A stretch of 64,000 nt of DNA, from positions 1,178,001-1,242,000 of the forward strand of contig NZ_JALLGW010000001.1 of assembly GCF_023074835.1 (NCBI RefSeq), written 5' to 3'. Source of the DNA: Halomarina salina (GTDB lineage Archaea; Halobacteriota; Halobacteria; Halobacteriales; Haloarculaceae). A model generated the notes under the pieces. The model did no database searches, was not told the origin of the DNA, and worked only from the letters and a program-made list of their open reading frames with translations. This document shows positions 1-64,000 of this stretch, in pieces; position 1 is the first letter of the stretch, and each line of letters starts with the position of its first letter. Both the position numbers and the translations under genes were made by a program.

Positions 1-689
1 CGCGAGACGCCCTTCGCCTTGGCCGTCTTCACGAAGTCGGCGGTCATGTACTCCGAGGACTCGTTGCGCGAGACGCGCATGATGCCGCCGATGGAGCCCG
101 TCACGAGGACGAACACCGGCAGAACGAGCTGTCGGACGTTCTCGAAGCTGAACAGGGCCGCGTCGGTGCTGTACAACACCGGCACCCACCCCAGTTGGAC
201 CCCGAATATCAACAGGAGGATGATCCCGAAGAAGAAGTTCGGAATCGCGTAGCCGAAGAAGCTGATGCCCGTCGCGACGTGGTCCTTCCAGCTGTACTGA
301 CTGGCGGCCGAGTACAGCCCCGCGATGGGTCCTAACGTGATCGTCAGCAGCGTCCACGGTATCGAGTACTGTGCGGTGTAGTAGAGCGCGTTGAGTACCG
401 ACTCCGTGACCGGTTCGTTGTTCATCGTCGACCAACCCCAGTCCAGCGTGTACACGCCGGTGACGTACTCGACGTAGCGCTCGGTGAGTGGTCGGTCGAG
501 TCCGCGAAGCTGTCTGATACGGTCTGCCGCCTCGGTCGGGCTGTCACCCTGGAGCGCCGCCTGAGTCGCAGCCCGTTGTACTTCCGGGTTCGGCGCTGCA
601 GAGAGCAGAACGAACGTGACGCTGATGATGATGAACGTCACCACGAAGGTCCAGGCGAGCCGGCGTGTGATATACCATCCCAATCCCAT
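1..689 (-). CDS. Peptide ABC transporter permease, DppB-like (3' part missing)
   Basis: This is the first permease of a dipeptide/oligopeptide (family 5) ABC importer in the cytoplasmic membrane. The gene starts at the ATG at 689 and runs off the left edge, so only about 229 N-terminal residues are visible. It opens with MGLGWYITRRLAW, followed by a first membrane segment rich in V, T and I, then a periplasmic-side loop with QLRGLDRPLTERY, which is typical of DppB proteins. Further hydrophobic segments and the start of the cytoplasmic coupling region (around RVSRNESSEYM) follow. It lies 73 nt after the binding-protein gene on the same strand, so the two are probably co-transcribed, with DppC expected beyond the window. 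Confidence 0.88.
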   Translation of the reverse strand, partial: MGLGWYITRRLAWTFVVTFIIISVTFVLLSAAPNPEVQRAATQAALQGDSPTEAADRIRQLRGLDRPLTERYVEYVTGVYTLDWGWSTMNNEPVTESVLNALYYTAQYSIPWTLLTITLGPIAGLYSAASQYSWKDHVATGISFFGYAIPNFFFGIILLLIFGVQLGWVPVLYSTDAALFSFENVRQLVLPVFVLVTGSIGGIMRVSRNESSEYMTADFVKTAKAKGVS

Positions 690-762
690 GTGTGTTGTCG
701 TTATATCGAATAGCGGTTAATGTGTCGCACTGTACGTCACGAACCGAGAGGAGACCCGGTGT

Positions 763-2670
763 CTACTCGCTGCGGTACCAGGTCGACTCGTTCCAGCCGT
801 TGAAGAAGTTCTCCTCGGGACCTTCGATGCCCGAGCGGTAGCCGATGGTGTCGTCCGCGAAGACGAGCATCCCGAGCGGCTGCGCCTCCGACACCTCCAC
901 GAATATCTGCGTGAGCGCCTCCTGGACGGCCTCCTGGCTCTCGGCGGTCGACGCCTGCTCGAACAGTTCGGCGGCGTTCCACTCGGGCTGGTAGCCGTAC
1001 GGGTTGTACGCCGAGTCCTCGATGAAGAACACGTCACCGGCCGTCGGGTTCAGCGGGTAGGTGTTGAGTCCGTAGACGATGGACATGTCCCACGACTCGG
1101 AGCTGGTGACCTCGTAGGGGCCGGCGTTGGCCACGCCGTTGCTCCACTCGTACTCGTCGGGGTTCTCCGGCACCTGCTGGTACCAGTAGTCGTCGCGGAA
1201 CGTCGTGCCCTGAATCTGCTGGGCGTTGACGGTGATGCCCGCGTTCGCCTCGTACTCCTGTTTGATGTACTGCGCGAGGTCCTCGTTCGTGCTGGACGTC
1301 GGACTGAAGTACAGCGATATCTCGACCGGGTTGCCGTCGGGGTTGACGAGCTGGTCGCCGTCGTAGCTGTAGTCGGTGTCCGAGATGGCCTCCTGGATTC
1401 GGCTCCGGGTCGCCTCCGGACCGTAGAGGTCACCGACACCGTACCGCGAGATATCGGCGTCGTCCGGGTACCACTTCGACCACTCGGGCTGCCACGTGAA
1501 GTGGGGCTGCGCGTAGCCGTTGTAGATACCGTCGGCGATGGCCTGCTTGTCGACGGCACAGCCGAGGCCCTGCCGGAACGTCTTGTTCCTGAACAGGTTC
1601 CCCGGGCCCGCGGTCCAGCCGTTGTCACGGAAGTTGTACGCGATGATGCGGTTGTACGGCTGCGGGACGACGTTGACGTACGTCCCGTCGTTGCTCTGGA
1701 ACTCGTTGACGCGGTTCTTCGGGAGCCCCGCCGTGTCGATCTCGCCGTTCTGCAGCGCACCGAGACGCGAGGACTGCTCGGGGATGACGCGGACCTCGAG
1801 GGTCTCGAAGTACGGGGCGTTGCTGAACGCCTGGTCGGCCCCCTCGGCGTCGCGGAGGTAGTAGTCGTCGTTCCGAGAGAACGTGATGCGCGAGTTCCGT
1901 TCCCAGTTCTCCAGGGTGTACGCCCCGAGGTTCCCCGCGAACGAGAGGTCGAGGAGCTCCTCGTCCTGCTGGAACCCTTCGGCGTCCTGCTCCTCGACGT
2001 ACGGTTCCATCAGTTCCTTCGGGATGGGGTAGAGGAGCGGGTCGTACGTCTCCGGGTAGAGCGGGTTCACCTGTGGCAGTTCGATGGTGAACTCGTAGTC
2101 GCCCGTCTGCTCGACGGTCATGTCGCTGGTCCAGCTGTTGGAGTCGGCGGTCGCCGCCCACTCGCTCATCTGGACCTCGTTGATCTGGTAGACGAAGTCC
2201 TCGGCGGTGACCTCCCCGTACGGGTCGCTGAACGTCAGCCCCTCGCGTACCGTCGCGGTCCAGGTCTGGTTGTCCTCGGAGGTGAGTTCGTAGACGCGGG
2301 GGAACATCTCGGTGCCGGGCTTGAAGCCGTAGCCCATGTCGAGGGCGTAGGCGATGACGCCGCCCGCCGTACTCTCGTTGTTGTACAGCGGATTCAGCGT
2401 GCCGAGCGAGTTCCCGATCGCCGTCCGGTAGGTACCGCTCGGCTCCGGTCGCTCGCCGTCGTCGGTGCTGGTGCCCTGGGTCGTCCCGAGCGGGTCGTCC
2501 GTCCCGTTCTCGGTCCCCGTCGAGCTCGGATCCTCCGTCCCGTCTCCCCCGCCCCCAGAGCTACACCCCGCGAGAGCCGCGGCACCAGCGACGCCGATTC
2601 CCTTGAGCCAGGCTCGGCGGTCGATCTTCTTGTGCTGGTTATCATCACGACATTCGTAGTCACGTGACAT
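763..2670 (-). CDS. Peptide-binding lipoprotein of ABC transporter (solute-binding family 5)
   Basis: This 635-residue extracellular solute-binding protein captures peptides (or nickel or sugars, which family 5 also binds) for the neighbouring permease and ATPases. The N-terminus has a Tat signal with RR at residues 18-19 (DRRAWLKG), a short hydrophobic stretch and lipobox LAGC with the acceptor Cys at 36. An acidic Ser/Gly/Thr linker of about 55 residues follows, as in most haloarchaeal lipoproteins. The family 5 fold is supported by length and by the segment around NSLGTLNPLYNN. A TATA-like box at 2694-2703 lies about 28 nt upstream of the ATG, fitting a leaderless mRNA. The exact substrate cannot be read from the sequence. 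Confidence 0.9.
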   Translation of the reverse strand: MSRDYECRDDNQHKKIDRRAWLKGIGVAGAAALAGCSSGGGGDGTEDPSSTGTENGTDDPLGTTQGTSTDDGERPEPSGTYRTAIGNSLGTLNPLYNNESTAGGVIAYALDMGYGFKPGTEMFPRVYELTSEDNQTWTATVREGLTFSDPYGEVTAEDFVYQINEVQMSEWAATADSNSWTSDMTVEQTGDYEFTIELPQVNPLYPETYDPLLYPIPKELMEPYVEEQDAEGFQQDEELLDLSFAGNLGAYTLENWERNSRITFSRNDDYYLRDAEGADQAFSNAPYFETLEVRVIPEQSSRLGALQNGEIDTAGLPKNRVNEFQSNDGTYVNVVPQPYNRIIAYNFRDNGWTAGPGNLFRNKTFRQGLGCAVDKQAIADGIYNGYAQPHFTWQPEWSKWYPDDADISRYGVGDLYGPEATRSRIQEAISDTDYSYDGDQLVNPDGNPVEISLYFSPTSSTNEDLAQYIKQEYEANAGITVNAQQIQGTTFRDDYWYQQVPENPDEYEWSNGVANAGPYEVTSSESWDMSIVYGLNTYPLNPTAGDVFFIEDSAYNPYGYQPEWNAAELFEQASTAESQEAVQEALTQIFVEVSEAQPLGMLVFADDTIGYRSGIEGPEENFFNGWNESTWYRSE

Positions 2671-2988
2671 GCAATGTGAGAATGGTACACGCTGTTATTA
2701 CTCTTACGAAGCGTATTTTGAGATATAAGTACGTATCGAGGGTAAAATTCCAATTTTAGCCACGAATGCACTGGCGAAGGAGACGAACTCTCCGGAGTGG
2801 GTGCTGGAACTGGAACAATTGTCACTCGTCCACCGGCCGTACGCTACCGTTGACTGTTCATTCTTCATCGTCGATAATGCATAAGTGTCACGTTCCGTCG
2901 TGCTGGCGTCGACGCGTGCGGTCCCTGAAGTCGGCGTTACTGTCACGCCAAGAGTTATCCTCGTCGACTCCGCGCGACTGGTATCGAC
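2671..2988. promoter_or_regulatory. Divergent promoter region of the peptide transporter genes
   Basis: This 318-nt spacer separates the binding-protein/permease genes (minus strand) from the two ATPase genes (plus strand). It is markedly AT-richer than its surroundings near 2690-2770. A GTTATTACTC box at 2694-2703 serves the minus strand and a GTTATCC box at 2954-2960 serves the plus strand. No small coding sequence with convincing codon use was seen here. Confidence 0.6.
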
Positions 2989-4236
2989 ATGAACGGGCCG
3001 CTGCTCTCCGTCGTCGACCTCCACACGCAGTTCCACACCGACGAGGGGACCGTCCACGCGGTCGACGGCATCGACTTCGACGTGAACGCGGGCGAGACGG
3101 TCTGTATCGTCGGCGAGTCCGGCTCCGGCAAGACCGTCACGAGCGAGTCCATCACGAAGCTCCTCCCGATACCCCCCGGCGACATCCCCGAGGGACGTAT
3201 CGAGTTCCGCGACCTGGAGACGGTGCGGGAACTCGCCGACGCCTTCCCCAGACACGTGTTCGACGTCGTGGAGGGCGAGGACCGCGAGCAGGGCCACGGT
3301 GAGCAGCAGGTCGGCGACGACCAGTTCGTCGTCGTCGAGGAACGCTCCGGTGAGGACATCACCCGTGGGTACGTCGACCTCACCCGTGCGCCCGAGCAGG
3401 CGCTCCGACACATCCGTGGCGGCGACGTCGCCCACGTCTTCCAGAACCCACAGAGTGCCCTCGACCCCGTCTACACGGTCGGCTGGCAGATCGTCGAGGC
3501 CATCCAGTTGCACAGCGACACCGACGACGCGACCGCCCGGGAGCGAGCCATCGACCTGCTGGACCGGGTCGGCATCCCCGATGCCGCGACCCGCGTCGAC
3601 AACTACCCCCACGAGTTCTCCGGCGGGATGAAACAGCGCGTCATCGTCGCGATTGCGCTGGCGTCGAACCCGGCGCTGCTCGTGGCCGACGAACCGACGA
3701 CGGCGCTCGACGTCACCATCCAGGCGCAGATTCTGGGCCTGCTCCAGGAGATACAGGACGACCTCGACATGGCCGTCCTGTTCGTCACGCACGACCTGGG
3801 CGTCGTCGCGGAAATCGCCGACCGCGTCGTCGTCATGTACGCCGGCGAGGTGATGGAGACCGGTGACGTGTTCGACCTGTTCGAGAACCCAGCGCACCCC
3901 TACACGCGGGCGTTGCTGGAGTGTCTCCCCGGCCGGGGAGACGAGACGGTGTCCATCGATGGCTCGCTCCCGAGTCCGACGGCCCCCCCGGACGGCTGCC
4001 GGTTCGCGCCGCGCTGTCCCCACGCCGTCGAGGAGTGTACGACTGGAGACCAGCCGCCGTTACATCCCGTCGAGGACCGCGACCAGACTGTCTCGTGTGT
4101 CTACTACGGCGACGACTACGACGAGCGCGTCGTCCAGACGGCGTTCTCGTCCGCCCAGGACTCCTCGGCTCGGACGGACGGCGGACCGGTCGCGGACGAC
4201 GACTCCGTCCGGTCCGAGGCGGTGAGCGATGAATGA
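2989..4236 (+). CDS. Peptide ABC transporter ATP-binding protein, DppD-like
   Basis: This 415-residue cytoplasmic ATPase energises peptide import. Walker A GESGSGKT is at residues 42-49, the Q-loop Gln at 152 (VFQNPQ), the signature FSGGMKQR follows, and Walker B is LLVADEP. The C-terminus carries the oligopeptide-transporter Cys motif (C337, C343, C350, C370), which in characterised DppD homologues binds a [4Fe-4S] cluster. Between the strand after Walker A and the Q-loop there is an extra acidic segment of roughly 60 residues (about 78-140) that bacterial DppD proteins lack. The stop overlaps the next ATPase start by 8 nt, so the pair is translationally coupled. Confidence 0.92.
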   Translation: MNGPLLSVVDLHTQFHTDEGTVHAVDGIDFDVNAGETVCIVGESGSGKTVTSESITKLLPIPPGDIPEGRIEFRDLETVRELADAFPRHVFDVVEGEDREQGHGEQQVGDDQFVVVEERSGEDITRGYVDLTRAPEQALRHIRGGDVAHVFQNPQSALDPVYTVGWQIVEAIQLHSDTDDATARERAIDLLDRVGIPDAATRVDNYPHEFSGGMKQRVIVAIALASNPALLVADEPTTALDVTIQAQILGLLQEIQDDLDMAVLFVTHDLGVVAEIADRVVVMYAGEVMETGDVFDLFENPAHPYTRALLECLPGRGDETVSIDGSLPSPTAPPDGCRFAPRCPHAVEECTTGDQPPLHPVEDRDQTVSCVYYGDDYDERVVQTAFSSAQDSSARTDGGPVADDDSVRSEAVSDE

Positions 4237-5539
4237 CACTCCCCTGCTCCGGGTGACCGGCCTGGAGAAACACTACCCCATCACGCGGGGCCTCCTGAAG
4301 CGGGAGGTCGGTCGCGTCCGCGCGGTCGACGGGGTTGACTTCGAGGTCGCTGCCGGCGAGACGCTCGGCCTCGTCGGCGAGTCCGGCTGCGGGAAGTCGA
4401 CCGTCGCCACATCGCTGCTCCGACTGGAGGAGCCGACGGCGGGCGAGGTCCGGTTCGACGGCGAGGACGTCACCACGTACGACAAGCAGCGGTTGAAGCG
4501 GTTCCGGCGTCGCGCACAGATGATCTTCCAGGACCCGACGTCGAGTTTCGACCCGCGGATGTCCATCGGCGAGTCGGTCGCCGAACCGCTCCTCGTCCAC
4601 GGTATCACCGACCGGTCGCGCCGCCGCGAGATAGTGATGGACCTGCTCGAACGCGTCGGCCTGTCGGCCGAGGACGTCGACCGGTACCCCCACGAGTTCT
4701 CCGGCGGGCAGAAGCAACGCGTCGCGCTGGCCCGAGCGCTCGTCGTCAATCCGCAGCTCCTCGTCGCCGACGAACCCGTCAGCGCGCTCGACGTCTCCAT
4801 CCAGTCCGACATCCTCAACCTGATGAACGATATTCAGGAGGAGTTCGACCTGGCGATGCTGTTCATCAGCCACGACCTGGGCGTCGTCCGCGAGGTGTGC
4901 GACCGCGTCGCCGTCATGTACCTCGGCGAGATTGTCGAGGTCGCCCCGACCGAGGCGCTGTTCTCGAACCCGCAGCACCCCTACACGACGTCGCTGCTCG
5001 GGTCGATTCCGCGGCCCGACCCCACCCAGCGCGGGGAGTCCGTCACGCTGGTCGGCGACGTCCCGAGTCCGTCGAACCCGCCCGCTGGCTGTCGGTTCCA
5101 CACGCGCTGTCCCGAGGTCATCCCGCCGGCAGACTACGCGTTCGAACAGGGGGCGTGGCGGTCGGTGCAGGACCTCCGCCAGCGCATGCGCGAGGGTCCC
5201 CTCGACCTGGAGACGGTTCGTACCGCCCACGGGGAGTCGGTGGGGGATGCCGAGGGCGAGTCGGTCGCGGGCGACGAGCAGTTGAAGCAGGGTCTCCGGG
5301 CGGAGTTCGACATCCCACGGCAGTTGTCGGACCCGGAGGGCGACGCGGTCCTCGAACGGGCGCTCACCGCCGAGGTCGAAGGCGACCACGAGGAGGCACG
5401 TGACCTGCTCGACGAGGCGTTCCGGACACCGTGCGAGCAGACCTACCCGGAACTCCGGGAGACGGAGGCGGGGTGGGAGGCGGCCTGCCTGCTCCACGAG
5501 GACCAGCGTCAGCGCGTCGAACGACCCGCAGACGACTGA
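4229..5539 (+). CDS. Peptide ABC transporter ATP-binding protein, DppF-like
   Basis: This is the second ATPase of the peptide importer, 436 residues, partner of the upstream DppD-like subunit. Walker A is GESGCGKST (50-58), the Q-loop is [12 protein letters not shown], the signature is FSGGQKQR, and Walker B is [12 protein letters not shown]. Usual DppF proteins are about 330 residues. The extra length sits inside the C-terminal Cys motif: C288 and C294 are separated from C402 and C420 by about 107 acidic residues. I recall this layout from other haloarchaeal family members, but could not check it here. The four-cysteine set needed for an iron-sulfur site is therefore present but widely spaced. 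Confidence 0.9.
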
Positions 5540-5597
5540 CCGGGCCCACGAGACCCCGGCTCGCGCGTGTTCGTGACCACTGTCCGACGACGGTGAC

Positions 5598-5605
5598 GTT
5601 TAACC
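5598..5605 (+). promoter_or_regulatory. TATA-like box of htpX
   Basis: GTTTAACC lies about 28 nt before the ATG at 5629. The spacing fits a leaderless archaeal transcript and supports that start over in-frame codons further upstream. Confidence 0.5.
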
Positions 5606-5628
5606 CTCTCGTCGCCAATACACTGGAT

Positions 5629-6492
5629 ATGGAGTGGAAACCCGACTGGGGACTGCGTGGGCGGATGGTGCTCACCATGTTCCTGCTCTTCGCCCTCTAC
5701 ATCGTGTTCGTCGGCGTCCTGTGGACGTTCTCGGGGAGTGTCCTCCTCGTCGTCGCGATCATGGGGGTATTCTCGATAGCACAGTTCTTCTTCAGCGACA
5801 AACTGGCGTTATATTCGATGGGGGCCAGCGAGGTGTCCGAACAGGAGTATCCGGAGCTCCACGCGATGGTGTCGCGACTGAGCCAGCAGGCCGACCTGCC
5901 GAAGCCGACGGTGGCCGTCGCCGACTCGCGGGTGCCCAACGCGTTCGCGACCGGCCGGTCTCAGAAGAGCTCCGCCGTCTGCGTGACGACGGGCATCATG
6001 AACACGCTGAACGAGGAGGAGCTAGAGGGCGTCGTCGCCCACGAACTCGCGCACGTCAAGAACCGCGACGTGATGGTGATGACCATCGCCTCGTTCCTCT
6101 CGACGCTCGCGTTCCTCGTCGTGCGCTTCGGCTGGTGGTTCGGCGGGGGCCGACGCGAGAACGGCGGCGTCATCGTCGCCATCGTCGCTTCGCTCGTGGT
6201 CTGGGTGGTGTCGTTCTTCCTCATCCGGGCGCTCAGCCGCTACCGCGAGTACGCCGCGGACCGCGGCGGGGCGGTCATCACCGGGAACCCGTCGGCGCTC
6301 GCCTCGGCGCTGCTGAAGATATCGGGGCAGATGGACCGCGTCCCGCAGGACGACATGCGCGAGCAGGCGGAGATGAACGCGTTCTTCATCATCCCCATCA
6401 AGAGCGGCTTCATCGGTCGCCTGTTCAGCACCCACCCGAGCACCGAACAGCGCGTCGAGCGCCTCCGTGCGCTCGAACGCGAACTGGCGTAA
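5629..6492 (+). CDS. htpX: Membrane zinc metalloprotease HtpX
   Basis: This 287-residue integral-membrane M48 protease takes part in quality control of membrane proteins. Two N-terminal hydrophobic segments (about 13-33 and 36-53) are followed by the zinc motif HELAH at 138-142 (H138, E139, H142), two more membrane segments (about 149-165 and 181-200), and the third ligand E207 in SRYREYAAD. The start at 5629 is favoured by a TATA-like box 28 nt upstream; the open frame extends further upstream but there overlaps the transporter gene. pspAB follows after 110 nt, a pairing that points to a membrane-stress response. Confidence 0.95.
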   Translation: MEWKPDWGLRGRMVLTMFLLFALYIVFVGVLWTFSGSVLLVVAIMGVFSIAQFFFSDKLALYSMGASEVSEQEYPELHAMVSRLSQQADLPKPTVAVADSRVPNAFATGRSQKSSAVCVTTGIMNTLNEEELEGVVAHELAHVKNRDVMVMTIASFLSTLAFLVVRFGWWFGGGRRENGGVIVAIVASLVVWVVSFFLIRALSRYREYAADRGGAVITGNPSALASALLKISGQMDRVPQDDMREQAEMNAFFIIPIKSGFIGRLFSTHPSTEQRVERLRALERELA

Positions 6493-6602
6493 TCTCGGCC
6501 GCTCGCACGCCCCGCCCCGTCGCTTCTCTTCGACCCTCCTCGCCGTCGCTCCGGTCGTGCCGAGTCGTGTGGCTCTAAGACGTCCGGGACTGTACGACGG
6601 GT

Positions 6603-7238
6603 ATGGGCATCTTCGACTCCCTCCGCTCGGCACTGGGAATCAGCGCGGAGGCCGACGCGACCCGGGCGGCCGCGCCGGAGGACCTGTTCGGGATGAGCAC
6701 GGCGTACATGACGATGCAGGCGGACCTGGGCTACGACCCGACCGGCGAGGCGGCGCTCTGCTTCTCGAACGTCGACTCGACGGCGTTCACCGAGACGATG
6801 GACGAGGTGGAGGCCATCCTCGAAGCCGGGGAGATAGAGACCGGGACGCAGGCCCGGTTCGCGGGCGACAGCCACGGTTACCAGTGGGTCGTGCTGGAGG
6901 ACGACGACTTCGAGGACCTCGTGACGAGCATCCACTTCGCCGCGGACACGTTCGTCGAGCAGGGGTTCGGGTCGCGCCTGCTCGCCGCGCTGTTCGCCTT
7001 CGAGAAGGCCGACACGGGGCCGGGGACGGGATCGGCCGCCGCCGGGCAGGTCGCCTACTGGGTGTACTCGTTCCGCCGCGGGGCGTACTACCCGTTCGCG
7101 CCGTCGGGCGGTCACGACCGGGACTCGTCTGTCGAGTTCAAACTGGAGAGCATCCTCGACGGCGAACTCACCGTCGAGGCGGAGAAGGACTACTGGTACC
7201 CGCTGTGGCCCGAGGGCGACGGCCGCCCGTGGGGGTAG
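6603..7238 (+). CDS. pspAB: PspA-associated protein PspAB
   Basis: This soluble 211-residue protein matches the archaeal/actinobacterial PspAB family as I recall it. It starts MGIFDSLRSALGI, has a central FGMSTAYMTMQ segment and ends in an aromatic stretch (DYWYPLWPEGDGRPWG). No membrane segment or catalytic motif is visible. In other archaea pspAB occurs next to htpX and is tied to phage-shock-like envelope stress; the same order is seen here. The gene is followed 4 nt later by a GTG-started membrane protein gene, so these two likely form an operon. The biochemical role is not established. Confidence 0.8.
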   Translation: MGIFDSLRSALGISAEADATRAAAPEDLFGMSTAYMTMQADLGYDPTGEAALCFSNVDSTAFTETMDEVEAILEAGEIETGTQARFAGDSHGYQWVVLEDDDFEDLVTSIHFAADTFVEQGFGSRLLAALFAFEKADTGPGTGSAAAGQVAYWVYSFRRGAYYPFAPSGGHDRDSSVEFKLESILDGELTVEAEKDYWYPLWPEGDGRPWG

Positions 7239-7242
7239 GGCC

Positions 7243-7710
7243 GTGTCGTCGGACCGCATCGCGCTCTCCGACCACTTCCGCGTCGGCGCGAGTGCCGACA
7301 CGGGCCACAACGCCGGTGAACTCTCGCCGGGCGTCTACCGCGTCGTCGGCACCGACGCCGACCGCGTGACGCTGCTGGAGGTGGCCGACGGGTCGGGCGA
7401 CCGCGTCCACACCGGCCGCGTCGAGCGCGTCCCGCGCGCTGCGCTCGACGGGTTCGAGCGAGTGGACTCCCCCGACTCGTCAGGACTCTTCGCGACCGCT
7501 CGGAACCGACTCCGTGGGTTCGCCCTCACCCTCCGGTTCGCCCCGCGGCGGCTGGCGGGCCGCCCCGTACAGACCCTCCTCGGCGTCGCGCTGGTCGCCG
7601 CGGACTCGCTCGGTTCGTCGGTGGCCCCCGGTGCTCCCGAGTCGCTGCTGACCGTCGCGGGCGTCTGTGGCGTCCTCCTCCTCACGGCGGCGGCCATCGA
7701 CCGGCCGTGA
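7243..7710 (+). CDS. Hypothetical protein with C-terminal membrane segments
   Basis: This 155-residue protein of unknown function uses a GTG start 4 nt after the pspAB stop, implying coupling. Residues 1-70 look soluble and beta-rich (GVYRVVGTDADRVTLLEV). The C-terminal third holds two hydrophobic stretches (about 108-125 and 133-150) with no charged residues between them. A basic patch (RFAPRRLAGRP) precedes the first helix and would favour a cytoplasmic N-terminus. The position suggests a membrane partner of PspAB or HtpX; that is inference from gene order only. Confidence 0.65.
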   Translation: MSSDRIALSDHFRVGASADTGHNAGELSPGVYRVVGTDADRVTLLEVADGSGDRVHTGRVERVPRAALDGFERVDSPDSSGLFATARNRLRGFALTLRFAPRRLAGRPVQTLLGVALVAADSLGSSVAPGAPESLLTVAGVCGVLLLTAAAIDRP

Positions 7711-7830
7711 ACTGCCGCTCTTCCACGACCGCCGTTCGTTCTCCGCCACTCCCCTGATAGACTCTCGCGTGTGTGAACGACGACCACGCTGCAGTCGGAC
7801 GGTTTCACTTTCAGTACGCTGTTAACGAGA

Positions 7831-7839
7831 CTTTATACC
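7831..7839 (+). promoter_or_regulatory. TATA-like box of radA
   Basis: CTTTATACC is centred about 27 nt before the radA ATG at 7862. It is one of the clearest leaderless-promoter signals in the window. Confidence 0.6.
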
Positions 7840-7861
7840 CGGAGCGGCGCAAGCCACGTTC

Positions 7862-8896
7862 ATGGCAGGACCAGCAGACCTCGAGAACCTCCCCGGTGTC
7901 GGCCCCGCGACCGCAGAGAAACTCAAGGAGAACGGCTACGAGTCGTACCAGGGCATCGCCGTCGCCTCCCCCGCCGAACTGTCGAACACGGCGGACGTCG
8001 GCGAGTCGACCGCCCACGATATCATCCAGGCCGCCCGCGAGGCCGCCGACATCGGCGGGTTCGAGACCGGCTCGCAGGTGCTCCAGCGCCGCGAGCGCAT
8101 CGGGAAGCTCGAGTGGCTCATCCCGGAGGTCGACGAGATGCTCGGCGGCGGCGTCGAGACCCAGTCCATCACCGAGGTGTACGGCGAGTTCGGTGCCGGG
8201 AAGTCCCAGGTCACCCACCAGCTCTCGGTCAACGTCCAGCTGCCGCCCGAACAGGGCGGTCTCGGTGGCAGCGTCATCTTCATCGACTCCGAGGACACGT
8301 TCCGCCCCGAGCGCATCGAGGAGATGCTGTTCGGCCTCGACGACGAGGTGCTGCAGGCCGCGATGGACGACCGCGAGATAGAGGGGTCGCCCGGCGACGC
8401 GGAGGCCGAGCAGGCGCTGCTCGAAGCGTTCCTCGACAAGATCCACGTCGCGAAGGCGTTCAACTCCAACCACCAGATCCTCCTCGCCGAGAAGGCCCAG
8501 GAGATAGCGAGCGAGAACGAGGACAGCGACTACCCCGTCCGACTGCTCTGTGTCGACTCGCTGACCGCGCACTTCCGCGCGGAGTACGTCGGCCGTGGCG
8601 AACTCGCCAACCGGCAGCAGAAGCTCAACAAGCACCTCCACGACCTCGACCGCGTCGGGAACCTCTACAACGCGGCCGTCGTCGTCACCAACCAGGTCCA
8701 GTCGAACCCGGACGCGTTCTTCGGCGACCCGACCAAGCCCATCGGCGGGAACATCCTCGGCCACAAGTCGACGTTCCGGATGTACCTCCGCAAGTCGAAG
8801 GGCAACAAGCGCATCGTCAAACTCGTCGACGCGCCGAACCTCCCCGACGGCGAGGCGGTCATGCGCGTCACCGGCGAGGGTCTGAAGCCGGAGTAA
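7862..8896 (+). CDS. radA: DNA repair and recombination protein RadA
   Basis: This archaeal RecA/Rad51-family recombinase (344 residues) polymerises on single-stranded DNA and catalyses strand exchange. The N-terminal helix-hairpin-helix domain is at about 1-60 ([12 protein letters not shown]). Walker A GEFGAGKS is at 108-115, followed by a second nucleotide-binding motif around RLLCVDS and the DNA-binding loop region near [15 protein letters not shown]. Length matches other archaeal RadA proteins and there is no intein, although inteins occur in some haloarchaeal homologues. The gene is monocistronic with its own TATA-like box. Confidence 0.97.
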
Positions 8897-9102
8897 AGCG
8901 CGCGTTCAGAACTGAGCGCTCCCGTTCTCGGCGACGTCGACCGTCGCCCTCGGGCGGGCGCGTCACTGTCGTGTTTCCTGTTCTCTCTCCTCGACGCTGC
9001 CGACCATCCGGTATGCTTCGACCCGGTGAGCCACAGCGTCCCCTCGTCGGTCGCTTCGTGAACTCCGTACCGCGAGAAGTGTCTTGGGGGAAACCGGCCG
9101 AC

Positions 9103-9522
9103 TCAGTCTTCGGTCTTCGTCCGGTCGATCTCGAGTTCGCCGGTGTGGATCTTCGCGCCGTCCTGTGCGACCTTCTCGGCGAGGACGGCGCACTTGATGC
9201 GCATCGGCGAGATGTCGACGCCGAGCAGGTCGATGACGTCGTCCCGGTCCATCTCCTCCAGTTCGTCGAGCGTCGTCCCCGGCAGTTCCTGCGTGAGGAG
9301 GCTCGCGCTGGCCTGCGAGATGGCACAGCCGTCGCCCGAGAACGCGACGCGCTCGATGGTCTCGCCGTCGTCGGCGAGACGCACGTCGACCTGGATGGTG
9401 TCGCCACAGGTCGGGTTCTCGCCGACGTGCGAGAACGTGGCGTCCTCCAGTTCGCCGTAGTTGCGGGGGTTCTTGTAGTGGTCCAGTATCTGCTGTCGAT
9501 ACATGTCCGAGCCGAGTCCCAT
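9103..9522 (-). CDS. sufU: Iron-sulfur cluster assembly scaffold SufU/IscU
   Basis: This 139-residue U-type scaffold or sulfur-transfer protein of Fe-S assembly has the three ligand cysteines C39 (PTCGD), C66 (GDGCAIS) and C111 (RIKCAVL), plus Asp41, which helps bind metal in the family. The GLGSDMYRQQILDHYKNPRN N-terminus is typical of SufU. It would receive sulfur from the cysteine desulfurase SufS, which lies on the same strand about 1.0 kb upstream, separated by two small membrane-protein genes. No sufBCD genes are in the window. Confidence 0.93.
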   Translation of the reverse strand: MGLGSDMYRQQILDHYKNPRNYGELEDATFSHVGENPTCGDTIQVDVRLADDGETIERVAFSGDGCAISQASASLLTQELPGTTLDELEEMDRDDVIDLLGVDISPMRIKCAVLAEKVAQDGAKIHTGELEIDRTKTED

Positions 9523-9669
9523 CGTTGGCTACGCTACGAGAGTGCCGCTGAAAACGGTTCCGGGCAGTCACGCGACGGGGCCGGCGGTAGGTTCGGGACC
9601 GTCACCGACTGTACGGGCCGTGAACCGCGTGGTGACTGTTCGTCTGTGAGAAACCCGAGACCGGAGGGG

Positions 9670-9975
9670 TCAGTCGGCGCTCGGCGCCGCGCCGCGCGTT
9701 CCGTGGTCGTCGGTATGGCCGGCGGGGTGCTCGTTGAACCGGTGGGGTGAACGGAGGTACGCGATGAGGCTCCACATTACACCGGTGAGGAGCGATCCGG
9801 TCGCCGACATGGTCATGCCGAGCGTGTAGAACGTCGCGCCGTAGACGAGGCCGATGGTGGCCGACGGGAGGGTCGTGCCGAGCGGGACGTTCGCCATCGA
9901 GTCCCGGAGGGTCGGCACCAGCACGGCGAGCGAGAAGACGCTCCCCGCGAGGAAGACGAGGTCCTGCCACATCAT
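9670..9975 (-). CDS. Small integral membrane protein, unknown function
   Basis: This 101-residue protein has three predicted membrane helices: about 5-23, 36-53 and 56-73. A hydrophilic His/Asp-rich tail follows (EHPAGHTDDHG). Two adjacent ATG codons are possible starts (9975 and 9972). No family was recognised. It lies between sufU and sufS on the same strand, but nothing in its sequence links it to Fe-S assembly. Confidence 0.65.
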   Translation of the reverse strand: MMWQDLVFLAGSVFSLAVLVPTLRDSMANVPLGTTLPSATIGLVYGATFYTLGMTMSATGSLLTGVMWSLIAYLRSPHRFNEHPAGHTDDHGTRGAAPSAD

Positions 9976-10239
9976 GGTCGAAGCTGTGCATCTGCTACGT
10001 GGTTAGCGGGTGGTACAACCATCGACGCCAGCTAGCCGAAGGGTGCTAAAAAGATTTACTAAACATCGAGTAAGTATATTCGTGAACGTTCGATTTGCCA
10101 CCGTGCCGCACGATTCTGCCGGGGCAGTCGGCGGCCGGTCGGCTCGCTCGTGAGCAGCCGACGAATCGGTCGCCGAACCGGGGAACGGGCTATCCCTATA
10201 GGTGGAACACTCTTGCAACGCTACCAGTCACTACGGACG

Positions 10240-10455
10240 ATGGACCCCGCGAACGCTGGCGAGACGGCCGCGCCCGCCACCGAGCTACGACCGGGGCTGT
10301 TCGCCTGCGGTGTCGGAACGTCGGGGCTGGCGCTGACCACGGCCGTAGCGGCCGTGCTGCTGGGGTCGTGGAGCGGGACGCTCGCACTCGGGCTCGCGGT
10401 GGCGACGGTGACCGCCGCGGCGGCCGGTGGCCGCATCGTCGCGGCGTCGTACTGA
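10240..10455 (+). CDS. Small membrane protein, unknown function
   Basis: This 71-residue protein has two Ala/Gly/Val-rich hydrophobic stretches (about 20-41 and 43-64). The ATG at 10240 is preferred over an in-frame ATG at 10150, because the intervening 30 residues are basic and have poor haloarchaeal composition. An opposing open frame covers part of the same DNA, so strand assignment is not certain. The spacer before it (9976-10239) contains an AT-rich stretch near 10048-10085. Function unknown. Confidence 0.45.
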   Translation: MDPANAGETAAPATELRPGLFACGVGTSGLALTTAVAAVLLGSWSGTLALGLAVATVTAAAAGGRIVAASY

Positions 10456-10550
10456 GCCGAGACTCGTGGTGCGTCGGGAATCGTACTGCGTCGAGTGTCG
10501 TATCGAGCCAGACAGCGTATCGAACGAGATGTCGTACCGGGCCGCCCCGG

Positions 10551-11828
10551 TCAGGCGAACAGCTCGCGTGCCGCGTCGATGCCGTCGAGTAGCACGTCGA
10601 CCTCCTCGCGGGTGTTGTAGAGGTAGAACGAGGCGCGAGCGGAGGCTGCGATGCCGAGTTTCTGGTGCAACGGCTGGGTGCAGTGGTCCCCGGCGCGGAT
10701 GGCGACGCCGTGGTCGTTGAGAATCGACGAGAGGTCGTGCGCGTGGACGTCGTCGACGTTGAACGCGACGAGGCCACCGCGCTCGTCGCCCGGCGGGCCG
10801 TAGATGTCGACGTCGTCGTACTCGTCCAGTCGGTCGTAGGCGTACTCGGCCAGCGCCTCCTCGTGGGCCTGGATGCGGTCGAGACCGATGTCGTCGAGGT
10901 AGTCACACGCCGCGGCGAACGCGATGCCGCCGGCGATGTTCGGCGTCCCGGCCTCGAACTTCCACGGGAGGTCCTCCCACGTCGCGTCCTCGTAGGTGAC
11001 CTTCCGGATCATGTCGCCACCGTAGAGGTACGGCTGTAGCTCCTCGAGGATGTGTTCGCGTCCGTACAGCGCGCCGATACCGGTCGGGCCGCACATCTTG
11101 TGTCCCGAGAACGCGAGGAAGTCCGCGCCGAGGTCGCTCACGTCGAGCGGGCGGTTCGGGACGGACTGGGCGGCGTCGACGAAGATGTAGGCGTTGTGGT
11201 CGTGAGCGAGGTCCGCGAGGTCGCTGATGGGGTTGACCGTCCCGAGCGTGTTCGAGACGTGGACGGCGCTGACGAGCTTCGTGTCGTCCGTAATCAGCTC
11301 CGCGGCGGCCTCCATGTCGAGGGTGCCCTGCTCGTCGACGGGGATGTACTTCGCCGTCGCGCCGGTGCGTTTACAGAGCTGTTGCCAGGTCACCAGCGAG
11401 GCGTGGTGTTCCATCTCCGTGAGGACCACCTCGTCGCCGGGACCGAGTTCGGCGAGGCCCCACGCGTAGGCGACGAGGTTCTCCCCCTCCGTCGTCCCTG
11501 GCGTGAAGACGATCTCCTCGCGGCCGTCCGCGCCGACGAACTCCGCCACGCGGTCGTGGGCGTTCTCGTAGGCGACGCTCGCCTCCTGGCTGAGGCTGTG
11601 GATGCCGCGGTGGACGTTCGAGTTGTACGACCGGTAGTAGTCCGCGACGACGTCGACGACCTGGTCGGGCGTCTGGCTCGTCGCCGCGTTGTCGAGGTAG
11701 ACCAGCGGCGTGTCGTCGCCCGGCCCCTCTCCTGGCACCGTCACGTCGCCGCCGACCTTCCGCGAGAGGATGGGGAAGTCGGACCGGATACGCTCGACGT
11801 CGAGCGGGGTCGATTCCTGGGTACTCAT
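10551..11828 (-). CDS. sufS: Cysteine desulfurase SufS
   Basis: This PLP enzyme (425 residues) removes sulfur from cysteine to give alanine and an enzyme persulfide for Fe-S assembly, probably passing it to the nearby SufU. Class V aminotransferase features are clear: the substrate loop YLDNAATSQ (44-52), EMEHHAS with the PLP-stacking His, the PLP-binding Lys244 in SGHKMCGPTG, and the active-site Cys383 in RAGDHCTQPLHQ. The short lobe around the catalytic Cys matches group II (SufS) enzymes. Length is close to the usual 400-430. Confidence 0.95.
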   Translation of the reverse strand: MSTQESTPLDVERIRSDFPILSRKVGGDVTVPGEGPGDDTPLVYLDNAATSQTPDQVVDVVADYYRSYNSNVHRGIHSLSQEASVAYENAHDRVAEFVGADGREEIVFTPGTTEGENLVAYAWGLAELGPGDEVVLTEMEHHASLVTWQQLCKRTGATAKYIPVDEQGTLDMEAAAELITDDTKLVSAVHVSNTLGTVNPISDLADLAHDHNAYIFVDAAQSVPNRPLDVSDLGADFLAFSGHKMCGPTGIGALYGREHILEELQPYLYGGDMIRKVTYEDATWEDLPWKFEAGTPNIAGGIAFAAACDYLDDIGLDRIQAHEEALAEYAYDRLDEYDDVDIYGPPGDERGGLVAFNVDDVHAHDLSSILNDHGVAIRAGDHCTQPLHQKLGIAASARASFYLYNTREEVDVLLDGIDAARELFA

Positions 11829-12010
11829 TGGTTCACCGTCGGTACTCCGGGCCTAACACACCTTCGGTCGCTCGGGTGCGCGGTTCGAGCGAACGGGGTG
11901 AGCGAGAACCACGGAACGGCGAGCGGCGAACCGCGCGGTGACGGAGTGAGCCGCGAGCAGCGCAGTCACTCGACGAGTCGTGGACCGCGCTGCTCGGGAG
12001 AACGAACGCG
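11829..12010. other. Spacer with GCGAACG-GGTGAGCGAG extragenic motif
   Basis: This 182-nt non-coding spacer lies downstream of the DUF424 gene (minus strand). It contains GAGCGAACGGGGTGAGCGAG at 11887-11906, and related low-complexity copies continue to about 11990. The same motif recurs at other gene 3' ends in the window. Confidence 0.5.
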
Positions 12011-12307
12011 TTACAGTCGCAGTAGTTGCGCGTGGCGGGTCTCCCCGAGGTCGAGGACGGTCGTCTCGTCGACGAACCCGTTCTCGACGGCGACGCCGAC
12101 GGCCTCCCGGCCGACGATGTTGGCGACGGCGGCGCGGGCGAGCGCTCCGACGACGGCCTCCTCGTCGGCCTCCTCGGCGTCCTCGGCGTAGAACTCCTCC
12201 TCGACCGTGAGCGAGAACTCGCCCTCCTCGAACGTCTCGCCGAGCACGTCCGGGTCGCACACCGAGACCAGCAGCCCCTCCTGGGTCTCGCGTTCCGTCA
12301 GTAGCAT
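12011..12307 (-). CDS. DUF424 family protein
   Basis: This 98-residue acidic protein matches the archaeal DUF424 family in length and pattern: an N-terminal MLLTERETQEGLLVSVCD segment, a very acidic middle (about 27-50), then ARAAVANIVGREAV and a C-terminal beta-rich region. Family function is unknown. The start ATG at 12307 overlaps the stop of the upstream TPR gene (TGATG), so the two are translationally coupled. A longer in-frame upstream extension exists but would lie inside the TPR gene and has unnatural Arg-rich composition. Confidence 0.8.
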   Translation of the reverse strand: MLLTERETQEGLLVSVCDPDVLGETFEEGEFSLTVEEEFYAEDAEEADEEAVVGALARAAVANIVGREAVGVAVENGFVDETTVLDLGETRHAQLLRL

Positions 12308-13062
12308 CACTCCACCATGCGCTCCTCGGCGCGCTTGCGGATCTCGTCGGCCCGCTCGGAGAGCCGTTCGGCCTCCTCGTCCTCGCCGAGCTGTTCGAGC
12401 GCGGCGGCCTTCTCCTCCAGCACTTCTGCGTTGTCGAACCCGAGGCGGATGGCGTTGTCGAGGCAGTCGACGGCCTCCTCGTTCAGGCCACGTTCGGCGA
12501 GGAAGAAGCCGCGGTTGTACCACGCCTGCCCGAACCGGGGGTCGATCTCGACGGCGCGCTCGGCGTGGTCGAGCGCCTGCTCGGACCGGCCGGACTCCCA
12601 GAGCGCGTACGCGAGGTTCGTCTCGGCGGTGGCGGCGTGCTCTGAGTCGTCGTCGACCTGCAGCGCCTCCCGGTACGCGCCGATGGCCTCGTCGAACTCC
12701 TCCAGTTCGGCGTGTGCCGCACCCTTGTTCACCCACGCCTCCTGGGCGCTCCCGTCGTCGTCGCTGAGGCGGGCGGCCCGTTCGAGCGTCTCGGTCGCCT
12801 GCTCGTAGCGGTTGATCTGGATGTACTCCAGGCCGACGTCGATGAGCTGGTCGACGTCGACGGCTCCCTTCGGTATCTGGCGTTCGTCGAGCATGTCGGT
12901 GAGCGCGCGGGAGTCGACGGGGTCGACTTTCGAGAGGTCGACGTCGAGTTCCGGCGGGTCGAGGTCGAACCCCTCGTAGGTGTCCTCGAACCCCTGCCCC
13001 TCCGAGAAGCGATGCGGTCGCTTCTCTCCGTCGCCCGCGTCGCGGTCCGAACCGTCGGTCAT
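12307..13062 (-). CDS. TPR repeat protein
   Basis: This 251-residue acidic cytoplasmic protein has three to four tetratricopeptide repeats over about residues 78-235. Landmarks are the helix pairs around YIQINRYEQATETLERA, EEFDEAIGAYREAL, SGRSEQALDHAERAVEIDP and GLNEEAVDCLDNAI, with the usual 34-residue spacing. TPRs bind partner proteins; which ones is unknown. The N-terminal 75 residues are disordered-looking and acidic. Its stop overlaps the start of the DUF424 gene, so the two probably act in the same process. Confidence 0.85.
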   Translation of the reverse strand: MTDGSDRDAGDGEKRPHRFSEGQGFEDTYEGFDLDPPELDVDLSKVDPVDSRALTDMLDERQIPKGAVDVDQLIDVGLEYIQINRYEQATETLERAARLSDDDGSAQEAWVNKGAAHAELEEFDEAIGAYREALQVDDDSEHAATAETNLAYALWESGRSEQALDHAERAVEIDPRFGQAWYNRGFFLAERGLNEEAVDCLDNAIRLGFDNAEVLEEKAAALEQLGEDEEAERLSERADEIRKRAEERMVE

Positions 13063-13120
13063 AGCCGAGGTTGGCGACTGGCAGGGTTAAGGGCTACGCA
13101 CGCGAACGTTCGTCGAACCC

Positions 13121-13726
13121 ATGCGTGCCTTCGTGAGCGTCGACTGCGACCCCGCGAGCGCGGCGATTCGCCGCGCACAGGCACCGTTCGAGGGGCTCGA
13201 CGGTCTCCGACTCACCGACCCGGAGCAGGCCCACCTCACCCTGCAGTTCCTCGGCGACGTCGACGAGACGCTCGCCGAGTACGCGGCCGAAGACACCGAG
13301 CACGGACGCGACGTACCCGGTCTCTCCGTGCTCGAAGCCGCCCTCGAATCGGCCGTCGACGAGGGCGACGTCGCGCCGTTCGACTGCACGCTGTCGGGGT
13401 ACGGCACGTTTCCGGAGGGTGACTACATCTCCGTCGTCTGGCTGGGCGTCGTGGAGGGACGCGAGGAACTCGAACGGCTCCACGAGGCCGTCGAGGCGGC
13501 GACGACCGACCTCGGGTTCGACCCCGAATCCCACGACTTCACGCCCCACGTGACGCTCGCGCGGATGGACCACGCCGCCGAGAAGGAGCAGGTCCGGCGA
13601 GTCGTCGACGGTGCGGAGGGAACGCCCGACCCCGCGACGATGCACGTCGACGCGGTCCGCCTCACCGAGAGCACGCTCACCCCCGACGGGCCGGTGTACG
13701 AGACCGTCGCCAGGTTCCCGCTCTGA
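13121..13726 (+). CDS. thpR: RNA 2',3'-cyclic phosphodiesterase (ThpR/LigT)
   Basis: This 2H-phosphoesterase (201 residues) opens 2',3'-cyclic phosphates on RNA ends to 2'-phosphates and may act in tRNA processing. The two catalytic motifs are HLT at H38-T40 (AHLTLQFLG) and HVT at H143-T145 (PHVTLARM). It starts MRAFVSVDCD, as usual for the family. An acidic insert of about 30 residues (54-86) makes it slightly longer than bacterial ThpR (about 180). It is read divergently from the TPR gene with a 58-nt spacer. Confidence 0.93.
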   Translation: MRAFVSVDCDPASAAIRRAQAPFEGLDGLRLTDPEQAHLTLQFLGDVDETLAEYAAEDTEHGRDVPGLSVLEAALESAVDEGDVAPFDCTLSGYGTFPEGDYISVVWLGVVEGREELERLHEAVEAATTDLGFDPESHDFTPHVTLARMDHAAEKEQVRRVVDGAEGTPDPATMHVDAVRLTESTLTPDGPVYETVARFPL

Positions 13727-13794
13727 AGGTGCTCCCCGGTGCCGGGGACCCCAGCGCGGTTTAGGGCCGCCAAAATCTATCGAGTTTCTGATAC

Positions 13795-13802
13795 GTTTAT
13801 CC
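13795..13802 (+). promoter_or_regulatory. TATA-like box of ZIP transporter gene
   Basis: GTTTATCC lies about 27 nt before the GTG at 13825. This supports that GTG as the first base of a leaderless mRNA. Confidence 0.5.
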
Positions 13803-13824
13803 CCGCTCGACCCGTACTACCGGC

Positions 13825-14673
13825 GTGGTCGAACTCGCATCCCTCGCGCTCGTGTTCGTCGCCGGCCTCGTCACGGCGCTGGCGACCGGCGTCGGCGCCC
13901 TCCCGTTCTTCCTCGTCGACGAGGTGTCCGACCGGTGGAACGTCGTGCTGTGGGGCCTCGCGTCGGGCATCATGGTCGCCGCCTCGCTGTTCGGACTCGT
14001 CGGCGAGGGGTTGGCGGCGGCCGACCCGTGGACGCTCCCCGTGGACCTCGGTCTCTCGGCGACGGTCCGAACCTGGATTCCCCTCGTGATCGGTCTGCTC
14101 GCGGGTGTCCTGCTGGTGGTCGTCGCGCACTCGGTCATCGAGGGCGCGGAGGTCGACCCGCACCAGTACGAGGAGGCGAGCTACCGGAAACTGGTGCTCA
14201 TCCTCGGCGTGCTGACGGTCCACTCGTTCCCCGAGGGCGTCGCCATCGGCGTCTCGTTCGCCGACCTGGGGCTGGGGGAGGGTGGTATCTCGATTCTCGG
14301 CCTCTCGGTCCCGCTCCTGGCGGTGTTCATGACCGTCGCCATCTCCATCCACAACGTCCCCGAGGGCCTCGCCATCTCGATACCGCTGCGAGCGATGGAC
14401 GTCCCGCCCTGGCGGATGGTCTGGTGGGCCGTCTTCTCCAGCCTCCCACAGCCCATCGGGGCGGTCCTCGCGTTCTACTTCGTCCGGGTCGCACGCGAGT
14501 TCCTCCCGGTCGGGTTCGGGTTCGCTGCTGGTGCGATGATCTACCTCGTCCTCTCGGAGTTCATCCCCGAGGCGATGGACGTCGGGAAGGGCCTGCCGTC
14601 GCGGGGCTACCCGGAACTCGCCGCGGGGGTGACGGCGGGGATGCTGTTGATGGTGCCGCTGGCGCTGGTGTGA
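13825..14673 (+). CDS. ZIP family metal transporter
   Basis: This 282-residue integral membrane protein of the ZIP family (GufA/ZupT type) likely transports Zn or another divalent cation into the cytoplasm. About eight hydrophobic segments are visible. The metal-site motifs are HSFPEG in the fourth helix and HNVPEG in the fifth, each followed by a Gly/Ala/Ile-rich helix. A hydrophilic loop with DPHQYEEASYRK precedes the first motif. The GTG start is chosen because a TATA-like box is 27 nt upstream and the protein begins directly with a membrane helix. It is monocistronic. Confidence 0.9.
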   Translation: MVELASLALVFVAGLVTALATGVGALPFFLVDEVSDRWNVVLWGLASGIMVAASLFGLVGEGLAAADPWTLPVDLGLSATVRTWIPLVIGLLAGVLLVVVAHSVIEGAEVDPHQYEEASYRKLVLILGVLTVHSFPEGVAIGVSFADLGLGEGGISILGLSVPLLAVFMTVAISIHNVPEGLAISIPLRAMDVPPWRMVWWAVFSSLPQPIGAVLAFYFVRVAREFLPVGFGFAAGAMIYLVLSEFIPEAMDVGKGLPSRGYPELAAGVTAGMLLMVPLALV

Positions 14674-14758
14674 GGACGACGCTGGGCTGACGAGAGACCG
14701 AAGCGTTCACGGGTTCCGTGGCTACGTGACCCCGTGAGGGCCCGTCCAAAGGAACAAC

Positions 14759-14766
14759 CATTTATG
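14759..14766 (+). promoter_or_regulatory. TATA-like box of rpl39e operon
   Basis: CATTTATG lies about 30 nt before the L39e ATG and is the probable promoter of the six-gene translation and secretion operon. Confidence 0.45.
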
Positions 14767-14791
14767 CACTCCGGCGGAACTCCCTGCCAGT

Positions 14792-14944
14792 ATGAGCAAG
14801 AAGTCCAAGGCCAAGAAGAAGCGCTTGGCCAAGCTCGAACGGCAGAACGGCCGCGTTCCGGCCTGGGTCATCATGAAGACGGACCGCGACGTCATGCGGA
14901 ACCCGAAGCGCCGACACTGGCGGCGGAGTGACACGGACGAATGA
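14792..14944 (+). CDS. rpl39e: 50S ribosomal protein L39e
   Basis: This 50-residue, very basic protein lines the ribosomal exit tunnel. It begins [15 protein letters not shown] and contains [10 protein letters not shown] and [10 protein letters not shown], the hallmark of L39e. Length is normal. It is the first gene of an operon with L31e, eIF6, LX, prefoldin alpha and FtsY. Its stop overlaps the L31e start by 4 nt (ATGA). Confidence 0.97.
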
Positions 14945-15216
14945 GCGCGAACGACTTCGAGGAGCGCGTCGTGACGGTGCCGCTCCGTGACGTGAAGGCG
15001 GAACCGAAACACAAGCGCGCGGACAAGGCGATGACGCTCGTCCGCGAGCACCTCGCCAAGCAGTTCGCCGTCGAGACGGGCGAGGTCCGCCTCGACAGTT
15101 CGGTCAACGAGGCCGTCTGGAAACGTGGCCGCAAGAACCCGCCGAGCAAGCTTCGAGTCCGTGCCGCCCGCTTCGAGGAAGAGGGCGAGCGCATCGTCGA
15201 AGTAGAGACGGCGTAG
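14941..15216 (+). CDS. rpl31e: 50S ribosomal protein L31e
   Basis: This 91-residue ribosomal protein sits near the exit of the tunnel. Family features are [11 protein letters not shown] near the start, [10 protein letters not shown], and the conserved [20 protein letters not shown] region. It carries an acidic C-terminal tail, a haloarchaeal trait. Translation is coupled to L39e by the ATGA overlap, and eIF6 starts 2 nt after its stop. Confidence 0.97.
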
Positions 15217-15218
15217 GC

Positions 15219-15884
15219 GTGCTTCGCGCGGCACTCTTCGGTTCGTCGTACGTCGGCGTCTTCACGTGTACGACCGACGACTGCCTACTGGTGAGACCGG
15301 ACGCCGACGAGGACCTCAGCGGCGACTTCGCCGAGGAGCTCGAGGTCCCCGCCGTCGGCACGACCATCGGCGGGTCGTCGACCGTCGGCGCGCTGGCGAC
15401 CGGCAACGAGAACGCGCTGCTCGTCAGCGGCCGCATCGAGGACTACGAACGCGAGCGCATCGAGGACGCGACGGACGTCCCCGTCGAGACGCTCCCCGGC
15501 CGCATCAACGCGGCGGGCAACGTCGTCCTCGCCAACGACAACGGCGCGTACGTCCACCCCGACCTCTCGCGGGAGGCCGTGATGGCCGTCAAGGACGCCC
15601 TCGACGTCCCCGTCGAACGCGGTGAGATAGCGGGCGTCCGGACGGTCGGGACGGCCGCCGTGGCGACGAACGACGGCGTCCTCTGTCACCCGAAGGCGAC
15701 CGACGGCGAACTCGACTACCTCGAAGAACTGCTCGGCGTCCCCGCCGACATCGGCACCATCAACTACGGCGCGCCGCTCGTCGGCTCCGGACTGGTCGCC
15801 AACGAGTCCGGCTACGTCTGCGGCCAGGAGACGACGGGTCCCGAACTGGGCCGCATCGAGGCCGCACTCGGCTTCATCGACTGA
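15219..15884 (+). CDS. eif6: Translation initiation factor eIF6 (aIF6)
   Basis: This 221-residue anti-association factor binds the 50S subunit and prevents premature joining with 30S. It has the repeated alpha/beta propeller-like units of the family, each with a G(T/N)-I-(G/N) turn: [51 protein letters not shown]. The GTG start lies 2 nt downstream of the L31e stop, and no ATG in frame gives a complete first repeat. Length matches archaeal aIF6. Confidence 0.96.
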
Positions 15885-15943
15885 GCGGGGCACTGACCCC
15901 GGAAAGGGAACTTTCTTCCCGCTCGCCACCGCATCTGTGGCGT

Positions 15944-16117
15944 ATGAGTCAGTTTACTGTGAGCGGCCGGTTCCAGGGCCGTGACGGGTGGCAGTCGTTC
16001 TCGCGGAGCGTCGAGGCGGTCAACGAGTCGGTCGCTCGCGAGCACACGTTCGCCGACTTCGGTTCGAAACACGGCCTGAAGCGCACGCAGGTCGAGATTT
16101 CGGAGGTCGCGGAATGA
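15944..16117 (+). CDS. rplX: 50S ribosomal protein L18Ae (LX)
   Basis: This 57-residue archaeal LX protein starts MSQFTVSGRFQGRDGW and contains AREHTFADFGSKHGLKR, the conserved core of the family. It is encoded between eIF6 and prefoldin alpha, as in many archaea. Its stop overlaps the prefoldin start (ATGA). It is shorter than a typical gene but normal for LX. Confidence 0.93.
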   Translation: MSQFTVSGRFQGRDGWQSFSRSVEAVNESVAREHTFADFGSKHGLKRTQVEISEVAE

Positions 16118-16584
16118 GCCTCGGTGGCGGTGGCGGCGGCCAGATGCAGGAGCTCCAGCAGCAGATGGAGGCCATCGACGACGAGGTCGAGTCGCTGGAG
16201 GAGGAGATCGAGGAGTACGAGCAGGAGAAACGCGACGCCGACGAGGCCATCGAGGCCGTCGAGCGACTCGACAGCGGCGACACCGTACAGGTGCCGCTGG
16301 GCGGCGGTGCGTACGTCCGCGCCGAGATCTCCGACATCGACGAGATCGTCGTCGAACTGGGTGGCGGCTACGCCGCCGAGCGCGACCAGGCCGGTGCCGT
16401 CGAGAGCCTCAACCGCCGCAAGGACCTCATCGACGAGCGCATCGCCGGCGTGCAGGAGGACATCGGCGAACTCGAAGCCGAGAGCGACCAGCTCGAACAG
16501 CAGGCCCAGCAGATGCAACAGCAGCAGATGCAGCAGCTCCAGCAGCAGATGGGTCAGCAGGGCGAGGACCCGGACGACGAGTAA
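16114..16584 (+). CDS. pfdA: Prefoldin subunit alpha
   Basis: This 156-residue subunit of the jellyfish-shaped prefoldin chaperone hands unfolded proteins to the thermosome. Two long coiled-coil helices (about 8-50 and 95-150) flank the central beta-hairpin region (VQVPLGGGAYVRAEI and DIDEIVVELGGGYAAE). The tail is a Gln/Met-rich low-complexity run (131-149). The start at 16114 is fixed by the ATGA overlap with LX; an earlier in-frame start would run into the LX gene. FtsY starts 3 nt after the stop. Confidence 0.93.
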   Translation: MSLGGGGGGQMQELQQQMEAIDDEVESLEEEIEEYEQEKRDADEAIEAVERLDSGDTVQVPLGGGAYVRAEISDIDEIVVELGGGYAAERDQAGAVESLNRRKDLIDERIAGVQEDIGELEAESDQLEQQAQQMQQQQMQQLQQQMGQQGEDPDDE

Positions 16585-16587
16585 GCG

Positions 16588-17898
16588 ATGTTCGACGGAC
16601 TGCGGGAGAAGCTCGGCCGGTTCCGAGAGGATGCCGAGGAGGCAGCGGAGGAGGCGGCCGAGGAGGAAGCACAGGCGGCGACCGACGAGGCCGACGAGGC
16701 TGACGAGTCACGGACCGCCGCGGACGACTCGGCCCTCGCCGACTCGGCTCCCGCCGGGGACGCGCACGTCGACGACGCTCCGGACGAGGTGCCTCACGAC
16801 GACGCCCCGGTCGACCACGACACGGACCCCACGACGTCGGGTGATGCCAGCGGAGCAGCCGCCGATGGGGTAGCCACCGACGAAGCGACCGCCGACGAGC
16901 AGTCGGCGGACGAGCCGTCGGCTGGCACCGACCAGTCCGTCGCATCGGATTCGGGCCCCGCCCGACCCGGTGAGACCGCGCAGTCGACCGAGGAGGAGCG
17001 CGAGGGGTTCAAGGCCGGATTCGGCCAGCGGGCGAAGGCGTTCGCCACCGGCGGCGTCATCATCCGCCCCGAGCACCTCGACGAACCGCTCGAACAGCTA
17101 GAGCTGGCGCTGCTCTCCTCGGACGTGGAGATGAGCGTCGCCCAGCAGATACTGGAGACCATCCGCGAGGAGGTCGAGGGCACCACGCGAGCGCAGGTGC
17201 AGTCGACCGGGCAGGTCGTCGAGTCGGCGCTGCGCGAGGCGCTCGTCGACGTCATCAGCGTCGGCCAGTTCGACTTCGAACAGCGCGTCGCCGACGCCGA
17301 CAAGCCCATCGTCATCATCTTCACCGGCGTCAACGGCGTCGGGAAGACGACGAGCATCGCGAAGCTCTCGCAGTGGTTCGAGGAGCGCGGGCTCTCGTCG
17401 GTGCTCGCCAACGGCGACACCTACCGCGCCGGCGCGAACGAGCAACTCCGCGAGCACGCGGAGGCGCTCGACCGGAAGATCATCACCCACCAGCAGGGCG
17501 GCGACCCGGCGGCGGTCATCTACGACGCCGTCGAGTACGCCAGCGCCCACGACGTGGACGTCGTCCTCGGCGACACTGCCGGTCGGCTCCACACGTCGAA
17601 CGACCTGATGGACCAGTTGGAGAAGATCGACCGCGTCGTCGACCCCGATATGACGCTGTTCGTCGACGAGGCCGTCGCCGGGCAGGACGCGACCCAGCGC
17701 GCCCGGCAGTTCAACGAGGCCGCGGCCATCGACGGCGCGGTCCTCACGAAGGCCGACGCCGACTCGCAGGGCGGCGCGGCAATCTCCATCGCCCACGTGA
17801 CGGGCAAGCCCATCCTCTTCCTCGGGACGGGCCAGGGCTACGGCGACCTCGAACGGTTCGACCCCGAGCGTATCGTCGACCGGTTGCTGGGGGAGTAG
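16588..17898 (+). CDS. ftsY: Signal recognition particle receptor FtsY
   Basis: This SRP receptor GTPase (436 residues) docks ribosome-SRP complexes at the membrane. The first roughly 140 residues form a highly acidic, low-complexity A-domain rich in Asp, Glu and Ala; the N-domain (about 142-235) and G-domain follow. G1 is GVNGVGKTT (247-255). Further motifs are NGDTYRAGANEQL, LGDTAGRL, LTKADADSQGG and the C-terminal PILFLGTGQGYGDL. The partner SRP54 is encoded at about 27 kb. It is the last gene of the L39e operon. Confidence 0.96.
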   Translation: MFDGLREKLGRFREDAEEAAEEAAEEEAQAATDEADEADESRTAADDSALADSAPAGDAHVDDAPDEVPHDDAPVDHDTDPTTSGDASGAAADGVATDEATADEQSADEPSAGTDQSVASDSGPARPGETAQSTEEEREGFKAGFGQRAKAFATGGVIIRPEHLDEPLEQLELALLSSDVEMSVAQQILETIREEVEGTTRAQVQSTGQVVESALREALVDVISVGQFDFEQRVADADKPIVIIFTGVNGVGKTTSIAKLSQWFEERGLSSVLANGDTYRAGANEQLREHAEALDRKIITHQQGGDPAAVIYDAVEYASAHDVDVVLGDTAGRLHTSNDLMDQLEKIDRVVDPDMTLFVDEAVAGQDATQRARQFNEAAAIDGAVLTKADADSQGGAAISIAHVTGKPILFLGTGQGYGDLERFDPERIVDRLLGE

Positions 17899-17994
17899 GG
17901 AGATTCGGAACGAGCGAACGTAGTGAGCGAGTGAGAATCTCCGAACTCCGAACGGTGAGCGCTGGCGAGCCGTGAGGAGTGGCGCGGGCGTTTC

Positions 17995-18396
17995 TCAGGC
18001 CAGTTCCGCCTCGCGGAGCATGTCGGCCAGCACGTGGAAGTAGACGACGACGGCGTTGTAGACGGCGACCGCTGGCGAGGCGAACCACAGCGCTGCGGTC
18101 GAGAGACCGCCGATGACCATGTGCGAGAGCAGTCGTTCGAAGTCGATGCTCGCACCCTCGAAGACGTCGTCCTGTTCGGTGAACGCCCACTTGGGGTTCG
18201 TCACGGCGCGCGTGAAGTGCGACCAGTCGCCGGTCTGCACCCGCGCCCAGACGAAGTGGTCGAGGTCGATGAACACGCTCAGCAGCAGGCCGTACGCGAA
18301 CAGGGCGAGTCGGGTCGAGAGCGACCGACCGCGGAGGAAGCAGACGCCGACGGCGCTGACGACCGCGCCGATGACGGCGTGTTCCGATGATTCCAT
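17995..18396 (-). CDS. Membrane protein resembling DUF457/YdjM hydrolases
   Basis: This 133-residue protein has about three membrane helices. The features resembling membrane-bound metal-dependent hydrolases are a DLDHF motif just after the second helix and a later VYFHVLADMLRE segment, offering Asp and His ligands. The ATG at 18396 overlaps the stop of the upstream membrane-protein gene (TGATG), so the two are coupled. Two other proteins with similar DLD/His patterns are encoded at 23.2 and 39.4 kb. Substrate unknown. Confidence 0.65.
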   Translation of the reverse strand: MESSEHAVIGAVVSAVGVCFLRGRSLSTRLALFAYGLLLSVFIDLDHFVWARVQTGDWSHFTRAVTNPKWAFTEQDDVFEGASIDFERLLSHMVIGGLSTAALWFASPAVAVYNAVVVYFHVLADMLREAELA

Positions 18397-18857
18397 CACT
18401 CCTCGATACTCGCCGCCTCGACTTGACTCCGGGGGCCGGGCCAGCCGACCAGAGGGAGCGTCACCCCCGCCGCGACGGCGACGTGCATCGCGGCGAGCAC
18501 CGCCAGCAACTCGGTCGTCGCGCCCGAAACCGTCGGTCCGACGACTGCCAGCGGGACGAACGAGCCCATCAGCACCGTTCCGGCGAGGGCGACGAACCAC
18601 CGCTCCGGGCGGGCGGTCCAGCGTGCGAGGAGACTGAATGCGACGGAGGCACAGATACCGGCCAGGGTCGCGACGCCGACGAGTTCGGACCACGAGAGCG
18701 GCCGGAACGAGTTCGGGATGGTCACCACCGCACCTGCTATCCCTCGCCCGACCGCGACGGCGACGATGGCGAACAGGATGGCCGCGAACCCCCGGCCCGC
18801 GAGGTCACGACTGGTCCGCCTGGTCGACTCCGGAGTCGTGACTGACGACGACGCCAT
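18396..18857 (-). CDS. Four-helix membrane protein (possibly DUF6069)
   Basis: This 153-residue protein has four hydrophobic segments (about 23-42, 55-75, 87-107 and 117-138) and short loops. Its layout resembles the DUF6069 family, but this is recalled rather than checked. The N-terminus (MASSSVTTPESTRRTSRD) is hydrophilic and not a signal peptide. It is coupled by a TGATG overlap to the downstream hydrolase-like membrane gene. Function unknown. Confidence 0.65.
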   Translation of the reverse strand: MASSSVTTPESTRRTSRDLAGRGFAAILFAIVAVAVGRGIAGAVVTIPNSFRPLSWSELVGVATLAGICASVAFSLLARWTARPERWFVALAGTVLMGSFVPLAVVGPTVSGATTELLAVLAAMHVAVAAGVTLPLVGWPGPRSQVEAASIEE

Positions 18858-19018
18858 GGTGTGAGTAGCACGCTCACGGTCATAATCCCGAGTTCACGGA
18901 AACGGGACGAAGCGGCTGTCTTGGGATGGCCAGTTTAGAACTGGTACCGAGTGATGTTCCCGAGCAGTGCGAGGGATTCACCGCACCGAGTGCGCGAAGC
19001 GAACGAGGTGCGGCCTTT

Positions 19019-19083
19019 CTCGTCGACGTTTTTCGAGGAGTGGTCGTGCTCCGCGCGACCACTCCTCGAAAAACGTCGACGAG
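19019..19083. repeat. Perfect 28-bp inverted repeat with 9-nt loop
   Basis: Arms at 19019-19046 and 19056-19083 are exact reverse complements (28 of 28), separated by TGCTCCGCG. As RNA this would form a very stable hairpin; as DNA, a cruciform. Its right arm abuts the tRNA-derived repeat beginning at 19081. The arms contain the GTCGAC palindrome and a run of five T or A. Confidence 0.9.
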
Positions 19084-19100
19084 CACGATGGGATTCGAAC
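19081..19100 (-). repeat. Duplicate of tRNA-Arg 3' end (20 nt)
   Basis: GAGCACGATGGGATTCGAAC is identical to 19207-19226, the acceptor and T-arm end of the tRNA-Arg gene. Direct repeats of tRNA 3' ends are typical attachment-site footprints of integrated elements. Here the two copies are only about 106 nt apart, so any element has been lost or was very small. Confidence 0.75.
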
Positions 19101-19205
19101 AACGTCGAGACGTGCTCGCTCACGGTGTTCGCTGCGCGCGACTCGCCTCGTTCGAACCCATCTCGGTTCGTTCGCGGTCGCTCGCGTCCGCTCGCGACAC
19201 GCTCA

Positions 19206-19279
19206 CGAGCACGATGGGATTCGAACCCATGACCATCGGATTAGAAGTCCGACGCTCTGTCCTACTGAGCTACGTGCCC
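19206..19279 (-). tRNA. tRNA-Arg (anticodon TCT)
   Basis: On the minus strand this 74-nt sequence folds as a standard cloverleaf. The acceptor GGGCACG pairs with CGTGCTC (one G-U). The D-arm is GCTC...GAGC. The anticodon stem TCGGA/TCCGA holds loop CTTCTAA with anticodon TCT (reads AGA). The T-arm is ATGGG-TTCGAAT-CCCAT and the discriminator is G. CCA is not encoded and there is no intron. Fragments of this gene are repeated downstream of its 3' end. Confidence 0.97.
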
Positions 19280-19372
19280 TACCGGCCGGTCCACGTCGCC
19301 GAACAAAAGCGGTCGGGTTCGCGGGAGCCCGAACCGATGGGTATTACGGAGCAGTTCCCCTACCACCGGCCA

Positions 19373-19924
19373 ATGAAGGTCATCGGCACCGTCGGCCTGC
19401 CGGGCAGCGGCAAGGGCGAGTTCGCCGACGTCGCCCGGTCCCGCGACATCCCGGTCGTGACGATGGGCGACGTCATCCGGGCCGAGTGTCGCCGCCGCGG
19501 GCTCGACCCGGCGGACCACCACGGCGCGGTCGCACAGGCGCTCCGCGAGGAGGACGGCCCCCTGGCCATCGCCGAGCGGTCCATCCCGTTCATCGAGGAG
19601 GAGCTACAGGCGCACGACACCGTCGTCGTCGACGGTCTACGGTCGGCGGCGGAGGCAGAGCGGTTCGAGGCGGAGTACGGGGACGACTTCGTCCTCGTCG
19701 CCATCGACGCGCCGTTCCAGGACCGCGCCGAGCGAGTCGAGGTCCGGGCCCGCGACACGAGCGCCGCGGACGGCGGCGAGTCGCTGGAGGCTCGCGACGA
19801 GCGCGAGTTGGGGTTCGGGATGGGCGAGGCGATGGAGCGCGCGGACGTCACCGTCGACAACGACGGCACCCTGGCGGCGTTCCACGAGCGAGTCGCGGCG
19901 ATTCTCGACGGTGAGCCGCGATGA
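19373..19924 (+). CDS. UPF0200 family P-loop protein (adenylate/dephospho-CoA kinase-like)
   Basis: This 183-residue archaeal NTPase resembles small nucleotide or metabolite kinases. The P-loop GLPGSGKGE is at residues 8-16, and VVTMGDVIRAE (about 28-38) matches the substrate-binding region of adenylate or dephospho-CoA kinases. A Walker-B-like VVVDGLRS follows. The substrate is unknown for the family. The start at 19373 places the P-loop at the N-terminus, as expected; the frame is open further upstream through the tRNA but that is not coding. It overlaps the UPF0201 gene by 4 nt (ATGA). Confidence 0.88.
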   Translation: MKVIGTVGLPGSGKGEFADVARSRDIPVVTMGDVIRAECRRRGLDPADHHGAVAQALREEDGPLAIAERSIPFIEEELQAHDTVVVDGLRSAAEAERFEAEYGDDFVLVAIDAPFQDRAERVEVRARDTSAADGGESLEARDERELGFGMGEAMERADVTVDNDGTLAAFHERVAAILDGEPR

Positions 19925-20388
19925 CCGTCTACAGCGTCGACGTCGAGATTCGCGCGCCGGTCCAGCCGACGGAGGTCACCGACCGGGTGGCCGACGCGGT
20001 CCGCGAACTGTTCCCGAACGCCGACCTCCGAGAAGAGCCGGGCGAACTCGTCGGCGAGGCTCACTCGCTGGACCACTTCTCGGAGCGACTGCGCGAGCAG
20101 GCCATCCTCGACACCGCGCGGAACACCTTCCACGACACGCTGGAGGGTGACACGTTCACGTTCCGCCTGAAGAAGCAGGCGGCGTTCGTCGGAACCGTCA
20201 ACTTCGCCGTCGGGAGCGAGGGCGAACTCGGGGATATCTTCGTGCAGGTCACCGTCCGCGACCCCGACCCGGAGACGTACATCGAGCACGTCGCGCCGCC
20301 CACGGAGGACGGCGTCCCGCTAGACGAACTGGCGGAGCAGGCCGCCCGCGACCCGACGCAGGACCGGGACCGGGGGAGCGAGCAGTGA
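19921..20388 (+). CDS. UPF0201 family protein (possible RNA-binding)
   Basis: This 155-residue archaeal protein belongs to the UPF0201 family. The conserved core spans about residues 1-130, with VDVEIRAPVQPTEV near the start, a LREQAILDTARNTF helix, and the FRLKKQAAFVGTVNF strand pair. The fold in the family resembles ribosomal-protein-like RNA-binding domains; no function is established. It is coupled to the upstream UPF0200 kinase-like gene by an ATGA overlap. The tail after residue 130 is acidic and probably disordered. Confidence 0.87.
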   Translation: MTVYSVDVEIRAPVQPTEVTDRVADAVRELFPNADLREEPGELVGEAHSLDHFSERLREQAILDTARNTFHDTLEGDTFTFRLKKQAAFVGTVNFAVGSEGELGDIFVQVTVRDPDPETYIEHVAPPTEDGVPLDELAEQAARDPTQDRDRGSEQ

Positions 20389-20392
20389 GCTG

Positions 20393-21034
20393 ATGACGGA
20401 GCGCGCCACCGACCCGGCCGTCCTGTTCGACCTCGACGGGACGCTCCTGCGGTTCGACGACTACGGCGCGGTCGTCGAGGGCGCGTTCCACACGGAATGC
20501 GGGCGCTGCGAGGAGGCGTGGGCGGTCGACTTCGGCGACCGTTTCTTCGAGGCGTTCGGCGCGCTCGAACCGACTCCCTATCGGCGCGCGTTCGCCGGGA
20601 CCTGCGAGCGGTTCGACCTCGACGCGGACCCGGACGCCCTCGTCGCTGCCATCGTCGACCACGAGTGCGACCTGTCGGCGGTCCCGCCGGGCGTCCGCGA
20701 GACGCTCGCCGACCTCGCCGACGCGGGCCACCCGCTGGGCGTCTGCTCGAACGGCGTCCGGCGCGTCCAGCGCGCGAAGCTCGCCGCCAACGACCTGCTC
20801 GCGCCGTTCACGGTCGTCCTCACCTCCTACAACGTGGGTGCGCACAAACCCGACCCGGCCATCTTCGAGCGCGCTCGCGACCGTATCGGCGCGTCGGAGT
20901 ACGTGATGGTCGGCGACAGCGACGACGACGTGGAGGGCGCACGGGCGGCCGGGATGGCGGCGCTTCAGGTGGAGACCGGTGACGAGGACGACGCGTCGTT
21001 CCCGAGCGCCGTGGAGGTTCTCGACGCGCTGTGA
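20393..21034 (+). CDS. HAD superfamily hydrolase
   Basis: This 213-residue HAD-type phosphatase or phosphoglycolate-phosphatase-like enzyme has all four motifs: I, FDLDGTLL (nucleophile D13, acid D15); II, CSNGVRR; III, HKPDPAIF (Lys); IV, MVGDSDDDVEGA. A helical cap domain lies between motifs I and II (about 20-100), indicating a C1-cap enzyme acting on a small phosphorylated metabolite. It begins 4 nt after UPF0201, so it may be the third gene of that operon. Substrate not deducible. Confidence 0.9.
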   Translation: MTERATDPAVLFDLDGTLLRFDDYGAVVEGAFHTECGRCEEAWAVDFGDRFFEAFGALEPTPYRRAFAGTCERFDLDADPDALVAAIVDHECDLSAVPPGVRETLADLADAGHPLGVCSNGVRRVQRAKLAANDLLAPFTVVLTSYNVGAHKPDPAIFERARDRIGASEYVMVGDSDDDVEGARAAGMAALQVETGDEDDASFPSAVEVLDAL

Positions 21035-21070
21035 GCGAGCCCACGAGTCCGCCCACCGTGTCGTATCGCG

Positions 21071-22153
21071 TCAGTCCAGACCGCTGACGAAGATAGCGAC
21101 CCACTGTCCCCAGTCGCGGCTCTCGCGGACCTCGACGGCGGTCACCCACTTCACCCACTGGAACCCCCGGCGTTCGGGGGCGACGAGGCGGAGCGGGAAG
21201 CCGTGGCCGTGGGTGAGTCGCTCGCCGTCGACGTGGGTGGCGAGCAGCATCTCGCGGGCCTCGTCGAGCGGGAAGCCGAACCGGTAGCCCGTCACCGAGT
21301 GGAACGTCACCCAGCGAGCGTCGTCTCTCGCCTCGGCGGCGTCCAGCAGGTCGCCGACCCGGACGCCTCGCCAGTCGCGCTCGACGTACCAGCCGCTGGT
21401 GCAGTCGAGGAGCGCCCGCTGGTCGGCCGTCGAGAGGGGGGTCGACCCGTCCGCGCCGTCACCGGTCAGTGCGGCCTCGTTCGCGCGGAACGGTCGGTCG
21501 ACGCTCCCGGTGACGTGGAGTCGCCACGACGCGGCCTCGACCGGGGCCGGGTCGTCGAGTACCCAGCTGGTGACGGGGAACCGGTTGCCCGTCCCGCCTT
21601 CGGGTTTCGAGCCGGTGAACCGCCTGTCGGCCCCGGCAGTGTCGAGGGCGGCGACGACGGCCTGCTGGGCGCGCCAGACGAGCGCTCCGCCGACGAGCAG
21701 GCCGGTGTACTGGAGCGTCGTCCGGCGACCCTCCCAGTCCTCGCTCGTCGGGCGGCGGGCGCGCATCGCGACGTGGTACACCAGCGGTGGTACGACGATC
21801 AGTCCCAGCCCGATGTGGAGGTTGAGCAGCGTCCACCCGCCCAGGTCGAGGTTCGCGCCGAGGACCCACGCGATGCCGGTCACGAGCGCAGACAGCGCGA
21901 CGAGCGCGAGGTAGACCGAGAGCCAGACGCGCCACGACCCGGACCGGACGCCCGCCGAGATTCGTGGGCGGACCCGGCGGAGCTTCCAGAACAGCAGGAC
22001 GGTGAGCGTCAGCCCGCCCGCGCCGTGGAGGAAGAACACCCAGCCGTCGCGGACGCTCCCGGTGGCGAGGCTCACGACGCCCGTCCCGACGGCGAGGACG
22101 AGCGCGGCCAGGATGGTCCAGTCGACGGCGCGCGGACGCGGTTCGAGACGCAC
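21071..22153 (-). CDS. Membrane-anchored molybdopterin oxidoreductase (sulfite oxidase/YedY-like)
   Basis: This 360-residue fusion combines an N-terminal membrane domain and a C-terminal Mo-cofactor domain. Five helices are predicted at about 12-31, 36-57, 77-97, 107-127 and 149-169. H43, H113 and H127 lie in or next to helices 2 and 4 and could bind heme, as in cytochrome b561-like proteins. The Mo domain has the metal-ligand Cys251 in LDCTSGWYVERDW and HSVTGYRFGFPLDEA. Directly before helix 5 there is a twin-arginine, R143-R144 (GRRTTLQYTG), resembling an internal Tat signal. The GTG start at 22153 is chosen because a TATA-like box is about 26 nt upstream; a longer in-frame version to 22282 is less likely. 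Confidence 0.82.
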   Translation of the reverse strand: MRLEPRPRAVDWTILAALVLAVGTGVVSLATGSVRDGWVFFLHGAGGLTLTVLLFWKLRRVRPRISAGVRSGSWRVWLSVYLALVALSALVTGIAWVLGANLDLGGWTLLNLHIGLGLIVVPPLVYHVAMRARRPTSEDWEGRRTTLQYTGLLVGGALVWRAQQAVVAALDTAGADRRFTGSKPEGGTGNRFPVTSWVLDDPAPVEAASWRLHVTGSVDRPFRANEAALTGDGADGSTPLSTADQRALLDCTSGWYVERDWRGVRVGDLLDAAEARDDARWVTFHSVTGYRFGFPLDEAREMLLATHVDGERLTHGHGFPLRLVAPERRGFQWVKWVTAVEVRESRDWGQWVAIFVSGLD

Positions 22154-22174
22154 GGTCTGTGTAGGTGCGCCGTG

Positions 22175-22182
22175 GATAAAGA
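22175..22182 (-). promoter_or_regulatory. TATA-like box of molybdoenzyme gene
   Basis: On the minus strand this reads TCTTTATC, about 25 nt before the GTG at 22153, consistent with a leaderless transcript. Confidence 0.5.
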
Positions 22183-22323
22183 CCGACGGGACGGCAACCG
22201 ACGTGGACGTGTCGGACCTCACGGACCCTCCGGTCCTCGCGACGCCCGCCTCCCCCAACCGCCTGTCGCCAGGGCTACACACGTACCGGCAATAGACGAC
22301 TCCCCACGGGCGAACGGCGGAGT

Positions 22324-22455
22324 GTGTTCAGCAACCATGCACGTCGTAGCGACGGGCCGCCGACGCTCCGGGTCGGTGACCGGACGCTCGTCTACGACCA
22401 CGAGTCGGCCGACGCCTACCTCCTCGTCGACGAGGAGAGCGTCGTCCGGTGGTGA
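22324..22455 (+). CDS. Small acidic protein, 43 residues
   Basis: A short frame starting with GTG encodes MFSNHARRSDG at its N-terminus, followed by TLRVGDRTLVYDHESADAYL and ending in VDEESVVRW. Codon use (G/C at third positions) and the acidic beta-like pattern look like genuine haloarchaeal coding sequence rather than chance. It lies between the molybdoenzyme promoter and the convergent DUF2238-like gene. I did not assign a family. No Shine-Dalgarno sequence is seen. Confidence 0.5.
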   Translation: MFSNHARRSDGPPTLRVGDRTLVYDHESADAYLLVDEESVVRW

Positions 22456-22485
22456 GCGGGAGGTGGCACCCCACACCGCTCGCCG

Positions 22486-23127
22486 TCACTTCGTTCGGGA
22501 GCGACGAGCACGTTCGTAGCGCTCGGTGAGGCTATCGACGAGGTCCGACAGTTCGTTCGTGCCGAACAGCGCCAGCAGTATCGCGCCCACCATGTCGAAC
22601 ACGAGGTCGACGATCGTGTCCCCGAGACCGTACTGGACGAGCACCGGCTCCGCGCCAACGATGTCGGCGAGTTCGCGGGCGACGAACTCGAGTACCTCCC
22701 AGAACACGCCGAGACCGACGGTGAACAGCACGATGAACACGAACAGGAAGTGGTCGGTGAACCGGACGGCGTCGGAGTACTCGTCGAGGGCGCTGACGGC
22801 GGCGTAGCCCGCGGCGGCGACCACCGTCGCAGACAGCGTGTGGGTGACGTGGTCCCACCACCAGACGTCGCGGTAGAGGCCGGTCATCCCGAGGGTGTGG
22901 AGGAAGACGGCGAGGGTGAGCCAGAGCGTCAGTTTCGCGTCGAGGTTGAGCGAGTAGTCGCGTTCGAGCAGCGCCGGGAGGAACGTGACGCCGAGGGCGA
23001 CGAGTGCGTTGACGACGATGCCGAGGTTCTGGGTCACGACGCCGACGACGAGCAGGAGCGCGATAGCTAGCTGGAGGAGTCGGCTGACGGCTCGCTGGAA
23101 CTCGACTGTCCGACCGCGCGAGGGCAT
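22486..23127 (-). CDS. Membrane protein, DUF2238/YjdF-like
   Basis: This 213-residue integral membrane protein has about six hydrophobic segments. The recognisable features are WWWDHVTHTLSATVVAA, a later FWEVLEF, and GLGDTIVDLVFDMVGA, in the order seen in the YjdF/DUF2238 family. The WDH/H and DT..D residues within helices could bind metal or lipid headgroups. Function in the family is not known. It is transcribed convergently with the 43-residue gene and divergently from the gene at 23220. Confidence 0.75.
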   Translation of the reverse strand: MPSRGRTVEFQRAVSRLLQLAIALLLVVGVVTQNLGIVVNALVALGVTFLPALLERDYSLNLDAKLTLWLTLAVFLHTLGMTGLYRDVWWWDHVTHTLSATVVAAAGYAAVSALDEYSDAVRFTDHFLFVFIVLFTVGLGVFWEVLEFVARELADIVGAEPVLVQYGLGDTIVDLVFDMVGAILLALFGTNELSDLVDSLTERYERARRSRTK

Positions 23128-23219
23128 CTATCGACCCCTAGAGCAGGGGGTAGCTAAGACCTGTCCCTCTCGACCCAATCGCCGATACGGATTTACAGTT
23201 CAAGCACATACGACCGTCG

Positions 23220-23858
23220 ATGATGGTGATGACCCACGTCCTCGTGGGTATCGCGGTGAGCGCCGTGGCGACGGTGGTCTTCCCGGAGGCGGCCCCGATA
23301 GCCCTCGTATCGGGCGCGCTGGGTGGGCTGGTTCCGGACCTCGACCTCTACGTCGGGCACCGCCGCACACTGCACTTCCCGGTGTACGGACCGCTCGCCA
23401 CGCTGGGGGCCGTGGCGCTCGCCGTCGCCGCGCCGTCGGTCGAGACGGTGGCGCTCGCGACGTTCCTCGCCGCCGCGGGGCTCCACGCCGCGATGGACGT
23501 GCTCGGCGGCGGCCTCGAACTGAAGCCGTGGCAGGAGACGTCCGAACGCGCCGTCTACAGCCACTTCCACGGCCATTGGCTCCGCCCGCGTCGGCTGGTC
23601 CCGTACGACGGTGCACCTGCGGACCTTGTGCTTGCCGGGACGGTCGCGCTCCCGACGCTCGCGCTGGGCGGTGCGGTGGTCGACCCCGCCGTCGTCGGCC
23701 TGTTGACCGTCGCCGTCGGCTACACGCTGCTCCGTCGACGGTTGGCCGACTGCTGGGAACGGCTCGCGCGGCTGGTGCCGCCCTCGCTGGCCAGCTACCT
23801 CCCCGACCGGTTCGCCACCGCACGGCGCTCGACCGGCCTCCCGCCGAGCGACGACTGA
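23220..23858 (+). CDS. Membrane-bound metal-dependent hydrolase, DUF457/YdjM-like
   Basis: This 212-residue membrane protein has an N-terminal HVLVGIAVSA helix, then GGLVPDLDLYVGHRRTLHF, combining the DLD acidic motif and the H-R-x-x-x-H pattern typical of YdjM/DUF457 proteins. A second HAAMD motif follows within the third helix. The central loop (ERAVYSHFHGHWL) adds more histidines. The family is annotated as putative phospholipid hydrolases from motif similarity; activity is not proven. Starts at residues 1, 2 or 5 are all ATG and cannot be separated here. Confidence 0.78.
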   Translation: MMVMTHVLVGIAVSAVATVVFPEAAPIALVSGALGGLVPDLDLYVGHRRTLHFPVYGPLATLGAVALAVAAPSVETVALATFLAAAGLHAAMDVLGGGLELKPWQETSERAVYSHFHGHWLRPRRLVPYDGAPADLVLAGTVALPTLALGGAVVDPAVVGLLTVAVGYTLLRRRLADCWERLARLVPPSLASYLPDRFATARRSTGLPPSDD

Positions 23859-23965
23859 CCGGTCGGCCGGCCGCTCGGGGGCTGCACAGTGCGTTCGCTC
23901 GCCCCTCGGCTCCCCCTGCTCGCGCAAGCACAACCGGGACTCTCGTCTCCGCTCTCCTGTCGTCC

Positions 23966-24307
23966 ATGGCGCTGCAACAGATCGACCACCTGAGCGAGGA
24001 GCAACGCGAGTGTCTGGACAACTGTCTCGAAGCGACGCAGGTCTGCGAGTGGTGTGCCGACGAGTGCGCCGGCCACGGCGAGGGGATGGCCGAGTGCGTC
24101 CGCCTCTGTCGTGACGTCGCCGACATCGCGAGCCTCCACGCCCGGTTCATGGCGCGGGACTCCGACTACAGCGGCGACCTCGCGGCGACCTGCGCGGACG
24201 CCTGCGAGGCGTGCGCCGACGAGTGCGACCAGCACGACCACGACCACTGCCAGGCGTGCGCCGAGGTCCTCCGCGAGTGCGCGGAGACCTGCCGCTCGAT
24301 GGCCTGA
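23966..24307 (+). CDS. Cysteine-rich four-helix-bundle copper storage protein (Csp/DUF326-like)
   Basis: This 113-residue, all-helical protein has 15 cysteines in CxxxC and CxxC spacing: C16, C20, C27, C30, C34, C44, C48, C76, C80, C83, C87, C95, C98, C105, C109. The arrangement matches Csp1/Csp3 proteins, where cysteines point into a four-helix bundle and store many Cu(I) ions. There is no signal peptide, so it should be cytoplasmic (Csp3-like). A His/Asp-rich loop (DQHDHDHCQ) is an added potential metal site. The gene is followed by yihY, with no metal regulator nearby. Confidence 0.88.
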   Translation: MALQQIDHLSEEQRECLDNCLEATQVCEWCADECAGHGEGMAECVRLCRDVADIASLHARFMARDSDYSGDLAATCADACEACADECDQHDHDHCQACAEVLRECAETCRSMA

Positions 24308-24365
24308 GTCGGAGCCGACACGAGCCATCGCTGGCCGACCTCCCGGCGCAGTCGACGGTCTTCCT

Positions 24366-24373
24366 TTTTATAC
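24366..24373 (+). promoter_or_regulatory. TATA-like box of yihY
   Basis: TTTTTATA is centred about 25 nt before the GTG at 24394 and supports that start codon. Confidence 0.55.
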
Positions 24374-24393
24374 CCTCACGTGGAACGACCAGT

Positions 24394-25197
24394 GTGGACA
24401 GAGGAACGTACCGGACGGCGCTACGGACCGTCTTCGCCGTCGCCCGCGAGCAGCAGGTGTCGGTGACGGCGGCGAGTCTCGGCTACCACGCGTTCAACAC
24501 GCTGATTCCGCTGGGGTTGTTCGCACTCCTCGGTCTCTCGGCGGTGGGACAGCTCGGCGCGGTCACGTCGTCGCTCTCGTCGGCGGTGGGCCTCCCGACG
24601 GGCCAGCTGGAGTCGATGCTCTCCTCGACGACGGACGGGGCGAGTGGTCGCATCCGTGCGGCCGTCCTCGCCTTCCTCATCCTCGCGTGGAGCACGACGC
24701 GGACGTTCCACACGACCAACGCGGCGTTCGAGGAGGTGTACGGCACCCGGAAGCAGGGGTCGCTGTTTCGGCAGGTCGAGGTCATCGCCATCGCGACGGT
24801 GACCACGCCGCTGGCGTTCGCGCTCGCCATCGGTCTCGGCGTGGTGCTCTCGCTGGTCGTGAAGGGCGTTCTCCTGGCGATTCTCGCGCCAGCAGTACTG
24901 TTCGTGGCGCTCGCGGCCGGGTTCTTCCCGATGTACTACGTCTTCCCCGGTATCGAGATCACGCCGCGCGAGGCGGTGCCCGGCGCGGTGTTCGCCGCCG
25001 GCCTCTGGACCGTCTCGGCGGTGTTCTTCCGCATCTACGCGGGGTTCTCCCAGAGCGTCCAGCTGTACGGCGTCGTCGGTGGGCTGTTGCTCCTGCTGAC
25101 GTGGCTCTACGTCGGCGGACTGGCGTTACTGCTGGGAGTGGTGGTGAACGCGGTGCTGGCCGAGCGTGTCGACCCGGATTCGGTGTGGCGGCCGTAG
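24394..25197 (+). CDS. YihY/UPF0761 family membrane protein
   Basis: This 267-residue integral membrane protein belongs to the YihY (formerly RNase BN-misnamed) family. Six hydrophobic segments are seen. Family marks are AASLGYHAFNTLIPL near the N-terminus, the WSTTRTFHTTNAAFEEVYG stretch, and YVFPGIEITPREAVPGAVFAA before the last three helices. Its role is unknown, but several members are suggested to be transporters or envelope proteins. The GTG start at 24394 is supported by the TATA-like box; an ATG-started upstream extension would overlap the copper-storage gene. Confidence 0.88.
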   Translation: MDRGTYRTALRTVFAVAREQQVSVTAASLGYHAFNTLIPLGLFALLGLSAVGQLGAVTSSLSSAVGLPTGQLESMLSSTTDGASGRIRAAVLAFLILAWSTTRTFHTTNAAFEEVYGTRKQGSLFRQVEVIAIATVTTPLAFALAIGLGVVLSLVVKGVLLAILAPAVLFVALAAGFFPMYYVFPGIEITPREAVPGAVFAAGLWTVSAVFFRIYAGFSQSVQLYGVVGGLLLLLTWLYVGGLALLLGVVVNAVLAERVDPDSVWRP

Positions 25198-25406
25198 CGA
25201 GGTGGTGAGTGACCGTAGGGAACGAACCGCCTCGACAATGCGAGCGGGGAACGGAGTGACCCGCGAGCGCAGGTGCGCGATTCGGTAGCGAACGCAGTGA
25301 GCGAGAACCACCAGTGCGAATGGAACGAGCGAAGGAGCACCAAAACGCAGCGAACGACGGCCGAAGGGAGCCGTGAGCAGCCCGTTTCCGACCGCCTCCA
25401 CGCGCC
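25198..25406. other. Convergent spacer with extragenic GCGAACGCAGTGAGCGAG motif
   Basis: This 209-nt spacer between convergent genes contains the motif at 25288-25305 and several degenerate neighbours (for example GGGGAACGGAGTGACCCGCGAG near 25238-25266). No gene seen. Confidence 0.5.
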
Positions 25407-25961
25407 TCAGACGAGCAGTTGCACCACGACGAACAGGACGAGGACGCCCAGTACGTCGCAGGTGTTCGTGACGACGGGGATGACCACGTCGTCGGGGTCG
25501 AGCTGGAGCTGGTAGGCGGTGTACGCCGTGGCGACGGTGACGAGGACGGCGAGCACCGCGAGGACGGCTCCGGAGAGGACGGCGACGAGCACCACCGTCA
25601 GGAGCGGCAGGCGGCTCTCCGACAGGAGCGTCGTGAGGAGCCACGCGCCGACGCCGATGAGCGGGAAGACGGTCAGCGAGAGCATGACGGTCGCCACGGC
25701 GTTGCCGAGCAGCGTCTCGTCGGCCCCGAACGAGAGCGTCCCGAGGTGGAACGCCGTCGAGAGCCGCGAGGCCAGCACGCTCCCGAGGTTCCCCGCCGAC
25801 CCGATGGTCACCGGAACGAGCACGAGCAGCGAGGGGTACTCCAGCAGCGTCGCCTCGAACCCGACGAGGACGAGGCCGCTGCCCACCGCGACGAGCGTCA
25901 GCAGGAGCAACACCGGGAGCGTCGCCCGCGTGATGGCCCGGACGGTCCACGGCGTCGCCAC
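25407..25961 (-). CDS. Magnesium transporter half, MgtE/SLC41-like membrane domain (second gene)
   Basis: This 184-residue protein corresponds to one MgtE-type membrane domain of about five helices. The segment VPVTIGSAGNLGSVLASRLSTA matches the MgtE pattern with P-x-x-x-x-x-G-N-x-G, and DDVVIPVVTNTCDVLGVLVL in the last part matches the Asp-containing pore helix. Neither the CBS domain nor the N-domain of bacterial MgtE is present. It starts 4 nt after the stop of a paralogous half, so the two products probably pair as a heterodimeric channel. Confidence 0.87.
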   Translation of the reverse strand: MATPWTVRAITRATLPVLLLLTLVAVGSGLVLVGFEATLLEYPSLLVLVPVTIGSAGNLGSVLASRLSTAFHLGTLSFGADETLLGNAVATVMLSLTVFPLIGVGAWLLTTLLSESRLPLLTVVLVAVLSGAVLAVLAVLVTVATAYTAYQLQLDPDDVVIPVVTNTCDVLGVLVLFVVVQLLV

Positions 25962-25965
25962 GGCG

Positions 25966-26538
25966 TCAGAGCACCCCGACGACGACCTGGACCGAGAGCC
26001 AGAGGAAGAGGACGCCGAAGACGTCGCCCGCCGTCGTCACGATGGGGCCGACGAGCGTGTCCGGGTTGAACCCGCGCTTGAAGCCGCTGAAGACGACGAC
26101 GACGACGACGACGGCGAGGACGATACCCGACAGCAGCGCCGCGAGGAACGAGATGAGGGTCAGTTCGAGGAGCGTGGCGTGTGACTGGGCGAGCGCGACG
26201 AGCGCGACCCACGCCACCACCGCCGAGAACACGCTGGCGACGATACCGTTCGCCAGCGCGGCGACGACGGCCGCCCGGAGTCGTTCGTCGGTCCCCCGGA
26301 GCCGTGGTTCGACGAGTCCCTGGTGGAGCGCCGTCGCGACGCGTGCGCCGAGCGACCCGTAGACGTTCCCCCGCGTCGCCAGCAGCGCCGGGACGAGGAC
26401 GAGCAAGCCCGCGACGGCCTCGAACTCGGCGCGCATCCCGCTCAACGCGACGCCCGCGAGTAAGCCGCCGAACGCGCTCGCCGACAGCGCCGGCAGTCCC
26501 TCGCGGTAGGCCTCCCGTGCCACGTCACCGACGGTCAT
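25966..26538 (-). CDS. Magnesium transporter half, MgtE/SLC41-like membrane domain (first gene)
   Basis: This 190-residue partner of the preceding entry has the same fold. LVLVPALLATRGNVYGSLGARVATALH is its version of the ion-selectivity region and PDTLVGPIVTTAGDVFGVLFL its Asp-containing pore helix. The start at 26538 (MTVGDVAREAYREGLPAL) gives a cytoplasmic amphipathic N-terminus as in MgtE membrane domains; the frame is open further upstream into low-complexity spacer. Eukaryotic SLC41 proteins fuse two such halves, whereas here they are separate genes with 4-nt spacing. Confidence 0.87.
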   Translation of the reverse strand: MTVGDVAREAYREGLPALSASAFGGLLAGVALSGMRAEFEAVAGLLVLVPALLATRGNVYGSLGARVATALHQGLVEPRLRGTDERLRAAVVAALANGIVASVFSAVVAWVALVALAQSHATLLELTLISFLAALLSGIVLAVVVVVVVFSGFKRGFNPDTLVGPIVTTAGDVFGVLFLWLSVQVVVGVL

Positions 26539-26864
26539 CGCCCGAGACGATGCGCGCCCTCGACAAAAAACCCGACTGCGACGGACTGTCTTCGCCGGTG
26601 CGGTGCGGTCCTGGTGGGTGAAGGGCGAGCGGTCTGCACGACCCCGGACGAAGTAAGCACCGCAGGGAGCGAGCATCGCGAGCGACGGAGGAGCGCAGCG
26701 AGTCCCGGGAGTCCAGCGAGTGGAACGAGCGGGACGGCGGGAGGCGAACGGAGTGAGCCTCCCGGAAGTGCAGAGCGTGAGGGCTTCGGAGCTGTTCACT
26801 ACTGCTGCACCGACGGAACGAGAACAATCCGAACTGACACCTGGAAAACGAGCTTCTCCGACTC
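26539..26864. other. Spacer upstream of mgtE pair, low complexity
   Basis: This 326-nt spacer lies between the mgtE pair and the SRP54 3' end. It contains a poly-A run (26566-26571) close to the mgtE start, extragenic GCGAACGGAGTGAGC at 26744-26758, and several GCGAGCG/AGCGAGT repeats between 26660 and 26720. No gene is supported. Confidence 0.5.
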
Positions 26865-28259
26865 CTAGTCGCCGAAGGGGGGCATCCCGCCCATCCCACC
26901 GCTACCGCCGCCGCCACCCTGCTGTTCCATCCGTTTCATCATGCGCTGCATGTCGCCGTCGCCCATCCCCTGGAACTGCTTTATCATCCGCTCCATCATG
27001 CGGTGCTGTTCGAGCAGTTCGGAGATGCGCTCCTCGCTCTTCCCGGAGCCACGGGCGATGCGCTCGGTGCGCTCCGCGCCGACGACGCGGGGGTTCTCCA
27101 GTTCCTCCTCGGTCATCGAGTCCATGATGACCTCGAAGTCGAGCATCCGCGACTTGGTGACGTCCATCGCGTCGTCCGGGAGCTGGTCCATCAGGCCGCC
27201 GCCGAACCCCGGAATCATGTCCATCACCTGTTCGAGCGGCCCCATGTTGTTCATCGCCTGCATCTGCTTGCGCATGTCGTGCAGGGTGAAGTTGCCCTGC
27301 ATCATGTCCTCGGGGTCCCAGTCGTCGTCCTCGCCGGTCCCCTGCATCGCCCGCTCGACGCGCTCGGCGAGCTGTTTCAGGTCGCCCATCCCGAGCAGCC
27401 GGGAGATGAAGCCGTTTGGCTCGAAGCGCTCGATGTCCTGGACCGTCTCGCCGGTCCCGAGGAACGCGATGGTCGAGTCCGTCTCGTTGACCGCCGCGAG
27501 CGCGCCCCCACCTTTCGCCGTCCCGTCGAGCTTCGTGATGACGACGCCGTCGATACCGACCGCGTCGCCGAACGCGCGGGCCTGATCCTTCGCGCCCTGC
27601 CCGATGGCGGCGTCGAGCACCAGCAGGTTGCGGTCGGGGGTCGCGAACCCCTCTATCTCCTTCAGCTCCTCGATGAGCTCCTCGTTCAGCCCGGAGCGCC
27701 CGGAGGTGTCGACGATGCGGATGTCGGCCTCCTGGGTCTCCTCGAACCCCTTGCGGACGATCTCGACCGGGTCCTCCTCGTCCGGGTCGCCGTAGAAGTC
27801 GACCTCCGCGCGTTCGCACATCTGCTTGGACTGCTCGTACGCGCCGGGGCGGAAGGTGTCGGTCTGGATGACGGCCGGGCGGAGCCCCTTCGTCGAGAAC
27901 CACCACGCCATCTTGGCGGCGCTGGTGGTCTTCCCCGACCCCTGGAGCCCCGCGAGCAGGATGGTCTGCGATTCGAGTGGCAGTTCGGTGGAGTCGCCGA
28001 CCAGCGCGACCATCTCCTCGTAGACGATCTTCAGGACGTGGTCGCGAGCGGTCGTCCCGGCGGGTGGCTCCTCGTCGAGCGCCCGCTGTCTGATGGAGTC
28101 GGAGAGGTCCTGAACGAGGCTGATGTCCACGTCGGCCCCGATGAGCGAGCGCTGAATCTCCTTGACCACCGCGTCCACGTCCTCCTCGTCGAGACGGGAC
28201 TTCCCCTGGAGCTGGTCCAGGGTCCCCCGGAGAGAGCTTCCGAGATTGTCGAGTACCAT
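26865..28259 (-). CDS. srp54: Signal recognition particle protein SRP54
   Basis: This GTPase subunit of SRP (464 residues) binds signal sequences and 7S RNA. The N-domain is at about 1-95. In the G-domain, G1 is GLQGSGKTT (104-112), followed by [25 protein letters not shown] and [12 protein letters not shown]. The M-domain (about 300-464) is rich in methionine ([34 protein letters not shown]) and ends in a Gly/Met-rich tail. Its receptor FtsY is encoded at 16.6 kb. No 7S RNA gene was seen in the window. Confidence 0.97.
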
Positions 28260-28632
28260 CGTTGGCCGGGGCTACGCGACGGTGCCGGTAAAGGCTTTGC
28301 TCACTGGATGTGGCGCTGAATGTTGTGTCGGGTATCGAATCGCGGCCGTCGCTGTCTCGGGAACCTCACCGCTTGCATCCGTCGTGACCTCGAAAGCCCC
28401 CGAGTTCTCGACTCGGGCGGCTCGCTGCGCTCCTCGTCACTCACTCCGTTCGCTCCTGCGGTGCTTGCGTCGCCGGCCGTCGTCGAGAACTCGGCCCCTT
28501 TCAGTCCCGCCCGTGGCGTCTGGTCGGCAGTCGCTTGCGGCTGTGTCGCCGGTCGTCGCCGACCGCTCGCACGGTGATTCTTCTCCTCGAACGTGGCGGG
28601 CGCGTCGAAAAAGCGTGAGTCGAGAGTCGTCG
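28260..28632. other. Spacer between SRP54 and halolysin genes
   Basis: This 373-nt non-coding region is downstream of the halolysin gene and upstream of srp54. It holds a 13-bp perfect inverted repeat (28400-28412 with 28482-28494) whose outer GAAAG/CTTTC also pair, and a reversed copy of the extragenic motif (ACTCACTCCGTTCGC, 28439-28453) inside the loop. It could act as transcription terminator of the protease gene. Confidence 0.5.
28400..28494. repeat. Inverted repeat CCGAGTTCTCGAC ... GTCGAGAACTCGG
   Basis: Thirteen bases pair perfectly across a loop of 69 nt. Flanking GAAAG and CTTTC can extend the stem after a four-base mismatch. The position just past the protease 3' end fits a terminator or an RNA-protecting hairpin. 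Confidence 0.6.
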
Positions 28633-30084
28633 CTACGGCTGGGTGAGCGTCACGTCGCCGAACCCGGCGAAGTTCCCGTCGGCGGCGCGCTGGACGGCGG
28701 CCTCGGCGTCGACGAACCCGGCACCCATGTTCGCGGGCGTGTAGCTGTCTCTCGCCTCGTACGCCGTCGCTTCGAGGGTGTTGAGGACGTCGAGCGGTGC
28801 GGGCGTCCCGTGGCCCTCCTGCTGGGCGGCGTCGACCATCAGGGTGGCCGTCCCGCTGGTGACCGGGCAGGACATCGACGTGCCCGAGATGGTGGCGTAG
28901 TAGAGGTCGGTGTCGCCGCCGGAGACGTTCAGGACGTCGGCGGGCGACATCGTCGAGGTGACGGCGTTCCCCGGCGCGCCGACACCGTTGCGGTAGAGTC
29001 CCACGGGACCCGACGCGCTCCCCGAGTCGTAGTACGACCGGAGGTTGTCGAGCGCGGTCTGCCGGTCGTAGTTCGCGCCGGTCGAGGCGGCCCGCCCGCG
29101 CGAGGAGAAGTCGGTCACGGCCTGCTGGTCGTCCGTCGCGGCGACCGACAGGACGTGCGGGGCCTTCGCGTAGTCGTTGAGCGTGTCGTTGCCGGGACCG
29201 CTGTTCCCTGCCGAGAACACGGGGAGGACGCCCGACTCGAACGTCTCCCACGTCGCGGTCTGGAGCGCGCCGTCGGGGTTGTAGTCGTCGGCGCTGGCCG
29301 ACCCGTAGGAGTTCGAGACGACGGCCACCTCGTCGGCGTGGTTCGCCAGCAGGTGGTCGAACGCGGCCGTCGCCTTCAGGATGGAGACCGCCAGTCCCGA
29401 GGAGTACATCGTGACGGTCGCGCCGGGGGCCATCCCGGCGTCCTCACCGTCGCTCTTCGTCCCGTCGCCGGCGACGGTGCCCGCACAGTGAGTGCCGTGG
29501 CCGATGTCGTCGGAGTCGAGACCGCCGACGGGCACCCACAGCGTCGGTTCGCCCAGCGGGTTGCCCACCCAGCGGTAGTTGTTGGCGATGGACGCCTCCA
29601 GGTCCGGGTGGTCGCCGTCGATGCCCGAGTCGATGAGCGCGGTGTGGGCGGACGACCCGTCGTAGCCCAGGTCGTTCTGGACCGTCGAGACGCCCGTCAC
29701 CTCCCGCGCGTCGGCGTTGTGGTAGTCGAGTTCGCGGTTCGACTCGACGTAGCGCACCGCGTCCCACTCCGCCACCGTCTCTATCTGCGGCCCGGTCAAC
29801 AGCGCGTAGCCGACCGGGAGCACCTCGAACGCCAGGAACCCCTCCGAGAGGTCCAGGTCGTCGAGCAGGCCCACGTCGTCCGGCGAGTCGAAGACGACGA
29901 GCACCTCCTGTAACGCGTCGCTCGCGGTGTCGAGCGTGTCGTCGACGAGGTCCCCCACCCCGGCGCTCGCTCGACCGGTCGCGAACGGCAGTGCAGCGCT
30001 CGCCCCGAGCGCCCCCGCCGTCGCCAGCACCGAGCGTCTGGTTGCCGTGCGTTGCGTGTCGTCACGTCCCGTCTCGTGCGACAT
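28633..30084 (-). CDS. Subtilisin-like serine protease (halolysin type), Tat-exported
   Basis: This 483-residue secreted S8 protease has a Tat signal with RR at 16-17 (ATRRSVLATAG) and AxA-like cleavage near GRASA (about 41), followed by an inhibitor-like propeptide (about 55-125). The catalytic triad is D152 (LIDSGIDGDHPD), H196 (GHGTHCAGT) and S403 (SGTSMSCPVTS), with oxyanion N294 (SAGNSGPG). It lacks the Cys-rich C-terminal extension of classical halolysins and ends soon after the catalytic domain. The TATA-like box at 30108-30116 gives a leaderless start. Confidence 0.94.
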   Translation of the reverse strand: MSHETGRDDTQRTATRRSVLATAGALGASAALPFATGRASAGVGDLVDDTLDTASDALQEVLVVFDSPDDVGLLDDLDLSEGFLAFEVLPVGYALLTGPQIETVAEWDAVRYVESNRELDYHNADAREVTGVSTVQNDLGYDGSSAHTALIDSGIDGDHPDLEASIANNYRWVGNPLGEPTLWVPVGGLDSDDIGHGTHCAGTVAGDGTKSDGEDAGMAPGATVTMYSSGLAVSILKATAAFDHLLANHADEVAVVSNSYGSASADDYNPDGALQTATWETFESGVLPVFSAGNSGPGNDTLNDYAKAPHVLSVAATDDQQAVTDFSSRGRAASTGANYDRQTALDNLRSYYDSGSASGPVGLYRNGVGAPGNAVTSTMSPADVLNVSGGDTDLYYATISGTSMSCPVTSGTATLMVDAAQQEGHGTPAPLDVLNTLEATAYEARDSYTPANMGAGFVDAEAAVQRAADGNFAGFGDVTLTQP

Positions 30085-30107
30085 AATCCGTCGAACGTAT
30101 CTATAAC

Positions 30108-30116
30108 TTATAAACT
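30108..30116 (-). promoter_or_regulatory. TATA-like box of halolysin gene
   Basis: The minus-strand sequence GTTTATAAG lies about 28 nt before the ATG at 30084, within an AT-rich block (30098-30150). Confidence 0.6.
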
Positions 30117-30377
30117 AAACGATTCAGAATTCAATTTACAGACTTAAAGCAGAATACAACCGCCGCTCCTCTCGTGCCGCGGTCACACCACCACCCGGAG
30201 TGTACCGTCACCACGACACAAGGCACACGGTAGCGTGAGTGTCGGAACGACATGAGATGCGAGGCTAACTGTTATGGTCTGTGTGATGGTTCCTCACACC
30301 GAACGTGGTGGCTGGCGCGATTCGGAACTGCCCGTTCGGAATCGCCTCTTCAGAACCGTTCGTCCAGCGCCGTCCGT

Positions 30378-32309
30378 TCAGAACCGCCCGTTCGTGTCCT
30401 CGGGCGTACCCAGGAACGCCTCGACGAGTTTCCGCTCGGCGATGCGGATGTGCTCGTGGAACGTCGGCGTGGAGATGCCGAGTTCCTCGGCCACCTCGCC
30501 GCCGGTGTTCACCCGCGGCGAGTCGAAGAAGCCGAGGTGGAAGGCGGTCGTGAGGACGGTCCGCTGACGGTCGGTGAGCGCGACGTCGGGGGCGTCGTCC
30601 TCGTTCCGTTCGCGCTCACGGCGAGCGACGAGTTCGGCGGCCGGCAGCCGGTCACGGACCGCTTCGAGGACGTTCCTGACGTCTGTCCCCTGCGGGAAGG
30701 TCGCCACGAGCCTGAACCCGCCGTCCTCGACGTGAACCCGCCGCATGGTCCCGCCGTAGTCGGCGAGGAGGCTGCTGAACGACGTGTCTCCCTCGACGCG
30801 GACCACGCCGCCCTCCTCGTCGTCCCGGACGACCGAGACGTCGATGTCGTCGGGGAGGGTCTCGACGACGCCCTCCAGGTCGCCCTCGATGCGGTAGAAC
30901 TGTGACGGCGACCCGTCGTCGGTCGGGGCGGCTCCCCGGAACGTGACGGTGGAGTCGACGGCGCTCGCGGCGCTCGGGATGCCGTCTATCTCGCCGACGA
31001 GCAGTTCCAGTTCGACGACGGTGTCGGCGACGAGCGCGCGGTGGCGTTCGGCCGCGCCGATGGCGTAGGCGACGGTCTCTCCCAGTTCGCCGAACACCGC
31101 CCGCTCGGTGCCCTCGAACGCGTCTGGGCGGTCGGAGTAGACGCAGAGCACGCCGTAGGTGACGCCGCGGTACACCAGCGGGACGGCCGTCGCGGCCGCG
31201 AACCCGTTGTCGACCGCCGCGTCGACCCACGGCTCGCTCGGCCGTTCGGCGAGGTGCGGGGCGACCTGCATCGACCCGTCGCGGATGGCCTTCGTCGCGA
31301 GCGTCTCGCGCCTCGACCCGTCGTCTTCCCGTGCGTCGAGGTACGCCTCGCCCTCGCCCGACCACGCACAGGGGGTGACCCGTTCGGAGCCGGCGTCGTA
31401 CTCGCCGACCCAGGCGAACCGGTAGGTGGACTCGTCGGCCAGTCGCTCGACGACGGCGTGCTCGATGTCCTCCCGCGTCTGGGCGCGGACGAGGTCGTGG
31501 TTGACGTTCCGGATGACCTCGTTGATGCGGTTGAGCGTCCGCAGCGACTCCGCCTGGCGTTCGAGCGTCCGTTCGCGCTGTTCGCGCTCGCTCACGTTCC
31601 GACCGATGCCGCAGACGCCGATGGCCTCGCCGTCGTCGTCGGTGAGCGCGGTCCCCGTGAACTCGTAGGGGATGCGGTCGCCGTCCTTCGTCAGGACGTC
31701 GCCCTCCTCGGTCGCGCTCCCCTGCTGGATGGCGCGCTGGACCGCCGTCGCCACCTCGACGACGTCCTCCTCGCTGATGAGGTTGAGCGGGTTCATCTCG
31801 TCGAGTTCCTCGTCGGTGTAGCCGGTCACCGCCGTCACCGCGTCGTTCCAGACGAGCAGGCGCATCTCCGTGTCGAACAGGAAGAAGAAGTCCGTCAGCG
31901 CGTCGAGCGACTCCCGGATGAGCAGGTCGCGTTCGGTCGGTTCGTCGGCGAGCACCCGGTCGACGACGGCGGCCACGCTCGCCGCGTCCGTCGCCGCGTC
32001 GCCAGCGAGCGTCACGCAGCGGTCTGCCCCAGCGGTGAGGGCGGTCGCCTGCCCGGACGGCTCGGAACAGAGCGCGACCAGCGGTCCCCGCTCGTGTCCG
32101 GTCGTGTCGAGCGGGCGCTCGTGCGCCCCGGTCGCCGCCTCGCCCTGGTCGTCGCGGGTCCCGACGTCGTCGAGCGCGTCGTCCGTCACGAGCGTACAGG
32201 CGACGGCGTCGTCGTCCTCGACCACCGCTATCCCGTACTCGGCGTCGAGGGTCGTCAGGAGCGCGTCCGACGGCGCTCCCCGCACGGCGACGTGAATCGG
32301 GCGGTCCAT
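30378..32309 (-). CDS. PAS/GAF sensor regulator with HTH_10 (bacterio-opsin activator type)
   Basis: This 643-residue one-component regulator has four parts: an N-terminal receiver-like acidic region (about 1-125), a PAS domain (about 130-245, LFDTEMRLLVWNDAVTAVTGYT), a GAF domain (about 265-425, ending FGELGETVAYAIG), and a BAT-type domain with the HTH_10 DNA-binding region (about 585-635, LTDRQRTVLTTAFHLGFFDSPR, then GGEVAEELGISTPTFHEH). Such proteins sense light, redox or small ligands; the signal here is unknown. The start at 32309 is favoured because upstream in-frame residues are Arg/Trp-rich. It is divergent from the S9 peptidase gene. Confidence 0.88.
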   Translation of the reverse strand: MDRPIHVAVRGAPSDALLTTLDAEYGIAVVEDDDAVACTLVTDDALDDVGTRDDQGEAATGAHERPLDTTGHERGPLVALCSEPSGQATALTAGADRCVTLAGDAATDAASVAAVVDRVLADEPTERDLLIRESLDALTDFFFLFDTEMRLLVWNDAVTAVTGYTDEELDEMNPLNLISEEDVVEVATAVQRAIQQGSATEEGDVLTKDGDRIPYEFTGTALTDDDGEAIGVCGIGRNVSEREQRERTLERQAESLRTLNRINEVIRNVNHDLVRAQTREDIEHAVVERLADESTYRFAWVGEYDAGSERVTPCAWSGEGEAYLDAREDDGSRRETLATKAIRDGSMQVAPHLAERPSEPWVDAAVDNGFAAATAVPLVYRGVTYGVLCVYSDRPDAFEGTERAVFGELGETVAYAIGAAERHRALVADTVVELELLVGEIDGIPSAASAVDSTVTFRGAAPTDDGSPSQFYRIEGDLEGVVETLPDDIDVSVVRDDEEGGVVRVEGDTSFSSLLADYGGTMRRVHVEDGGFRLVATFPQGTDVRNVLEAVRDRLPAAELVARRERERNEDDAPDVALTDRQRTVLTTAFHLGFFDSPRVNTGGEVAEELGISTPTFHEHIRIAERKLVEAFLGTPEDTNGRF

Positions 32310-32439
32310 CGACCGAATGTACGACGGCAGGCGCTTGAGGTTTGCGCGTCCGGCCCAATCCCCCGGAACCACTCTCGTCCCGAGGCACGTCCAACGCCGA
32401 CCGAAGCGTACACGACGGCCCCCATCGACCCACGCTACC

Positions 32440-34527
32440 ATGCAGCGACTCGACGCGACCGACTACCACGACATCGTCCAGGTGGCGGACCCGCGACTCT
32501 CCCCGGACGGCGAGCGCGTGGCGTTCGTCCGCAAGGAACCCAGCGACGACGACGAGTACGAGACGACGGTGTACGTCGTCCCCGCCGACGGCAGCGCTCC
32601 CCCCCGACAGTTCACCGCCGAGGAGGGTAGCGACGCCGAACCGCGCTGGTCGCCCTCCGGCGACCGACTCGCGTTCACCAGCGCCCGCGGCGACGCCGAC
32701 GCGCCACAGCTCTGGCTACTCCCGACCGACGGCGGCGAGGCACGGCAGGTGACCGACGTGGTGGGTGGCGTGGGCGACATCGCGTGGTCGCCCGACGGCG
32801 ACCGCGTCGCGTTCGTCCAGCGCGCGACGGCCGAGGAGCGCGAGGAGGACCTGGACGTCGACGCCAGCGACGACCCCGACTACGAGCGCGAGGCCCCCGA
32901 CCCGCGGGTCATCGACCGGACCGTCTACCGCGCCGGGGTGCAGTACTTCGACGGCCTGCGGAGCCACCTCTACACCGTGACCGTGGGCCGTTCCGGGGAC
33001 GACGACTCCGAGGGGAGCGTCACCCGCCACACCGACGGGGAGTTCGACTTCGGCGCGCCCGCGTTCGGCGACGCCGACACGCTCTACTACGCGGTCAACC
33101 GCCAGGAGGACCCCGACGACTCCATCCTGTACGATATCGACGCGCTGGACCTCCCGAGCGGTGAGTCGGAGACGCTGACCCAGACGACGGGCTGGGCGGC
33201 GAGCGTTGCAGCCACCGAGGACGGCCGCGTCGCCTACCCCCGCACGCCCGAGGAGAAGGCCGCGATGCGCCAGACCGACCTCGAAGTCTTCGACCACGAG
33301 ACGGGCGAGACGGTCACTCCCACCGCCTCACTGGACCGCACCGTCGCCCCCGCTGGCTTCGAGTTCGACGACGGCCTGCTGTACTTCCTCACCCCGGACG
33401 AGGGGAACGCCGTCCTGCGCCGCGCCGCCCCCGAGGACGACGCCGACTGCGAGATTGTCGTCGGCGAGGGCGAACTCACCGGGGCGTCGGTCCGAGACGG
33501 GCGCGTCGCGTTCGTCCGCTCGGAGTGGGACCACCGCGGCGACGTGTTCTCGCTCGACGCCCGTGCCAGCGGACACGCAGATGAGGACATCGCCCGCCTC
33601 AGCGAGGTCAACGCCGACCTGCTCGCCGACCGTGACGTGCAGGAACCGGAGGAGTTCTGGTTCGACTCGGCAGGCAACGAGATTCAGGGCTGGGTGCTGA
33701 CCCCGCCCGACTACGACGAGAGTGAGGAGTATCCGCTGGCGGTCGAGATACACGGCGGTCCCCACGCCATGTGGTCCACGTCGGGGACGATGTGGCACGA
33801 GTTCCAGTTGCTCGCCGCGCGGGGCTACGTCGTCTTCTGGTGCAACCCGCGTGGCTCGACGGGCTACGGCGAGGACCACGCGATGGGTATCGACCAGAAC
33901 TGGGGCGACGTGACGATGCAGGACGTGTACGCCGGGGCGGACGTCGTCTGCGACGAGTACGCCGTCGACGAGACGAACCAGTTCGTCACCGGGGGCTCCT
34001 TCGGCGGGTACATGACCGCGTGGATAGTGGGCCACTCCGACCGGTTCGCGGGCGCGGTCGCCCAGCGCGGCGTCTACGACCTCGCCTCCTTCTACGGCTC
34101 GACCGACGCGTTCCAGCTGGTCGAGATGGACTTCTCGACGACGCCGTGGGAGGACCCCGAGTTCCTCTGGAACCACTCGCCGGTCGCTCACGTCGAGGGC
34201 GTGACGACGCCGACGCTCGTGATGCACGCCGACCAGGACTACCGCGTCCCGGTCAACAACGGCGAGATGCTCTACCTCTTCCTCCGCAAACAGGGCGTCG
34301 ACACCCGCCTCGTTCGCTACCCACGAGAGGGACACGAACTGTCGCGGTCGGGCGAGCCGGCGCACGTCGTCGACCGTCTGGAGCGCACCGTCCGCTGGTT
34401 CGACGGCTACTCCGACCACCACGACGTTCCCCGCGCACTGGACCGCGGCGACGAGGGCCTGAGTGCTGCGGAGGAGGCCGACGAGGACCTCGACGAGAAC
34501 ACTGGTGAGGTAGCGAACGAGGGGTAG
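32440..34527 (+). CDS. S9 family prolyl oligopeptidase-like serine peptidase
   Basis: This 695-residue cytoplasmic peptidase has an N-terminal seven-bladed WD40-like beta-propeller built from PD40-type repeats (ADPRLSPDGERVAFVR, PRWSPSGDRLAFTSA, IAWSPDGDRVAFVQ; about 10-430) and a C-terminal alpha/beta-hydrolase domain. Nucleophile S520 lies in TGGSFGGYM. The acid is in MHADQDYRVP and the His in REGHELSRSG. There is no signal peptide. It resembles acylaminoacyl-peptidases or dipeptidyl-peptidases that clear peptides after proteolysis. cutA follows after 41 nt. Confidence 0.93.
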   Translation: MQRLDATDYHDIVQVADPRLSPDGERVAFVRKEPSDDDEYETTVYVVPADGSAPPRQFTAEEGSDAEPRWSPSGDRLAFTSARGDADAPQLWLLPTDGGEARQVTDVVGGVGDIAWSPDGDRVAFVQRATAEEREEDLDVDASDDPDYEREAPDPRVIDRTVYRAGVQYFDGLRSHLYTVTVGRSGDDDSEGSVTRHTDGEFDFGAPAFGDADTLYYAVNRQEDPDDSILYDIDALDLPSGESETLTQTTGWAASVAATEDGRVAYPRTPEEKAAMRQTDLEVFDHETGETVTPTASLDRTVAPAGFEFDDGLLYFLTPDEGNAVLRRAAPEDDADCEIVVGEGELTGASVRDGRVAFVRSEWDHRGDVFSLDARASGHADEDIARLSEVNADLLADRDVQEPEEFWFDSAGNEIQGWVLTPPDYDESEEYPLAVEIHGGPHAMWSTSGTMWHEFQLLAARGYVVFWCNPRGSTGYGEDHAMGIDQNWGDVTMQDVYAGADVVCDEYAVDETNQFVTGGSFGGYMTAWIVGHSDRFAGAVAQRGVYDLASFYGSTDAFQLVEMDFSTTPWEDPEFLWNHSPVAHVEGVTTPTLVMHADQDYRVPVNNGEMLYLFLRKQGVDTRLVRYPREGHELSRSGEPAHVVDRLERTVRWFDGYSDHHDVPRALDRGDEGLSAAEEADEDLDENTGEVANEG

Positions 34528-34568
34528 TCGCCGGTAGACTCACCTCGGGACCGGTCGAAACGTCGGGG

Positions 34569-34877
34569 ATGACGCACATCGCCGTCGAGATCGGGACGCC
34601 GGACGAGCGGGAGGCCGAAGACATCTCCATGGCACTGGTCGAAGAGCGCCTCGTCGCCGGGACGCGGCTCACGAGCGGCCCCAGCCACTACCACTGGGAG
34701 GGCGCCGTCTACGACGAGGAGTACTGCTCGATAACGGCGTTCACGCTCGAAGAGCACTTCGAGGCGCTCTGCGAGGTGGTTCGAGACCTCCACAGCGACG
34801 ACCTGCCCGGTATCACGTACACCGACATCGACGGCACCGACGAGTTCCTGCAGTGGATAACCGACGAGACCCGCTAG
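34569..34877 (+). CDS. cutA: CutA1 divalent-ion tolerance protein
   Basis: This 102-residue small trimeric protein of the CutA family was historically linked to copper tolerance. The pattern is conserved: TPDEREAEDISMALVEERLVAG, HYHWEGAVYDEEYCSITAFTLEEHFEAL and the C-terminal LPGITYTDIDGTDEFLQWI. The family fold is a ferredoxin-like trimer resembling PII. The metal-linked cysteine region differs from E. coli CutA. It is probably co-transcribed with the S9 peptidase gene. Confidence 0.85.
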   Translation: MTHIAVEIGTPDEREAEDISMALVEERLVAGTRLTSGPSHYHWEGAVYDEEYCSITAFTLEEHFEALCEVVRDLHSDDLPGITYTDIDGTDEFLQWITDETR

Positions 34878-35012
34878 CTCTTCGCTGCCGCCGAAGCCCT
34901 CCTCACGGTTCGCTATTGCTCACCGTCTGGGTGTACGGGGCTCTCCCTACTCCTCACGGCTCGCTGACGCTCCCCGTTCGGATTTCGGAGGTTCTCGCGC
35001 TCTCCGAGCGTC

Positions 35013-35036
35013 ACCGGCGACTCCGTCGCCGGTTTT
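35013..35036 (+). terminator. Hairpin followed by T-run between convergent genes
   Basis: ACCGGCGAC and GTCGCCGGT pair perfectly (9 bp) with a 3-nt loop TCC, followed by TTT. It lies 135 nt past cutA and just beyond the 3' end of the aminopeptidase gene. The surrounding 34878-35073 spacer is non-coding and carries CTCACGGTTCGC-type low-complexity sequence. Confidence 0.55.
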
Positions 35037-35073
35037 CAGCGAGAGCTGCGGTCTCGCACGGCTCCGAACCTCC

Positions 35074-36165
35074 CTACTCCTCGAACGTGAACGTCCCGTC
35101 GCGCTGGACGACCTCGCCGTCCACCTCGATGTACGAGTCCTCGCTCATGTCGACGATCATGTCCACGTGGACGGCCGACTCGTTGGTCTCCCGTCCCTCG
35201 CCGACGCAGGCGGCGTAGGCCCGTCCGACGGCCATGTGGACGGTGTCGCCCATCTTCTCGTCGAACAGCATGTTGTAGGTGAACTCGTCGATGGCGCGGT
35301 TCATGCCGATGCCGAGTTCGCCGAGGCGACGCGCCCCGTCGTCGGTGTTCAGGATGTTGTCGAGCACCTCCTCGTTCTTGGCGGCCTCGTACTCGACTAT
35401 CTCGCCGCCCTCGAAGACGCAGCGCACGTCGGTTATCTCGCGGCCCTGCTGGTAGACCGGCTTGTCGAACAGCACCTCGCCCTCGACGCTGTCGGGGACG
35501 GGGGCGGTGAACACCTCGCCGCCGGGGAGGTTGGCCTCGCCGTAGTCGTTGAGCGTCAGCATCCCGTCGAGGCTCATCGTCACGTCGGTGGTGTCGCCGG
35601 AGACGATGCGGACCTCGCTGGCGTCGTCGAGGATGTCGACCATCTCGGCCTGGAACTCGCGGACCTCGTCCCAGTCGCGGTTGATGGCGTCCCAGACGAA
35701 GTTCTCGTAGCCGTCGGTCGACATCTCGGCGAGCTGGGCGTTCGCTGGGGAGGGGTACTGCGTGAGACACCAGGTCTTGCCGAGCCGCTCTTCGAGGATG
35801 GGCTGGGTGAGCTGGTTGTACGCCTGGTTGACCTCCGGGTCGACGTCGGCGGTCTGAGTCGCGTTGTCCGAGGCGCGGACCGCGATGTAGACGTCCATCG
35901 CCTCGTACAGCGCCATCACGTGGTCGGGGAAGTCCTCGTCGCCGAACTCGTCGTCGTGGTTGCGGAGGTACGCCCGGCGGAACCGCTCGCCCATCCGCTC
36001 CTGGATGACCAGCGGGTTCGCGCCGACGTCGGCGATGGCCTCGTGGAGGGCCGTCACGAGGTCCTCGCTGACGGGGTGGGCGTCGACGACGACGTTGTCA
36101 CCGGCCTCCATCTCCGTGGAGTGCTCGACGATGATCTGTGCGTGTTCCCGGATGCGTGGGTCCAT
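35074..36165 (-). CDS. M29 family aminopeptidase
   Basis: This 363-residue metallo-aminopeptidase of the thermophilic (M29) family has an N-terminal domain with EMEAGDNVVVDAHPVSEDLV and the conserved WCLTQYPSPANAQ segment. A C-terminal metal-binding domain follows, with ERMG, EVFTAPVPDSVEG and the cluster RRLGELGIGMNRAID and DTVHMAVGRAY, where Glu and His ligands of the two metal ions lie. It would remove N-terminal residues from peptides in the cytoplasm. It is convergent with cutA and divergent from the threonine aldolase gene. Confidence 0.9.
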   Translation of the reverse strand: MDPRIREHAQIIVEHSTEMEAGDNVVVDAHPVSEDLVTALHEAIADVGANPLVIQERMGERFRRAYLRNHDDEFGDEDFPDHVMALYEAMDVYIAVRASDNATQTADVDPEVNQAYNQLTQPILEERLGKTWCLTQYPSPANAQLAEMSTDGYENFVWDAINRDWDEVREFQAEMVDILDDASEVRIVSGDTTDVTMSLDGMLTLNDYGEANLPGGEVFTAPVPDSVEGEVLFDKPVYQQGREITDVRCVFEGGEIVEYEAAKNEEVLDNILNTDDGARRLGELGIGMNRAIDEFTYNMLFDEKMGDTVHMAVGRAYAACVGEGRETNESAVHVDMIVDMSEDSYIEVDGEVVQRDGTFTFEE

Positions 36166-36319
36166 GTGGTGGCTCCTCGGGGCGGGTCAAAACGGCTTTC
36201 GAATGGTCGCGGCGGGTGACGGTCAGCCGCTGGACACGGAGTCCGACCCACCGCCTCGACGAGCGTCGCCGTCCACCGCGACCACCGCGTATTTCGTCGC
36301 CCGACCGGTAGCCCATCCC

Positions 36320-37342
36320 ATGAGCGAGGAGCAGTCGCCAATCGACATGCGTAGCGACACGGTGACGCGCCCGAACGACGCGATGCGCGAGGCGGCCCGC
36401 GACGCGCCGGTCGGCGACGACGTCTACCGCGAGGACCCGACGGTCAACGACCTCGAATCCCGCGTCGCGGACCTGCTCGGGTTCGAGGCGGCGCTGTACG
36501 TCCCCTCGGGGACGATGGGCAACCAGATAGCCGCCCGCGTCCACACCGAGCGAGGCCAGGAGGCCATCGTCGAACGCGAGAGCCACGTCTACAAGTGGGA
36601 ACTCGCCGGGTTCGCCCAGCACTCCCAGCTCCAGGTCCGGCCCGTCGAGGGCGACGAGCGGGGCGTCGTCTCGCCCGCGCAGGTCCACGACGCGTACGTC
36701 GAGGCCGACGGCCACCGCCCCGGCACGGGACTGCTCACGCTGGAGAACACCCACAACTCGAAGGGTGGCAGCGCCATCGCGCCGCCCGCCATCGACACCG
36801 TCGCGGACGCGGCCCACGACCTCGGCGTCCCGGTCCACCTCGACGGCGCGCGACTCGCCAACGCCGCCGTCGCGCACGACGCGCCGCTCCACCGGTTCAC
36901 CCACGAGGTGGACTCGACGATGATGTGCCTCTCGAAGGGGCTCGGCGCGCCCGTCGGGTCGATGCTCGCCGGGAGCGAGTCGTTCGTCGACGACGCCCGC
37001 CGGGTCAGGAAGTTGCTCGGCGGCGGGATGCGACAGGCGGGGATGATAGCCGCGCCGGGACTGCTCGCACTGGAGAACGTCGAGCGACTCGCGGAGGACC
37101 ACGAGAACGCCGAACTGCTCGCGGCGGGGCTCGAAGACGTGCCCGGCGTCACGCCGTTCCAGCCCGAGACGAACATCGTCCTCGCGGCGACCGACGACCC
37201 GGCGGAGTCGTTCCTGGAGGAGTGTGCCGCGGTCGGCGTGCTCGGCGTGCCGTTCGACGACCACCTCGTCCGGTTCGTTACGCACTGGGACGTCTCCCGC
37301 GCGGACGTGGAGACGGCCCTCGACCGACTGCGCGAGCGCTGA
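36320..37342 (+). CDS. L-threonine aldolase, low specificity
   Basis: This PLP enzyme (340 residues, fold type I) splits threonine or allo-threonine into glycine and acetaldehyde. Features are MRSDTVTRPNDAMREA at the start, VPSGTMGNQIA (phosphate-binding), HLDGARLANAA with the PLP-contact Asp, and the Schiff-base Lys in MCLSKGLGAPVGSM. The ATG at 36320 gives the usual N-terminus; an upstream in-frame extension lies in the spacer and antisense to the aminopeptidase. It is monocistronic. Confidence 0.92.
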   Translation: MSEEQSPIDMRSDTVTRPNDAMREAARDAPVGDDVYREDPTVNDLESRVADLLGFEAALYVPSGTMGNQIAARVHTERGQEAIVERESHVYKWELAGFAQHSQLQVRPVEGDERGVVSPAQVHDAYVEADGHRPGTGLLTLENTHNSKGGSAIAPPAIDTVADAAHDLGVPVHLDGARLANAAVAHDAPLHRFTHEVDSTMMCLSKGLGAPVGSMLAGSESFVDDARRVRKLLGGGMRQAGMIAAPGLLALENVERLAEDHENAELLAAGLEDVPGVTPFQPETNIVLAATDDPAESFLEECAAVGVLGVPFDDHLVRFVTHWDVSRADVETALDRLRER

Positions 37343-37371
37343 GCCGTGTCGCTACCGGTGGTGCGGGAGGA

Positions 37372-37500
37372 CTAGCGCCGTTCCTCGACGCCCTCGCTGA
37401 ACGCGAGGAGCGTCCGGCGGAACATGAGGTAGAGCGCGAGGATGACGGCCATGATGCCGCCGAGGATGACGAACAGCATCAGATTCCCGTCGATGAACAT
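37372..37500 (-). CDS. Small single-helix membrane protein, 42 residues
   Basis: This short protein begins MFIDGNLMLFVILGG and has one hydrophobic helix (about 8-27) followed by a basic-then-acidic tail (FRRTLLAF, EGVEERR). The pattern of a lone helix followed by RR is like known haloarchaeal miniproteins. Codon use is normal for the genome. It is convergent with the threonine aldolase gene, 29 nt apart. No function assigned. Confidence 0.6.
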   Translation of the reverse strand: MFIDGNLMLFVILGGIMAVILALYLMFRRTLLAFSEGVEERR

Positions 37501-37703
37501 ACCGTCCGTCGCGCACTCTGGGAGAAAGGTGTTTCGGGGCCGAGAGGACGGTCGGTCCCGGACCGGACCACCGTCGCCCGGGTCGCTCGCCCCAGTCGGC
37601 CATCACTGGTACTGAAACCGACACGTGGGGAGTCGGAGAACCCGCCGACCGAAACGGGACGAGCGCGCCGTGTATCGGTCAAACCGGCGTTTGAGCCAAG
37701 CGC

Positions 37704-37712
37704 GCTTATATG
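37704..37712 (+). promoter_or_regulatory. Orphan TATA-like box, possible small RNA promoter
   Basis: GCTTATATG lies in the 293-nt spacer 37501-37793 with no gene downstream on the plus strand. A transcript starting near 37735 would carry hairpin CGGTCC/GGACCG (37744-37749 with 37762-37767) and then run antisense into the phosphoesterase 3' end. No other content was recognised in this spacer. Confidence 0.35.
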
Positions 37713-37793
37713 CAGTGTGGGTCCGTAGCAGTGGATGCAGCTTCGGTCCTCCCCCGTCCCCGGACCGGAACCACCGCCCTCCCTCCCATGCCG

Positions 37794-38291
37794 TCACACC
37801 TCGAACCGAGAGAGCTCCGTGCCGTCCGGCTGGACGAGCCGGCCGCCGAGGGGGTCGCGCTGGAGTTCGGCGTGCGCTGGCTGGTACCGCCGTGGTTCGG
37901 CGTAGCTCCCTGGGTTCAACACGGGCACGTCGCCGACGTAGCGGAACGACGGTCGGTGTGAGTGGCCGACGACGACGAGGTCCGCGTTCTCCTGTCGCCC
38001 GTACATCGCCAGCGAGGTGTCGGTGTGGTCGTGGCCATGGGTCAGCGCGATACGGACGTCGCCGACGTCGACCGTCCGGCGGTCGGGGAGGCGCTCGCGG
38101 ACGCTCACCGTGTCGTTGTTCCCCGTGACGCCGTGGAACGTCGCCGTCTCGCGTTCGAACGCGTCGAGCACCGTCGCGGTGTTGAAGTCGCCCGCGTGGA
38201 GGACGTGGTCGGCGTCGCGGACCGCCGCCAGCGTCCGGTCGGCCAGTCGATGCCCGTCGGTGCCGTGGGTGTCGGAAACCACCGCAATCAT
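37794..38291 (-). CDS. Metallophosphoesterase, YfcE/MJ0936 type
   Basis: This 165-residue calcineurin-like phosphodiesterase has the five metal motifs: SDTHG (about 6-10), HAGDFN, GNNDT, THGHDHTD and GHSHRPSF. Its short length matches the YfcE group of cyclic-phosphodiester-hydrolysing enzymes. The ATG at 38291 begins MIAVVSDTHG; a longer in-frame version would add a basic, unlikely N-terminus. It is divergent from the CDF transporter gene with a 71-nt spacer. Confidence 0.92.
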   Translation of the reverse strand: MIAVVSDTHGTDGHRLADRTLAAVRDADHVLHAGDFNTATVLDAFERETATFHGVTGNNDTVSVRERLPDRRTVDVGDVRIALTHGHDHTDTSLAMYGRQENADLVVVGHSHRPSFRYVGDVPVLNPGSYAEPRRYQPAHAELQRDPLGGRLVQPDGTELSRFEV

Positions 38292-38362
38292 ACGGGGACT
38301 GCGGCCGCCCGACACATCAATCTCCGGTAGCTCTTTGGGCCGTCCCCGGATGCATCGGGACG

Positions 38363-39310
38363 ATGGCAAGCAGCAAGTCGGTCGTTATCGCCGCCCTCGT
38401 CGCCAACGGTGCGATTGCTATCCTGAAGTTCGTCGGCTACCTCCTCACACAGAGTCCGTCGATGCTCTCGGAGACGTACCACTCCATCTCCGACACCGGT
38501 AATCAGGTGTTCCTCCTGTTCGGCATCCGGTACAGCGGTCGTGAGGCGGACCAGAGTCACCCCTTCGGGTACGGCAAGGCACAGTTCTTCTACTCCTTCC
38601 TCGTCGCGGTCCTCCTGTTCGGTATCGCCGGCTGGGAGTCGCTGAAACACGGGTACCACGCGATTCAGCACCCGGACCCCGTCTCGACCGGTACCACGAC
38701 GCTCCCGGTCGTCGCCGTCGAGATCCCCGGCGTCTGGGTGAACTACGCCGTCCTCACCGGCGCGGTGGTCTTCGAGAGCTGGGCGCTGTACAAGGCGTAC
38801 CAGGGGCTCTCGAAGCAGATGACCGAACACGGCTGGGAGACGCTCCGCGAGGCGTTCCGCAAGACCAGCGACGTCACCACCCTCACCGCGTTCACCGAGG
38901 ACTCCATCGCGCTCGGCGGTGCGGGTATCGCGATGCTCGCCATCTTCCTCTCCCGACAGACGGGCGACCCCATCTACGACGCCGTCGGGTCGGTGCTCAT
39001 CGGCCTGATGCTGATGGGGTTCGCGCTCGCGCTGGCGTGGGAGAACAAGCGCCTGCTCATCGGCGAGTCCATCCCGAGAGACGAGGAGGCGAAACTGCGC
39101 AGCATCGTACGCGAGTGGCAGGGCGTCGAGCACATCGACGAGTTCCGGACGGTCTACTTCGGTCCGGAGCGACTCATCGTCACGGCCGACGTGAGCTTCG
39201 ACGGCACCCTCGACGTCGAGGACATCGACGACGCCATCACGGGCATCGAGGACGCCATCATCGACTACGAACCGCAGGTCCGGAAGGTGTACATCGAACC
39301 CGAGGTGTAG
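38363..39310 (+). CDS. Cation diffusion facilitator (CDF) family transporter
   Basis: This 315-residue proton/metal antiporter exports Zn or another divalent cation. Six helices are predicted. The first metal site is in helix 2 (SETYHSISDTGNQ). HPFGYGKAQFFYSF marks the loop to helix 3, and TAFTEDSIALGGAGIA in helix 5 supplies the second ligand pair. The C-terminal ferredoxin-like cytoplasmic domain (about 230-315) contains DEFRTVYFGPE and ends KVYIEPEV. The ALxEDS-like helix 5 is closer to the ZnT9-like subgroup than to CzcD. Confidence 0.92.
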   Translation: MASSKSVVIAALVANGAIAILKFVGYLLTQSPSMLSETYHSISDTGNQVFLLFGIRYSGREADQSHPFGYGKAQFFYSFLVAVLLFGIAGWESLKHGYHAIQHPDPVSTGTTTLPVVAVEIPGVWVNYAVLTGAVVFESWALYKAYQGLSKQMTEHGWETLREAFRKTSDVTTLTAFTEDSIALGGAGIAMLAIFLSRQTGDPIYDAVGSVLIGLMLMGFALALAWENKRLLIGESIPRDEEAKLRSIVREWQGVEHIDEFRTVYFGPERLIVTADVSFDGTLDVEDIDDAITGIEDAIIDYEPQVRKVYIEPEV

Positions 39311-39400
39311 CCGCGCGTTCGGTCGCTCGTCTCTCCACCCGCTCTCGCCGCCCCCTCTTCGACCCGCAACACCCATTATCACCTGCCCAGAGGCTGTGGT

Positions 39401-40084
39401 ATGCCATCGCTCGTCGTCCACGTGGCGCTCGCGGGCCTCGTCGGGGCGGCGCTGCTGGGCCGGGAGTTCGACCGCCGTTCCATCCTGCTGATACTCCTCG
39501 TTCCGGTGATTCCGGACCTCGACGCCTTCGCGGGGTTCGTCGTCCCCGGAGGCCACCGGGCGCTGTTGCACACGCTGTTCGTCCCGCTCGGCGCGGCGCT
39601 GGTGCTCTACTACGACACTCGGAGACGGGAGTCGTCGTGGCTCCGGGGGCGCTACGGGTCGCGCGGCGTCCACGTCGCGTGGGTCGCCGTCGTCGTCTAC
39701 GCGTTCGCGGGCACCGGCCTCGACATGTTCACCGGCGGCGGGGCGAACCCGTTCTACCCGCTCCACGACCAGTTCTACGCCATCTCGGGAAGGCTCCAGT
39801 ACTCCTCGACGGAGGGGTGGGAGCAGACGTTCGTCGAACTGCATCTCGACCCCGCACCCGCCGACGGGTCCTCCGGGGGCCGGGTCGTCGAGGCCGGACA
39901 GCGCGGGTCGACGAAGGACGTCCACATCAACACCGGTATCGACCCGACCCGCGGGAGAGAACCCGAGAACGTCGAGCGAATCTTCCCCGTCGCGCAGTCG
40001 GGGTGGCAGCTCCTGCTGGAACTCACCGCGACGGTCGTCCTCCTCGGGAAGTTCGCCGAGCGGCGACTCACGGGCGAGCGGTGA
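39401..40084 (+). CDS. Membrane-bound metal-dependent hydrolase, DUF457/YdjM-like
   Basis: This 227-residue membrane protein has the DUF457 motif VPVIPDLDAFAGF followed by HRALLHTLFVP (His ligands), then TGLDMFTGGGANPFYPL near a later helix. About four helices flank an exposed acidic loop (135-190). The last helix is near the C-terminus (WQLLLELTATVVLL). It is one of three proteins in this window with the DLD/H-x-x-x-H pattern. Natural substrate unknown. It starts 90 nt after the CDF gene on the same strand. Confidence 0.8.
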   Translation: MPSLVVHVALAGLVGAALLGREFDRRSILLILLVPVIPDLDAFAGFVVPGGHRALLHTLFVPLGAALVLYYDTRRRESSWLRGRYGSRGVHVAWVAVVVYAFAGTGLDMFTGGGANPFYPLHDQFYAISGRLQYSSTEGWEQTFVELHLDPAPADGSSGGRVVEAGQRGSTKDVHINTGIDPTRGREPENVERIFPVAQSGWQLLLELTATVVLLGKFAERRLTGER

Positions 40085-40173
40085 CGCTGGTCCCGGGAAC
40101 GACCCGCGACCGGACGCCACCGACCGCACCGGGCGACCGGACCGACTTTGCACTCTCCATCGGTACCCCGGCC

Positions 40174-40674
40174 ATGACCGACGCGACGTGCCGGACGTAC
40201 GACCACGACGCCGACTGGCCGGGGCTGTGGGAGCTGAAGGCAGCTTTCGAGCGGGAACTCGGGAGTGCGAACGAATCGAAGGCCGAGGCGTACGACGAGA
40301 AACTCACCGACGACTACCGGGCGGGCTACCGGGGCTGGGTCGGCGACTGCGTCTCGCGGGACCCCGACTGCATCACCGTCGTCGAGGACGGTGACGGCCT
40401 CGTCGGCTACGTGTTCGTCCTCCCGGCGGACTTCGCGTACGTCTGGGATGCGGCCGTGCTCAACGAACTGTTCCTCGCGCCCGCTCACCGCGGGAGCGGG
40501 CTGGCCGACGACCTGCTGGACCGGGCGGTCGCCCACGCTCGCGGCCAGCGCCTCCCGCTGGACCGACTGGTGCTGGACGTCGACCCGGAGAACGAACGCG
40601 CGGCGCGGGTGTACGACCGCTACGGCTTCGAGTCGTGGGGCGAGATGGTCGCGTACGACCTCGACGCGGCGTGA
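40174..40674 (+). CDS. GNAT family N-acetyltransferase
   Basis: This 166-residue acetyl-CoA-dependent acyltransferase has the core strand-loop AVLNELFLAPAHRGSGLADDLLDRAV, containing the CoA pyrophosphate-binding R-G-x-G-L-A signature. LVLDVDPENERAARVYDRYGF is the typical motif B. The N-terminal 60 residues provide the acceptor site. Substrate unknown. The ATG at 40174 is chosen because upstream in-frame sequence overlaps the hydrolase gene. Confidence 0.88.
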   Translation: MTDATCRTYDHDADWPGLWELKAAFERELGSANESKAEAYDEKLTDDYRAGYRGWVGDCVSRDPDCITVVEDGDGLVGYVFVLPADFAYVWDAAVLNELFLAPAHRGSGLADDLLDRAVAHARGQRLPLDRLVLDVDPENERAARVYDRYGFESWGEMVAYDLDAA

Positions 40675-40719
40675 GTCGGGAGCGAGTCCGGAACGGTCGA
40701 CCCCGACGCCGCGTGCGAG

Positions 40720-41304
40720 CTACGACCGGACGAGGCCGACGAGTGCCCCGGCGACCGACCCGCAGACCACCGGGTAGACGACGCCCGCGAGGACGACGGC
40801 GTTGGGGAGCGGCGAGAACGCTTCGATACCCGCGCCCAGCGCGTGGCGAGATACGATGGCGACGGCCGCGGTGACGACGCCGTAGCCGACGACGGCGCTG
40901 GCACCGCCGATAGCGCCCGACACGAGGTCGCGGACGCCAACGAGCCACATCGCGGCGGCCGTCACGAGCAGGATGGCCAGCGGCGGGACGAGGTAGAGCA
41001 GCGCCGCGTTGCCGCTCTCGCTCTCCGCGAGGAGGTCGTACGTCCGGGGGCCGCCGGGCGCGCCGAGGACCCGGACCGAGACCATGTGGGCGTTGAGGTA
41101 GAGCCAGCCGACGGCCTTCCAGGTCGGGACCTCGTTGCCGCCGACCAGGCCGACGAACGCGTTGAGGTCCGTGAGCGCGTCCTGGACCCGTTCGCTCGCG
41201 GCGAGGTACGTCACGGCGTAGCCGAGCACCCACGCCACGGCACCGGCGACGGCACCGCTCACCGCCGCGGGACCCAATCGGGAGTTCGACGTCGCGTTCG
41301 ACAT
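40720..41304 (-). CDS. Haloarchaeal membrane protein, unknown function
   Basis: This 194-residue protein has about five membrane segments: about 12-34, 62-76 (amphipathic, WKAVGWLYLNAHMV), 100-117, 126-152 and 160-190. A conserved-looking soluble loop lies between the first two (LTDLNAFVGLVGGNEVPTW). The pattern of an N-terminal AGAVAWVLGYAVTYL helix plus a WKAVGW segment recurs in haloarchaeal transporter-like proteins of unknown function, as far as I recall. No catalytic residues are seen. Confidence 0.65.
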   Translation of the reverse strand: MSNATSNSRLGPAAVSGAVAGAVAWVLGYAVTYLAASERVQDALTDLNAFVGLVGGNEVPTWKAVGWLYLNAHMVSVRVLGAPGGPRTYDLLAESESGNAALLYLVPPLAILLVTAAAMWLVGVRDLVSGAIGGASAVVGYGVVTAAVAIVSRHALGAGIEAFSPLPNAVVLAGVVYPVVCGSVAGALVGLVRS

Positions 41305-41398
41305 ACCCCACGCGAGGCAATCCCGCCGTATCAACGTGGTGGCTCCGTGGCCGGGTGTACGAAGTCGAGCGGTGGGCGGCCACTCCCGGGCGGTGGGC

Positions 41399-42028
41399 TT
41401 ACTGCTCGTCGACGAACCGGACGTCGCGGTCCTCACCGACTGCCTCGCGCCACTCCTCGCTGGCGATGGAGTACCGGACCGAATCCCGGACGCTCCCGTC
41501 GGCGAACTGGAGGTCGTTGCGGAGGTGGCCCTCCTTCCGGCCGCCGAAGCGGTCGACGTACTTCTCGATGGCCCGGCGCGAGGCGTCGTTCTCCGGGTCG
41601 TGGGAGACGGCGACGACGTCGAGGTCCAGGCGCTCGAACGCCAGCGCGAGGAGCGCGCCGGCGCGTTCACCCGAGTAGCCCCGACCCCACAGCGGTTTCC
41701 GGAGCCACAGCCCGAGCGTCCCGAGTCGGCGGTTCCACTCCATCCCGAGTCCGGTCGTGCCGCCGAACTCGCCAGCGAGGGGTTCGCCATCGCGGGGGCG
41801 GACGGCGTAGGTCGCACCGTCCCCGTCGGCCCACTGCGACTCGACCGTCGCGAGGAAGTCGCGGGTCTCCTTCGGCGTCTCGTGTGGGTTCCAGTTGATG
41901 TACTCCGTCACTTCGTCGATGTCCGGCGCGTCGGTGCTGGCGTACTCGTACAGGTCCCACAGGTCGCCGGCGGTGAGGCGTTCGAGGCGGAGGCGCTCGG
42001 TCTCGACGGTCTCGGGGAACAGCGACAT
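41399..42028 (-). CDS. GNAT acetyltransferase, RimJ/RimL type
   Basis: This 209-residue acetyltransferase begins MSLFPETVETERLRLERLTAGD, the usual opening of RimJ/RimL-like proteins that acetylate protein N-termini or small amines. Motif A is around LGLWLRKPLWGRGYSGERAGA (CoA-binding GRGYSGE), followed by LDVVAVSHDPENDASRRAIEKY. Length is somewhat above the family norm because of an acidic N-terminal segment. Substrate unknown. A second RimJ/RimL-like gene lies at 45.5 kb. Confidence 0.88.
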   Translation of the reverse strand: MSLFPETVETERLRLERLTAGDLWDLYEYASTDAPDIDEVTEYINWNPHETPKETRDFLATVESQWADGDGATYAVRPRDGEPLAGEFGGTTGLGMEWNRRLGTLGLWLRKPLWGRGYSGERAGALLALAFERLDLDVVAVSHDPENDASRRAIEKYVDRFGGRKEGHLRNDLQFADGSVRDSVRYSIASEEWREAVGEDRDVRFVDEQ

Positions 42029-42097
42029 GGCTCGACCGACGGACGACGGGTGAAAAAGCGTTCGCTGACGGTGGGAACGAGTGGCACGACGAGGTGG

Positions 42098-42553
42098 TCA
42101 GTCGTCGCTCTGCGCCTCGGTCCGGCCCGTCAGCGTCTCGGGGTCGAGTCTGAAGAACTCGAACGAGAGCGTCCGCGGTTCGGATTCGAAGGCGTCGACC
42201 ATCGGGATGTCGACGCGGCGCAGCGATTCGAGGACGCCATCGGCCACGTCGACGTCCTCGACCGATTCGAGGCGACCGGTCGCGACGACGCTGTACCACT
42301 GCCCGCCCTCGTTGCCGTACGTGACGAACGAGACGGGTGCTCCGGCGGCGACGACACCGCGTTTCTCGCTGTCGGGTCCGAACGCCAACCGGAAGAACAG
42401 GTGGCCCGTCTCGGCGTCGAAGCCGTAGGAGACGGGAATCGAGTGCGGTGGGTCGCCGTCGCCCCGAGCGAACGACGCGACGCCCGTACCGCCCGCCCCG
42501 AGGAAGTCGACGACCGCCTCCTCGCCCATCTCGACCGCGCGGTTGTGCTCCAT
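42098..42553 (-). CDS. Pyridoxamine 5'-phosphate oxidase family flavoprotein
   Basis: This 151-residue split-barrel FMN-binding protein starts MEHNRAVEMGEEAVVDFLG. It has HSIPVSYGFD and LFFRLAFGPDSEKR (FMN phosphate contacts), then VSFVTYGN and WYSVVATGRLESVED. This is the pattern of the general stress or heme-degrading PNPOx-like subgroup, not of true PdxH. The reaction is not deducible. The start at 42553 is preferred over one 16 codons upstream, which adds an unrelated segment. Confidence 0.85.
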   Translation of the reverse strand: MEHNRAVEMGEEAVVDFLGAGGTGVASFARGDGDPPHSIPVSYGFDAETGHLFFRLAFGPDSEKRGVVAAGAPVSFVTYGNEGGQWYSVVATGRLESVEDVDVADGVLESLRRVDIPMVDAFESEPRTLSFEFFRLDPETLTGRTEAQSDD

Positions 42554-42741
42554 ACGAGACGGTAGCACGCCACAGCGCAAAAGCGGTGCGCCCGCCGACA
42601 CCAGTCGCGCGATTGCGGGTGACCGGTTCGCTCCGGACGTACCACGTCGGCCGGAGATAGCGTTCCTGCTGGGAGACGTGTCGGTTCGGTCTGGCTGCGG
42701 CTACAACTCGACGAGTGCTACAACCGGGTGGTATTCACTAG

Positions 42742-42749
42742 ATATATCT
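42742..42749 (+). promoter_or_regulatory. TATA-like box of tenA
   Basis: ATATATCT lies about 29 nt before the tenA ATG. No TPP riboswitch pattern was recognised in the 221-nt spacer 42554-42774. Confidence 0.5.
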
Positions 42750-42774
42750 CGCCGGGCGTCCGTACGACGAGTCG

Positions 42775-43458
42775 ATGGCATTCAGCGACCACCTGCTCGA
42801 CGTCGGGGCGGAGCTCTGGGGGGCACAGAAACGCCACCCGTTCGTGACGGAACTGGCCGACGGGACGCTCGACGAGGCGGCGTTCCGGACCTGGCTCGAA
42901 CAGGACTACCGGTACCTGCTCGACTACGCGCGGACGTTCGCGCTGCTCGGGACGAAGGCCCGCGACGAGACGACGATGGCGCACTGCTTCGGGGTGGCCA
43001 CGGCCGTCGTCTCCGACGAGATGGACCTCCACCGCTCGTTCGCGGCCGACTACGGTCTGACAGGCGAGGACCTCGCGGGGGTCCGGAAGACGCCGACCTG
43101 CGAGGCGTACACGAACTACCTCCTGCGGACGGCGTACGAACGACCGCTCGCGGTCGGCGTCGCGGCGGTCTACCCGTGCGGACAGGGCTACCTCGACGTG
43201 GCCGAGCGGATGGCCGAACTGGCCGACGGAACGCACCGGTACACGCCGTTCGTCGAGAAGTACACGAGCGACCCGTTCCGGGAGTCCGTCGCGACGATGC
43301 GGGACATGGTGGACCGGCTCGCTGCGGAGTACCCGTCGCTCCACGACGAGATGGAGGCCGCGTTCTACCGCTGTGCCGAACTGGAACACGCGTTCTGGGA
43401 GATGGCCTACACCGAGGAGTCGTGGCCACACGAGGGAGCACGCTGGCCGGACGCCTGA
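42775..43458 (+). CDS. tenA: TenA family aminopyrimidine aminohydrolase (thiaminase II)
   Basis: This 227-residue all-helical enzyme salvages the pyrimidine half of degraded thiamine (hydrolyses aminopyrimidines, or thiamine itself). Family marks are WLEQDYRYLLDYARTFALL, MDLHRSFAADYGL, AYTNYLLRTAYERPL, the active-site Cys in VAAVYPCGQGY, and the terminal acid in ELEHAFWEMAY. Length matches TenA. It stands alone; no other thiamine gene is in the window. The RFC large subunit gene starts 64 nt downstream. Confidence 0.92.
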   Translation: MAFSDHLLDVGAELWGAQKRHPFVTELADGTLDEAAFRTWLEQDYRYLLDYARTFALLGTKARDETTMAHCFGVATAVVSDEMDLHRSFAADYGLTGEDLAGVRKTPTCEAYTNYLLRTAYERPLAVGVAAVYPCGQGYLDVAERMAELADGTHRYTPFVEKYTSDPFRESVATMRDMVDRLAAEYPSLHDEMEAAFYRCAELEHAFWEMAYTEESWPHEGARWPDA

Positions 43459-43522
43459 CTGCGGTCGGCAGGATGCGACGCGCTCCGGAACCACTAAACT
43501 CGGTGCGAGCCGAGAACTGGTA

Positions 43523-45016
43523 ATGGCTGACTGGACGGAGACGTACCGCCCGACGACGCTGGCGGAGGTCCGGGGGAACGACAAGGCCCGCGACGCGCTC
43601 CACCAGTGGGCGAAGTCGTGGGACGACCACCGGCAGGCGGTCATCCTCCACGGGTCGCCGGGCGTCGGCAAGACGAGTGCGGCCCACGCGCTGGCCAACG
43701 ACATGGGCTGGCCGACCATCGAGTTGAACGCCAGCGACCAGCGAACGAAGGACGACATCGAGAAGTACGCGGGCGGCGCGGCGATGAACCAGTCGCTGTC
43801 GGGGAGCGGTCGCCAACTCATCATCCTCGACGAGGCGGACAACATCCACGGCAACGCCGACCGGGGCGGGTCGGGGGCCATCACGCGCCTCGTCAAGGAG
43901 GCCGAACAGCCGATGGTGCTCATCGCCAACGAGTTCTACGACATGTCCAACGGCCTCCGGAACGCCTGCGAGGACATCGAGTTCCGGGACGTGTCGGCGC
44001 GTTCCATCGTGCCCGTGTTGCGGGACATCTGCCGGAAGCAGGACGTGAAGTACGAAACCGACGCGCTGGAGGCCATCGCCGAGGCGAACTCGGGGGACCT
44101 GCGCGGTGCGGTCAAGGACCTGCAGGCGACCGCCGAGGGCTGCGACCAGATCAAGAAAGAGGACGTGACGGCGGGCGGCCGCGACAAGACGGAGGGCATC
44201 TTCCAGTTGCTCGACGCGGTGCTCAAGGAGCAGGACGCCGAGGGGGCACTGAAGTTCTCCTACGACGTCGACGAGACGCCCGACGACATGATAAACTGGA
44301 TCGAGGACAACCTCCCGAAGGACTACCACGGCGCGGAACTCGCCGACGCCTACGGGAACCTCGCCAACGCCGACCGCTGGCTCGGGCGGGTCCGCGCGAC
44401 GCAGAACTACTCGTTCTGGCGCTACGCCAGCGACGCCATGACCGCGGGCGTCGCCGCTTCACGCTCCGGGTCGAAGGGCGGGTGGACGCGCTACGGCCCG
44501 CCGAGCTACTGGTCGAAACTCGGGCGCTCGCGCGCGGCCCGCGACAAGCGCGACTACGTCGCCCGCCACATCGCGGAGACGGGCGGGATGTCGATGGCCA
44601 CCGCCCGGAAGCAGGTGCTCCCGTACCTCTCGACGATGACCCACCACTGCAAGAACCGCGAACTGACGGTGCTGATGGCCGCCACCTACGAACTGGAGGC
44701 CAAGCACGTCGCGTTCGTCACGGGCAGCGGCGAGGACACGAACAAGGTCCAGTCCATCGTCGAGGACGCCGAGCGACTGCGGGAGGAGGCGGCCGTCGAA
44801 CACTCCGGCGGCGCGTTCGCGGGCGGCGAGTTCGACGGCGACGAGGCGGCCGACGAGGCCCCAGACGGTGCGGTGGCCGATGCGGCCGACGGTTCGTCGG
44901 GGACTGCGGCCGATGCGGCCGACGACACCGATGCGGCCGAGACGGACGAGTCGGACGCCGAAGCGGAGACGACCGAGGAGAGCGACCAGCAGTCCGGTCT
45001 CACCGACTTCTACTGA
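43523..45016 (+). CDS. rfcL: Replication factor C large subunit
   Basis: This 497-residue clamp-loader subunit loads PCNA on DNA. It opens DWTETYRPTTLAEVRGND, with Walker A HGSPGVGKTS (43-52), the sensor region IELNASDQRTK, and Walker B LIILDEADNIHG. The collar domain extends to about 420. Then comes a 65-residue linker of Ala/Asp repeats (DAADGSS, DAADDTDAAETDESDAEAE) and a C-terminal PIP box QSGLTDFY (490-497) that binds PCNA. There is no intein, although inteins are known in archaeal RFC genes. The start at 43523 gives the canonical N-terminus. Confidence 0.96.
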   Translation: MADWTETYRPTTLAEVRGNDKARDALHQWAKSWDDHRQAVILHGSPGVGKTSAAHALANDMGWPTIELNASDQRTKDDIEKYAGGAAMNQSLSGSGRQLIILDEADNIHGNADRGGSGAITRLVKEAEQPMVLIANEFYDMSNGLRNACEDIEFRDVSARSIVPVLRDICRKQDVKYETDALEAIAEANSGDLRGAVKDLQATAEGCDQIKKEDVTAGGRDKTEGIFQLLDAVLKEQDAEGALKFSYDVDETPDDMINWIEDNLPKDYHGAELADAYGNLANADRWLGRVRATQNYSFWRYASDAMTAGVAASRSGSKGGWTRYGPPSYWSKLGRSRAARDKRDYVARHIAETGGMSMATARKQVLPYLSTMTHHCKNRELTVLMAATYELEAKHVAFVTGSGEDTNKVQSIVEDAERLREEAAVEHSGGAFAGGEFDGDEAADEAPDGAVADAADGSSGTAADAADDTDAAETDESDAEAETTEESDQQSGLTDFY

Positions 45017-45055
45017 CTGCTCGGTCGCGCTCGACTCTGCGAGACGGCTCGCCGG

Positions 45056-45445
45056 TCAGAGGCCCGGCGGGACACCGATGGCCCCGAAGGAACTGTACCC
45101 CAGCGAGGCCGCCGCGTAGAGGATGACGAACGTGACGACCCACGTCCCCACCGAGATAGCGGCGGCCCGCACGATGGTCCCCTCGTGGAGCAGGTCGACG
45201 ACGACGAAGTACGCAATCACCGCCAGCAGCGGTCCGAGGGCGACGTAGAAGCCCGAGAGGCCGACGATTCCCGAGACGAGGTAGGTGACGCCGAACCAGA
45301 CGAGCGAGGTGAGGGCGGCCGTCACCACCGATAGCCCGAGGCTGGTGTTCTCGGTGAAGATACCGGTACTGACGTACGTCGCGACGGTCACGACGACGAA
45401 GCTCAACACCGCGCCGAGGACGCTCGCTGAGAACTCCATGGACAT
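45056..45445 (-). CDS. Four-helix membrane protein, unknown function
   Basis: This 129-residue protein has four hydrophobic helices (about 7-27, 38-60, 63-86 and 93-115) and almost no loops. There are two possible starts (M1 and M3). Repeated small and aromatic residues (FGVTYLVSGIVGLSGFYVAL) suggest tight packing. No recognised family and no catalytic residues. It is convergent with rfcL (39 nt apart). Confidence 0.65.
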   Translation of the reverse strand: MSMEFSASVLGAVLSFVVVTVATYVSTGIFTENTSLGLSVVTAALTSLVWFGVTYLVSGIVGLSGFYVALGPLLAVIAYFVVVDLLHEGTIVRAAAISVGTWVVTFVILYAAASLGYSSFGAIGVPPGL

Positions 45446-45499
45446 CGTGTCGAGCGAGAGTCAGTTCTGTCCGGCGCCTGCTGTGGCCGGCCGGTCCGC

Positions 45500-46060
45500 T
45501 CAGTCGCCGTTGGCGCGTCGCTCGCGCCACTCGTGGGCCAACAGGCCGAACCGGACCTCGTCCTGATACTCGCCGAACCGGAAGACGTGTTCGCGGAACA
45601 GTCCCTCGCGGGCGAACCCGAGCGAGTCGAGGAGTGCCTGCGAGGCGTCGTTGTAGCCGAACACCTTCGCGACGACACGGTGGAGGGCGAGCGTGTCGAA
45701 CGCGTGGTCGAGGACGAGCGAGGCGACGCGCGTGCCGTAGCCCTCGCCGTGGTGGTCGGGGACGAGCCAGTAGCCGAGTTCGCCGCGGTCGTACGCCACG
45801 TCGAACAGTGCGACGTGGCCGATACGTTCGGGGCCCTCGTCGTCCCCGTCGAGGCAGACGAGGAGGCTCAGACCCTTGTCCATCTCGACGGTCCACTCCT
45901 CGTACTGCTGTTCCATCTCGTCGGTCGTCGTCGGGACGGTGTACCCGAGCGAATCGCGGAGTTCGGGGGCGTTCTGCCAGCGCTGGAGGAAGTCGAGGTC
46001 GTCGCGTTCGACCGTCCGCAGCGTCACCTCGTCGTCGCGGAGGAAAACGGGACCGGGCAT
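45500..46060 (-). CDS. GNAT acetyltransferase, RimJ/RimL type
   Basis: This 186-residue acetyltransferase starts MPGPVFLRDDEVTLRTVERDD. The CoA-binding motif is ELGYWLVPDHHGEGYGTRVASLVL, and HRVVAKVFGYNDASQALLDSLGF is motif B; RFGEYQDEVRFGLLAHEW closes the fold. This pattern is that of aminoglycoside or ribosomal-protein acetyltransferases; substrate unknown. It is divergent from the alcohol dehydrogenase gene with a 100-nt spacer. Confidence 0.9.
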   Translation of the reverse strand: MPGPVFLRDDEVTLRTVERDDLDFLQRWQNAPELRDSLGYTVPTTTDEMEQQYEEWTVEMDKGLSLLVCLDGDDEGPERIGHVALFDVAYDRGELGYWLVPDHHGEGYGTRVASLVLDHAFDTLALHRVVAKVFGYNDASQALLDSLGFAREGLFREHVFRFGEYQDEVRFGLLAHEWRERRANGD

Positions 46061-46160
46061 GGAACGTGCGATGGACCAGTCCCCCGTATCTGTTCCGACT
46101 GGCGTCGCCGACGCCTGCCTCCGCGCCCACAGTTAACCGCTCGCCACCCGATGGCGATGT

Positions 46161-47222
46161 ATGCGCGCCGCCGTCGTCCGCGAGTACGGAGAGCCACTGG
46201 TCATCGAGGAACGCGACCGCCCGACGCCGACCCCCGATGGTGTCGTCGTCGAGGTGGCCGCCTGCGGCATCTGTCGCTCCGACTGGCACGCCTGGCAGGG
46301 CCACGGCGACTGGGTGGACGACCGGGTCCCGCGCGGACAGGTGCTCGGTCACGAACCGGCCGGCACCGTCGTCGAGGTGGGCGACGACGTGGCCACCGTG
46401 GCGGTGGGCGACCGGGTCGCCGTCCCGTTCTGTCTCGGCGACGGCACCTGCTCGTACTGTCTCTCGGGGCGGGGCAACGTCTGCCCGAACGGCGTCGGCC
46501 TCGGCTTCGACTCCGACGCCCCCGGCGCGTTCGCCGAGTACGTCGCCGTCCCCGCCGCCGACTACAACCTCGTCTCCCTCCCGCCGGACGTCTCCGCGAC
46601 GGCGATGGCCGCGCTCGGCTGCCGGTACGTCACTGCCTACCACGCGCTCGAACACCGGGCCAGGCTCGGTGCGGGGGAGTGGGTGGCCGTCCACGGCTGT
46701 GGCGGCGTCGGTCTCTCCGCGGTGCAGGTCGGGCGGGCGCTCGGTGCCCGCGTCGTCGCCGTCGACGTGCGCGAGGCACCGCTGTCGAGAGCGGCGGAAC
46801 TGGGCGCGGACGCCACCGTCGACGCGAGCAGCGAGGGCGACACTGCCGACGCGGTCCGGGCGGCGACCGACGGCGGCGCACACGTCGCGATGGACGCGCT
46901 CGGGAGCGTGCCGACCGCGAGGGACGCGCTCGACGGCCTCCGCCGCGCCGGGCGGTACCTGCAGGTCGGTCTCACCGGCGGCGAGGAACGCGGGGAGATG
47001 CCCCTGCCGACCGACGCTATCGCGGGACGAGAGCTATCTGTGCTCGGGGTGCGGGGGATGCCGCCGACGCGGTACGACGAGGTGCTGTCGCTGGTCGCGG
47101 GCGGGCGACTCGACCCCGGTGCGTTGGTCTCTCGCGAGGTGTCGCTCGGCGAGGTGCCCGAGCGACTCGCGGCGATGACCGACTTCGAGACGGTCGGCGT
47201 CGAGGTCGTGACGGAGTTCTGA
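46161..47222 (+). CDS. Zinc-dependent alcohol dehydrogenase (MDR family)
   Basis: This 353-residue NAD(P)-dependent medium-chain dehydrogenase has the catalytic zinc ligands C38 (GICRSDWH), H64-E65 (GHEPAG) and C154 (ALGCRYVTAYHAL). The structural zinc cysteines are C91, C97, C100 and C108 (CLGDGTCSYC). The Rossmann motif is VHGCGGVGLSAVQV. It may act on primary alcohols or on threonine, as in related archaeal enzymes; specificity is not deducible. It ends 33 nt before the convergent amino-acid transporter operon. Confidence 0.92.
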   Translation: MRAAVVREYGEPLVIEERDRPTPTPDGVVVEVAACGICRSDWHAWQGHGDWVDDRVPRGQVLGHEPAGTVVEVGDDVATVAVGDRVAVPFCLGDGTCSYCLSGRGNVCPNGVGLGFDSDAPGAFAEYVAVPAADYNLVSLPPDVSATAMAALGCRYVTAYHALEHRARLGAGEWVAVHGCGGVGLSAVQVGRALGARVVAVDVREAPLSRAAELGADATVDASSEGDTADAVRAATDGGAHVAMDALGSVPTARDALDGLRRAGRYLQVGLTGGEERGEMPLPTDAIAGRELSVLGVRGMPPTRYDEVLSLVAGGRLDPGALVSREVSLGEVPERLAAMTDFETVGVEVVTEF

Positions 47223-47255
47223 GTCAGCGAAAGCGAAGCGAACGCCCCGACGGTC

Positions 47256-48236
47256 TCAGCGCCCCTCGCGGACGCCGAGACCGGGGATGGCGACGCGGTC
47301 CTCGACCCAGCCCATGAACAGCGTCGCCGAGAGGACGAGCGCGAGGTAGAACAGCGCGAGCAGCGCGTAGATGTTCAGGTACTGGAACGTGTCGCTGGCG
47401 ATGTTGCGGCCCGACTCGAACAGTTCGACGACGGTGATGAACGCCGCCAGCGAGGAGTACTTGATGAGGTAGACGAGTTCGTTCGTCCAGCCCGGAATCG
47501 CGTAGCGCAACCCCTGCGGGAGGACGACGTACCGGATGCCGTCGACGCGCGAGAGGCCGATGGAGCGAGCGGCGGTGAGCTGTCCCGACTCGACCGATTC
47601 GAGCGCCGACCGGATGTACTCCGCCTGGTACGCAGCGCTGTTAATGGTGAACCCGACGATGGCGACCCAGACGGCCGCCCCGGGGAGGAGGCCGTCGTCG
47701 ACGGCGCGGAAGTACCGCGAGAGGTTCAGCCCGTAGTAGACGACGAACAGCTGGGCGAGCAGCGGCGTCCCGCGGATGAGTTCGATGTAGCCCAGCGAGA
47801 GCCAGCGCGTGACGGGACCGCCGTAGACGCGGGCGACGCTCAGCGGGACGGCGATGACGAGTCCCAGCAGGATGCCAACGACGGTGAGGATGACCGTGAG
47901 CCACGCGCCCCGCGCGAGTATCGGCAGGTACTCGACGGCGAAGGCGGCGAAGTTCGCCACGTCGGCGAAGAGGAACCAGAACCCGGCGACGAAGTCGAGA
48001 ATCGGCCCGCCGCTCTGCTGCATGACGAGGGCGTCGTTCCGGAAGCCCGTGGCGAGCCCCTCGACGAAGCTCGCCGGGAGGAACGGCTCGCTGTTGCCCG
48101 TCCAGATGGCGACCCAGCGGACGACGAGCCACGCCCAGAACAGCGCGCCGACGGCCAGGCCGACCGACCGACTCGACGGGAAGCGGCTCCCCGCACGGGC
48201 GAGCGTTCGCCGGGCCGTCGAACGCTCCCCGCTCAT
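47256..48236 (-). CDS. Amino acid ABC transporter permease (HisM/GlnP type)
   Basis: This 326-residue polar-amino-acid permease is the fourth gene of the operon. The inner-membrane domain has about five to six helices (about 27-50, 100-135, 145-170, 188-215 and 285-315). The signature before the coupling helix is RSIGLSRVDGIRYVVLPQGLR. YIELIRGTPLLAQLFVVYYG is the conserved HisM/GlnP helix. A long N-terminal extension (to about 90) distinguishes it from the partner permease. Its start overlaps the ATPase stop by 4 nt. Confidence 0.93.
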   Translation of the reverse strand: MSGERSTARRTLARAGSRFPSSRSVGLAVGALFWAWLVVRWVAIWTGNSEPFLPASFVEGLATGFRNDALVMQQSGGPILDFVAGFWFLFADVANFAAFAVEYLPILARGAWLTVILTVVGILLGLVIAVPLSVARVYGGPVTRWLSLGYIELIRGTPLLAQLFVVYYGLNLSRYFRAVDDGLLPGAAVWVAIVGFTINSAAYQAEYIRSALESVESGQLTAARSIGLSRVDGIRYVVLPQGLRYAIPGWTNELVYLIKYSSLAAFITVVELFESGRNIASDTFQYLNIYALLALFYLALVLSATLFMGWVEDRVAIPGLGVREGR

Positions 48237-48982
48237 GTCTCCTCGGCGATGCTGGTCAGCCGGTCGAGGAACTCCTTCGTCCGGTCGCGCTGCGGGTTCT
48301 CGAACAGCTGTTCGGGCGGGCCGCGCTCGACGATGCGCCCCTCGTCGAGGAACATCAGCGACGAGGCGGCGCGGCGGGCGAACCCCATCTCGTGGGTGAC
48401 GACGAGCATCGTCATCCCGCCCTCCGCGAGGTCACGCATCACCTCCAGCACTTCCCCGACCAGTTCCGGGTCGAGCGCGCTCGTCGGCTCGTCGAACAGG
48501 AGCAGTTCGGGGTCCATCGCCAGCGCGCGGGCGATGCCGACGCGCTGTTTCTGCCCGCCGGAGAGTTCGGCGGGGTAGGAGTCCGCCTGCGCCTTCAGCC
48601 CGACGCGTTCGAGCTGGTTCATCGCCTTCGACTCGGCCTCGCTATCGCCCATCCCGCGGACCTTGCGGAGGCCGAGCGTGACGTTCCCGAGCGCCGTGAG
48701 GTGCGAGAACAGGTTGATGTCCTGGAACACCATTCCGACGCGTTTCCGGAGGGTGTTCTCGTCCATCTCCATCACCGACTCGCCGTCGAGGGAGATGGTC
48801 CCGCCCTGGAACTCGGTGAGGCGGTTGACACAGCGGAGCATCGTCGACTTCCCGGACCCGGACGGCCCGATGACGACCTCCACGTCCCGTTTGTCGAGGT
48901 CGAAGCTCACGCCGCGTAGCACGGTCTCGTCGCCGTAGGACTTCTGCAGGTCCTCGACGCGCAGGAGCGGTTCGGAACTCAT
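48233..48982 (-). CDS. Amino acid ABC transporter ATP-binding protein (GlnQ/HisP type)
   Basis: This 249-residue ATPase serves a polar amino-acid importer. Walker A is GPSGSGKST (about 38-46), the Q-loop is VFQDINLFSHLT, the signature is [15 protein letters not shown], and Walker B is LLLFDEPTSALDPE; the switch His lies in VVTHEMGFARRA. Such ATPases form a dimer with the two permease subunits encoded on each side, here giving the order SBP, permease, ATPase, permease on the minus strand. It overlaps both neighbours by 4 nt. Confidence 0.95.
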   Translation of the reverse strand: MSSEPLLRVEDLQKSYGDETVLRGVSFDLDKRDVEVVIGPSGSGKSTMLRCVNRLTEFQGGTISLDGESVMEMDENTLRKRVGMVFQDINLFSHLTALGNVTLGLRKVRGMGDSEAESKAMNQLERVGLKAQADSYPAELSGGQKQRVGIARALAMDPELLLFDEPTSALDPELVGEVLEVMRDLAEGGMTMLVVTHEMGFARRAASSLMFLDEGRIVERGPPEQLFENPQRDRTKEFLDRLTSIAEET

Positions 48983-49764
48983 CGGTCACCCCCCGGAATC
49001 GCGTAGTAGTCGCCGAGGAAGTCGAGCGTGCGGTTGGTGGCGAATGTCATGACGAAGTAGACGAGGCTGATTGCGAGGAACAGTTCGAGCGTCGCGGTCG
49101 TCTGCTGGACGAACAGGTCGTCGGCCCGTTTGAACAGTTCGGTGAGGCCGATGGCGATGGCGATGCTCGTGTCCTTGAGGACGATGGTGAACTCGTTCTG
49201 GAAGCCGGGAATCGACCGCCGGAGCGCCTGCGGCAGGACGACGTGGCGGATGCCCTGGAGCTTGCTCATCCCGACGGAGCGGGCGGCCTCCATCTGGCCG
49301 CCGCTGACGCTCTGGAGCGCCCCCCGGAAGATCTGTGCCTGGTAGGCCGCCGACCGCAGGCCGAGGCCGACGGTGGCGGCGAGGAACGCGCTCGTCCCGA
49401 ACGAGAAGCTCCCGATGCCGGGGAGCCACGCCGAGAACTGCCCGCTCGGGAACGGGATGGGCGCGACGAAGAACATGAACACGAGGATGACGACGATGGG
49501 GATCGCCCGCAGGACGACGCCCGCGCCGTACACCACCGAGCGGAGCGGCCCGCGGCCGTACACCTCGATGGCACCCATCGGGAACCCGGCGAGGAAGCCG
49601 AGGACGATGCTCGTCACGGTGAGCAGGATGGTCACGCCGAGTCCCTCGGCGAGGTAGTCCGCGTTGTCGATGACGAACTGCCAGTCGTCGGACTCGAACT
49701 GCGCGACGACGCCCCAGTCGAGGGTATCGGGGGCGAGCGGGAACGCCAGCGAGAGCGGTTCCAT
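48979..49764 (-). CDS. Amino acid ABC transporter permease (HisQ/GlnP type)
   Basis: This 261-residue permease subunit has an N-terminal periplasmic-side stretch (PDTLDWGVVAQFESDDW) and five helices. VLRAIPIVVILVFMFFV resembles the HisQ motif, and RSVGMSKLQGIRHVVLPQALRR is the EAA-like coupling helix. Its start codon follows the binding-protein stop immediately (TAG-ATG), and the ATPase start overlaps its own stop. It is distinct in sequence from the other permease in the operon, so the transporter is heteromeric. Confidence 0.93.
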   Translation of the reverse strand: MEPLSLAFPLAPDTLDWGVVAQFESDDWQFVIDNADYLAEGLGVTILLTVTSIVLGFLAGFPMGAIEVYGRGPLRSVVYGAGVVLRAIPIVVILVFMFFVAPIPFPSGQFSAWLPGIGSFSFGTSAFLAATVGLGLRSAAYQAQIFRGALQSVSGGQMEAARSVGMSKLQGIRHVVLPQALRRSIPGFQNEFTIVLKDTSIAIAIGLTELFKRADDLFVQQTTATLELFLAISLVYFVMTFATNRTLDFLGDYYAIPGGDR

Positions 49765-50673
49765 CTACGACTCGCTGAACCACTCGTTCCGCAGTTCCTC
49801 GTAGGTGCCGTCGTCCTGCACCGTCGCCAGCCCCTCGTTGAGCGCGCTCTGGAGCTCGCTCGCGTTCTGCTGGATGCCGAAGCCGTACTCCTCGCCCGTC
49901 TCGTAGGTGAACGCCACCTCGACGTCGCGCTGCTGGGCGAACGTCTGGGCGACGGGCTTGTCGAGGACGACGGCGTCGATGTTGCCGTTCTCCAGGTCGG
50001 TGACGGCGAGGACGTAGCTGCCGTAGCCGTTGTAGTCCACGTCGCTCAGTTCGTTCTCGATGACCCCTTCGCCGGTGGTGCCGTTCTGCGCGCCGACGGG
50101 GTGGCCCTCCAGGTCGCTGAGCTGCGAGGGCTGGAAGTCGCTGCCCGCCGCCACGAGGATGGACTGGTCGGCCTCGTAGTACGGGTCGGTGAACGCGATG
50201 GTCTGCTTGCGCTCCTCGGTGATGGTCATCGCCGCGGCGATGACGTCGATGTTCCCGCCCGAGAGCGCGGGGATGAGCGAGTCGAACTCGAACTCCTGCC
50301 AGCCGTCGAGGGTGTATCCCGGGGCCGCGCTGACGACGGCTTCGAGCAGTTCGACGTCGAACCCGGTCAGTTCGCCTCCTTCCTTCACCTCGAACGGCGG
50401 GAAGCCGGGCGCGGTCCCGGCGGTGATGGCCTGCTCCTCGCCGGACTGGGTGGTCCCGGAGTCGGTCCCCTCCTCGGTGCCGGTCCCGTTGCCCATCGAG
50501 TCCGTCCCTTCGGTCGTCTCGCCGTCGGTCGTGTTACCGCCACCGTCGCCACCGCCACCGTCTGTCGTCCCCTCGCCCGACGGTTCGCCGAGGCAGCCAG
50601 CGAGCGCCGCGACGGCACCGGAGCCGACAGCAGTGAGGTACGCACGACGGTCTATAGAGCGTTCTGACGTCAT
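49765..50673 (-). CDS. Amino acid ABC transporter substrate-binding lipoprotein
   Basis: This 302-residue Tat-type lipoprotein has RR at 9-10 (DRRAYLTAVG) and lipobox LAGC with C27, followed by a Gly/Thr/acidic linker (about 28-75). The type 2 periplasmic fold of the SBP_bac_3 family is shown by APGFPPFEVKEGGELTGFDVELLEAV, MTITEERKQTIAFTDPYYEADQ and DALVL-type segments (NIDAVVLDKPVAQTF). It binds polar amino acids or related compounds; specificity not deducible. It is the first gene of the operon. Confidence 0.94.
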   Translation of the reverse strand: MTSERSIDRRAYLTAVGSGAVAALAGCLGEPSGEGTTDGGGGDGGGNTTDGETTEGTDSMGNGTGTEEGTDSGTTQSGEEQAITAGTAPGFPPFEVKEGGELTGFDVELLEAVVSAAPGYTLDGWQEFEFDSLIPALSGGNIDVIAAAMTITEERKQTIAFTDPYYEADQSILVAAGSDFQPSQLSDLEGHPVGAQNGTTGEGVIENELSDVDYNGYGSYVLAVTDLENGNIDAVVLDKPVAQTFAQQRDVEVAFTYETGEEYGFGIQQNASELQSALNEGLATVQDDGTYEELRNEWFSES

Positions 50674-50764
50674 ACCCTCTCATGCGTCTGAACTCCCTTT
50701 CAAGCTTGCGGCGTAGACGGCTTCCGTTCGGTGGTTTCTGCCGCTAACGAAGGTGCGGAACCGG

Positions 50765-51592
50765 TCAGTCGTCGGACGGGACGCCCCGGCCGCGACTCCC
50801 GTCTCGCCCATCCTGGCGGAGGAGCCACCAGCCGACCACCGAGAGCGCCAGCGCGACGCCGGTCGTCGCGAGCGAGAGGTAGATACCCGTCGTCCCGTAC
50901 ACCTGCCGCCCGACGGCGAGCAGGCCGAACAGGAGCGCCGAGCAGGCGAGCGCCGGGAGCCGGGCGCGTGGGTCCGTCCCCCGGCGGCCAGCCCACACCA
51001 CTGTCCCCAGCGCACCGCCGAAGGCGAACAGGCCGACCGCGTAGTACGCCACCTGTACCGCCGGGCGGTAGTCGACGAACGCGCGCGGGTTGAGCACGAC
51101 CATCGCGGCGATGGCGACGGGGACGGCGAGCGCCACCAGTCGGACGAGCCGTGCCGTCACGCGGTCGTCGTGTGCCCACAGCGCCGCGAGGACGACGCCG
51201 GCGAAGATGGTCGCCGCCGTCACGAAGTGGAGGGTGAGGACGAGCCACTCGTACTGCGTCACGGTGAGCGCACCCAGGATGATCTGTGCCGGGAGGAACA
51301 GCGTGGCGATAGCCAGCGCCGCCTGCGTCCGGCGGCCGGCGGCCCCGCGGAACGCCTCGACGGTCGTCCCGAGGATGACGAAGCCGGTCACCATCGCGAC
51401 GAGTCGGTGGAACCACTCGATGAAACTCGCCCAGTCGGCGGGGAACAGGCCGAACACCGCGCCGTCACAGAGCGGCCAGCGCTGGCCGCAGGTCAGCCCC
51501 GCGCCCGCCGCCGCCGTGTAGACGCCGAGGAGGACGAGGACGAACGTCAGCGCGGCGGAGAGGGCGGTGAGTCGTCGGAACCGTGACTCCAT
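50765..51592 (-). CDS. ctaA: Heme A synthase (CtaA/COX15 type)
   Basis: This 275-residue integral membrane protein has eight predicted helices and converts heme O to heme A for terminal oxidases. The N-half has the expected heme-ligand histidines H62 (IEWFHRLVAM) and H122 (LVLTLHFVTAA), and the loop cysteine pair C35 and C42 (CGQRWPLCDG). In the C-half, the two positions that usually carry histidines are occupied by Tyr/Ser/Thr-rich sequence (YYAVGLF, YLSLATTG), so only one heme site is complete. Start ATG at 51592; no other oxidase gene nearby. Confidence 0.88.
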   Translation of the reverse strand: MESRFRRLTALSAALTFVLVLLGVYTAAAGAGLTCGQRWPLCDGAVFGLFPADWASFIEWFHRLVAMVTGFVILGTTVEAFRGAAGRRTQAALAIATLFLPAQIILGALTVTQYEWLVLTLHFVTAATIFAGVVLAALWAHDDRVTARLVRLVALAVPVAIAAMVVLNPRAFVDYRPAVQVAYYAVGLFAFGGALGTVVWAGRRGTDPRARLPALACSALLFGLLAVGRQVYGTTGIYLSLATTGVALALSVVGWWLLRQDGRDGSRGRGVPSDD

Positions 51593-51680
51593 ACGCGAAC
51601 TGCGGCCCGGACGCACTTACCCCCACCGTTCGCTTCCTGTCGGAACGGAACACCATCATGGCCGGGCCCTCCCTCGGATA

Positions 51681-51690
51681 GCTTTTTGCT
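51681..51690 (+). promoter_or_regulatory. TATA-like box of malic enzyme gene
   Basis: GCTTTTTGCT is centred about 27 nt before the ATG at 51712. It is weak, but in the expected position. Confidence 0.4.
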
Positions 51691-51711
51691 CCCGCCTGAC
51701 ACGGGTGGAAC

Positions 51712-53982
<2,271 letters not shown>

Positions 53983-54061
53983 GCGGCCACGGAGGCGCTC
54001 GGGGGATAGCCGGGGCACGCTGGGTAACCCCTGGAACTGCCGGCTCCGAAACGAGTGGTCC

Positions 54062-54583
54062 TCAGAGGTCGGCGAACGTCGGTACGGCGACCGCTTCGAG
54101 GAGCGCCGACTCGCCGGCGTCGGTCGACAGTTCGACGAACACGTTGTTCTCGTACGCGACGAGCATGGCTCCCTCACTCGTGAAGAGACTGGCGTCGTCT
54201 CCGTACCCGATGGTCGCCGTATCGGCGTCGTCGACCTGCGCGCGGTGCTGGTCGAGTCGTACCGGGGGGTACTCCTCGTTGTCGTAGACGGCCGCCCACA
54301 TGAACACGCTCGATGCACCCTGTAGGTCGCCGTCCGGTGGTGCGAACGTCCGCTCGGCGGTGTTCCCCATCGATCCCACCTCGGAGGCCTGCCAGTCGGT
54401 GGCTATCTGCTGGGGCGTGGGTATCACGCCCGTCGCTTCGAGTTCGATAAGCGTGCCGTCGGAGCGCACGTTCGTGTAGTCGTCCGCGTCGTCGGCGGAC
54501 GACGTACAACCAGCGAGCGCTGCTGCCGACGCGGCACCTGCTAGGAGCAGGTGACGGCGGGAGACGGCGTTTCGGCGGCTCAT
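54062..54583 (-). CDS. Tat-exported lipoprotein, unknown function
   Basis: This 173-residue lipoprotein has a Tat signal with RR at 9-10 (VSRRHLLLAGA) and lipobox LAGC with C26 directly before an acidic Ser/Asp-rich linker. The rest is a beta-rich domain with no catalytic motif (ELEATGVIPTPQQIATDW, AAVYDNEEYPPVRLDQHRAQ). The ATG at 54583 is preferred over one six codons upstream because a TATA-like TATATTT box lies about 25 nt before it. No family recognised. Confidence 0.75.
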   Translation of the reverse strand: MSRRNAVSRRHLLLAGAASAAALAGCTSSADDADDYTNVRSDGTLIELEATGVIPTPQQIATDWQASEVGSMGNTAERTFAPPDGDLQGASSVFMWAAVYDNEEYPPVRLDQHRAQVDDADTATIGYGDDASLFTSEGAMLVAYENNVFVELSTDAGESALLEAVAVPTFADL

Positions 54584-54603
54584 ACGACTGCCGTTGTTCA
54601 TGT

Positions 54604-54612
54604 TATATTTAA
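54604..54612 (-). promoter_or_regulatory. TATA-like box of lipoprotein gene
   Basis: The minus strand reads TTAAATATA, about 25 nt before the ATG at 54583. Confidence 0.5.
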
Positions 54613-54748
54613 TGTTTCGAAAAGTTGCACGTCGTCGGTCCAGCCGAGAACCGGTTCCGAGAGGGATCGGTGTCTCGGTCGCGGGCCGACCAAACCGCCC
54701 GTTCGACGCAGACAAGGACTATAGCGGACAGCGTCGAACCGGTGCGGT

Positions 54749-55348
54749 ATGGACTACTACGAGACCATCCGCCGCCGTCGGATGGTGCGGAGCTTCCGCG
54801 ACGATCCCCTCGACGAGGCGGTAGTCGAACGCATCACGACCGCCGGACTGCAGGGACCGTCGGCCGGGTTCAGTCAGGGGTTCTCGTTCCTCGTGCTGGA
54901 GTCGGCCGCGGACCGCGAGCGGTTCTGGGCGACCAACGAACACAACGCGCAACCGGAGCGCGTCCGCCGGGGACCGCTCGTGGTGGTCCCGTTCGCCTGC
55001 AAGGACGTCTACCTCGACCGGTACGCCGAACCGGACAAGGGGCAGACCGACCGCGACGAGTCGTTCTGGCCGGTTCCGTACTGGTACATCGACACCGGGA
55101 TGGCCGCCCTGAACGTCCTCCACGCCGCCGTCGTCGAGGGCCTCGGTGCGCTGTTCTTCGGCCTCCCGACCGAGGACTGGCCGGCGCTCCGGGACGCCTT
55201 CGACGTGCCCGACGCGTACGACCCCATCGGGGCCATCGTCGTCGGCCACCCAACCGACGAGCGCGTCGAGAGCTCCGCCGACACCCGCCGACGGAAGGAC
55301 GTCGACGCACTCGTCCACGGCGGGACCTGGGGGGCGCCGTTCCGCTGA
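54749..55348 (+). CDS. Nitroreductase family FMN oxidoreductase
   Basis: This 199-residue FMN-dependent NAD(P)H reductase of the nitroreductase superfamily starts MDYYETIRRRRMVRSFRDDPLD, the classical FMN-phosphate segment RRRMVR-F. ITTAGLQGPSAGFSQGFSFLVL follows, with the FMN-binding SAGFSQG. GMAALNVLHAAVVEGLGALFFG is the later FMN contact helix. Acceptor unknown. It is read away from the lipoprotein gene, and its TATA-like sequence (near 54717) overlaps that promoter region. Confidence 0.88.
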   Translation: MDYYETIRRRRMVRSFRDDPLDEAVVERITTAGLQGPSAGFSQGFSFLVLESAADRERFWATNEHNAQPERVRRGPLVVVPFACKDVYLDRYAEPDKGQTDRDESFWPVPYWYIDTGMAALNVLHAAVVEGLGALFFGLPTEDWPALRDAFDVPDAYDPIGAIVVGHPTDERVESSADTRRRKDVDALVHGGTWGAPFR

Positions 55349-55619
55349 GGCCCGGTACTGGGTTCCAACGAGCGCCTCGCCGTGACTCGCGGAAGCCGTC
55401 CCCACTGGTCGAGGGAGGCTCGTGGTACAGTCACGCACTGTCGCTCACTCGCCCGGTCGGTAGACAGCGGGCGTGAGTGTACCGCGAGCGCTCTGCGCGA
55501 CCGTCACACAGCGTCGCCTCGGTTATTCAGTGGGTGTCTACGGCCGCCATCGCTGGAAACGATACAACTAACCGACCGCTTACTGACGGTTGGTATCGTT
55601 TGACAGACGAGGTCCGACG
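55349..55619. other. Spacer containing dispersed repeat copy D
   Basis: This 271-nt non-coding region after the nitroreductase gene contains repeat copy D (55432-55485). The short direct repeat GTATCGTTTGAC (near 55591) and GATACAACTAACCG (55560-55573) may mark promoter elements of the following zinc-ribbon frame. No gene seen. Confidence 0.4.
55432..55485 (+). repeat. Dispersed ~50-bp element, copy D
   Basis: It contains TCGCTCACTCG followed by GTAGACAGCGGGCGTGAGTGTACCGC. It aligns with copies A, B, C and E elsewhere in the 55-62 kb region (core consensus near GATA-AC-CAGAGCGTGAGTGTATC), all on the plus strand. Confidence 0.6.
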
Positions 55620-55808
55620 ATGAGTGTCCTCAGACAGGTGACGCAGGCCATCGGGATGGGTCGTGAGACCGAGCACACGTACAGTCGTCGGGGCTGCCAA
55701 CGAACGTTCGAATCCACCGAGACCGATATGGCGAACGTCGCCTGTCCGGTGCGTGGGGCACGACGTTCTACAGATAGTCTGAGGGCCCGACGTGTTGAAC
55801 CAGCCTGA
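55620..55808 (+). pseudogene. Degenerate zinc-ribbon miniprotein
   Basis: This 62-residue frame starting MSVLRQVTQAIGMGRE resembles haloarchaeal zinc-ribbon miniproteins: ...HTYSRRGCQRTFEST...DMANVACPVRGARRSTD. In intact relatives the ribbon has two CxxC pairs. Here the first Cys of the first pair (YSRRGC) and the second Cys of the second pair (ACPVRG) are replaced, so it is unlikely to bind zinc. It is flanked by repeat copies D and E. It could also be a genuine family variant; comparison with relatives would settle this. Confidence 0.45.
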
Positions 55809-55812
55809 ATCG

Positions 55813-55862
55813 ACACGCTGCGTCGATCGCCGGGTTTGATAGACTCTGACCGTGGGTGTATC
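55813..55862 (+). repeat. Dispersed ~50-bp element, copy E
   Basis: It begins 4 nt after the degenerate zinc-ribbon stop and contains TTGATAGACTCTGACCGTGGGTGTATC. The ends GATAGAC and GTGTATC are imperfectly complementary, giving a possible hairpin. Confidence 0.6.
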
Positions 55863-55934
55863 AGCAGATACGCGCTTCGACCGATGCTTCAGATATAAAC
55901 CAGTCACCCATGTACCCGTTTCAATCAACAGGTG

Positions 55935-56007
55935 TCGCTGAGATGAACTACTCGCTGGTGGGGACCCCCTTCCCCCGCTGAGGGGGCGGAAGAGCGTCTC
56001 ACAGCGA
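55935..56007 (+). promoter_or_regulatory. Predicted structured leader before zinc-ribbon gene
   Basis: An outer stem TCGCTG-AGA (55935-55943) pairs with TCT-CA-CAGCGA (55997-56007). It encloses a GC-rich hairpin at 55969-55992 (CTTCCCCC with GGGGGCGGAAG, loop of about 7). It ends 8 nt before the next ATG at 56015. Folding is by eye only. Confidence 0.4.
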
Positions 56008-56014
56008 GTCTATC

Positions 56015-56194
56015 ATGACCAAGAGAATCATCGTCAAATGCGAAGCATGTGGGAGCATCTATACGGCACGGAAAAAGGAGAACCGATACATCCTTCCGGC
56101 GAGCGATAACCAGTGTCCCTGCGGGAGCACGTCGTTCCTCGAATATCCCCGTAAAAGCCACCCACCGGACGCGTCACCACAATCGACCAACTGA
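56015..56194 (+). CDS. Zinc-ribbon miniprotein, 59 residues
   Basis: This small protein has the intact pattern KCEACGS (C9, C12) and QCPCGS (C34, C36), giving a CxxC and a CxC pair that could bind one zinc. Basic residues cluster around the first pair (MTKRIIVKCE, TARKKENRY), which could favour nucleic-acid binding. The tail is Pro/Ser-rich. Haloarchaea encode many such miniproteins of mostly unknown function. A degenerate relative lies 200 nt upstream. Confidence 0.7.
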   Translation: MTKRIIVKCEACGSIYTARKKENRYILPASDNQCPCGSTSFLEYPRKSHPPDASPQSTN

Positions 56195-56499
56195 GACCGA
56201 AGTCCCTACGCTACGAGGACTACGGGTCTCGTCGGTTCCGGACCCTCCACAGTCGCCGGGTCCACAACTATAACCGTCCTCCGACCGAACACAGAATACG
56301 CGCTCCGTATCCGCGGAGCAATACACACTCTCGACTGACGCCGATGGGCTGCTACCGTGTTGCCGACAGTCCGGCATGGGGGGTCACTTGCTTTTCGTCA
56401 TACGGCGGTCACCACTGACGGCGGTGAGCGTTGTCCGTCACTCCCTATGTACGCGAACCAGAGCGGCCATCAGTCACGACAGCACGAGGCCACCGACTA
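56195..56499. other. Spacer upstream of HTH_10 gene
   Basis: This 305-nt spacer has a short hairpin GCTCCG-tatccg-CGGAGC near 56309-56326 and no recognised gene. No clear TATA-like box was seen within 35 nt of the downstream ATG. Confidence 0.4.
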
Positions 56500-57162
56500 A
56501 TGACCGTCATTGCAGGGGTCGTCGTCGATGCCGAGGACTTCGCCATCGGGGACGTTCTCTCTCCAACGACGACTCGCATCGATCTGACACAGTTCGTCCC
56601 CATCGACGGCCAGTTGGCCCCGTACTTCTGGAAAGAACACGGTGGGGAAAAAGCGGAGTTCGAACGACGCGTGAGGGCTGACGACCGCGTGAGGTCGCTG
56701 ACGTACCTCGATGGGCGGGTCGATGCCCACCTGTACCACGTCGAGTGGGCCGACGACATCAACGGGTTTCTCTCCGCGCTTCGGGACAACGACGTGCTGG
56801 TCGAACGGGGTCGAACGACGAACGGCGGTTCGCAATGGCAGTTCACACTCCGCGCGTTCTCACAACGGGATTTGTCGGCGTTTCAGTCTGCCTGCCACGA
56901 GAGCGACGTCCAGCTCGATATCCGGCGCGTCCACCACAATCCCGACTCGTCGTCCGACGGGGAAAGGCGGATGTCCGGAAAGCAACGCGAGGCGGTCGTG
57001 ACGGCGCTCAAGGGTGGGTACTTCAACGTTCCACGAGGGAAGTCACAGACGGAACTCGCCGAGGAAGTCGGTATCTCTCGACAGGCGTTCGCCCGGCGGC
57101 TCAAACGCGCCGAACGGACCGTCTTCGAGAGCATGTTCTGGGACGAACTCGAAGCGCCCTGA
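56500..57162 (+). CDS. HTH_10 family transcriptional regulator
   Basis: This 220-residue regulator has an N-terminal ligand-sensing-like domain (GVVVDAEDFAIGDVL, TQFVPIDGQLAPYFW) and a C-terminal HTH_10 domain (about 165-215), in which SGKQREAVVTALKGGYFNVPRG precedes the helix-turn-helix TELAEEVGISRQAFARRLKRAE. It is the same layout as the regulator at 62.3 kb, and the two are clearly paralogous in the first 100 residues. The start at 56500 is chosen over a TTG 23 codons upstream. The target is unknown. Confidence 0.88.
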   Translation: MTVIAGVVVDAEDFAIGDVLSPTTTRIDLTQFVPIDGQLAPYFWKEHGGEKAEFERRVRADDRVRSLTYLDGRVDAHLYHVEWADDINGFLSALRDNDVLVERGRTTNGGSQWQFTLRAFSQRDLSAFQSACHESDVQLDIRRVHHNPDSSSDGERRMSGKQREAVVTALKGGYFNVPRGKSQTELAEEVGISRQAFARRLKRAERTVFESMFWDELEAP

Positions 57163-57195
57163 CGCACCGAATAGGTCAGGCTTGGAACAGGTCGT

Positions 57196-57447
57196 TCACC
57201 GGCGGTTCAGTTGGTCGAGTATCCGGTCACGGGCTTCCTCGGAGGACTCGTACGTCTCGTTCTCGACCGGTTCGAGGAGCTCTTCGACGGTCGTCCAGCC
57301 GTCTGTGGACTCGACTTCGTGGTCACCGTAGGCGTCGACGAGGTCGTCCGTGGTCGCTGGGTACTCGTGAACGTCGAGCGCGCTGTCGAAGTCACCGAGT
57401 TCACCGCCCTGTACGCGGTCGTCGTCGAGTGAGCGGTCCTCATCCAT
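57196..57447 (-). CDS. DUF5789 family small acidic protein
   Basis: This 83-residue acidic haloarchaeal protein matches DUF5789: HEYPATTDDLVDAYGDHEVE followed by GWTTVEELLEPVENETYESSEEARD. It is soluble with no metal or nucleotide motif. Function unknown; members are widespread and often single-gene units. It lies just downstream of and convergent with the HTH_10 gene (33 nt), so it could be affected by read-through. Confidence 0.8.
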   Translation of the reverse strand: MDEDRSLDDDRVQGGELGDFDSALDVHEYPATTDDLVDAYGDHEVESTDGWTTVEELLEPVENETYESSEEARDRILDQLNRR

Positions 57448-57825
57448 GGCTCATCCTCCGAGCGGGAGACGTAATAGCCCGTTGGCTGCCGACCGCCCTC
57501 GGACGTTGGTGCGGGTCGAACTCCCGCCCGGTCGTACTGGGTCATCGGTGCCGCCGGGGTAGAACACACTGCAAGGCACAGGTGGACGCACATACGGTCC
57601 GCTCATCGCCCCTACTCATCGATACCCTCGCGGCACGCGTCGCTCACTCGACCCATTCGATACACGCAGAGCGTGAGTGTATCAGTACAACTCTGAAACT
57701 CACGATGAACTCCTCCTCATGTCCATCTACTTCCCGACTCGGCACTGACGGCGAAGCCTTTCAACTCAGTCTTCAACCAGTGAGTAGCAATGAACCGCGT
57801 ATCCTACCGACTGAGGACGGCTTTT
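57448..57825. other. Spacer containing dispersed repeat copy A
   Basis: This 378-nt non-coding spacer has repeat copy A at 57634-57683. A frame on the minus strand through 57450-57590 has poor codon use and overlaps the DUF5789 start, so it was not called. Confidence 0.45.
57634..57683 (+). repeat. Dispersed ~50-bp element, copy A
   Basis: The best-preserved copy: CGCTCACTCGACCCATTCGA followed by TACACGCAGAGCGTGAGTGTATC. The terminal GATACAC (ending at 57665) and GTGTATC (57677-57683) pair exactly. Confidence 0.65.
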
Positions 57826-58899
57826 TCACCGTTGAGAGTCGCGGAGAATAAACGGTCCCATGGCGAGCGTTCGCTTCGCGATAGTCGCCACTCGCGCGAT
57901 GTACGAGATAAGCAACAGGAAAGGAAGCGTTGTGATTGCGAACGCTGCAGAGGTCACCCAGATGAGGTTCGATACCCCGAGGGTCCCTCCAGCCAGTGCC
58001 GTCCCGCCAATGTACGTCGTCATGAACCCGGCGGTGATGAGCGCCGGGACCGACAGGTAGAGGATGTTCTGTGAGAGGCTGATGAGTTCCCACTCGAAGT
58101 ACAGCGTCTTCATGTGCTCGCGAGCGGGACCGAACATCGACAACACCGTCTTCAGGTCGTCGAGAATCGCCCGCGTCTCCTTGGTGAGGGCGTCGCTGTG
58201 GTCGTCGGCAATACGCTCTATCTGGAAGATTTTCCAGCCGTAGTTGTAGTCGAGCGCCGCCGACACGACTGTATAGGACCCGAACTTCCGCCCTTCGAGT
58301 TTATCCGCCGCAGCCTCGGCGTTGCCAACGAGACTGTTCGTGAACTCGTCGACTTCCCCCCGGAGGTCCTCGCTATCGTTGTTCTGGACCGACTCGCGCA
58401 GGTCCTCTGCGTAGTCTTTGCTCTCCAGAACGAGTGCCCTGAGAAACGCCGACGGGTCGGCCGGTGTCGGCGTCCCGGTGAGTTCCTTCGTGTACTCGCG
58501 GAAGTCCATCGTGTTGCTCATGCGCTCGCGCTGCTCGCCAAGGGGACCGTTCTCCTGTGAGATGACGATTTGTGTGATGGTCAACACGAGGGTGACGCCG
58601 GTGATAATGGCGCTAATCATCGTCGAGAACACCGTCTCGACGGTGTCGGCGGTCTGAGCGTCCGTGAGGTAGTACTGGTAGAAGAACGTCCCGCCGAAGA
58701 CGAACACACCGAAGATGAGCATCGCCAACAGTCCTGCGACGAGAAGACGGTGCCCGTCGAGGGTCAGCCAGACTTTGAACCTCGTCTCGCCACTTCGCTC
58801 CCGCATCGTGTTCGCCGTCCCGATGTCGTCGACACTGGATGCATCGAGATTCGGGTCCTCCTCGCGGGTATCGATAGTCTCCGAGGAATCGTCGCTCAT
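57826..58899 (-). CDS. Haloarchaeal membrane protein with coiled cytoplasmic domain
   Basis: This 357-residue protein has two N-terminal helices (about 51-74 and 90-113), a long charged, mostly helical middle (about 115-275, including the RERMSNTMDFREY and LESKDYAEDLRESV segments) and two C-terminal helices (about 279-299 and 310-335). The N-terminal 40 residues are acidic and disordered-looking. The design, two helical hairpins around a soluble domain, suggests a channel, sensor or stress protein; no family was recognised. It is probably monocistronic. Confidence 0.75.
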   Translation of the reverse strand: MSDDSSETIDTREEDPNLDASSVDDIGTANTMRERSGETRFKVWLTLDGHRLLVAGLLAMLIFGVFVFGGTFFYQYYLTDAQTADTVETVFSTMISAIITGVTLVLTITQIVISQENGPLGEQRERMSNTMDFREYTKELTGTPTPADPSAFLRALVLESKDYAEDLRESVQNNDSEDLRGEVDEFTNSLVGNAEAAADKLEGRKFGSYTVVSAALDYNYGWKIFQIERIADDHSDALTKETRAILDDLKTVLSMFGPAREHMKTLYFEWELISLSQNILYLSVPALITAGFMTTYIGGTALAGGTLGVSNLIWVTSAAFAITTLPFLLLISYIARVATIAKRTLAMGPFILRDSQR

Positions 58900-59094
58900 C
58901 GGTGCGAACCCTTCAGTTGGTGCATATTGTCCAGCGGGATGCCCCTCACGAGAGACACTGTCCGCTCACGAGCAGCGCGTTTCATGTAGCGACTCTGCCG
59001 ACTCGCGGTATACACTTGAGGTCTCTGTTCCCCCTCTATACCGCCGCATTGTGGGTGTTTCGCTGCTGAATCCAAGTTCGAAGTCAGCCGTGGA

Positions 59095-59101
59095 GTAATA
59101 A
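59095..59101 (+). promoter_or_regulatory. TATA-like box of lipoprotein gene
   Basis: GTAATAA lies about 28 nt before the ATG at 59127. Confidence 0.5.
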
Positions 59102-59126
59102 GGGTCGCTTGCGGACGAGAGAGTAC

Positions 59127-59522
59127 ATGGACACGACCCGGAGAGGTGCAGTCGCCGTACTCGCTCTCGTCGCTCTGACACTCACTGGCGGCTGTCTCAC
59201 CGTCTATCCGTCTGTCACCGTAGAATCCACCGACTCGGAGGTGTTTCGAAGCGTCGAGACAGGTAGCGAATGGGGGACCTCGTCGGTACAAGCGACTATC
59301 ACGTTCGATTCGTCGGCGACGACGACTGACGGCGTGAGTAAGGTGAACGTCATCACGCAGAACGGTGGTTCGTTCTACACGACGACAGTCGATACCGGTC
59401 AGACCAGCGTCTCACTGCCGCTCCCGACTGGAACGCCAGCAACGCTCTACGCGGTCAACGCCGTTAACGGGAGCGTCGTTGCCACCCAGAACGTGACCGT
59501 CAGTGGGGACACCTACCCGTGA
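59127..59522 (+). CDS. Small lipoprotein, unknown function
   Basis: This 131-residue lipoprotein has a signal TRRGAVAVLALVALTLTGGC with lipobox LTGGC and C23. The mature part is Thr/Ser/Val-rich and beta-like (VESTDSEVFRSVETGSEWG, GGSFYTTTVDTGQTSVSL). The RR in the n-region is compatible with Tat export. The ATG at 59127 is chosen by the TATA-like box; a version six codons longer is possible. The following DUF4177-like frame overlaps its 3' end by 20 nt. Confidence 0.75.
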   Translation: MDTTRRGAVAVLALVALTLTGGCLTVYPSVTVESTDSEVFRSVETGSEWGTSSVQATITFDSSATTTDGVSKVNVITQNGGSFYTTTVDTGQTSVSLPLPTGTPATLYAVNAVNGSVVATQNVTVSGDTYP

Positions 59523-59814
59523 TGATGACGTCGTTCGTGGACGACCACCGGGAGTCCTCGGGAACCAGTCGCAATCGGGAGTGGGATCATCGCCGCCGGA
59601 GCACCTCTCGTTCCACGTGACCCACCAAACCGACAACCACTGGGAGTACGAAACCCTACGAGTCCCTCGTGGCGAGACGCAAAAGGAGTCCGCGGACCCC
59701 AAAACCGAACTCAACGAACTGGCCGCCGAGGGCTGGCGACTGGTCGAGACGGTCGATTACACCGGCGGCGGAACGAAGTTTCTCATCTTCGAGCGGTCGA
59801 CTGAGCCACAGTAA
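59503..59814 (+). CDS. DUF4177-like small protein
   Basis: The conserved part is at the C-terminus: NHWEYETLRVPRGETQK, then ELNELAAEGWRLVETVDYTGGGTKFLIFER, the typical DUF4177 beta-alpha-beta pattern. The start is uncertain. The longest frame begins with GTG at 59503 and overlaps the lipoprotein end, but a GTG at 59617 gives a 65-residue protein nearer the family length and is perhaps more likely. No membrane or metal motif. Function unknown for the family. Confidence 0.7.
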   Translation: MGTPTRDDDVVRGRPPGVLGNQSQSGVGSSPPEHLSFHVTHQTDNHWEYETLRVPRGETQKESADPKTELNELAAEGWRLVETVDYTGGGTKFLIFERSTEPQ

Positions 59815-59870
59815 CTGTCTGACCGGGTACTGCATGGCCCGCCCGAATCGATGCCAGCGATACACACGCG

Positions 59871-59921
59871 GGCCGCGCCGCTCGCTCGGTCCGTTCGATA
59901 TACCCAGAGCGTGGGTCTATC
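59871..59921 (+). repeat. Dispersed ~50-bp element, copy B
   Basis: It contains CGCTCGCTCGGTCCGTTCGA followed by TATACCCAGAGCGTGGGTCTATC, and lies between convergent genes (DUF4177-like and MBL). It matches copy A at most positions of the second half. Confidence 0.6.
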
Positions 59922-60009
59922 GCCAATGCTTCGACGAAAACGAGCACACTCAGCCAGTGAACGACCAGTCTAACGGAAGGATTCGCCGTACGACAGGTTG
60001 TGTCGCCGG

Positions 60010-60771
60010 TTACAGCGTGACTTCTTCTCCGTCCTCGGGTACAACAACGTCCTGCGTTCCCGAGCGCAGTTCCCCCCGAGAGAGCAGACAGTGGTTGATT
60101 GCTTCCATGTGAACGACGGCGATTGCCGCGTCAGTAGCGTCGCGGACAGCGTTGACGTCGTCGACGCCCATCGTGATTGGCTCGCCCTGCTCGAACTGCG
60201 CTTCGCCACCGTTGAGGACGACCATGTCGGGGTCGAATCGGTCGAGCGTCTCTTCGACCGGGTCGTACCAGATGGTGTCCCCGGCGACGTACAGCGTATT
60301 CTCGGCCTCGAAGACGAACCCGGAGACAGGTCCCATCCCTTCGGCGAGCTCGCCGTGGCCGTGCTGGCCTGGGGTCCGGTGGATGGTGATACCATCGAAC
60401 GTCGCTTCGTTGTCGACCGGCCGGACGTCAGTGAAGCCGTCGTCAGTGAACTCGTCCGCTTCCTCCGGCTGACAGAACAGCGGCACGTCCGTGTCGAGTT
60501 CCTCGATGGCCGCCTCGTCCCAGTGGTCGGGATGACGATGGGTGACAACGACGGCGTCGTAGTCGAGATCGACATCCGGTAGCGGAACGAGTGGGTTCCG
60601 TTTCTGGTTCGCCGTCGTGAGGAACTCGGGCACCCCAGGGCTCTCCGTCACGGTCGGCATCTCGCCCTGTGGTGTGAACATCGGGTCGACGAGGAACGTC
60701 GTCTCGTCGATGGTCGCGAGGACGGTGGCGTTCCGCACGAGTTGCGCGCTGATATCGGATTCAGTTGCCAT
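60010..60771 (-). CDS. MBL fold metallo-hydrolase (UlaG-like)
   Basis: This 253-residue metallo-beta-lactamase-fold enzyme has the motif THRHPDHWD with metal-binding His and Asp residues, a central GHGELAEGMGPVSGFVF, then YVAGDTIWYDP (acidic ligand) and a late VVHMEAINHCLL with the terminal His. The sequence is nearest to UlaG-like lactonases, but the lack of the full HxHxDH makes the reaction uncertain. Start ATG at 60771; the HTH_10 gene upstream on the same strand ends 81 nt away and may be co-regulated. Confidence 0.88.
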   Translation of the reverse strand: MATESDISAQLVRNATVLATIDETTFLVDPMFTPQGEMPTVTESPGVPEFLTTANQKRNPLVPLPDVDLDYDAVVVTHRHPDHWDEAAIEELDTDVPLFCQPEEADEFTDDGFTDVRPVDNEATFDGITIHRTPGQHGHGELAEGMGPVSGFVFEAENTLYVAGDTIWYDPVEETLDRFDPDMVVLNGGEAQFEQGEPITMGVDDVNAVRDATDAAIAVVHMEAINHCLLSRGELRSGTQDVVVPEDGEEVTL

Positions 60772-60852
60772 ACACGAGCTCTTTCAGGAGACGATGGGTT
60801 GGGACTTCCTTTGGAATATTTCGAAAAGCGCGTACCACACCAGAGGGGCCGT

Positions 60853-61620
60853 TTACCGAACGAATTCGATATCTTCGAGGTCGAGTTCGGCATCAACGTC
60901 GACACTGACCGAATCGGCGGCAAACTGGTGTGCTAACCACGCTTCGGCACGATTCAGACGGTACTGGAGCGTCGAACTCGATACGTCGATCTCGGCCGCG
61001 ATCTCAGTGACCGGCTGCTGTCGCGGAACGTCGTAGTACCCGTGCTCGATGGCAGCTTCGAGCGCTGCCTTCTGCTCGGGTGTGAGGCTTCGTTGGACGC
61101 GTCCATCTTCGCGGAGACACGGCGGTGTTCCGAGACGCTCGACGGTGAGTGAGAGTCCATCTCGAAGGTTCTCGCGGACTTCGTCGTGGAGTTCGGAGAC
61201 TGTATCATCAACGAGCAGATGCCATCGGAACTGGTTCGCACGGCGTTCCGTACGCATAATCAGCCCGTCGCCGACCCGTTCCGCCGCGACGAGGGGAATC
61301 GACCGTGCCTCGTCGCCTTCGCTGCGGAGCGAGTAGATTTTCCGTGATTCCGGGTTCGACGAAAGCGTCTCGTACGTCCAGTCGGTGACTGGTGCACCAC
61401 ACATCCCAGTCGCGTTCGGGTCGTTCGTTACACGTTCAAGCCGCTTATCGAACTCATTGAGGGCCTCGGACGGTCCGACGACCTTGTCGATTCCCCACAC
61501 CGACCCGTCGGTCGCGTTTACTTCCATCGAGCGGGCGTACAAATCAGGGTGCTCGATGAAGAGGTCCATCACCTCGTCAGCGCCCCGCTCGTATTCGACG
61601 GTGAAGACGAACTCGCGCAT
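60853..61620 (-). CDS. HTH_10 family transcriptional regulator
   Basis: This 255-residue regulator has a distinct N-terminal sensing domain (MREFVFTVEYERGADEVMDLF, then MCGAPVTDWTYETLSS) and a C-terminal HTH_10 region (about 180-240) with LTPEQKAALEAAIEHGYYDVPR, followed by VTEIAAEIDVSSSTLQYRLNRAE. It is a different subtype from the regulators at 56.5 and 62.3 kb. The downstream MBL gene on the same strand is a candidate target or co-transcribed partner. Confidence 0.88.
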   Translation of the reverse strand: MREFVFTVEYERGADEVMDLFIEHPDLYARSMEVNATDGSVWGIDKVVGPSEALNEFDKRLERVTNDPNATGMCGAPVTDWTYETLSSNPESRKIYSLRSEGDEARSIPLVAAERVGDGLIMRTERRANQFRWHLLVDDTVSELHDEVRENLRDGLSLTVERLGTPPCLREDGRVQRSLTPEQKAALEAAIEHGYYDVPRQQPVTEIAAEIDVSSSTLQYRLNRAEAWLAHQFAADSVSVDVDAELDLEDIEFVR

Positions 61621-62261
61621 GGTACTGCACGTTCTCGCTCACCTCGGTTAATCCTGGTTGAGAGGTGGATGGTTTTCCGTGAGACGATTGGAGTAGAACT
61701 CACAGACGAAGTTCTCGGCAACTCAATGGGAGGAAGACTTTCCGATGGCTCGCGCCGCGTGCACCGTGACTGTGACCTACGTTATGGACCGACAATTGAC
61801 ATATCTGGGACACGCATCGCTCAACCCATCCGAGAGACTCAGAGCGTGAGTGTTGCTGTTGGGCATCGCCCTTGTTACCCAAGCACACGGTTAATATGTT
61901 CGTCTCACTTTGATGAATTGAAGGCCGTACGACAGCACGAATTCGGGCTGTCAGAGGCACACGAAGGCTGTCGCGTGGCTTGACCCACTCGCCCGGTGCG
62001 TGCCGGGAACCGCTTCCACCTTCACTGTCGTCCCCACGCAGTTCCGAGCGGTCTGAGTGAGCCAGTTTATACTCGGGGATGTTGAGAGTTAGAAACGTTC
62101 CTTGGTGTATCAAGTCGAAGAAACGTCCGATACTCATAATAAAGGTTGTAGCTCTCCATTTCGAACTAGTATTGGTCATAGCCTGTGTCGCCCATTCACC
62201 TCGGATTGCACTAGCGTCAGAACGGTCGGTGTGGACTTGGTGGTGGCTTGCTCGAAGCGGA
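61621..62261. other. 641-nt spacer with repeat copy C
   Basis: This is the longest gene-free stretch in the window, between two HTH_10 genes on the minus strand. Repeat copy C is at 61811-61856. Frames here are short, mixed-strand and have poor codon use, so none was called. The sequence is AT-richer than the genome average (for example 61895-61920 and 62080-62165), as expected for a promoter or a decayed gene. Confidence 0.5.
61811..61856 (+). repeat. Dispersed ~50-bp element, copy C
   Basis: A shortened copy: CGCTCAACCCATCCGAGAGACTCAGAGCGTGAGTGTTGC. It lacks about four bases between the CCC block and the GACTC block, and its end reads GTGTTGC instead of GTGTATC. Confidence 0.5.
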
Positions 62262-62921
62262 CTACTGCCGGTCCTCATCGGGGAGCATGAATGCGTTCGT
62301 GGCGAGCGTCCGAATGGCGCGACGAAGTCGCTCTGTGACGGCCTGGTCGGAGATATCCAATTGGTCTGCGAGGGCTTGGGTCGACACCTCCCGCGGTATC
62401 GAGTAGTAGCCCTCCTTCACAGCCTGAACCAGGGTTTCACGTTGGAGAGCGGTCAAGCCAAATTGTGCAGTAGAGCCGAGACCGGGATTGCTGGCGACAT
62501 CCAGTAATTCGACCCGCATATCTACCTCTTCACACCGGTGGGCGAGTGCCGAGAGGCCATCGTGAGAACGGAGACGAAGTTCAAACTGCCAGCGTCGCCC
62601 GGTTCCAGATGCCGTGAGAACGCTTGCGTCCGACCTTCGTAGGATATCGAGGAAGCCATCCCTGGTACTCTCCCAATCGAGCGCATACAGCGTCTCTTTA
62701 GTCGTCGCCTCGATGGCAACAAACCGCTCGACGGATGGATGTGCTACGACTGCCTCCTGGTAGGACTCCTGATTACGACTCTGGACCTCAACGAACGGGA
62801 CCAGAGACGCTTCGATTGGGACCACGGTTTGAAGGGAAATGATTGCTGGTGATTCGACGGAAAGAATTCGCCCTAGCTCGAACTCTTCCGAGCGAAGAGA
62901 GAGCCGTACCCGCACGGTCAT
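62262..62921 (-). CDS. HTH_10 family transcriptional regulator
   Basis: This 219-residue paralogue of the regulator at 56.5 kb shares the N-terminal layout (LSLRSEEFELGRIL, VVPIEASLVPF) and has its HTH_10 region at about 150-210 (LTALQRETLVQAVKEGYYSIPRE, then QALADQLDISDQAVTERLRRA). It is probably the DNA-binding part of a one-component switch; ligand and target are unknown. The start could be six codons further upstream (62939). It lies in the gene-poor accessory region. Confidence 0.86.
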   Translation of the reverse strand: MTVRVRLSLRSEEFELGRILSVESPAIISLQTVVPIEASLVPFVEVQSRNQESYQEAVVAHPSVERFVAIEATTKETLYALDWESTRDGFLDILRRSDASVLTASGTGRRWQFELRLRSHDGLSALAHRCEEVDMRVELLDVASNPGLGSTAQFGLTALQRETLVQAVKEGYYSIPREVSTQALADQLDISDQAVTERLRRAIRTLATNAFMLPDEDRQ

Positions 62922-63125
62922 AGAAGATGTGGTGCGCATTCCATTTCAATAAAATCTGTTGCCGTCTGCTTCTTTTCACACCAAGCAGAGAGGCCACATT
63001 GGCTGACTTCGAGCGCTCCTGAGACGCCTCTGAGCGATGCACACGCGGCACAAGTCTATCAGCTGAGTCACTATGGAGACGACTGAAAGAAAGCCGCAGC
63101 GACTGGAAAAATCGGAGCCGGTCGT

Positions 63126-64000
63126 CTACTGCCCGACGCTCATCGCCCGGTCGACGACGTCCTCGCTGTAGAGGTCGGCGAGGTCCTCGTGCTGGTCCGG
63201 ACGGTTCTCGTAGACGTCCTGGAACAGTTTGATGGGGGTCATCGCGGCCTGGTAGGTGGCCTCGTCCCACATCCGGTCGTTGCTGACGTCGATCTCGACG
63301 CCGTCGATACGGAGCGTCGCGGACTGCTCCATCGCGATTGCGCCGGTGCCACCCTCGCGAGCGGCCTCGAACTCCTCCATCGAGTCGACGATGTCGTCCA
63401 TGCTCGGGACGTACTCGGTCAGGTCGAGGAGTTCCTCTCGGAGTTCGTCCTCGTCGAGCGTCTGCTCGTCGCCGCCGACGGAGAGGGTGTAGCTCCCGCC
63501 GTCCTCCTCGAGGGAGACGCGATCGCCGTCGTACACCTGCACGCCGTCCTCGTCGGTGAGTTCGACCTGTTGAGTACCGGTGTCGAGCAGCCAGCTACCG
63601 GTCTGGGGCGGCAGCGGCGACTTGTTCGCCTCGACGACCTGGCCGGGGGTGAGCGACCAGATGCCGAGCATCCCCTTCGCCTGGTTGTCGGTCATGCGCT
63701 CGCGGTAGCCCTCGACGTCGCGGATGTCGTCGTACGGGCCGTCGACGGCGATGAGACCGGCGGCGCTGGCACCGCGCGAGGTGTTGTGACGCAGTTCCGG
63801 CCACTCCGGGAGCGCGCCCGTCGGCGTGATGGCGCGCATGTCCTTCGTGTAGTCGACCTCGCCGTCGACCAGCAGGAACAGGCGTTCGAGGTTGTTCGTT
63901 GGCTTGCCCATCTCCTCGCGGAGCGTGCCCATCGCGAGTTCGGCCTGGCCGCTCTCGATGATGACGGACATCTTCAGGCTCCCCTCGTCGAGACCGTACT
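63126..64000 (-). CDS. Unrecognised protein, 5' end beyond the window
   Basis: A 3' fragment of at least 281 residues is visible. The frame stays open to the right edge, so the true start may be outside; an ATG at 63971 preceded by GGGAG is an alternative start. Landmarks are ELAMGTLREEMGKPTNNLERL, LIAVDGPYDDIRDVEGYRERM, MLGIWSLTPGQVVEANKSPLP, a DELREELLDLTEYVPSMDDI segment, and C-terminal MTPIKLFQDVYENRPDQHED. It has no membrane segment, P-loop or Cys cluster. I could not place it in a family. Confidence 0.7.
   Translation of the reverse strand, partial: YGLDEGSLKMSVIIESGQAELAMGTLREEMGKPTNNLERLFLLVDGEVDYTKDMRAITPTGALPEWPELRHNTSRGASAAGLIAVDGPYDDIRDVEGYRERMTDNQAKGMLGIWSLTPGQVVEANKSPLPPQTGSWLLDTGTQQVELTDEDGVQVYDGDRVSLEEDGGSYTLSVGGDEQTLDEDELREELLDLTEYVPSMDDIVDSMEEFEAAREGGTGAIAMEQSATLRIDGVEIDVSNDRMWDEATYQAAMTPIKLFQDVYENRPDQHEDLADLYSEDVVDRAMSVGQ

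What the first reader, a model, noticed from the sequence alone, without database searches (positions are those of the whole stretch)
19081..19279. tRNA-Arg 3' fragments next to the tRNA gene, one split at TTCGAA
Read on the minus strand, the tRNA 3' end is followed by ATGGGTTCGAA (19151-19161), about 50 nt of unrelated sequence, and then TTCGAATCCCATCGTGCTC (19081-19099). Together these would rebuild a second T-arm and acceptor, interrupted at TTCGAA with that hexamer present on both sides. This looks like an attachment-site copy later broken by a small insertion, or two successive integration events.
Basis: partly seen in the sequence, partly recalled or inferred. Interest (0 to 1): 0.5.

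Follow-up and report, generated by a model that had tools for sequence, protein, structure and literature searches.

The report
Mini-repeats that copy tRNA tails
The tRNA fragments beside this gene are one copy of a short, gene-less hairpin repeat that sits behind many tRNA genes in salt-loving archaea and usually ends in a copy of that very tRNA's own last twenty or so bases, which looks like an undescribed family of tiny mobile elements rather than the relic of a single virus.

Summary
The 20-nt copy (19080-19099) of the tRNA-Arg(TCT) 3' end is exact. The second fragment, ATGGGTTCGAA, is not half of a split T-arm: the nearest congener reads GGGATTCGAA there, and behind tRNAs with A57 the fragment is an inverted repeat (40 of 44 units; direct 1, tied 3). 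It is the 5' arm of a hairpin. This 106-nt unit belongs to a family: in the window's genome (probably Halomarina) 24 of 43 tRNA genes carry a copy of their own 3' end downstream on the same strand (0 of 43 upstream). Copies match the local tRNA, not another (161 own, 1 foreign, 37 undecided of 199). Filled and empty relatives show precise insertion or excision. The 80 titles shown, of 104 subtype-1 matches in about 85,000 species, are all Halobacteria; viral contigs gave none. Best reading: non-autonomous, gene-free elements inserted at tRNA 3' ends by site-specific recombination, probably by haloarchaeal tyrosine integrases acting in trans. The enzyme is inferred.

The parts
19206..19279 (-). 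tRNA-Arg(TCT) gene; its last 20 nt (19206-19225, T54 to discriminator G73) are the block that is copied
   Evidence: ARAGORN; RF00005, 74.9 bits
19162..19205 (-). module h1 of the unit: first, variable part between tRNA and inverted arm; similar in window, G004, G006 and G001
19150..19161 (-). inverted arm (ATGGGTTCGAAC here; GTGGGATTCGAAC in G004): complement of the T-loop and 3' T-stem of the copy, one base shorter than in G004
19101..19149 (-). module X: inner hairpin of the unit (subtype with GTCGCGCGCAGCGA...GAGCACGTC)
19080..19099 (-). direct copy of tRNA nt 54-73, exact; end of the unit

Best explanation
The feature is one unit of a haloarchaeal family of short, gene-free mobile elements that occupy the 3' ends of tRNA genes. 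Each unit is laid out, reading away from the tRNA: a variable module h1, an inverted arm complementary to the T-loop and 3' T-stem, an inner hairpin module X, and a direct copy of the tRNA's own 3' end (T-loop to last base). SHOWN: the layout, its recurrence behind many tRNAs, tRNA-specific matching of both the copy and the arm, presence or absence between related species with junctions at the copies, tandem arrays, one orientation in all cases seen, restriction to Halobacteria among what was searched. INFERRED: units move as small circles or hairpin DNA and are inserted at the tRNA 3' end by site-specific recombination, which regenerates an intact tRNA and leaves the displaced end as the distal copy; because the units encode nothing, a tyrosine recombinase supplied in trans is needed. 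SNJ2-type integrases, restricted to Halobacteria and with a 13-bp site at a tRNA 3' end (review PMC8371274), are the best candidates. New units seem to be added next to the tRNA (weak evidence).
For: Own genome: 24 of 43 tRNAs have an own-tail copy downstream, 0 of 43 upstream, 0 of 43 on the reverse strand (first seen). Congener G004: 14 of 41, upstream 0, reverse strand 2; 13 tRNAs filled only in G000 and 3 only in G004, so turnover is fast. Filled and empty sites: the flank after the copy aligns with the base after the tRNA in empty relatives, best L075/L076 (for L037, L050, L087, L088). Own tails 161, foreign 1, undecided 37 of 199 sites; own tail strictly best for 86 of 95 units over 22 isoacceptors. 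Identity to the local tRNA is 0.98-1.00 for nt 53-71 (0.96 at 64), 0.96 at 72, 0.87 at 73, and at control level at nt 52 (150 copies chosen by score). The inverted arm is tRNA-specific at nt 62-65 but not beyond (134 arms; observed 427, highest of 2000 permutations 371). Of 110 subtype-1 hairpins found without regard to tRNA strand, 95 lie behind a same-strand tRNA and 0 are reversed relative to a facing tRNA within 400 nt. Modules h1 have changed places relative to X between G001 and G005. A tyrosine integrase (PF00589) lies beside a tail copy, identical to that of tRNA-Val(TAC), which is followed by a unit in L225, so a classical element seems to use the same block.
Against: No enzyme was linked by experiment or by co-occurrence. 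No subtype-1 unit was found in viral contigs; the window's unit found nothing in phages and one partial plasmid match, so a carrier is unseen. Internal foreign tails, which free exchange of units would allow, are nearly absent. The left edge of the copied block varies (GTTCR, GTGAG, GTTCAC or only nt 60-73), unlike a single fixed crossover. Growth next to the tRNA rests on 34 arrays, part of them chosen by pattern (first copy 0.24 mismatches, second 0.91); in the 17 arrays not so chosen it is weak (first better 7, worse 2, tied 8). Only 4 of 16 tRNAs filled in one of G000 and G004 and empty in the other have flanks that align right at the junction.
Confidence: 0.5

Rival explanations
1. Transposition with a long target-site duplication: a transposase or Cas1-like integrase (casposase-like) inserts the hairpin element at the tRNA 3' end and duplicates 14-21 bp of target, so that the copy is always the local tRNA's.
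For: Explains directly why copies are own at 161 of 199 sites and foreign at 1, and why the block ends at the tRNA end with a sharp left edge. Some hairpins share only nt 60-73, 14 nt.
Against: A fixed stagger should give a fixed left edge, but edges differ between subtypes. The inverted arm is also tRNA-specific, which a plain duplication does not explain. I saw no terminal inverted repeats by eye but made no systematic search. Casposon target and duplication length are recalled, not checked.
Confidence: 0.2
2. Functional RNA: the trailer hairpin and second 3' end act in tRNA processing, termination or regulation and are kept for that.
For: Hairpins are more stable than shuffles (z -2.3 for the window unit, -4.0 to -6.5 for seven others, verbatim sequences only). 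In 21 subtype-1 hairpins of similar length (of 90 distinct ones) 6 of 16 predicted pairs keep pairing in some sequences through changes on both sides. Present in most haloarchaea tested.
Against: Presence differs between congeners for 16 of 41 tRNAs and between species for tRNA-Arg(TCT) (34 of 75 filled). Where copy and tRNA disagree at nt 62-65 the arm follows the tRNA 19 times, the copy 4, neither 6, so pairing with the copy is not being maintained. The inner module is replaced wholesale between congeners.
Confidence: 0.15
3. Tandem duplication, slippage and gene conversion alone: repeats next to tRNAs expand and are homogenised to the tRNA end without any integrase.
For: L211 holds two units in tandem that read the same; module exchange between G001 and G005 could be homologous recombination.
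Against: Does not explain how single units arise at formerly empty tRNAs, nor how the same X subtype comes to stand behind 22 isoacceptors.
Confidence: 0.1
4. Ordinary attachment-site relics of larger proviruses or plasmids, shrunk by deletion.
For: tRNA 3' ends are the usual archaeal integration sites, tRNA-Arg(TCT) among the most used (PMC8371274 section 18); an integrase gene sits at such a site in L225.
Against: Gap lengths are narrow, 125 of 127 between 68 and 286 nt, median 115, the others 780 and 2242, and the inserts share hairpin modules. They follow more than half of the tRNAs of one genome.
Confidence: 0.05

Closest known systems
tRNA-integrating elements with tyrosine recombinases, above all the haloarchaeal SNJ2 type
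   Same: Same target (tRNA 3' end), direct repeats of the tRNA end, intact tRNA after insertion; the SNJ2 integrase family is restricted to Halobacteria (review PMC8371274, passages and section 18 seen)
   Different: No integrase or other gene in the unit; about 100 nt long; behind many tRNAs at once; sometimes tandem; carries an inverted arm matched to the tRNA
Integron cassette arrays with folded attC sites (recalled)
   Same: Tandem units at one platform, each ending in an imperfect hairpin, one orientation seen; possibly growth next to the platform
   Different: No gene in nearly all units, platform is a tRNA gene, no integron integrase shown, core sequence only partly resembles GTTRRRY
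MITEs, PATEs and small mobile repeats of Haloquadratum (PMC3119063, passages seen)
   Same: Short, mostly gene-less mobile repeats in a haloarchaeon
   Different: The passages seen describe no tRNA-end duplication; those elements have terminal inverted repeats or IS605-like palindromes
178-bp tandem repeats of the E. coli tyrT locus and rtT RNA (recalled)
   Same: Tandem units behind a tRNA gene, each holding a piece of the tRNA 3' end
   Different: One locus in one bacterium; the window region matches no Rfam family but tRNA at the curated threshold

Membership tests
tRNA-site integrative element (tyrosine recombinase type) | Insert bounded by direct repeats of the tRNA 3' end, tRNA left intact | tested here: met
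tRNA-site integrative element (tyrosine recombinase type) | Encodes an integrase | tested here: not met
   The unit is 106 nt between copies
tRNA-site integrative element (tyrosine recombinase type) | Is moved by a tyrosine integrase supplied in trans | not testable with these tools
   needs an in-vivo assay
Integron-type cassette array | Folded attC-like hairpin (two paired boxes, constant orientation) at each unit end | tested here: inconclusive
   Hairpins fold and covary and none of 110 is reversed, but attC box sequences and extrahelical bases were not tested
Integron-type cassette array | Integron integrase gene next to the array | not tested
   no integrase search around each array was made
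Integron-type cassette array | Cassettes carry genes | tested here: not met
   125 of 127 gaps are 68-286 nt; of the other two, L211 has a two-gene insert inside a unit and L236 a second tRNA-Gly gene with its own units
Insertion with ordinary target-site duplication of the TTCGAA hexamer | Direct repeat of the hexamer on both sides | tested here: not met
   Behind A57 tRNAs inverted better in 40 of 44 units, direct in 1, tied 3
Rfam RNA family other than tRNA | Score above the curated threshold | tested here: not met
   sbcD 36.4 bits against threshold 40, at 19028-19178

The most novel reading that the evidence does not exclude
A gene-free relative or analogue of the integron: haloarchaeal tRNA T-arms act as platform sites, the unit hairpin (inverted arm plus copy as one box, inner stem as the other) acts as a folded single-stranded recombination site, and units are added next to the tRNA, making arrays that record past insertions at dozens of tRNA genes per genome.
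Probability: 0.2. Interest if true: 0.9.

Novelty: new variant of a known kind. Interest (0 to 1): 0.75.

Why it matters
If right, many tRNA genes of haloarchaea carry a layer of mobile DNA small enough to have passed as intergenic sequence. It would offer a natural system in which one kind of element adapts to dozens of different tRNA targets, perhaps a readable record of insertion order, and a ready test of how site-specific recombination and tRNA genes became linked. It also warns annotators: tail copies mimic attachment sites, and ARAGORN's intron mode read tRNA plus unit as intron-containing tRNAs in many loci.

Tried and rejected
ARAGORN in intron mode gave misleading tRNAs and was replaced by the plain mode. 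Split T-arm or hexamer target duplication: rejected. My first count for this (71 of 94 inverted, 0 direct) was inflated, because 63 of the 94 came from loci found with a pattern that contains the arm; in the unselected remainder the exact 8-mer was in 16 of 31 (G000 6 of 12, Arg set 10 of 12, G004 0 of 7), and the local-alignment test replaces it. Orientation: 98 of 98 is likewise mostly (84) from that collection; the 0-of-110 test replaces it. Selection keeping the arm paired with the copy: not supported. Reverse transcription through a modified base at position 57 (copies have G where the tRNA has A in 16 units, the opposite in 1) was considered from recalled knowledge of archaeal tRNA modification and left open; an edge supplied by the element would explain part of it. 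The Rfam hit sbcD is below threshold. Paper searches (10 of 10) showed no description of tRNA-tail units in their listings; SNJ2's own paper is not held. In the scripts the control genome G205 is labelled 'methanogen'; its identity is not known. My notes call the tRNA of L035 and the tail in L225 tRNA-Thr; ARAGORN gives tRNA-Val(TAC) for L035.

Full report
WHAT IS THERE. On the minus strand a tRNA-Arg(TCT) gene (19206-19279) is followed after 106 nt by an exact 20-nt copy of its own 3' end at 19080-19099. No third copy exists in the genome within two mismatches over 19 nt.

WHOSE GENOME. The window is G000:C1:1178001-1242000 of a 4.46-Mb genome. So the genus is probably Halomarina (Halobacteriales); this is an inference.

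THE SECOND FRAGMENT IS AN INVERTED ARM. In congeners the same place reads GTGGGATTCGAAC (G004), GGTGATTCGAAG (G006), GGCGATTCGAAC (G001). TTCGAA is palindromic, so tRNAs with A57 (TTCAAAT) decide between direct and inverted. In units of G000, G004 and the tRNA-Arg(TCT) set, which were not found through the arm, the inverted form of the tRNA's nt 53-65 fits better than either direct form in 40 of 44 A57 units, worse in 1, tied in 3; for G57 tRNAs 30 of 37, worse 5, tied 2. The window's unit is among those that contain a direct-looking GTTCGAA.

A GENOME-WIDE FAMILY. Of 43 tRNA genes found with RF00005, 24 have an own-tail copy within 600 nt downstream (score at least 13), none upstream, none on the reverse strand. 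Inserts share a plan: module h1, inverted arm, inner hairpin X, tail copy. First copies begin 78-204 nt behind the tRNA, and four of the 24 tRNAs (L035, L039, L041, L045) have more than one unit; L035, tRNA-Val(TAC), has three with different inner modules. In G004 the count is 14 of 41; 11 tRNAs are filled in both, 13 only in G000, 3 only in G004, 14 in neither, and 2 of 43 are not comparable.

DISTRIBUTION. A generic arm pattern matches 18 of 19 genomes of the order and 3 of 101 others in a phylum sample of 120; in one of the 18 (G243) the single match is the tRNA-Ser gene itself, and the row list was cut, so other low counts may include the same artefact. A subtype-1 pattern gives 104 stretches in about 85,000 species; the 80 titles shown are all Halobacteria. 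Of 110 hairpins in those 104 loci, 95 lie 31-378 nt behind a same-strand tRNA of 22 isoacceptors, and none is reversed relative to a facing tRNA within 400 nt. Of the other 15, I looked at 11: four follow what by eye are intron-bearing tRNAs (L186, L208, L229, L230), three lie within 190 nt of a locus start (L179 twice, L238), and four (L198, L211, L225, L235) have no adjacent complete tRNA, L211 having its tRNA and further units 1.2 kb upstream. The four not looked at (L164, L223, L233, L239) begin within 104 nt of a locus end. Viral contigs: 0 for subtype 1. With the window's unit, phages: none; plasmids: one partial match, Natronorubrum bangense.

BOUNDARIES AND SPECIFICITY. In 150 good copies identity to the local tRNA is 0.98-1.00 over nt 53-71 (0.96 at 64), 0.96 at 72, 0.87 at 73, and at control level at nt 52; it decays after 73 but stays above control for several bases. 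These copies were chosen by score, so their internal identity is inflated; in 95 units chosen by the hairpin alone, identity at nt 62-73 is 0.83-0.98 and 68 have at most one mismatch there. Of 199 T-loop-like sites behind 247 tRNAs, 161 carry the own tail, 1 a foreign one, 37 neither; many of the 37 look like own T-stems with a changed acceptor part. The inverted arm matches its own tRNA better than others at nt 62-65 and not further. In some subtypes the block starts later (GTGAG, GTTCAC edges) or covers only nt 60-73.

INSERTION. For tRNA-Arg(TCT), 34 of 75 family members are filled. The 75 come from 82 matching genomes of 146; left out were four lysine-tRNA-like matches (G027, G078, G081, G096) and three that I did not fetch (G095, G140, G145). 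In pairs such as L075/L076, L067/L057, L113/L112 and L128/L127 the flank after the copy continues with the base that follows the tRNA in the empty relative. Between G000 and G004, 4 of 16 discordant tRNAs show this at the junction; the rest do not align there or align elsewhere.

STRUCTURE. Eight verbatim hairpins fold better than shuffles as DNA, weakest the window's own (z -2.32, 4 of 200 shuffles as good) and strongest that of G006 (z -6.52). In 21 aligned subtype-1 hairpins, picked for similar length from 90 distinct ones, 6 of 16 predicted pairs show changes on both sides with pairing kept, two of them in the inner stem. Yet at nt 62-65, where copy and tRNA differ, the arm agrees with the tRNA 19 times, the copy 4, neither 6: the copy decays and the arm is not adjusted.

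DYNAMICS. The h1 module of G001's first unit equals that of G005's second (score 49 of 49), and G001's second resembles G005's first (34 of 46), while the X modules keep their order (41 of 51 and 17 of 30). In 34 arrays the first copy has fewer mismatches than the second (0.24 vs 0.91); in the 17 arrays of the set not chosen by pattern the direction is the same but weak (7, 2, 8 tied). Gaps between successive tails are 68-286 nt in 125 of 127 cases, median 115. L211 (Halorubrum vacuolatum) has two like units in tandem and a two-gene insert (a MarR-like regulator and a protein without Pfam match) inside a further unit.

MECHANISM. The pattern is that of a precise, repeated insertion at tRNA 3' ends. 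Archaeal tyrosine recombinases favour exactly this place, tRNA-Arg(TCT) being among the most used, and SNJ2-type integrases are limited to Halobacteria, with a 13-bp site reported for SNJ2 (PMC8371274, passages and section 18). A classical integrase gene lies beside such a block in L225. I therefore favour units moved in trans by such enzymes. Target duplication by another kind of integrase remains open, and a role of the trailer as RNA is less likely given the turnover.

KNOWN OR NOT. Ten searches of the open paper library listed nothing that describes these units; most subscription papers are not covered.

Noticed in passing
window 19019-19083: 31-bp palindrome (97% complementary arms) directly behind the tail copy; similar sequence follows tRNA-Arg in other genera without units (L059, L066, L068, L070), and partial copies occur elsewhere in the genome (C1:3051327, C1:3066723).
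   Followed up: partly
L211 3720-4520: Two small genes (MarR-like regulator and a 142-aa protein without Pfam match) sit inside a unit hairpin behind tRNA-Leu(TAA) of Halorubrum vacuolatum.
   Followed up: partly
L225 5858-6844: Tyrosine integrase gene next to a tail copy identical to that of tRNA-Val(TAC), followed by a unit.
   Followed up: partly
units behind many tRNAs: Copies read G at position 57 where the tRNA has A far more often than the reverse (16 against 1).
   Followed up: partly
L236 1340-4380: Two tRNA-Gly(GCC) genes 2.5 kb apart each carry their own array of units.
   Followed up: no
loci: ARAGORN intron mode reads tRNA plus unit as an intron-containing tRNA ending at the tail copy, a possible source of false intron calls.
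   Followed up: no
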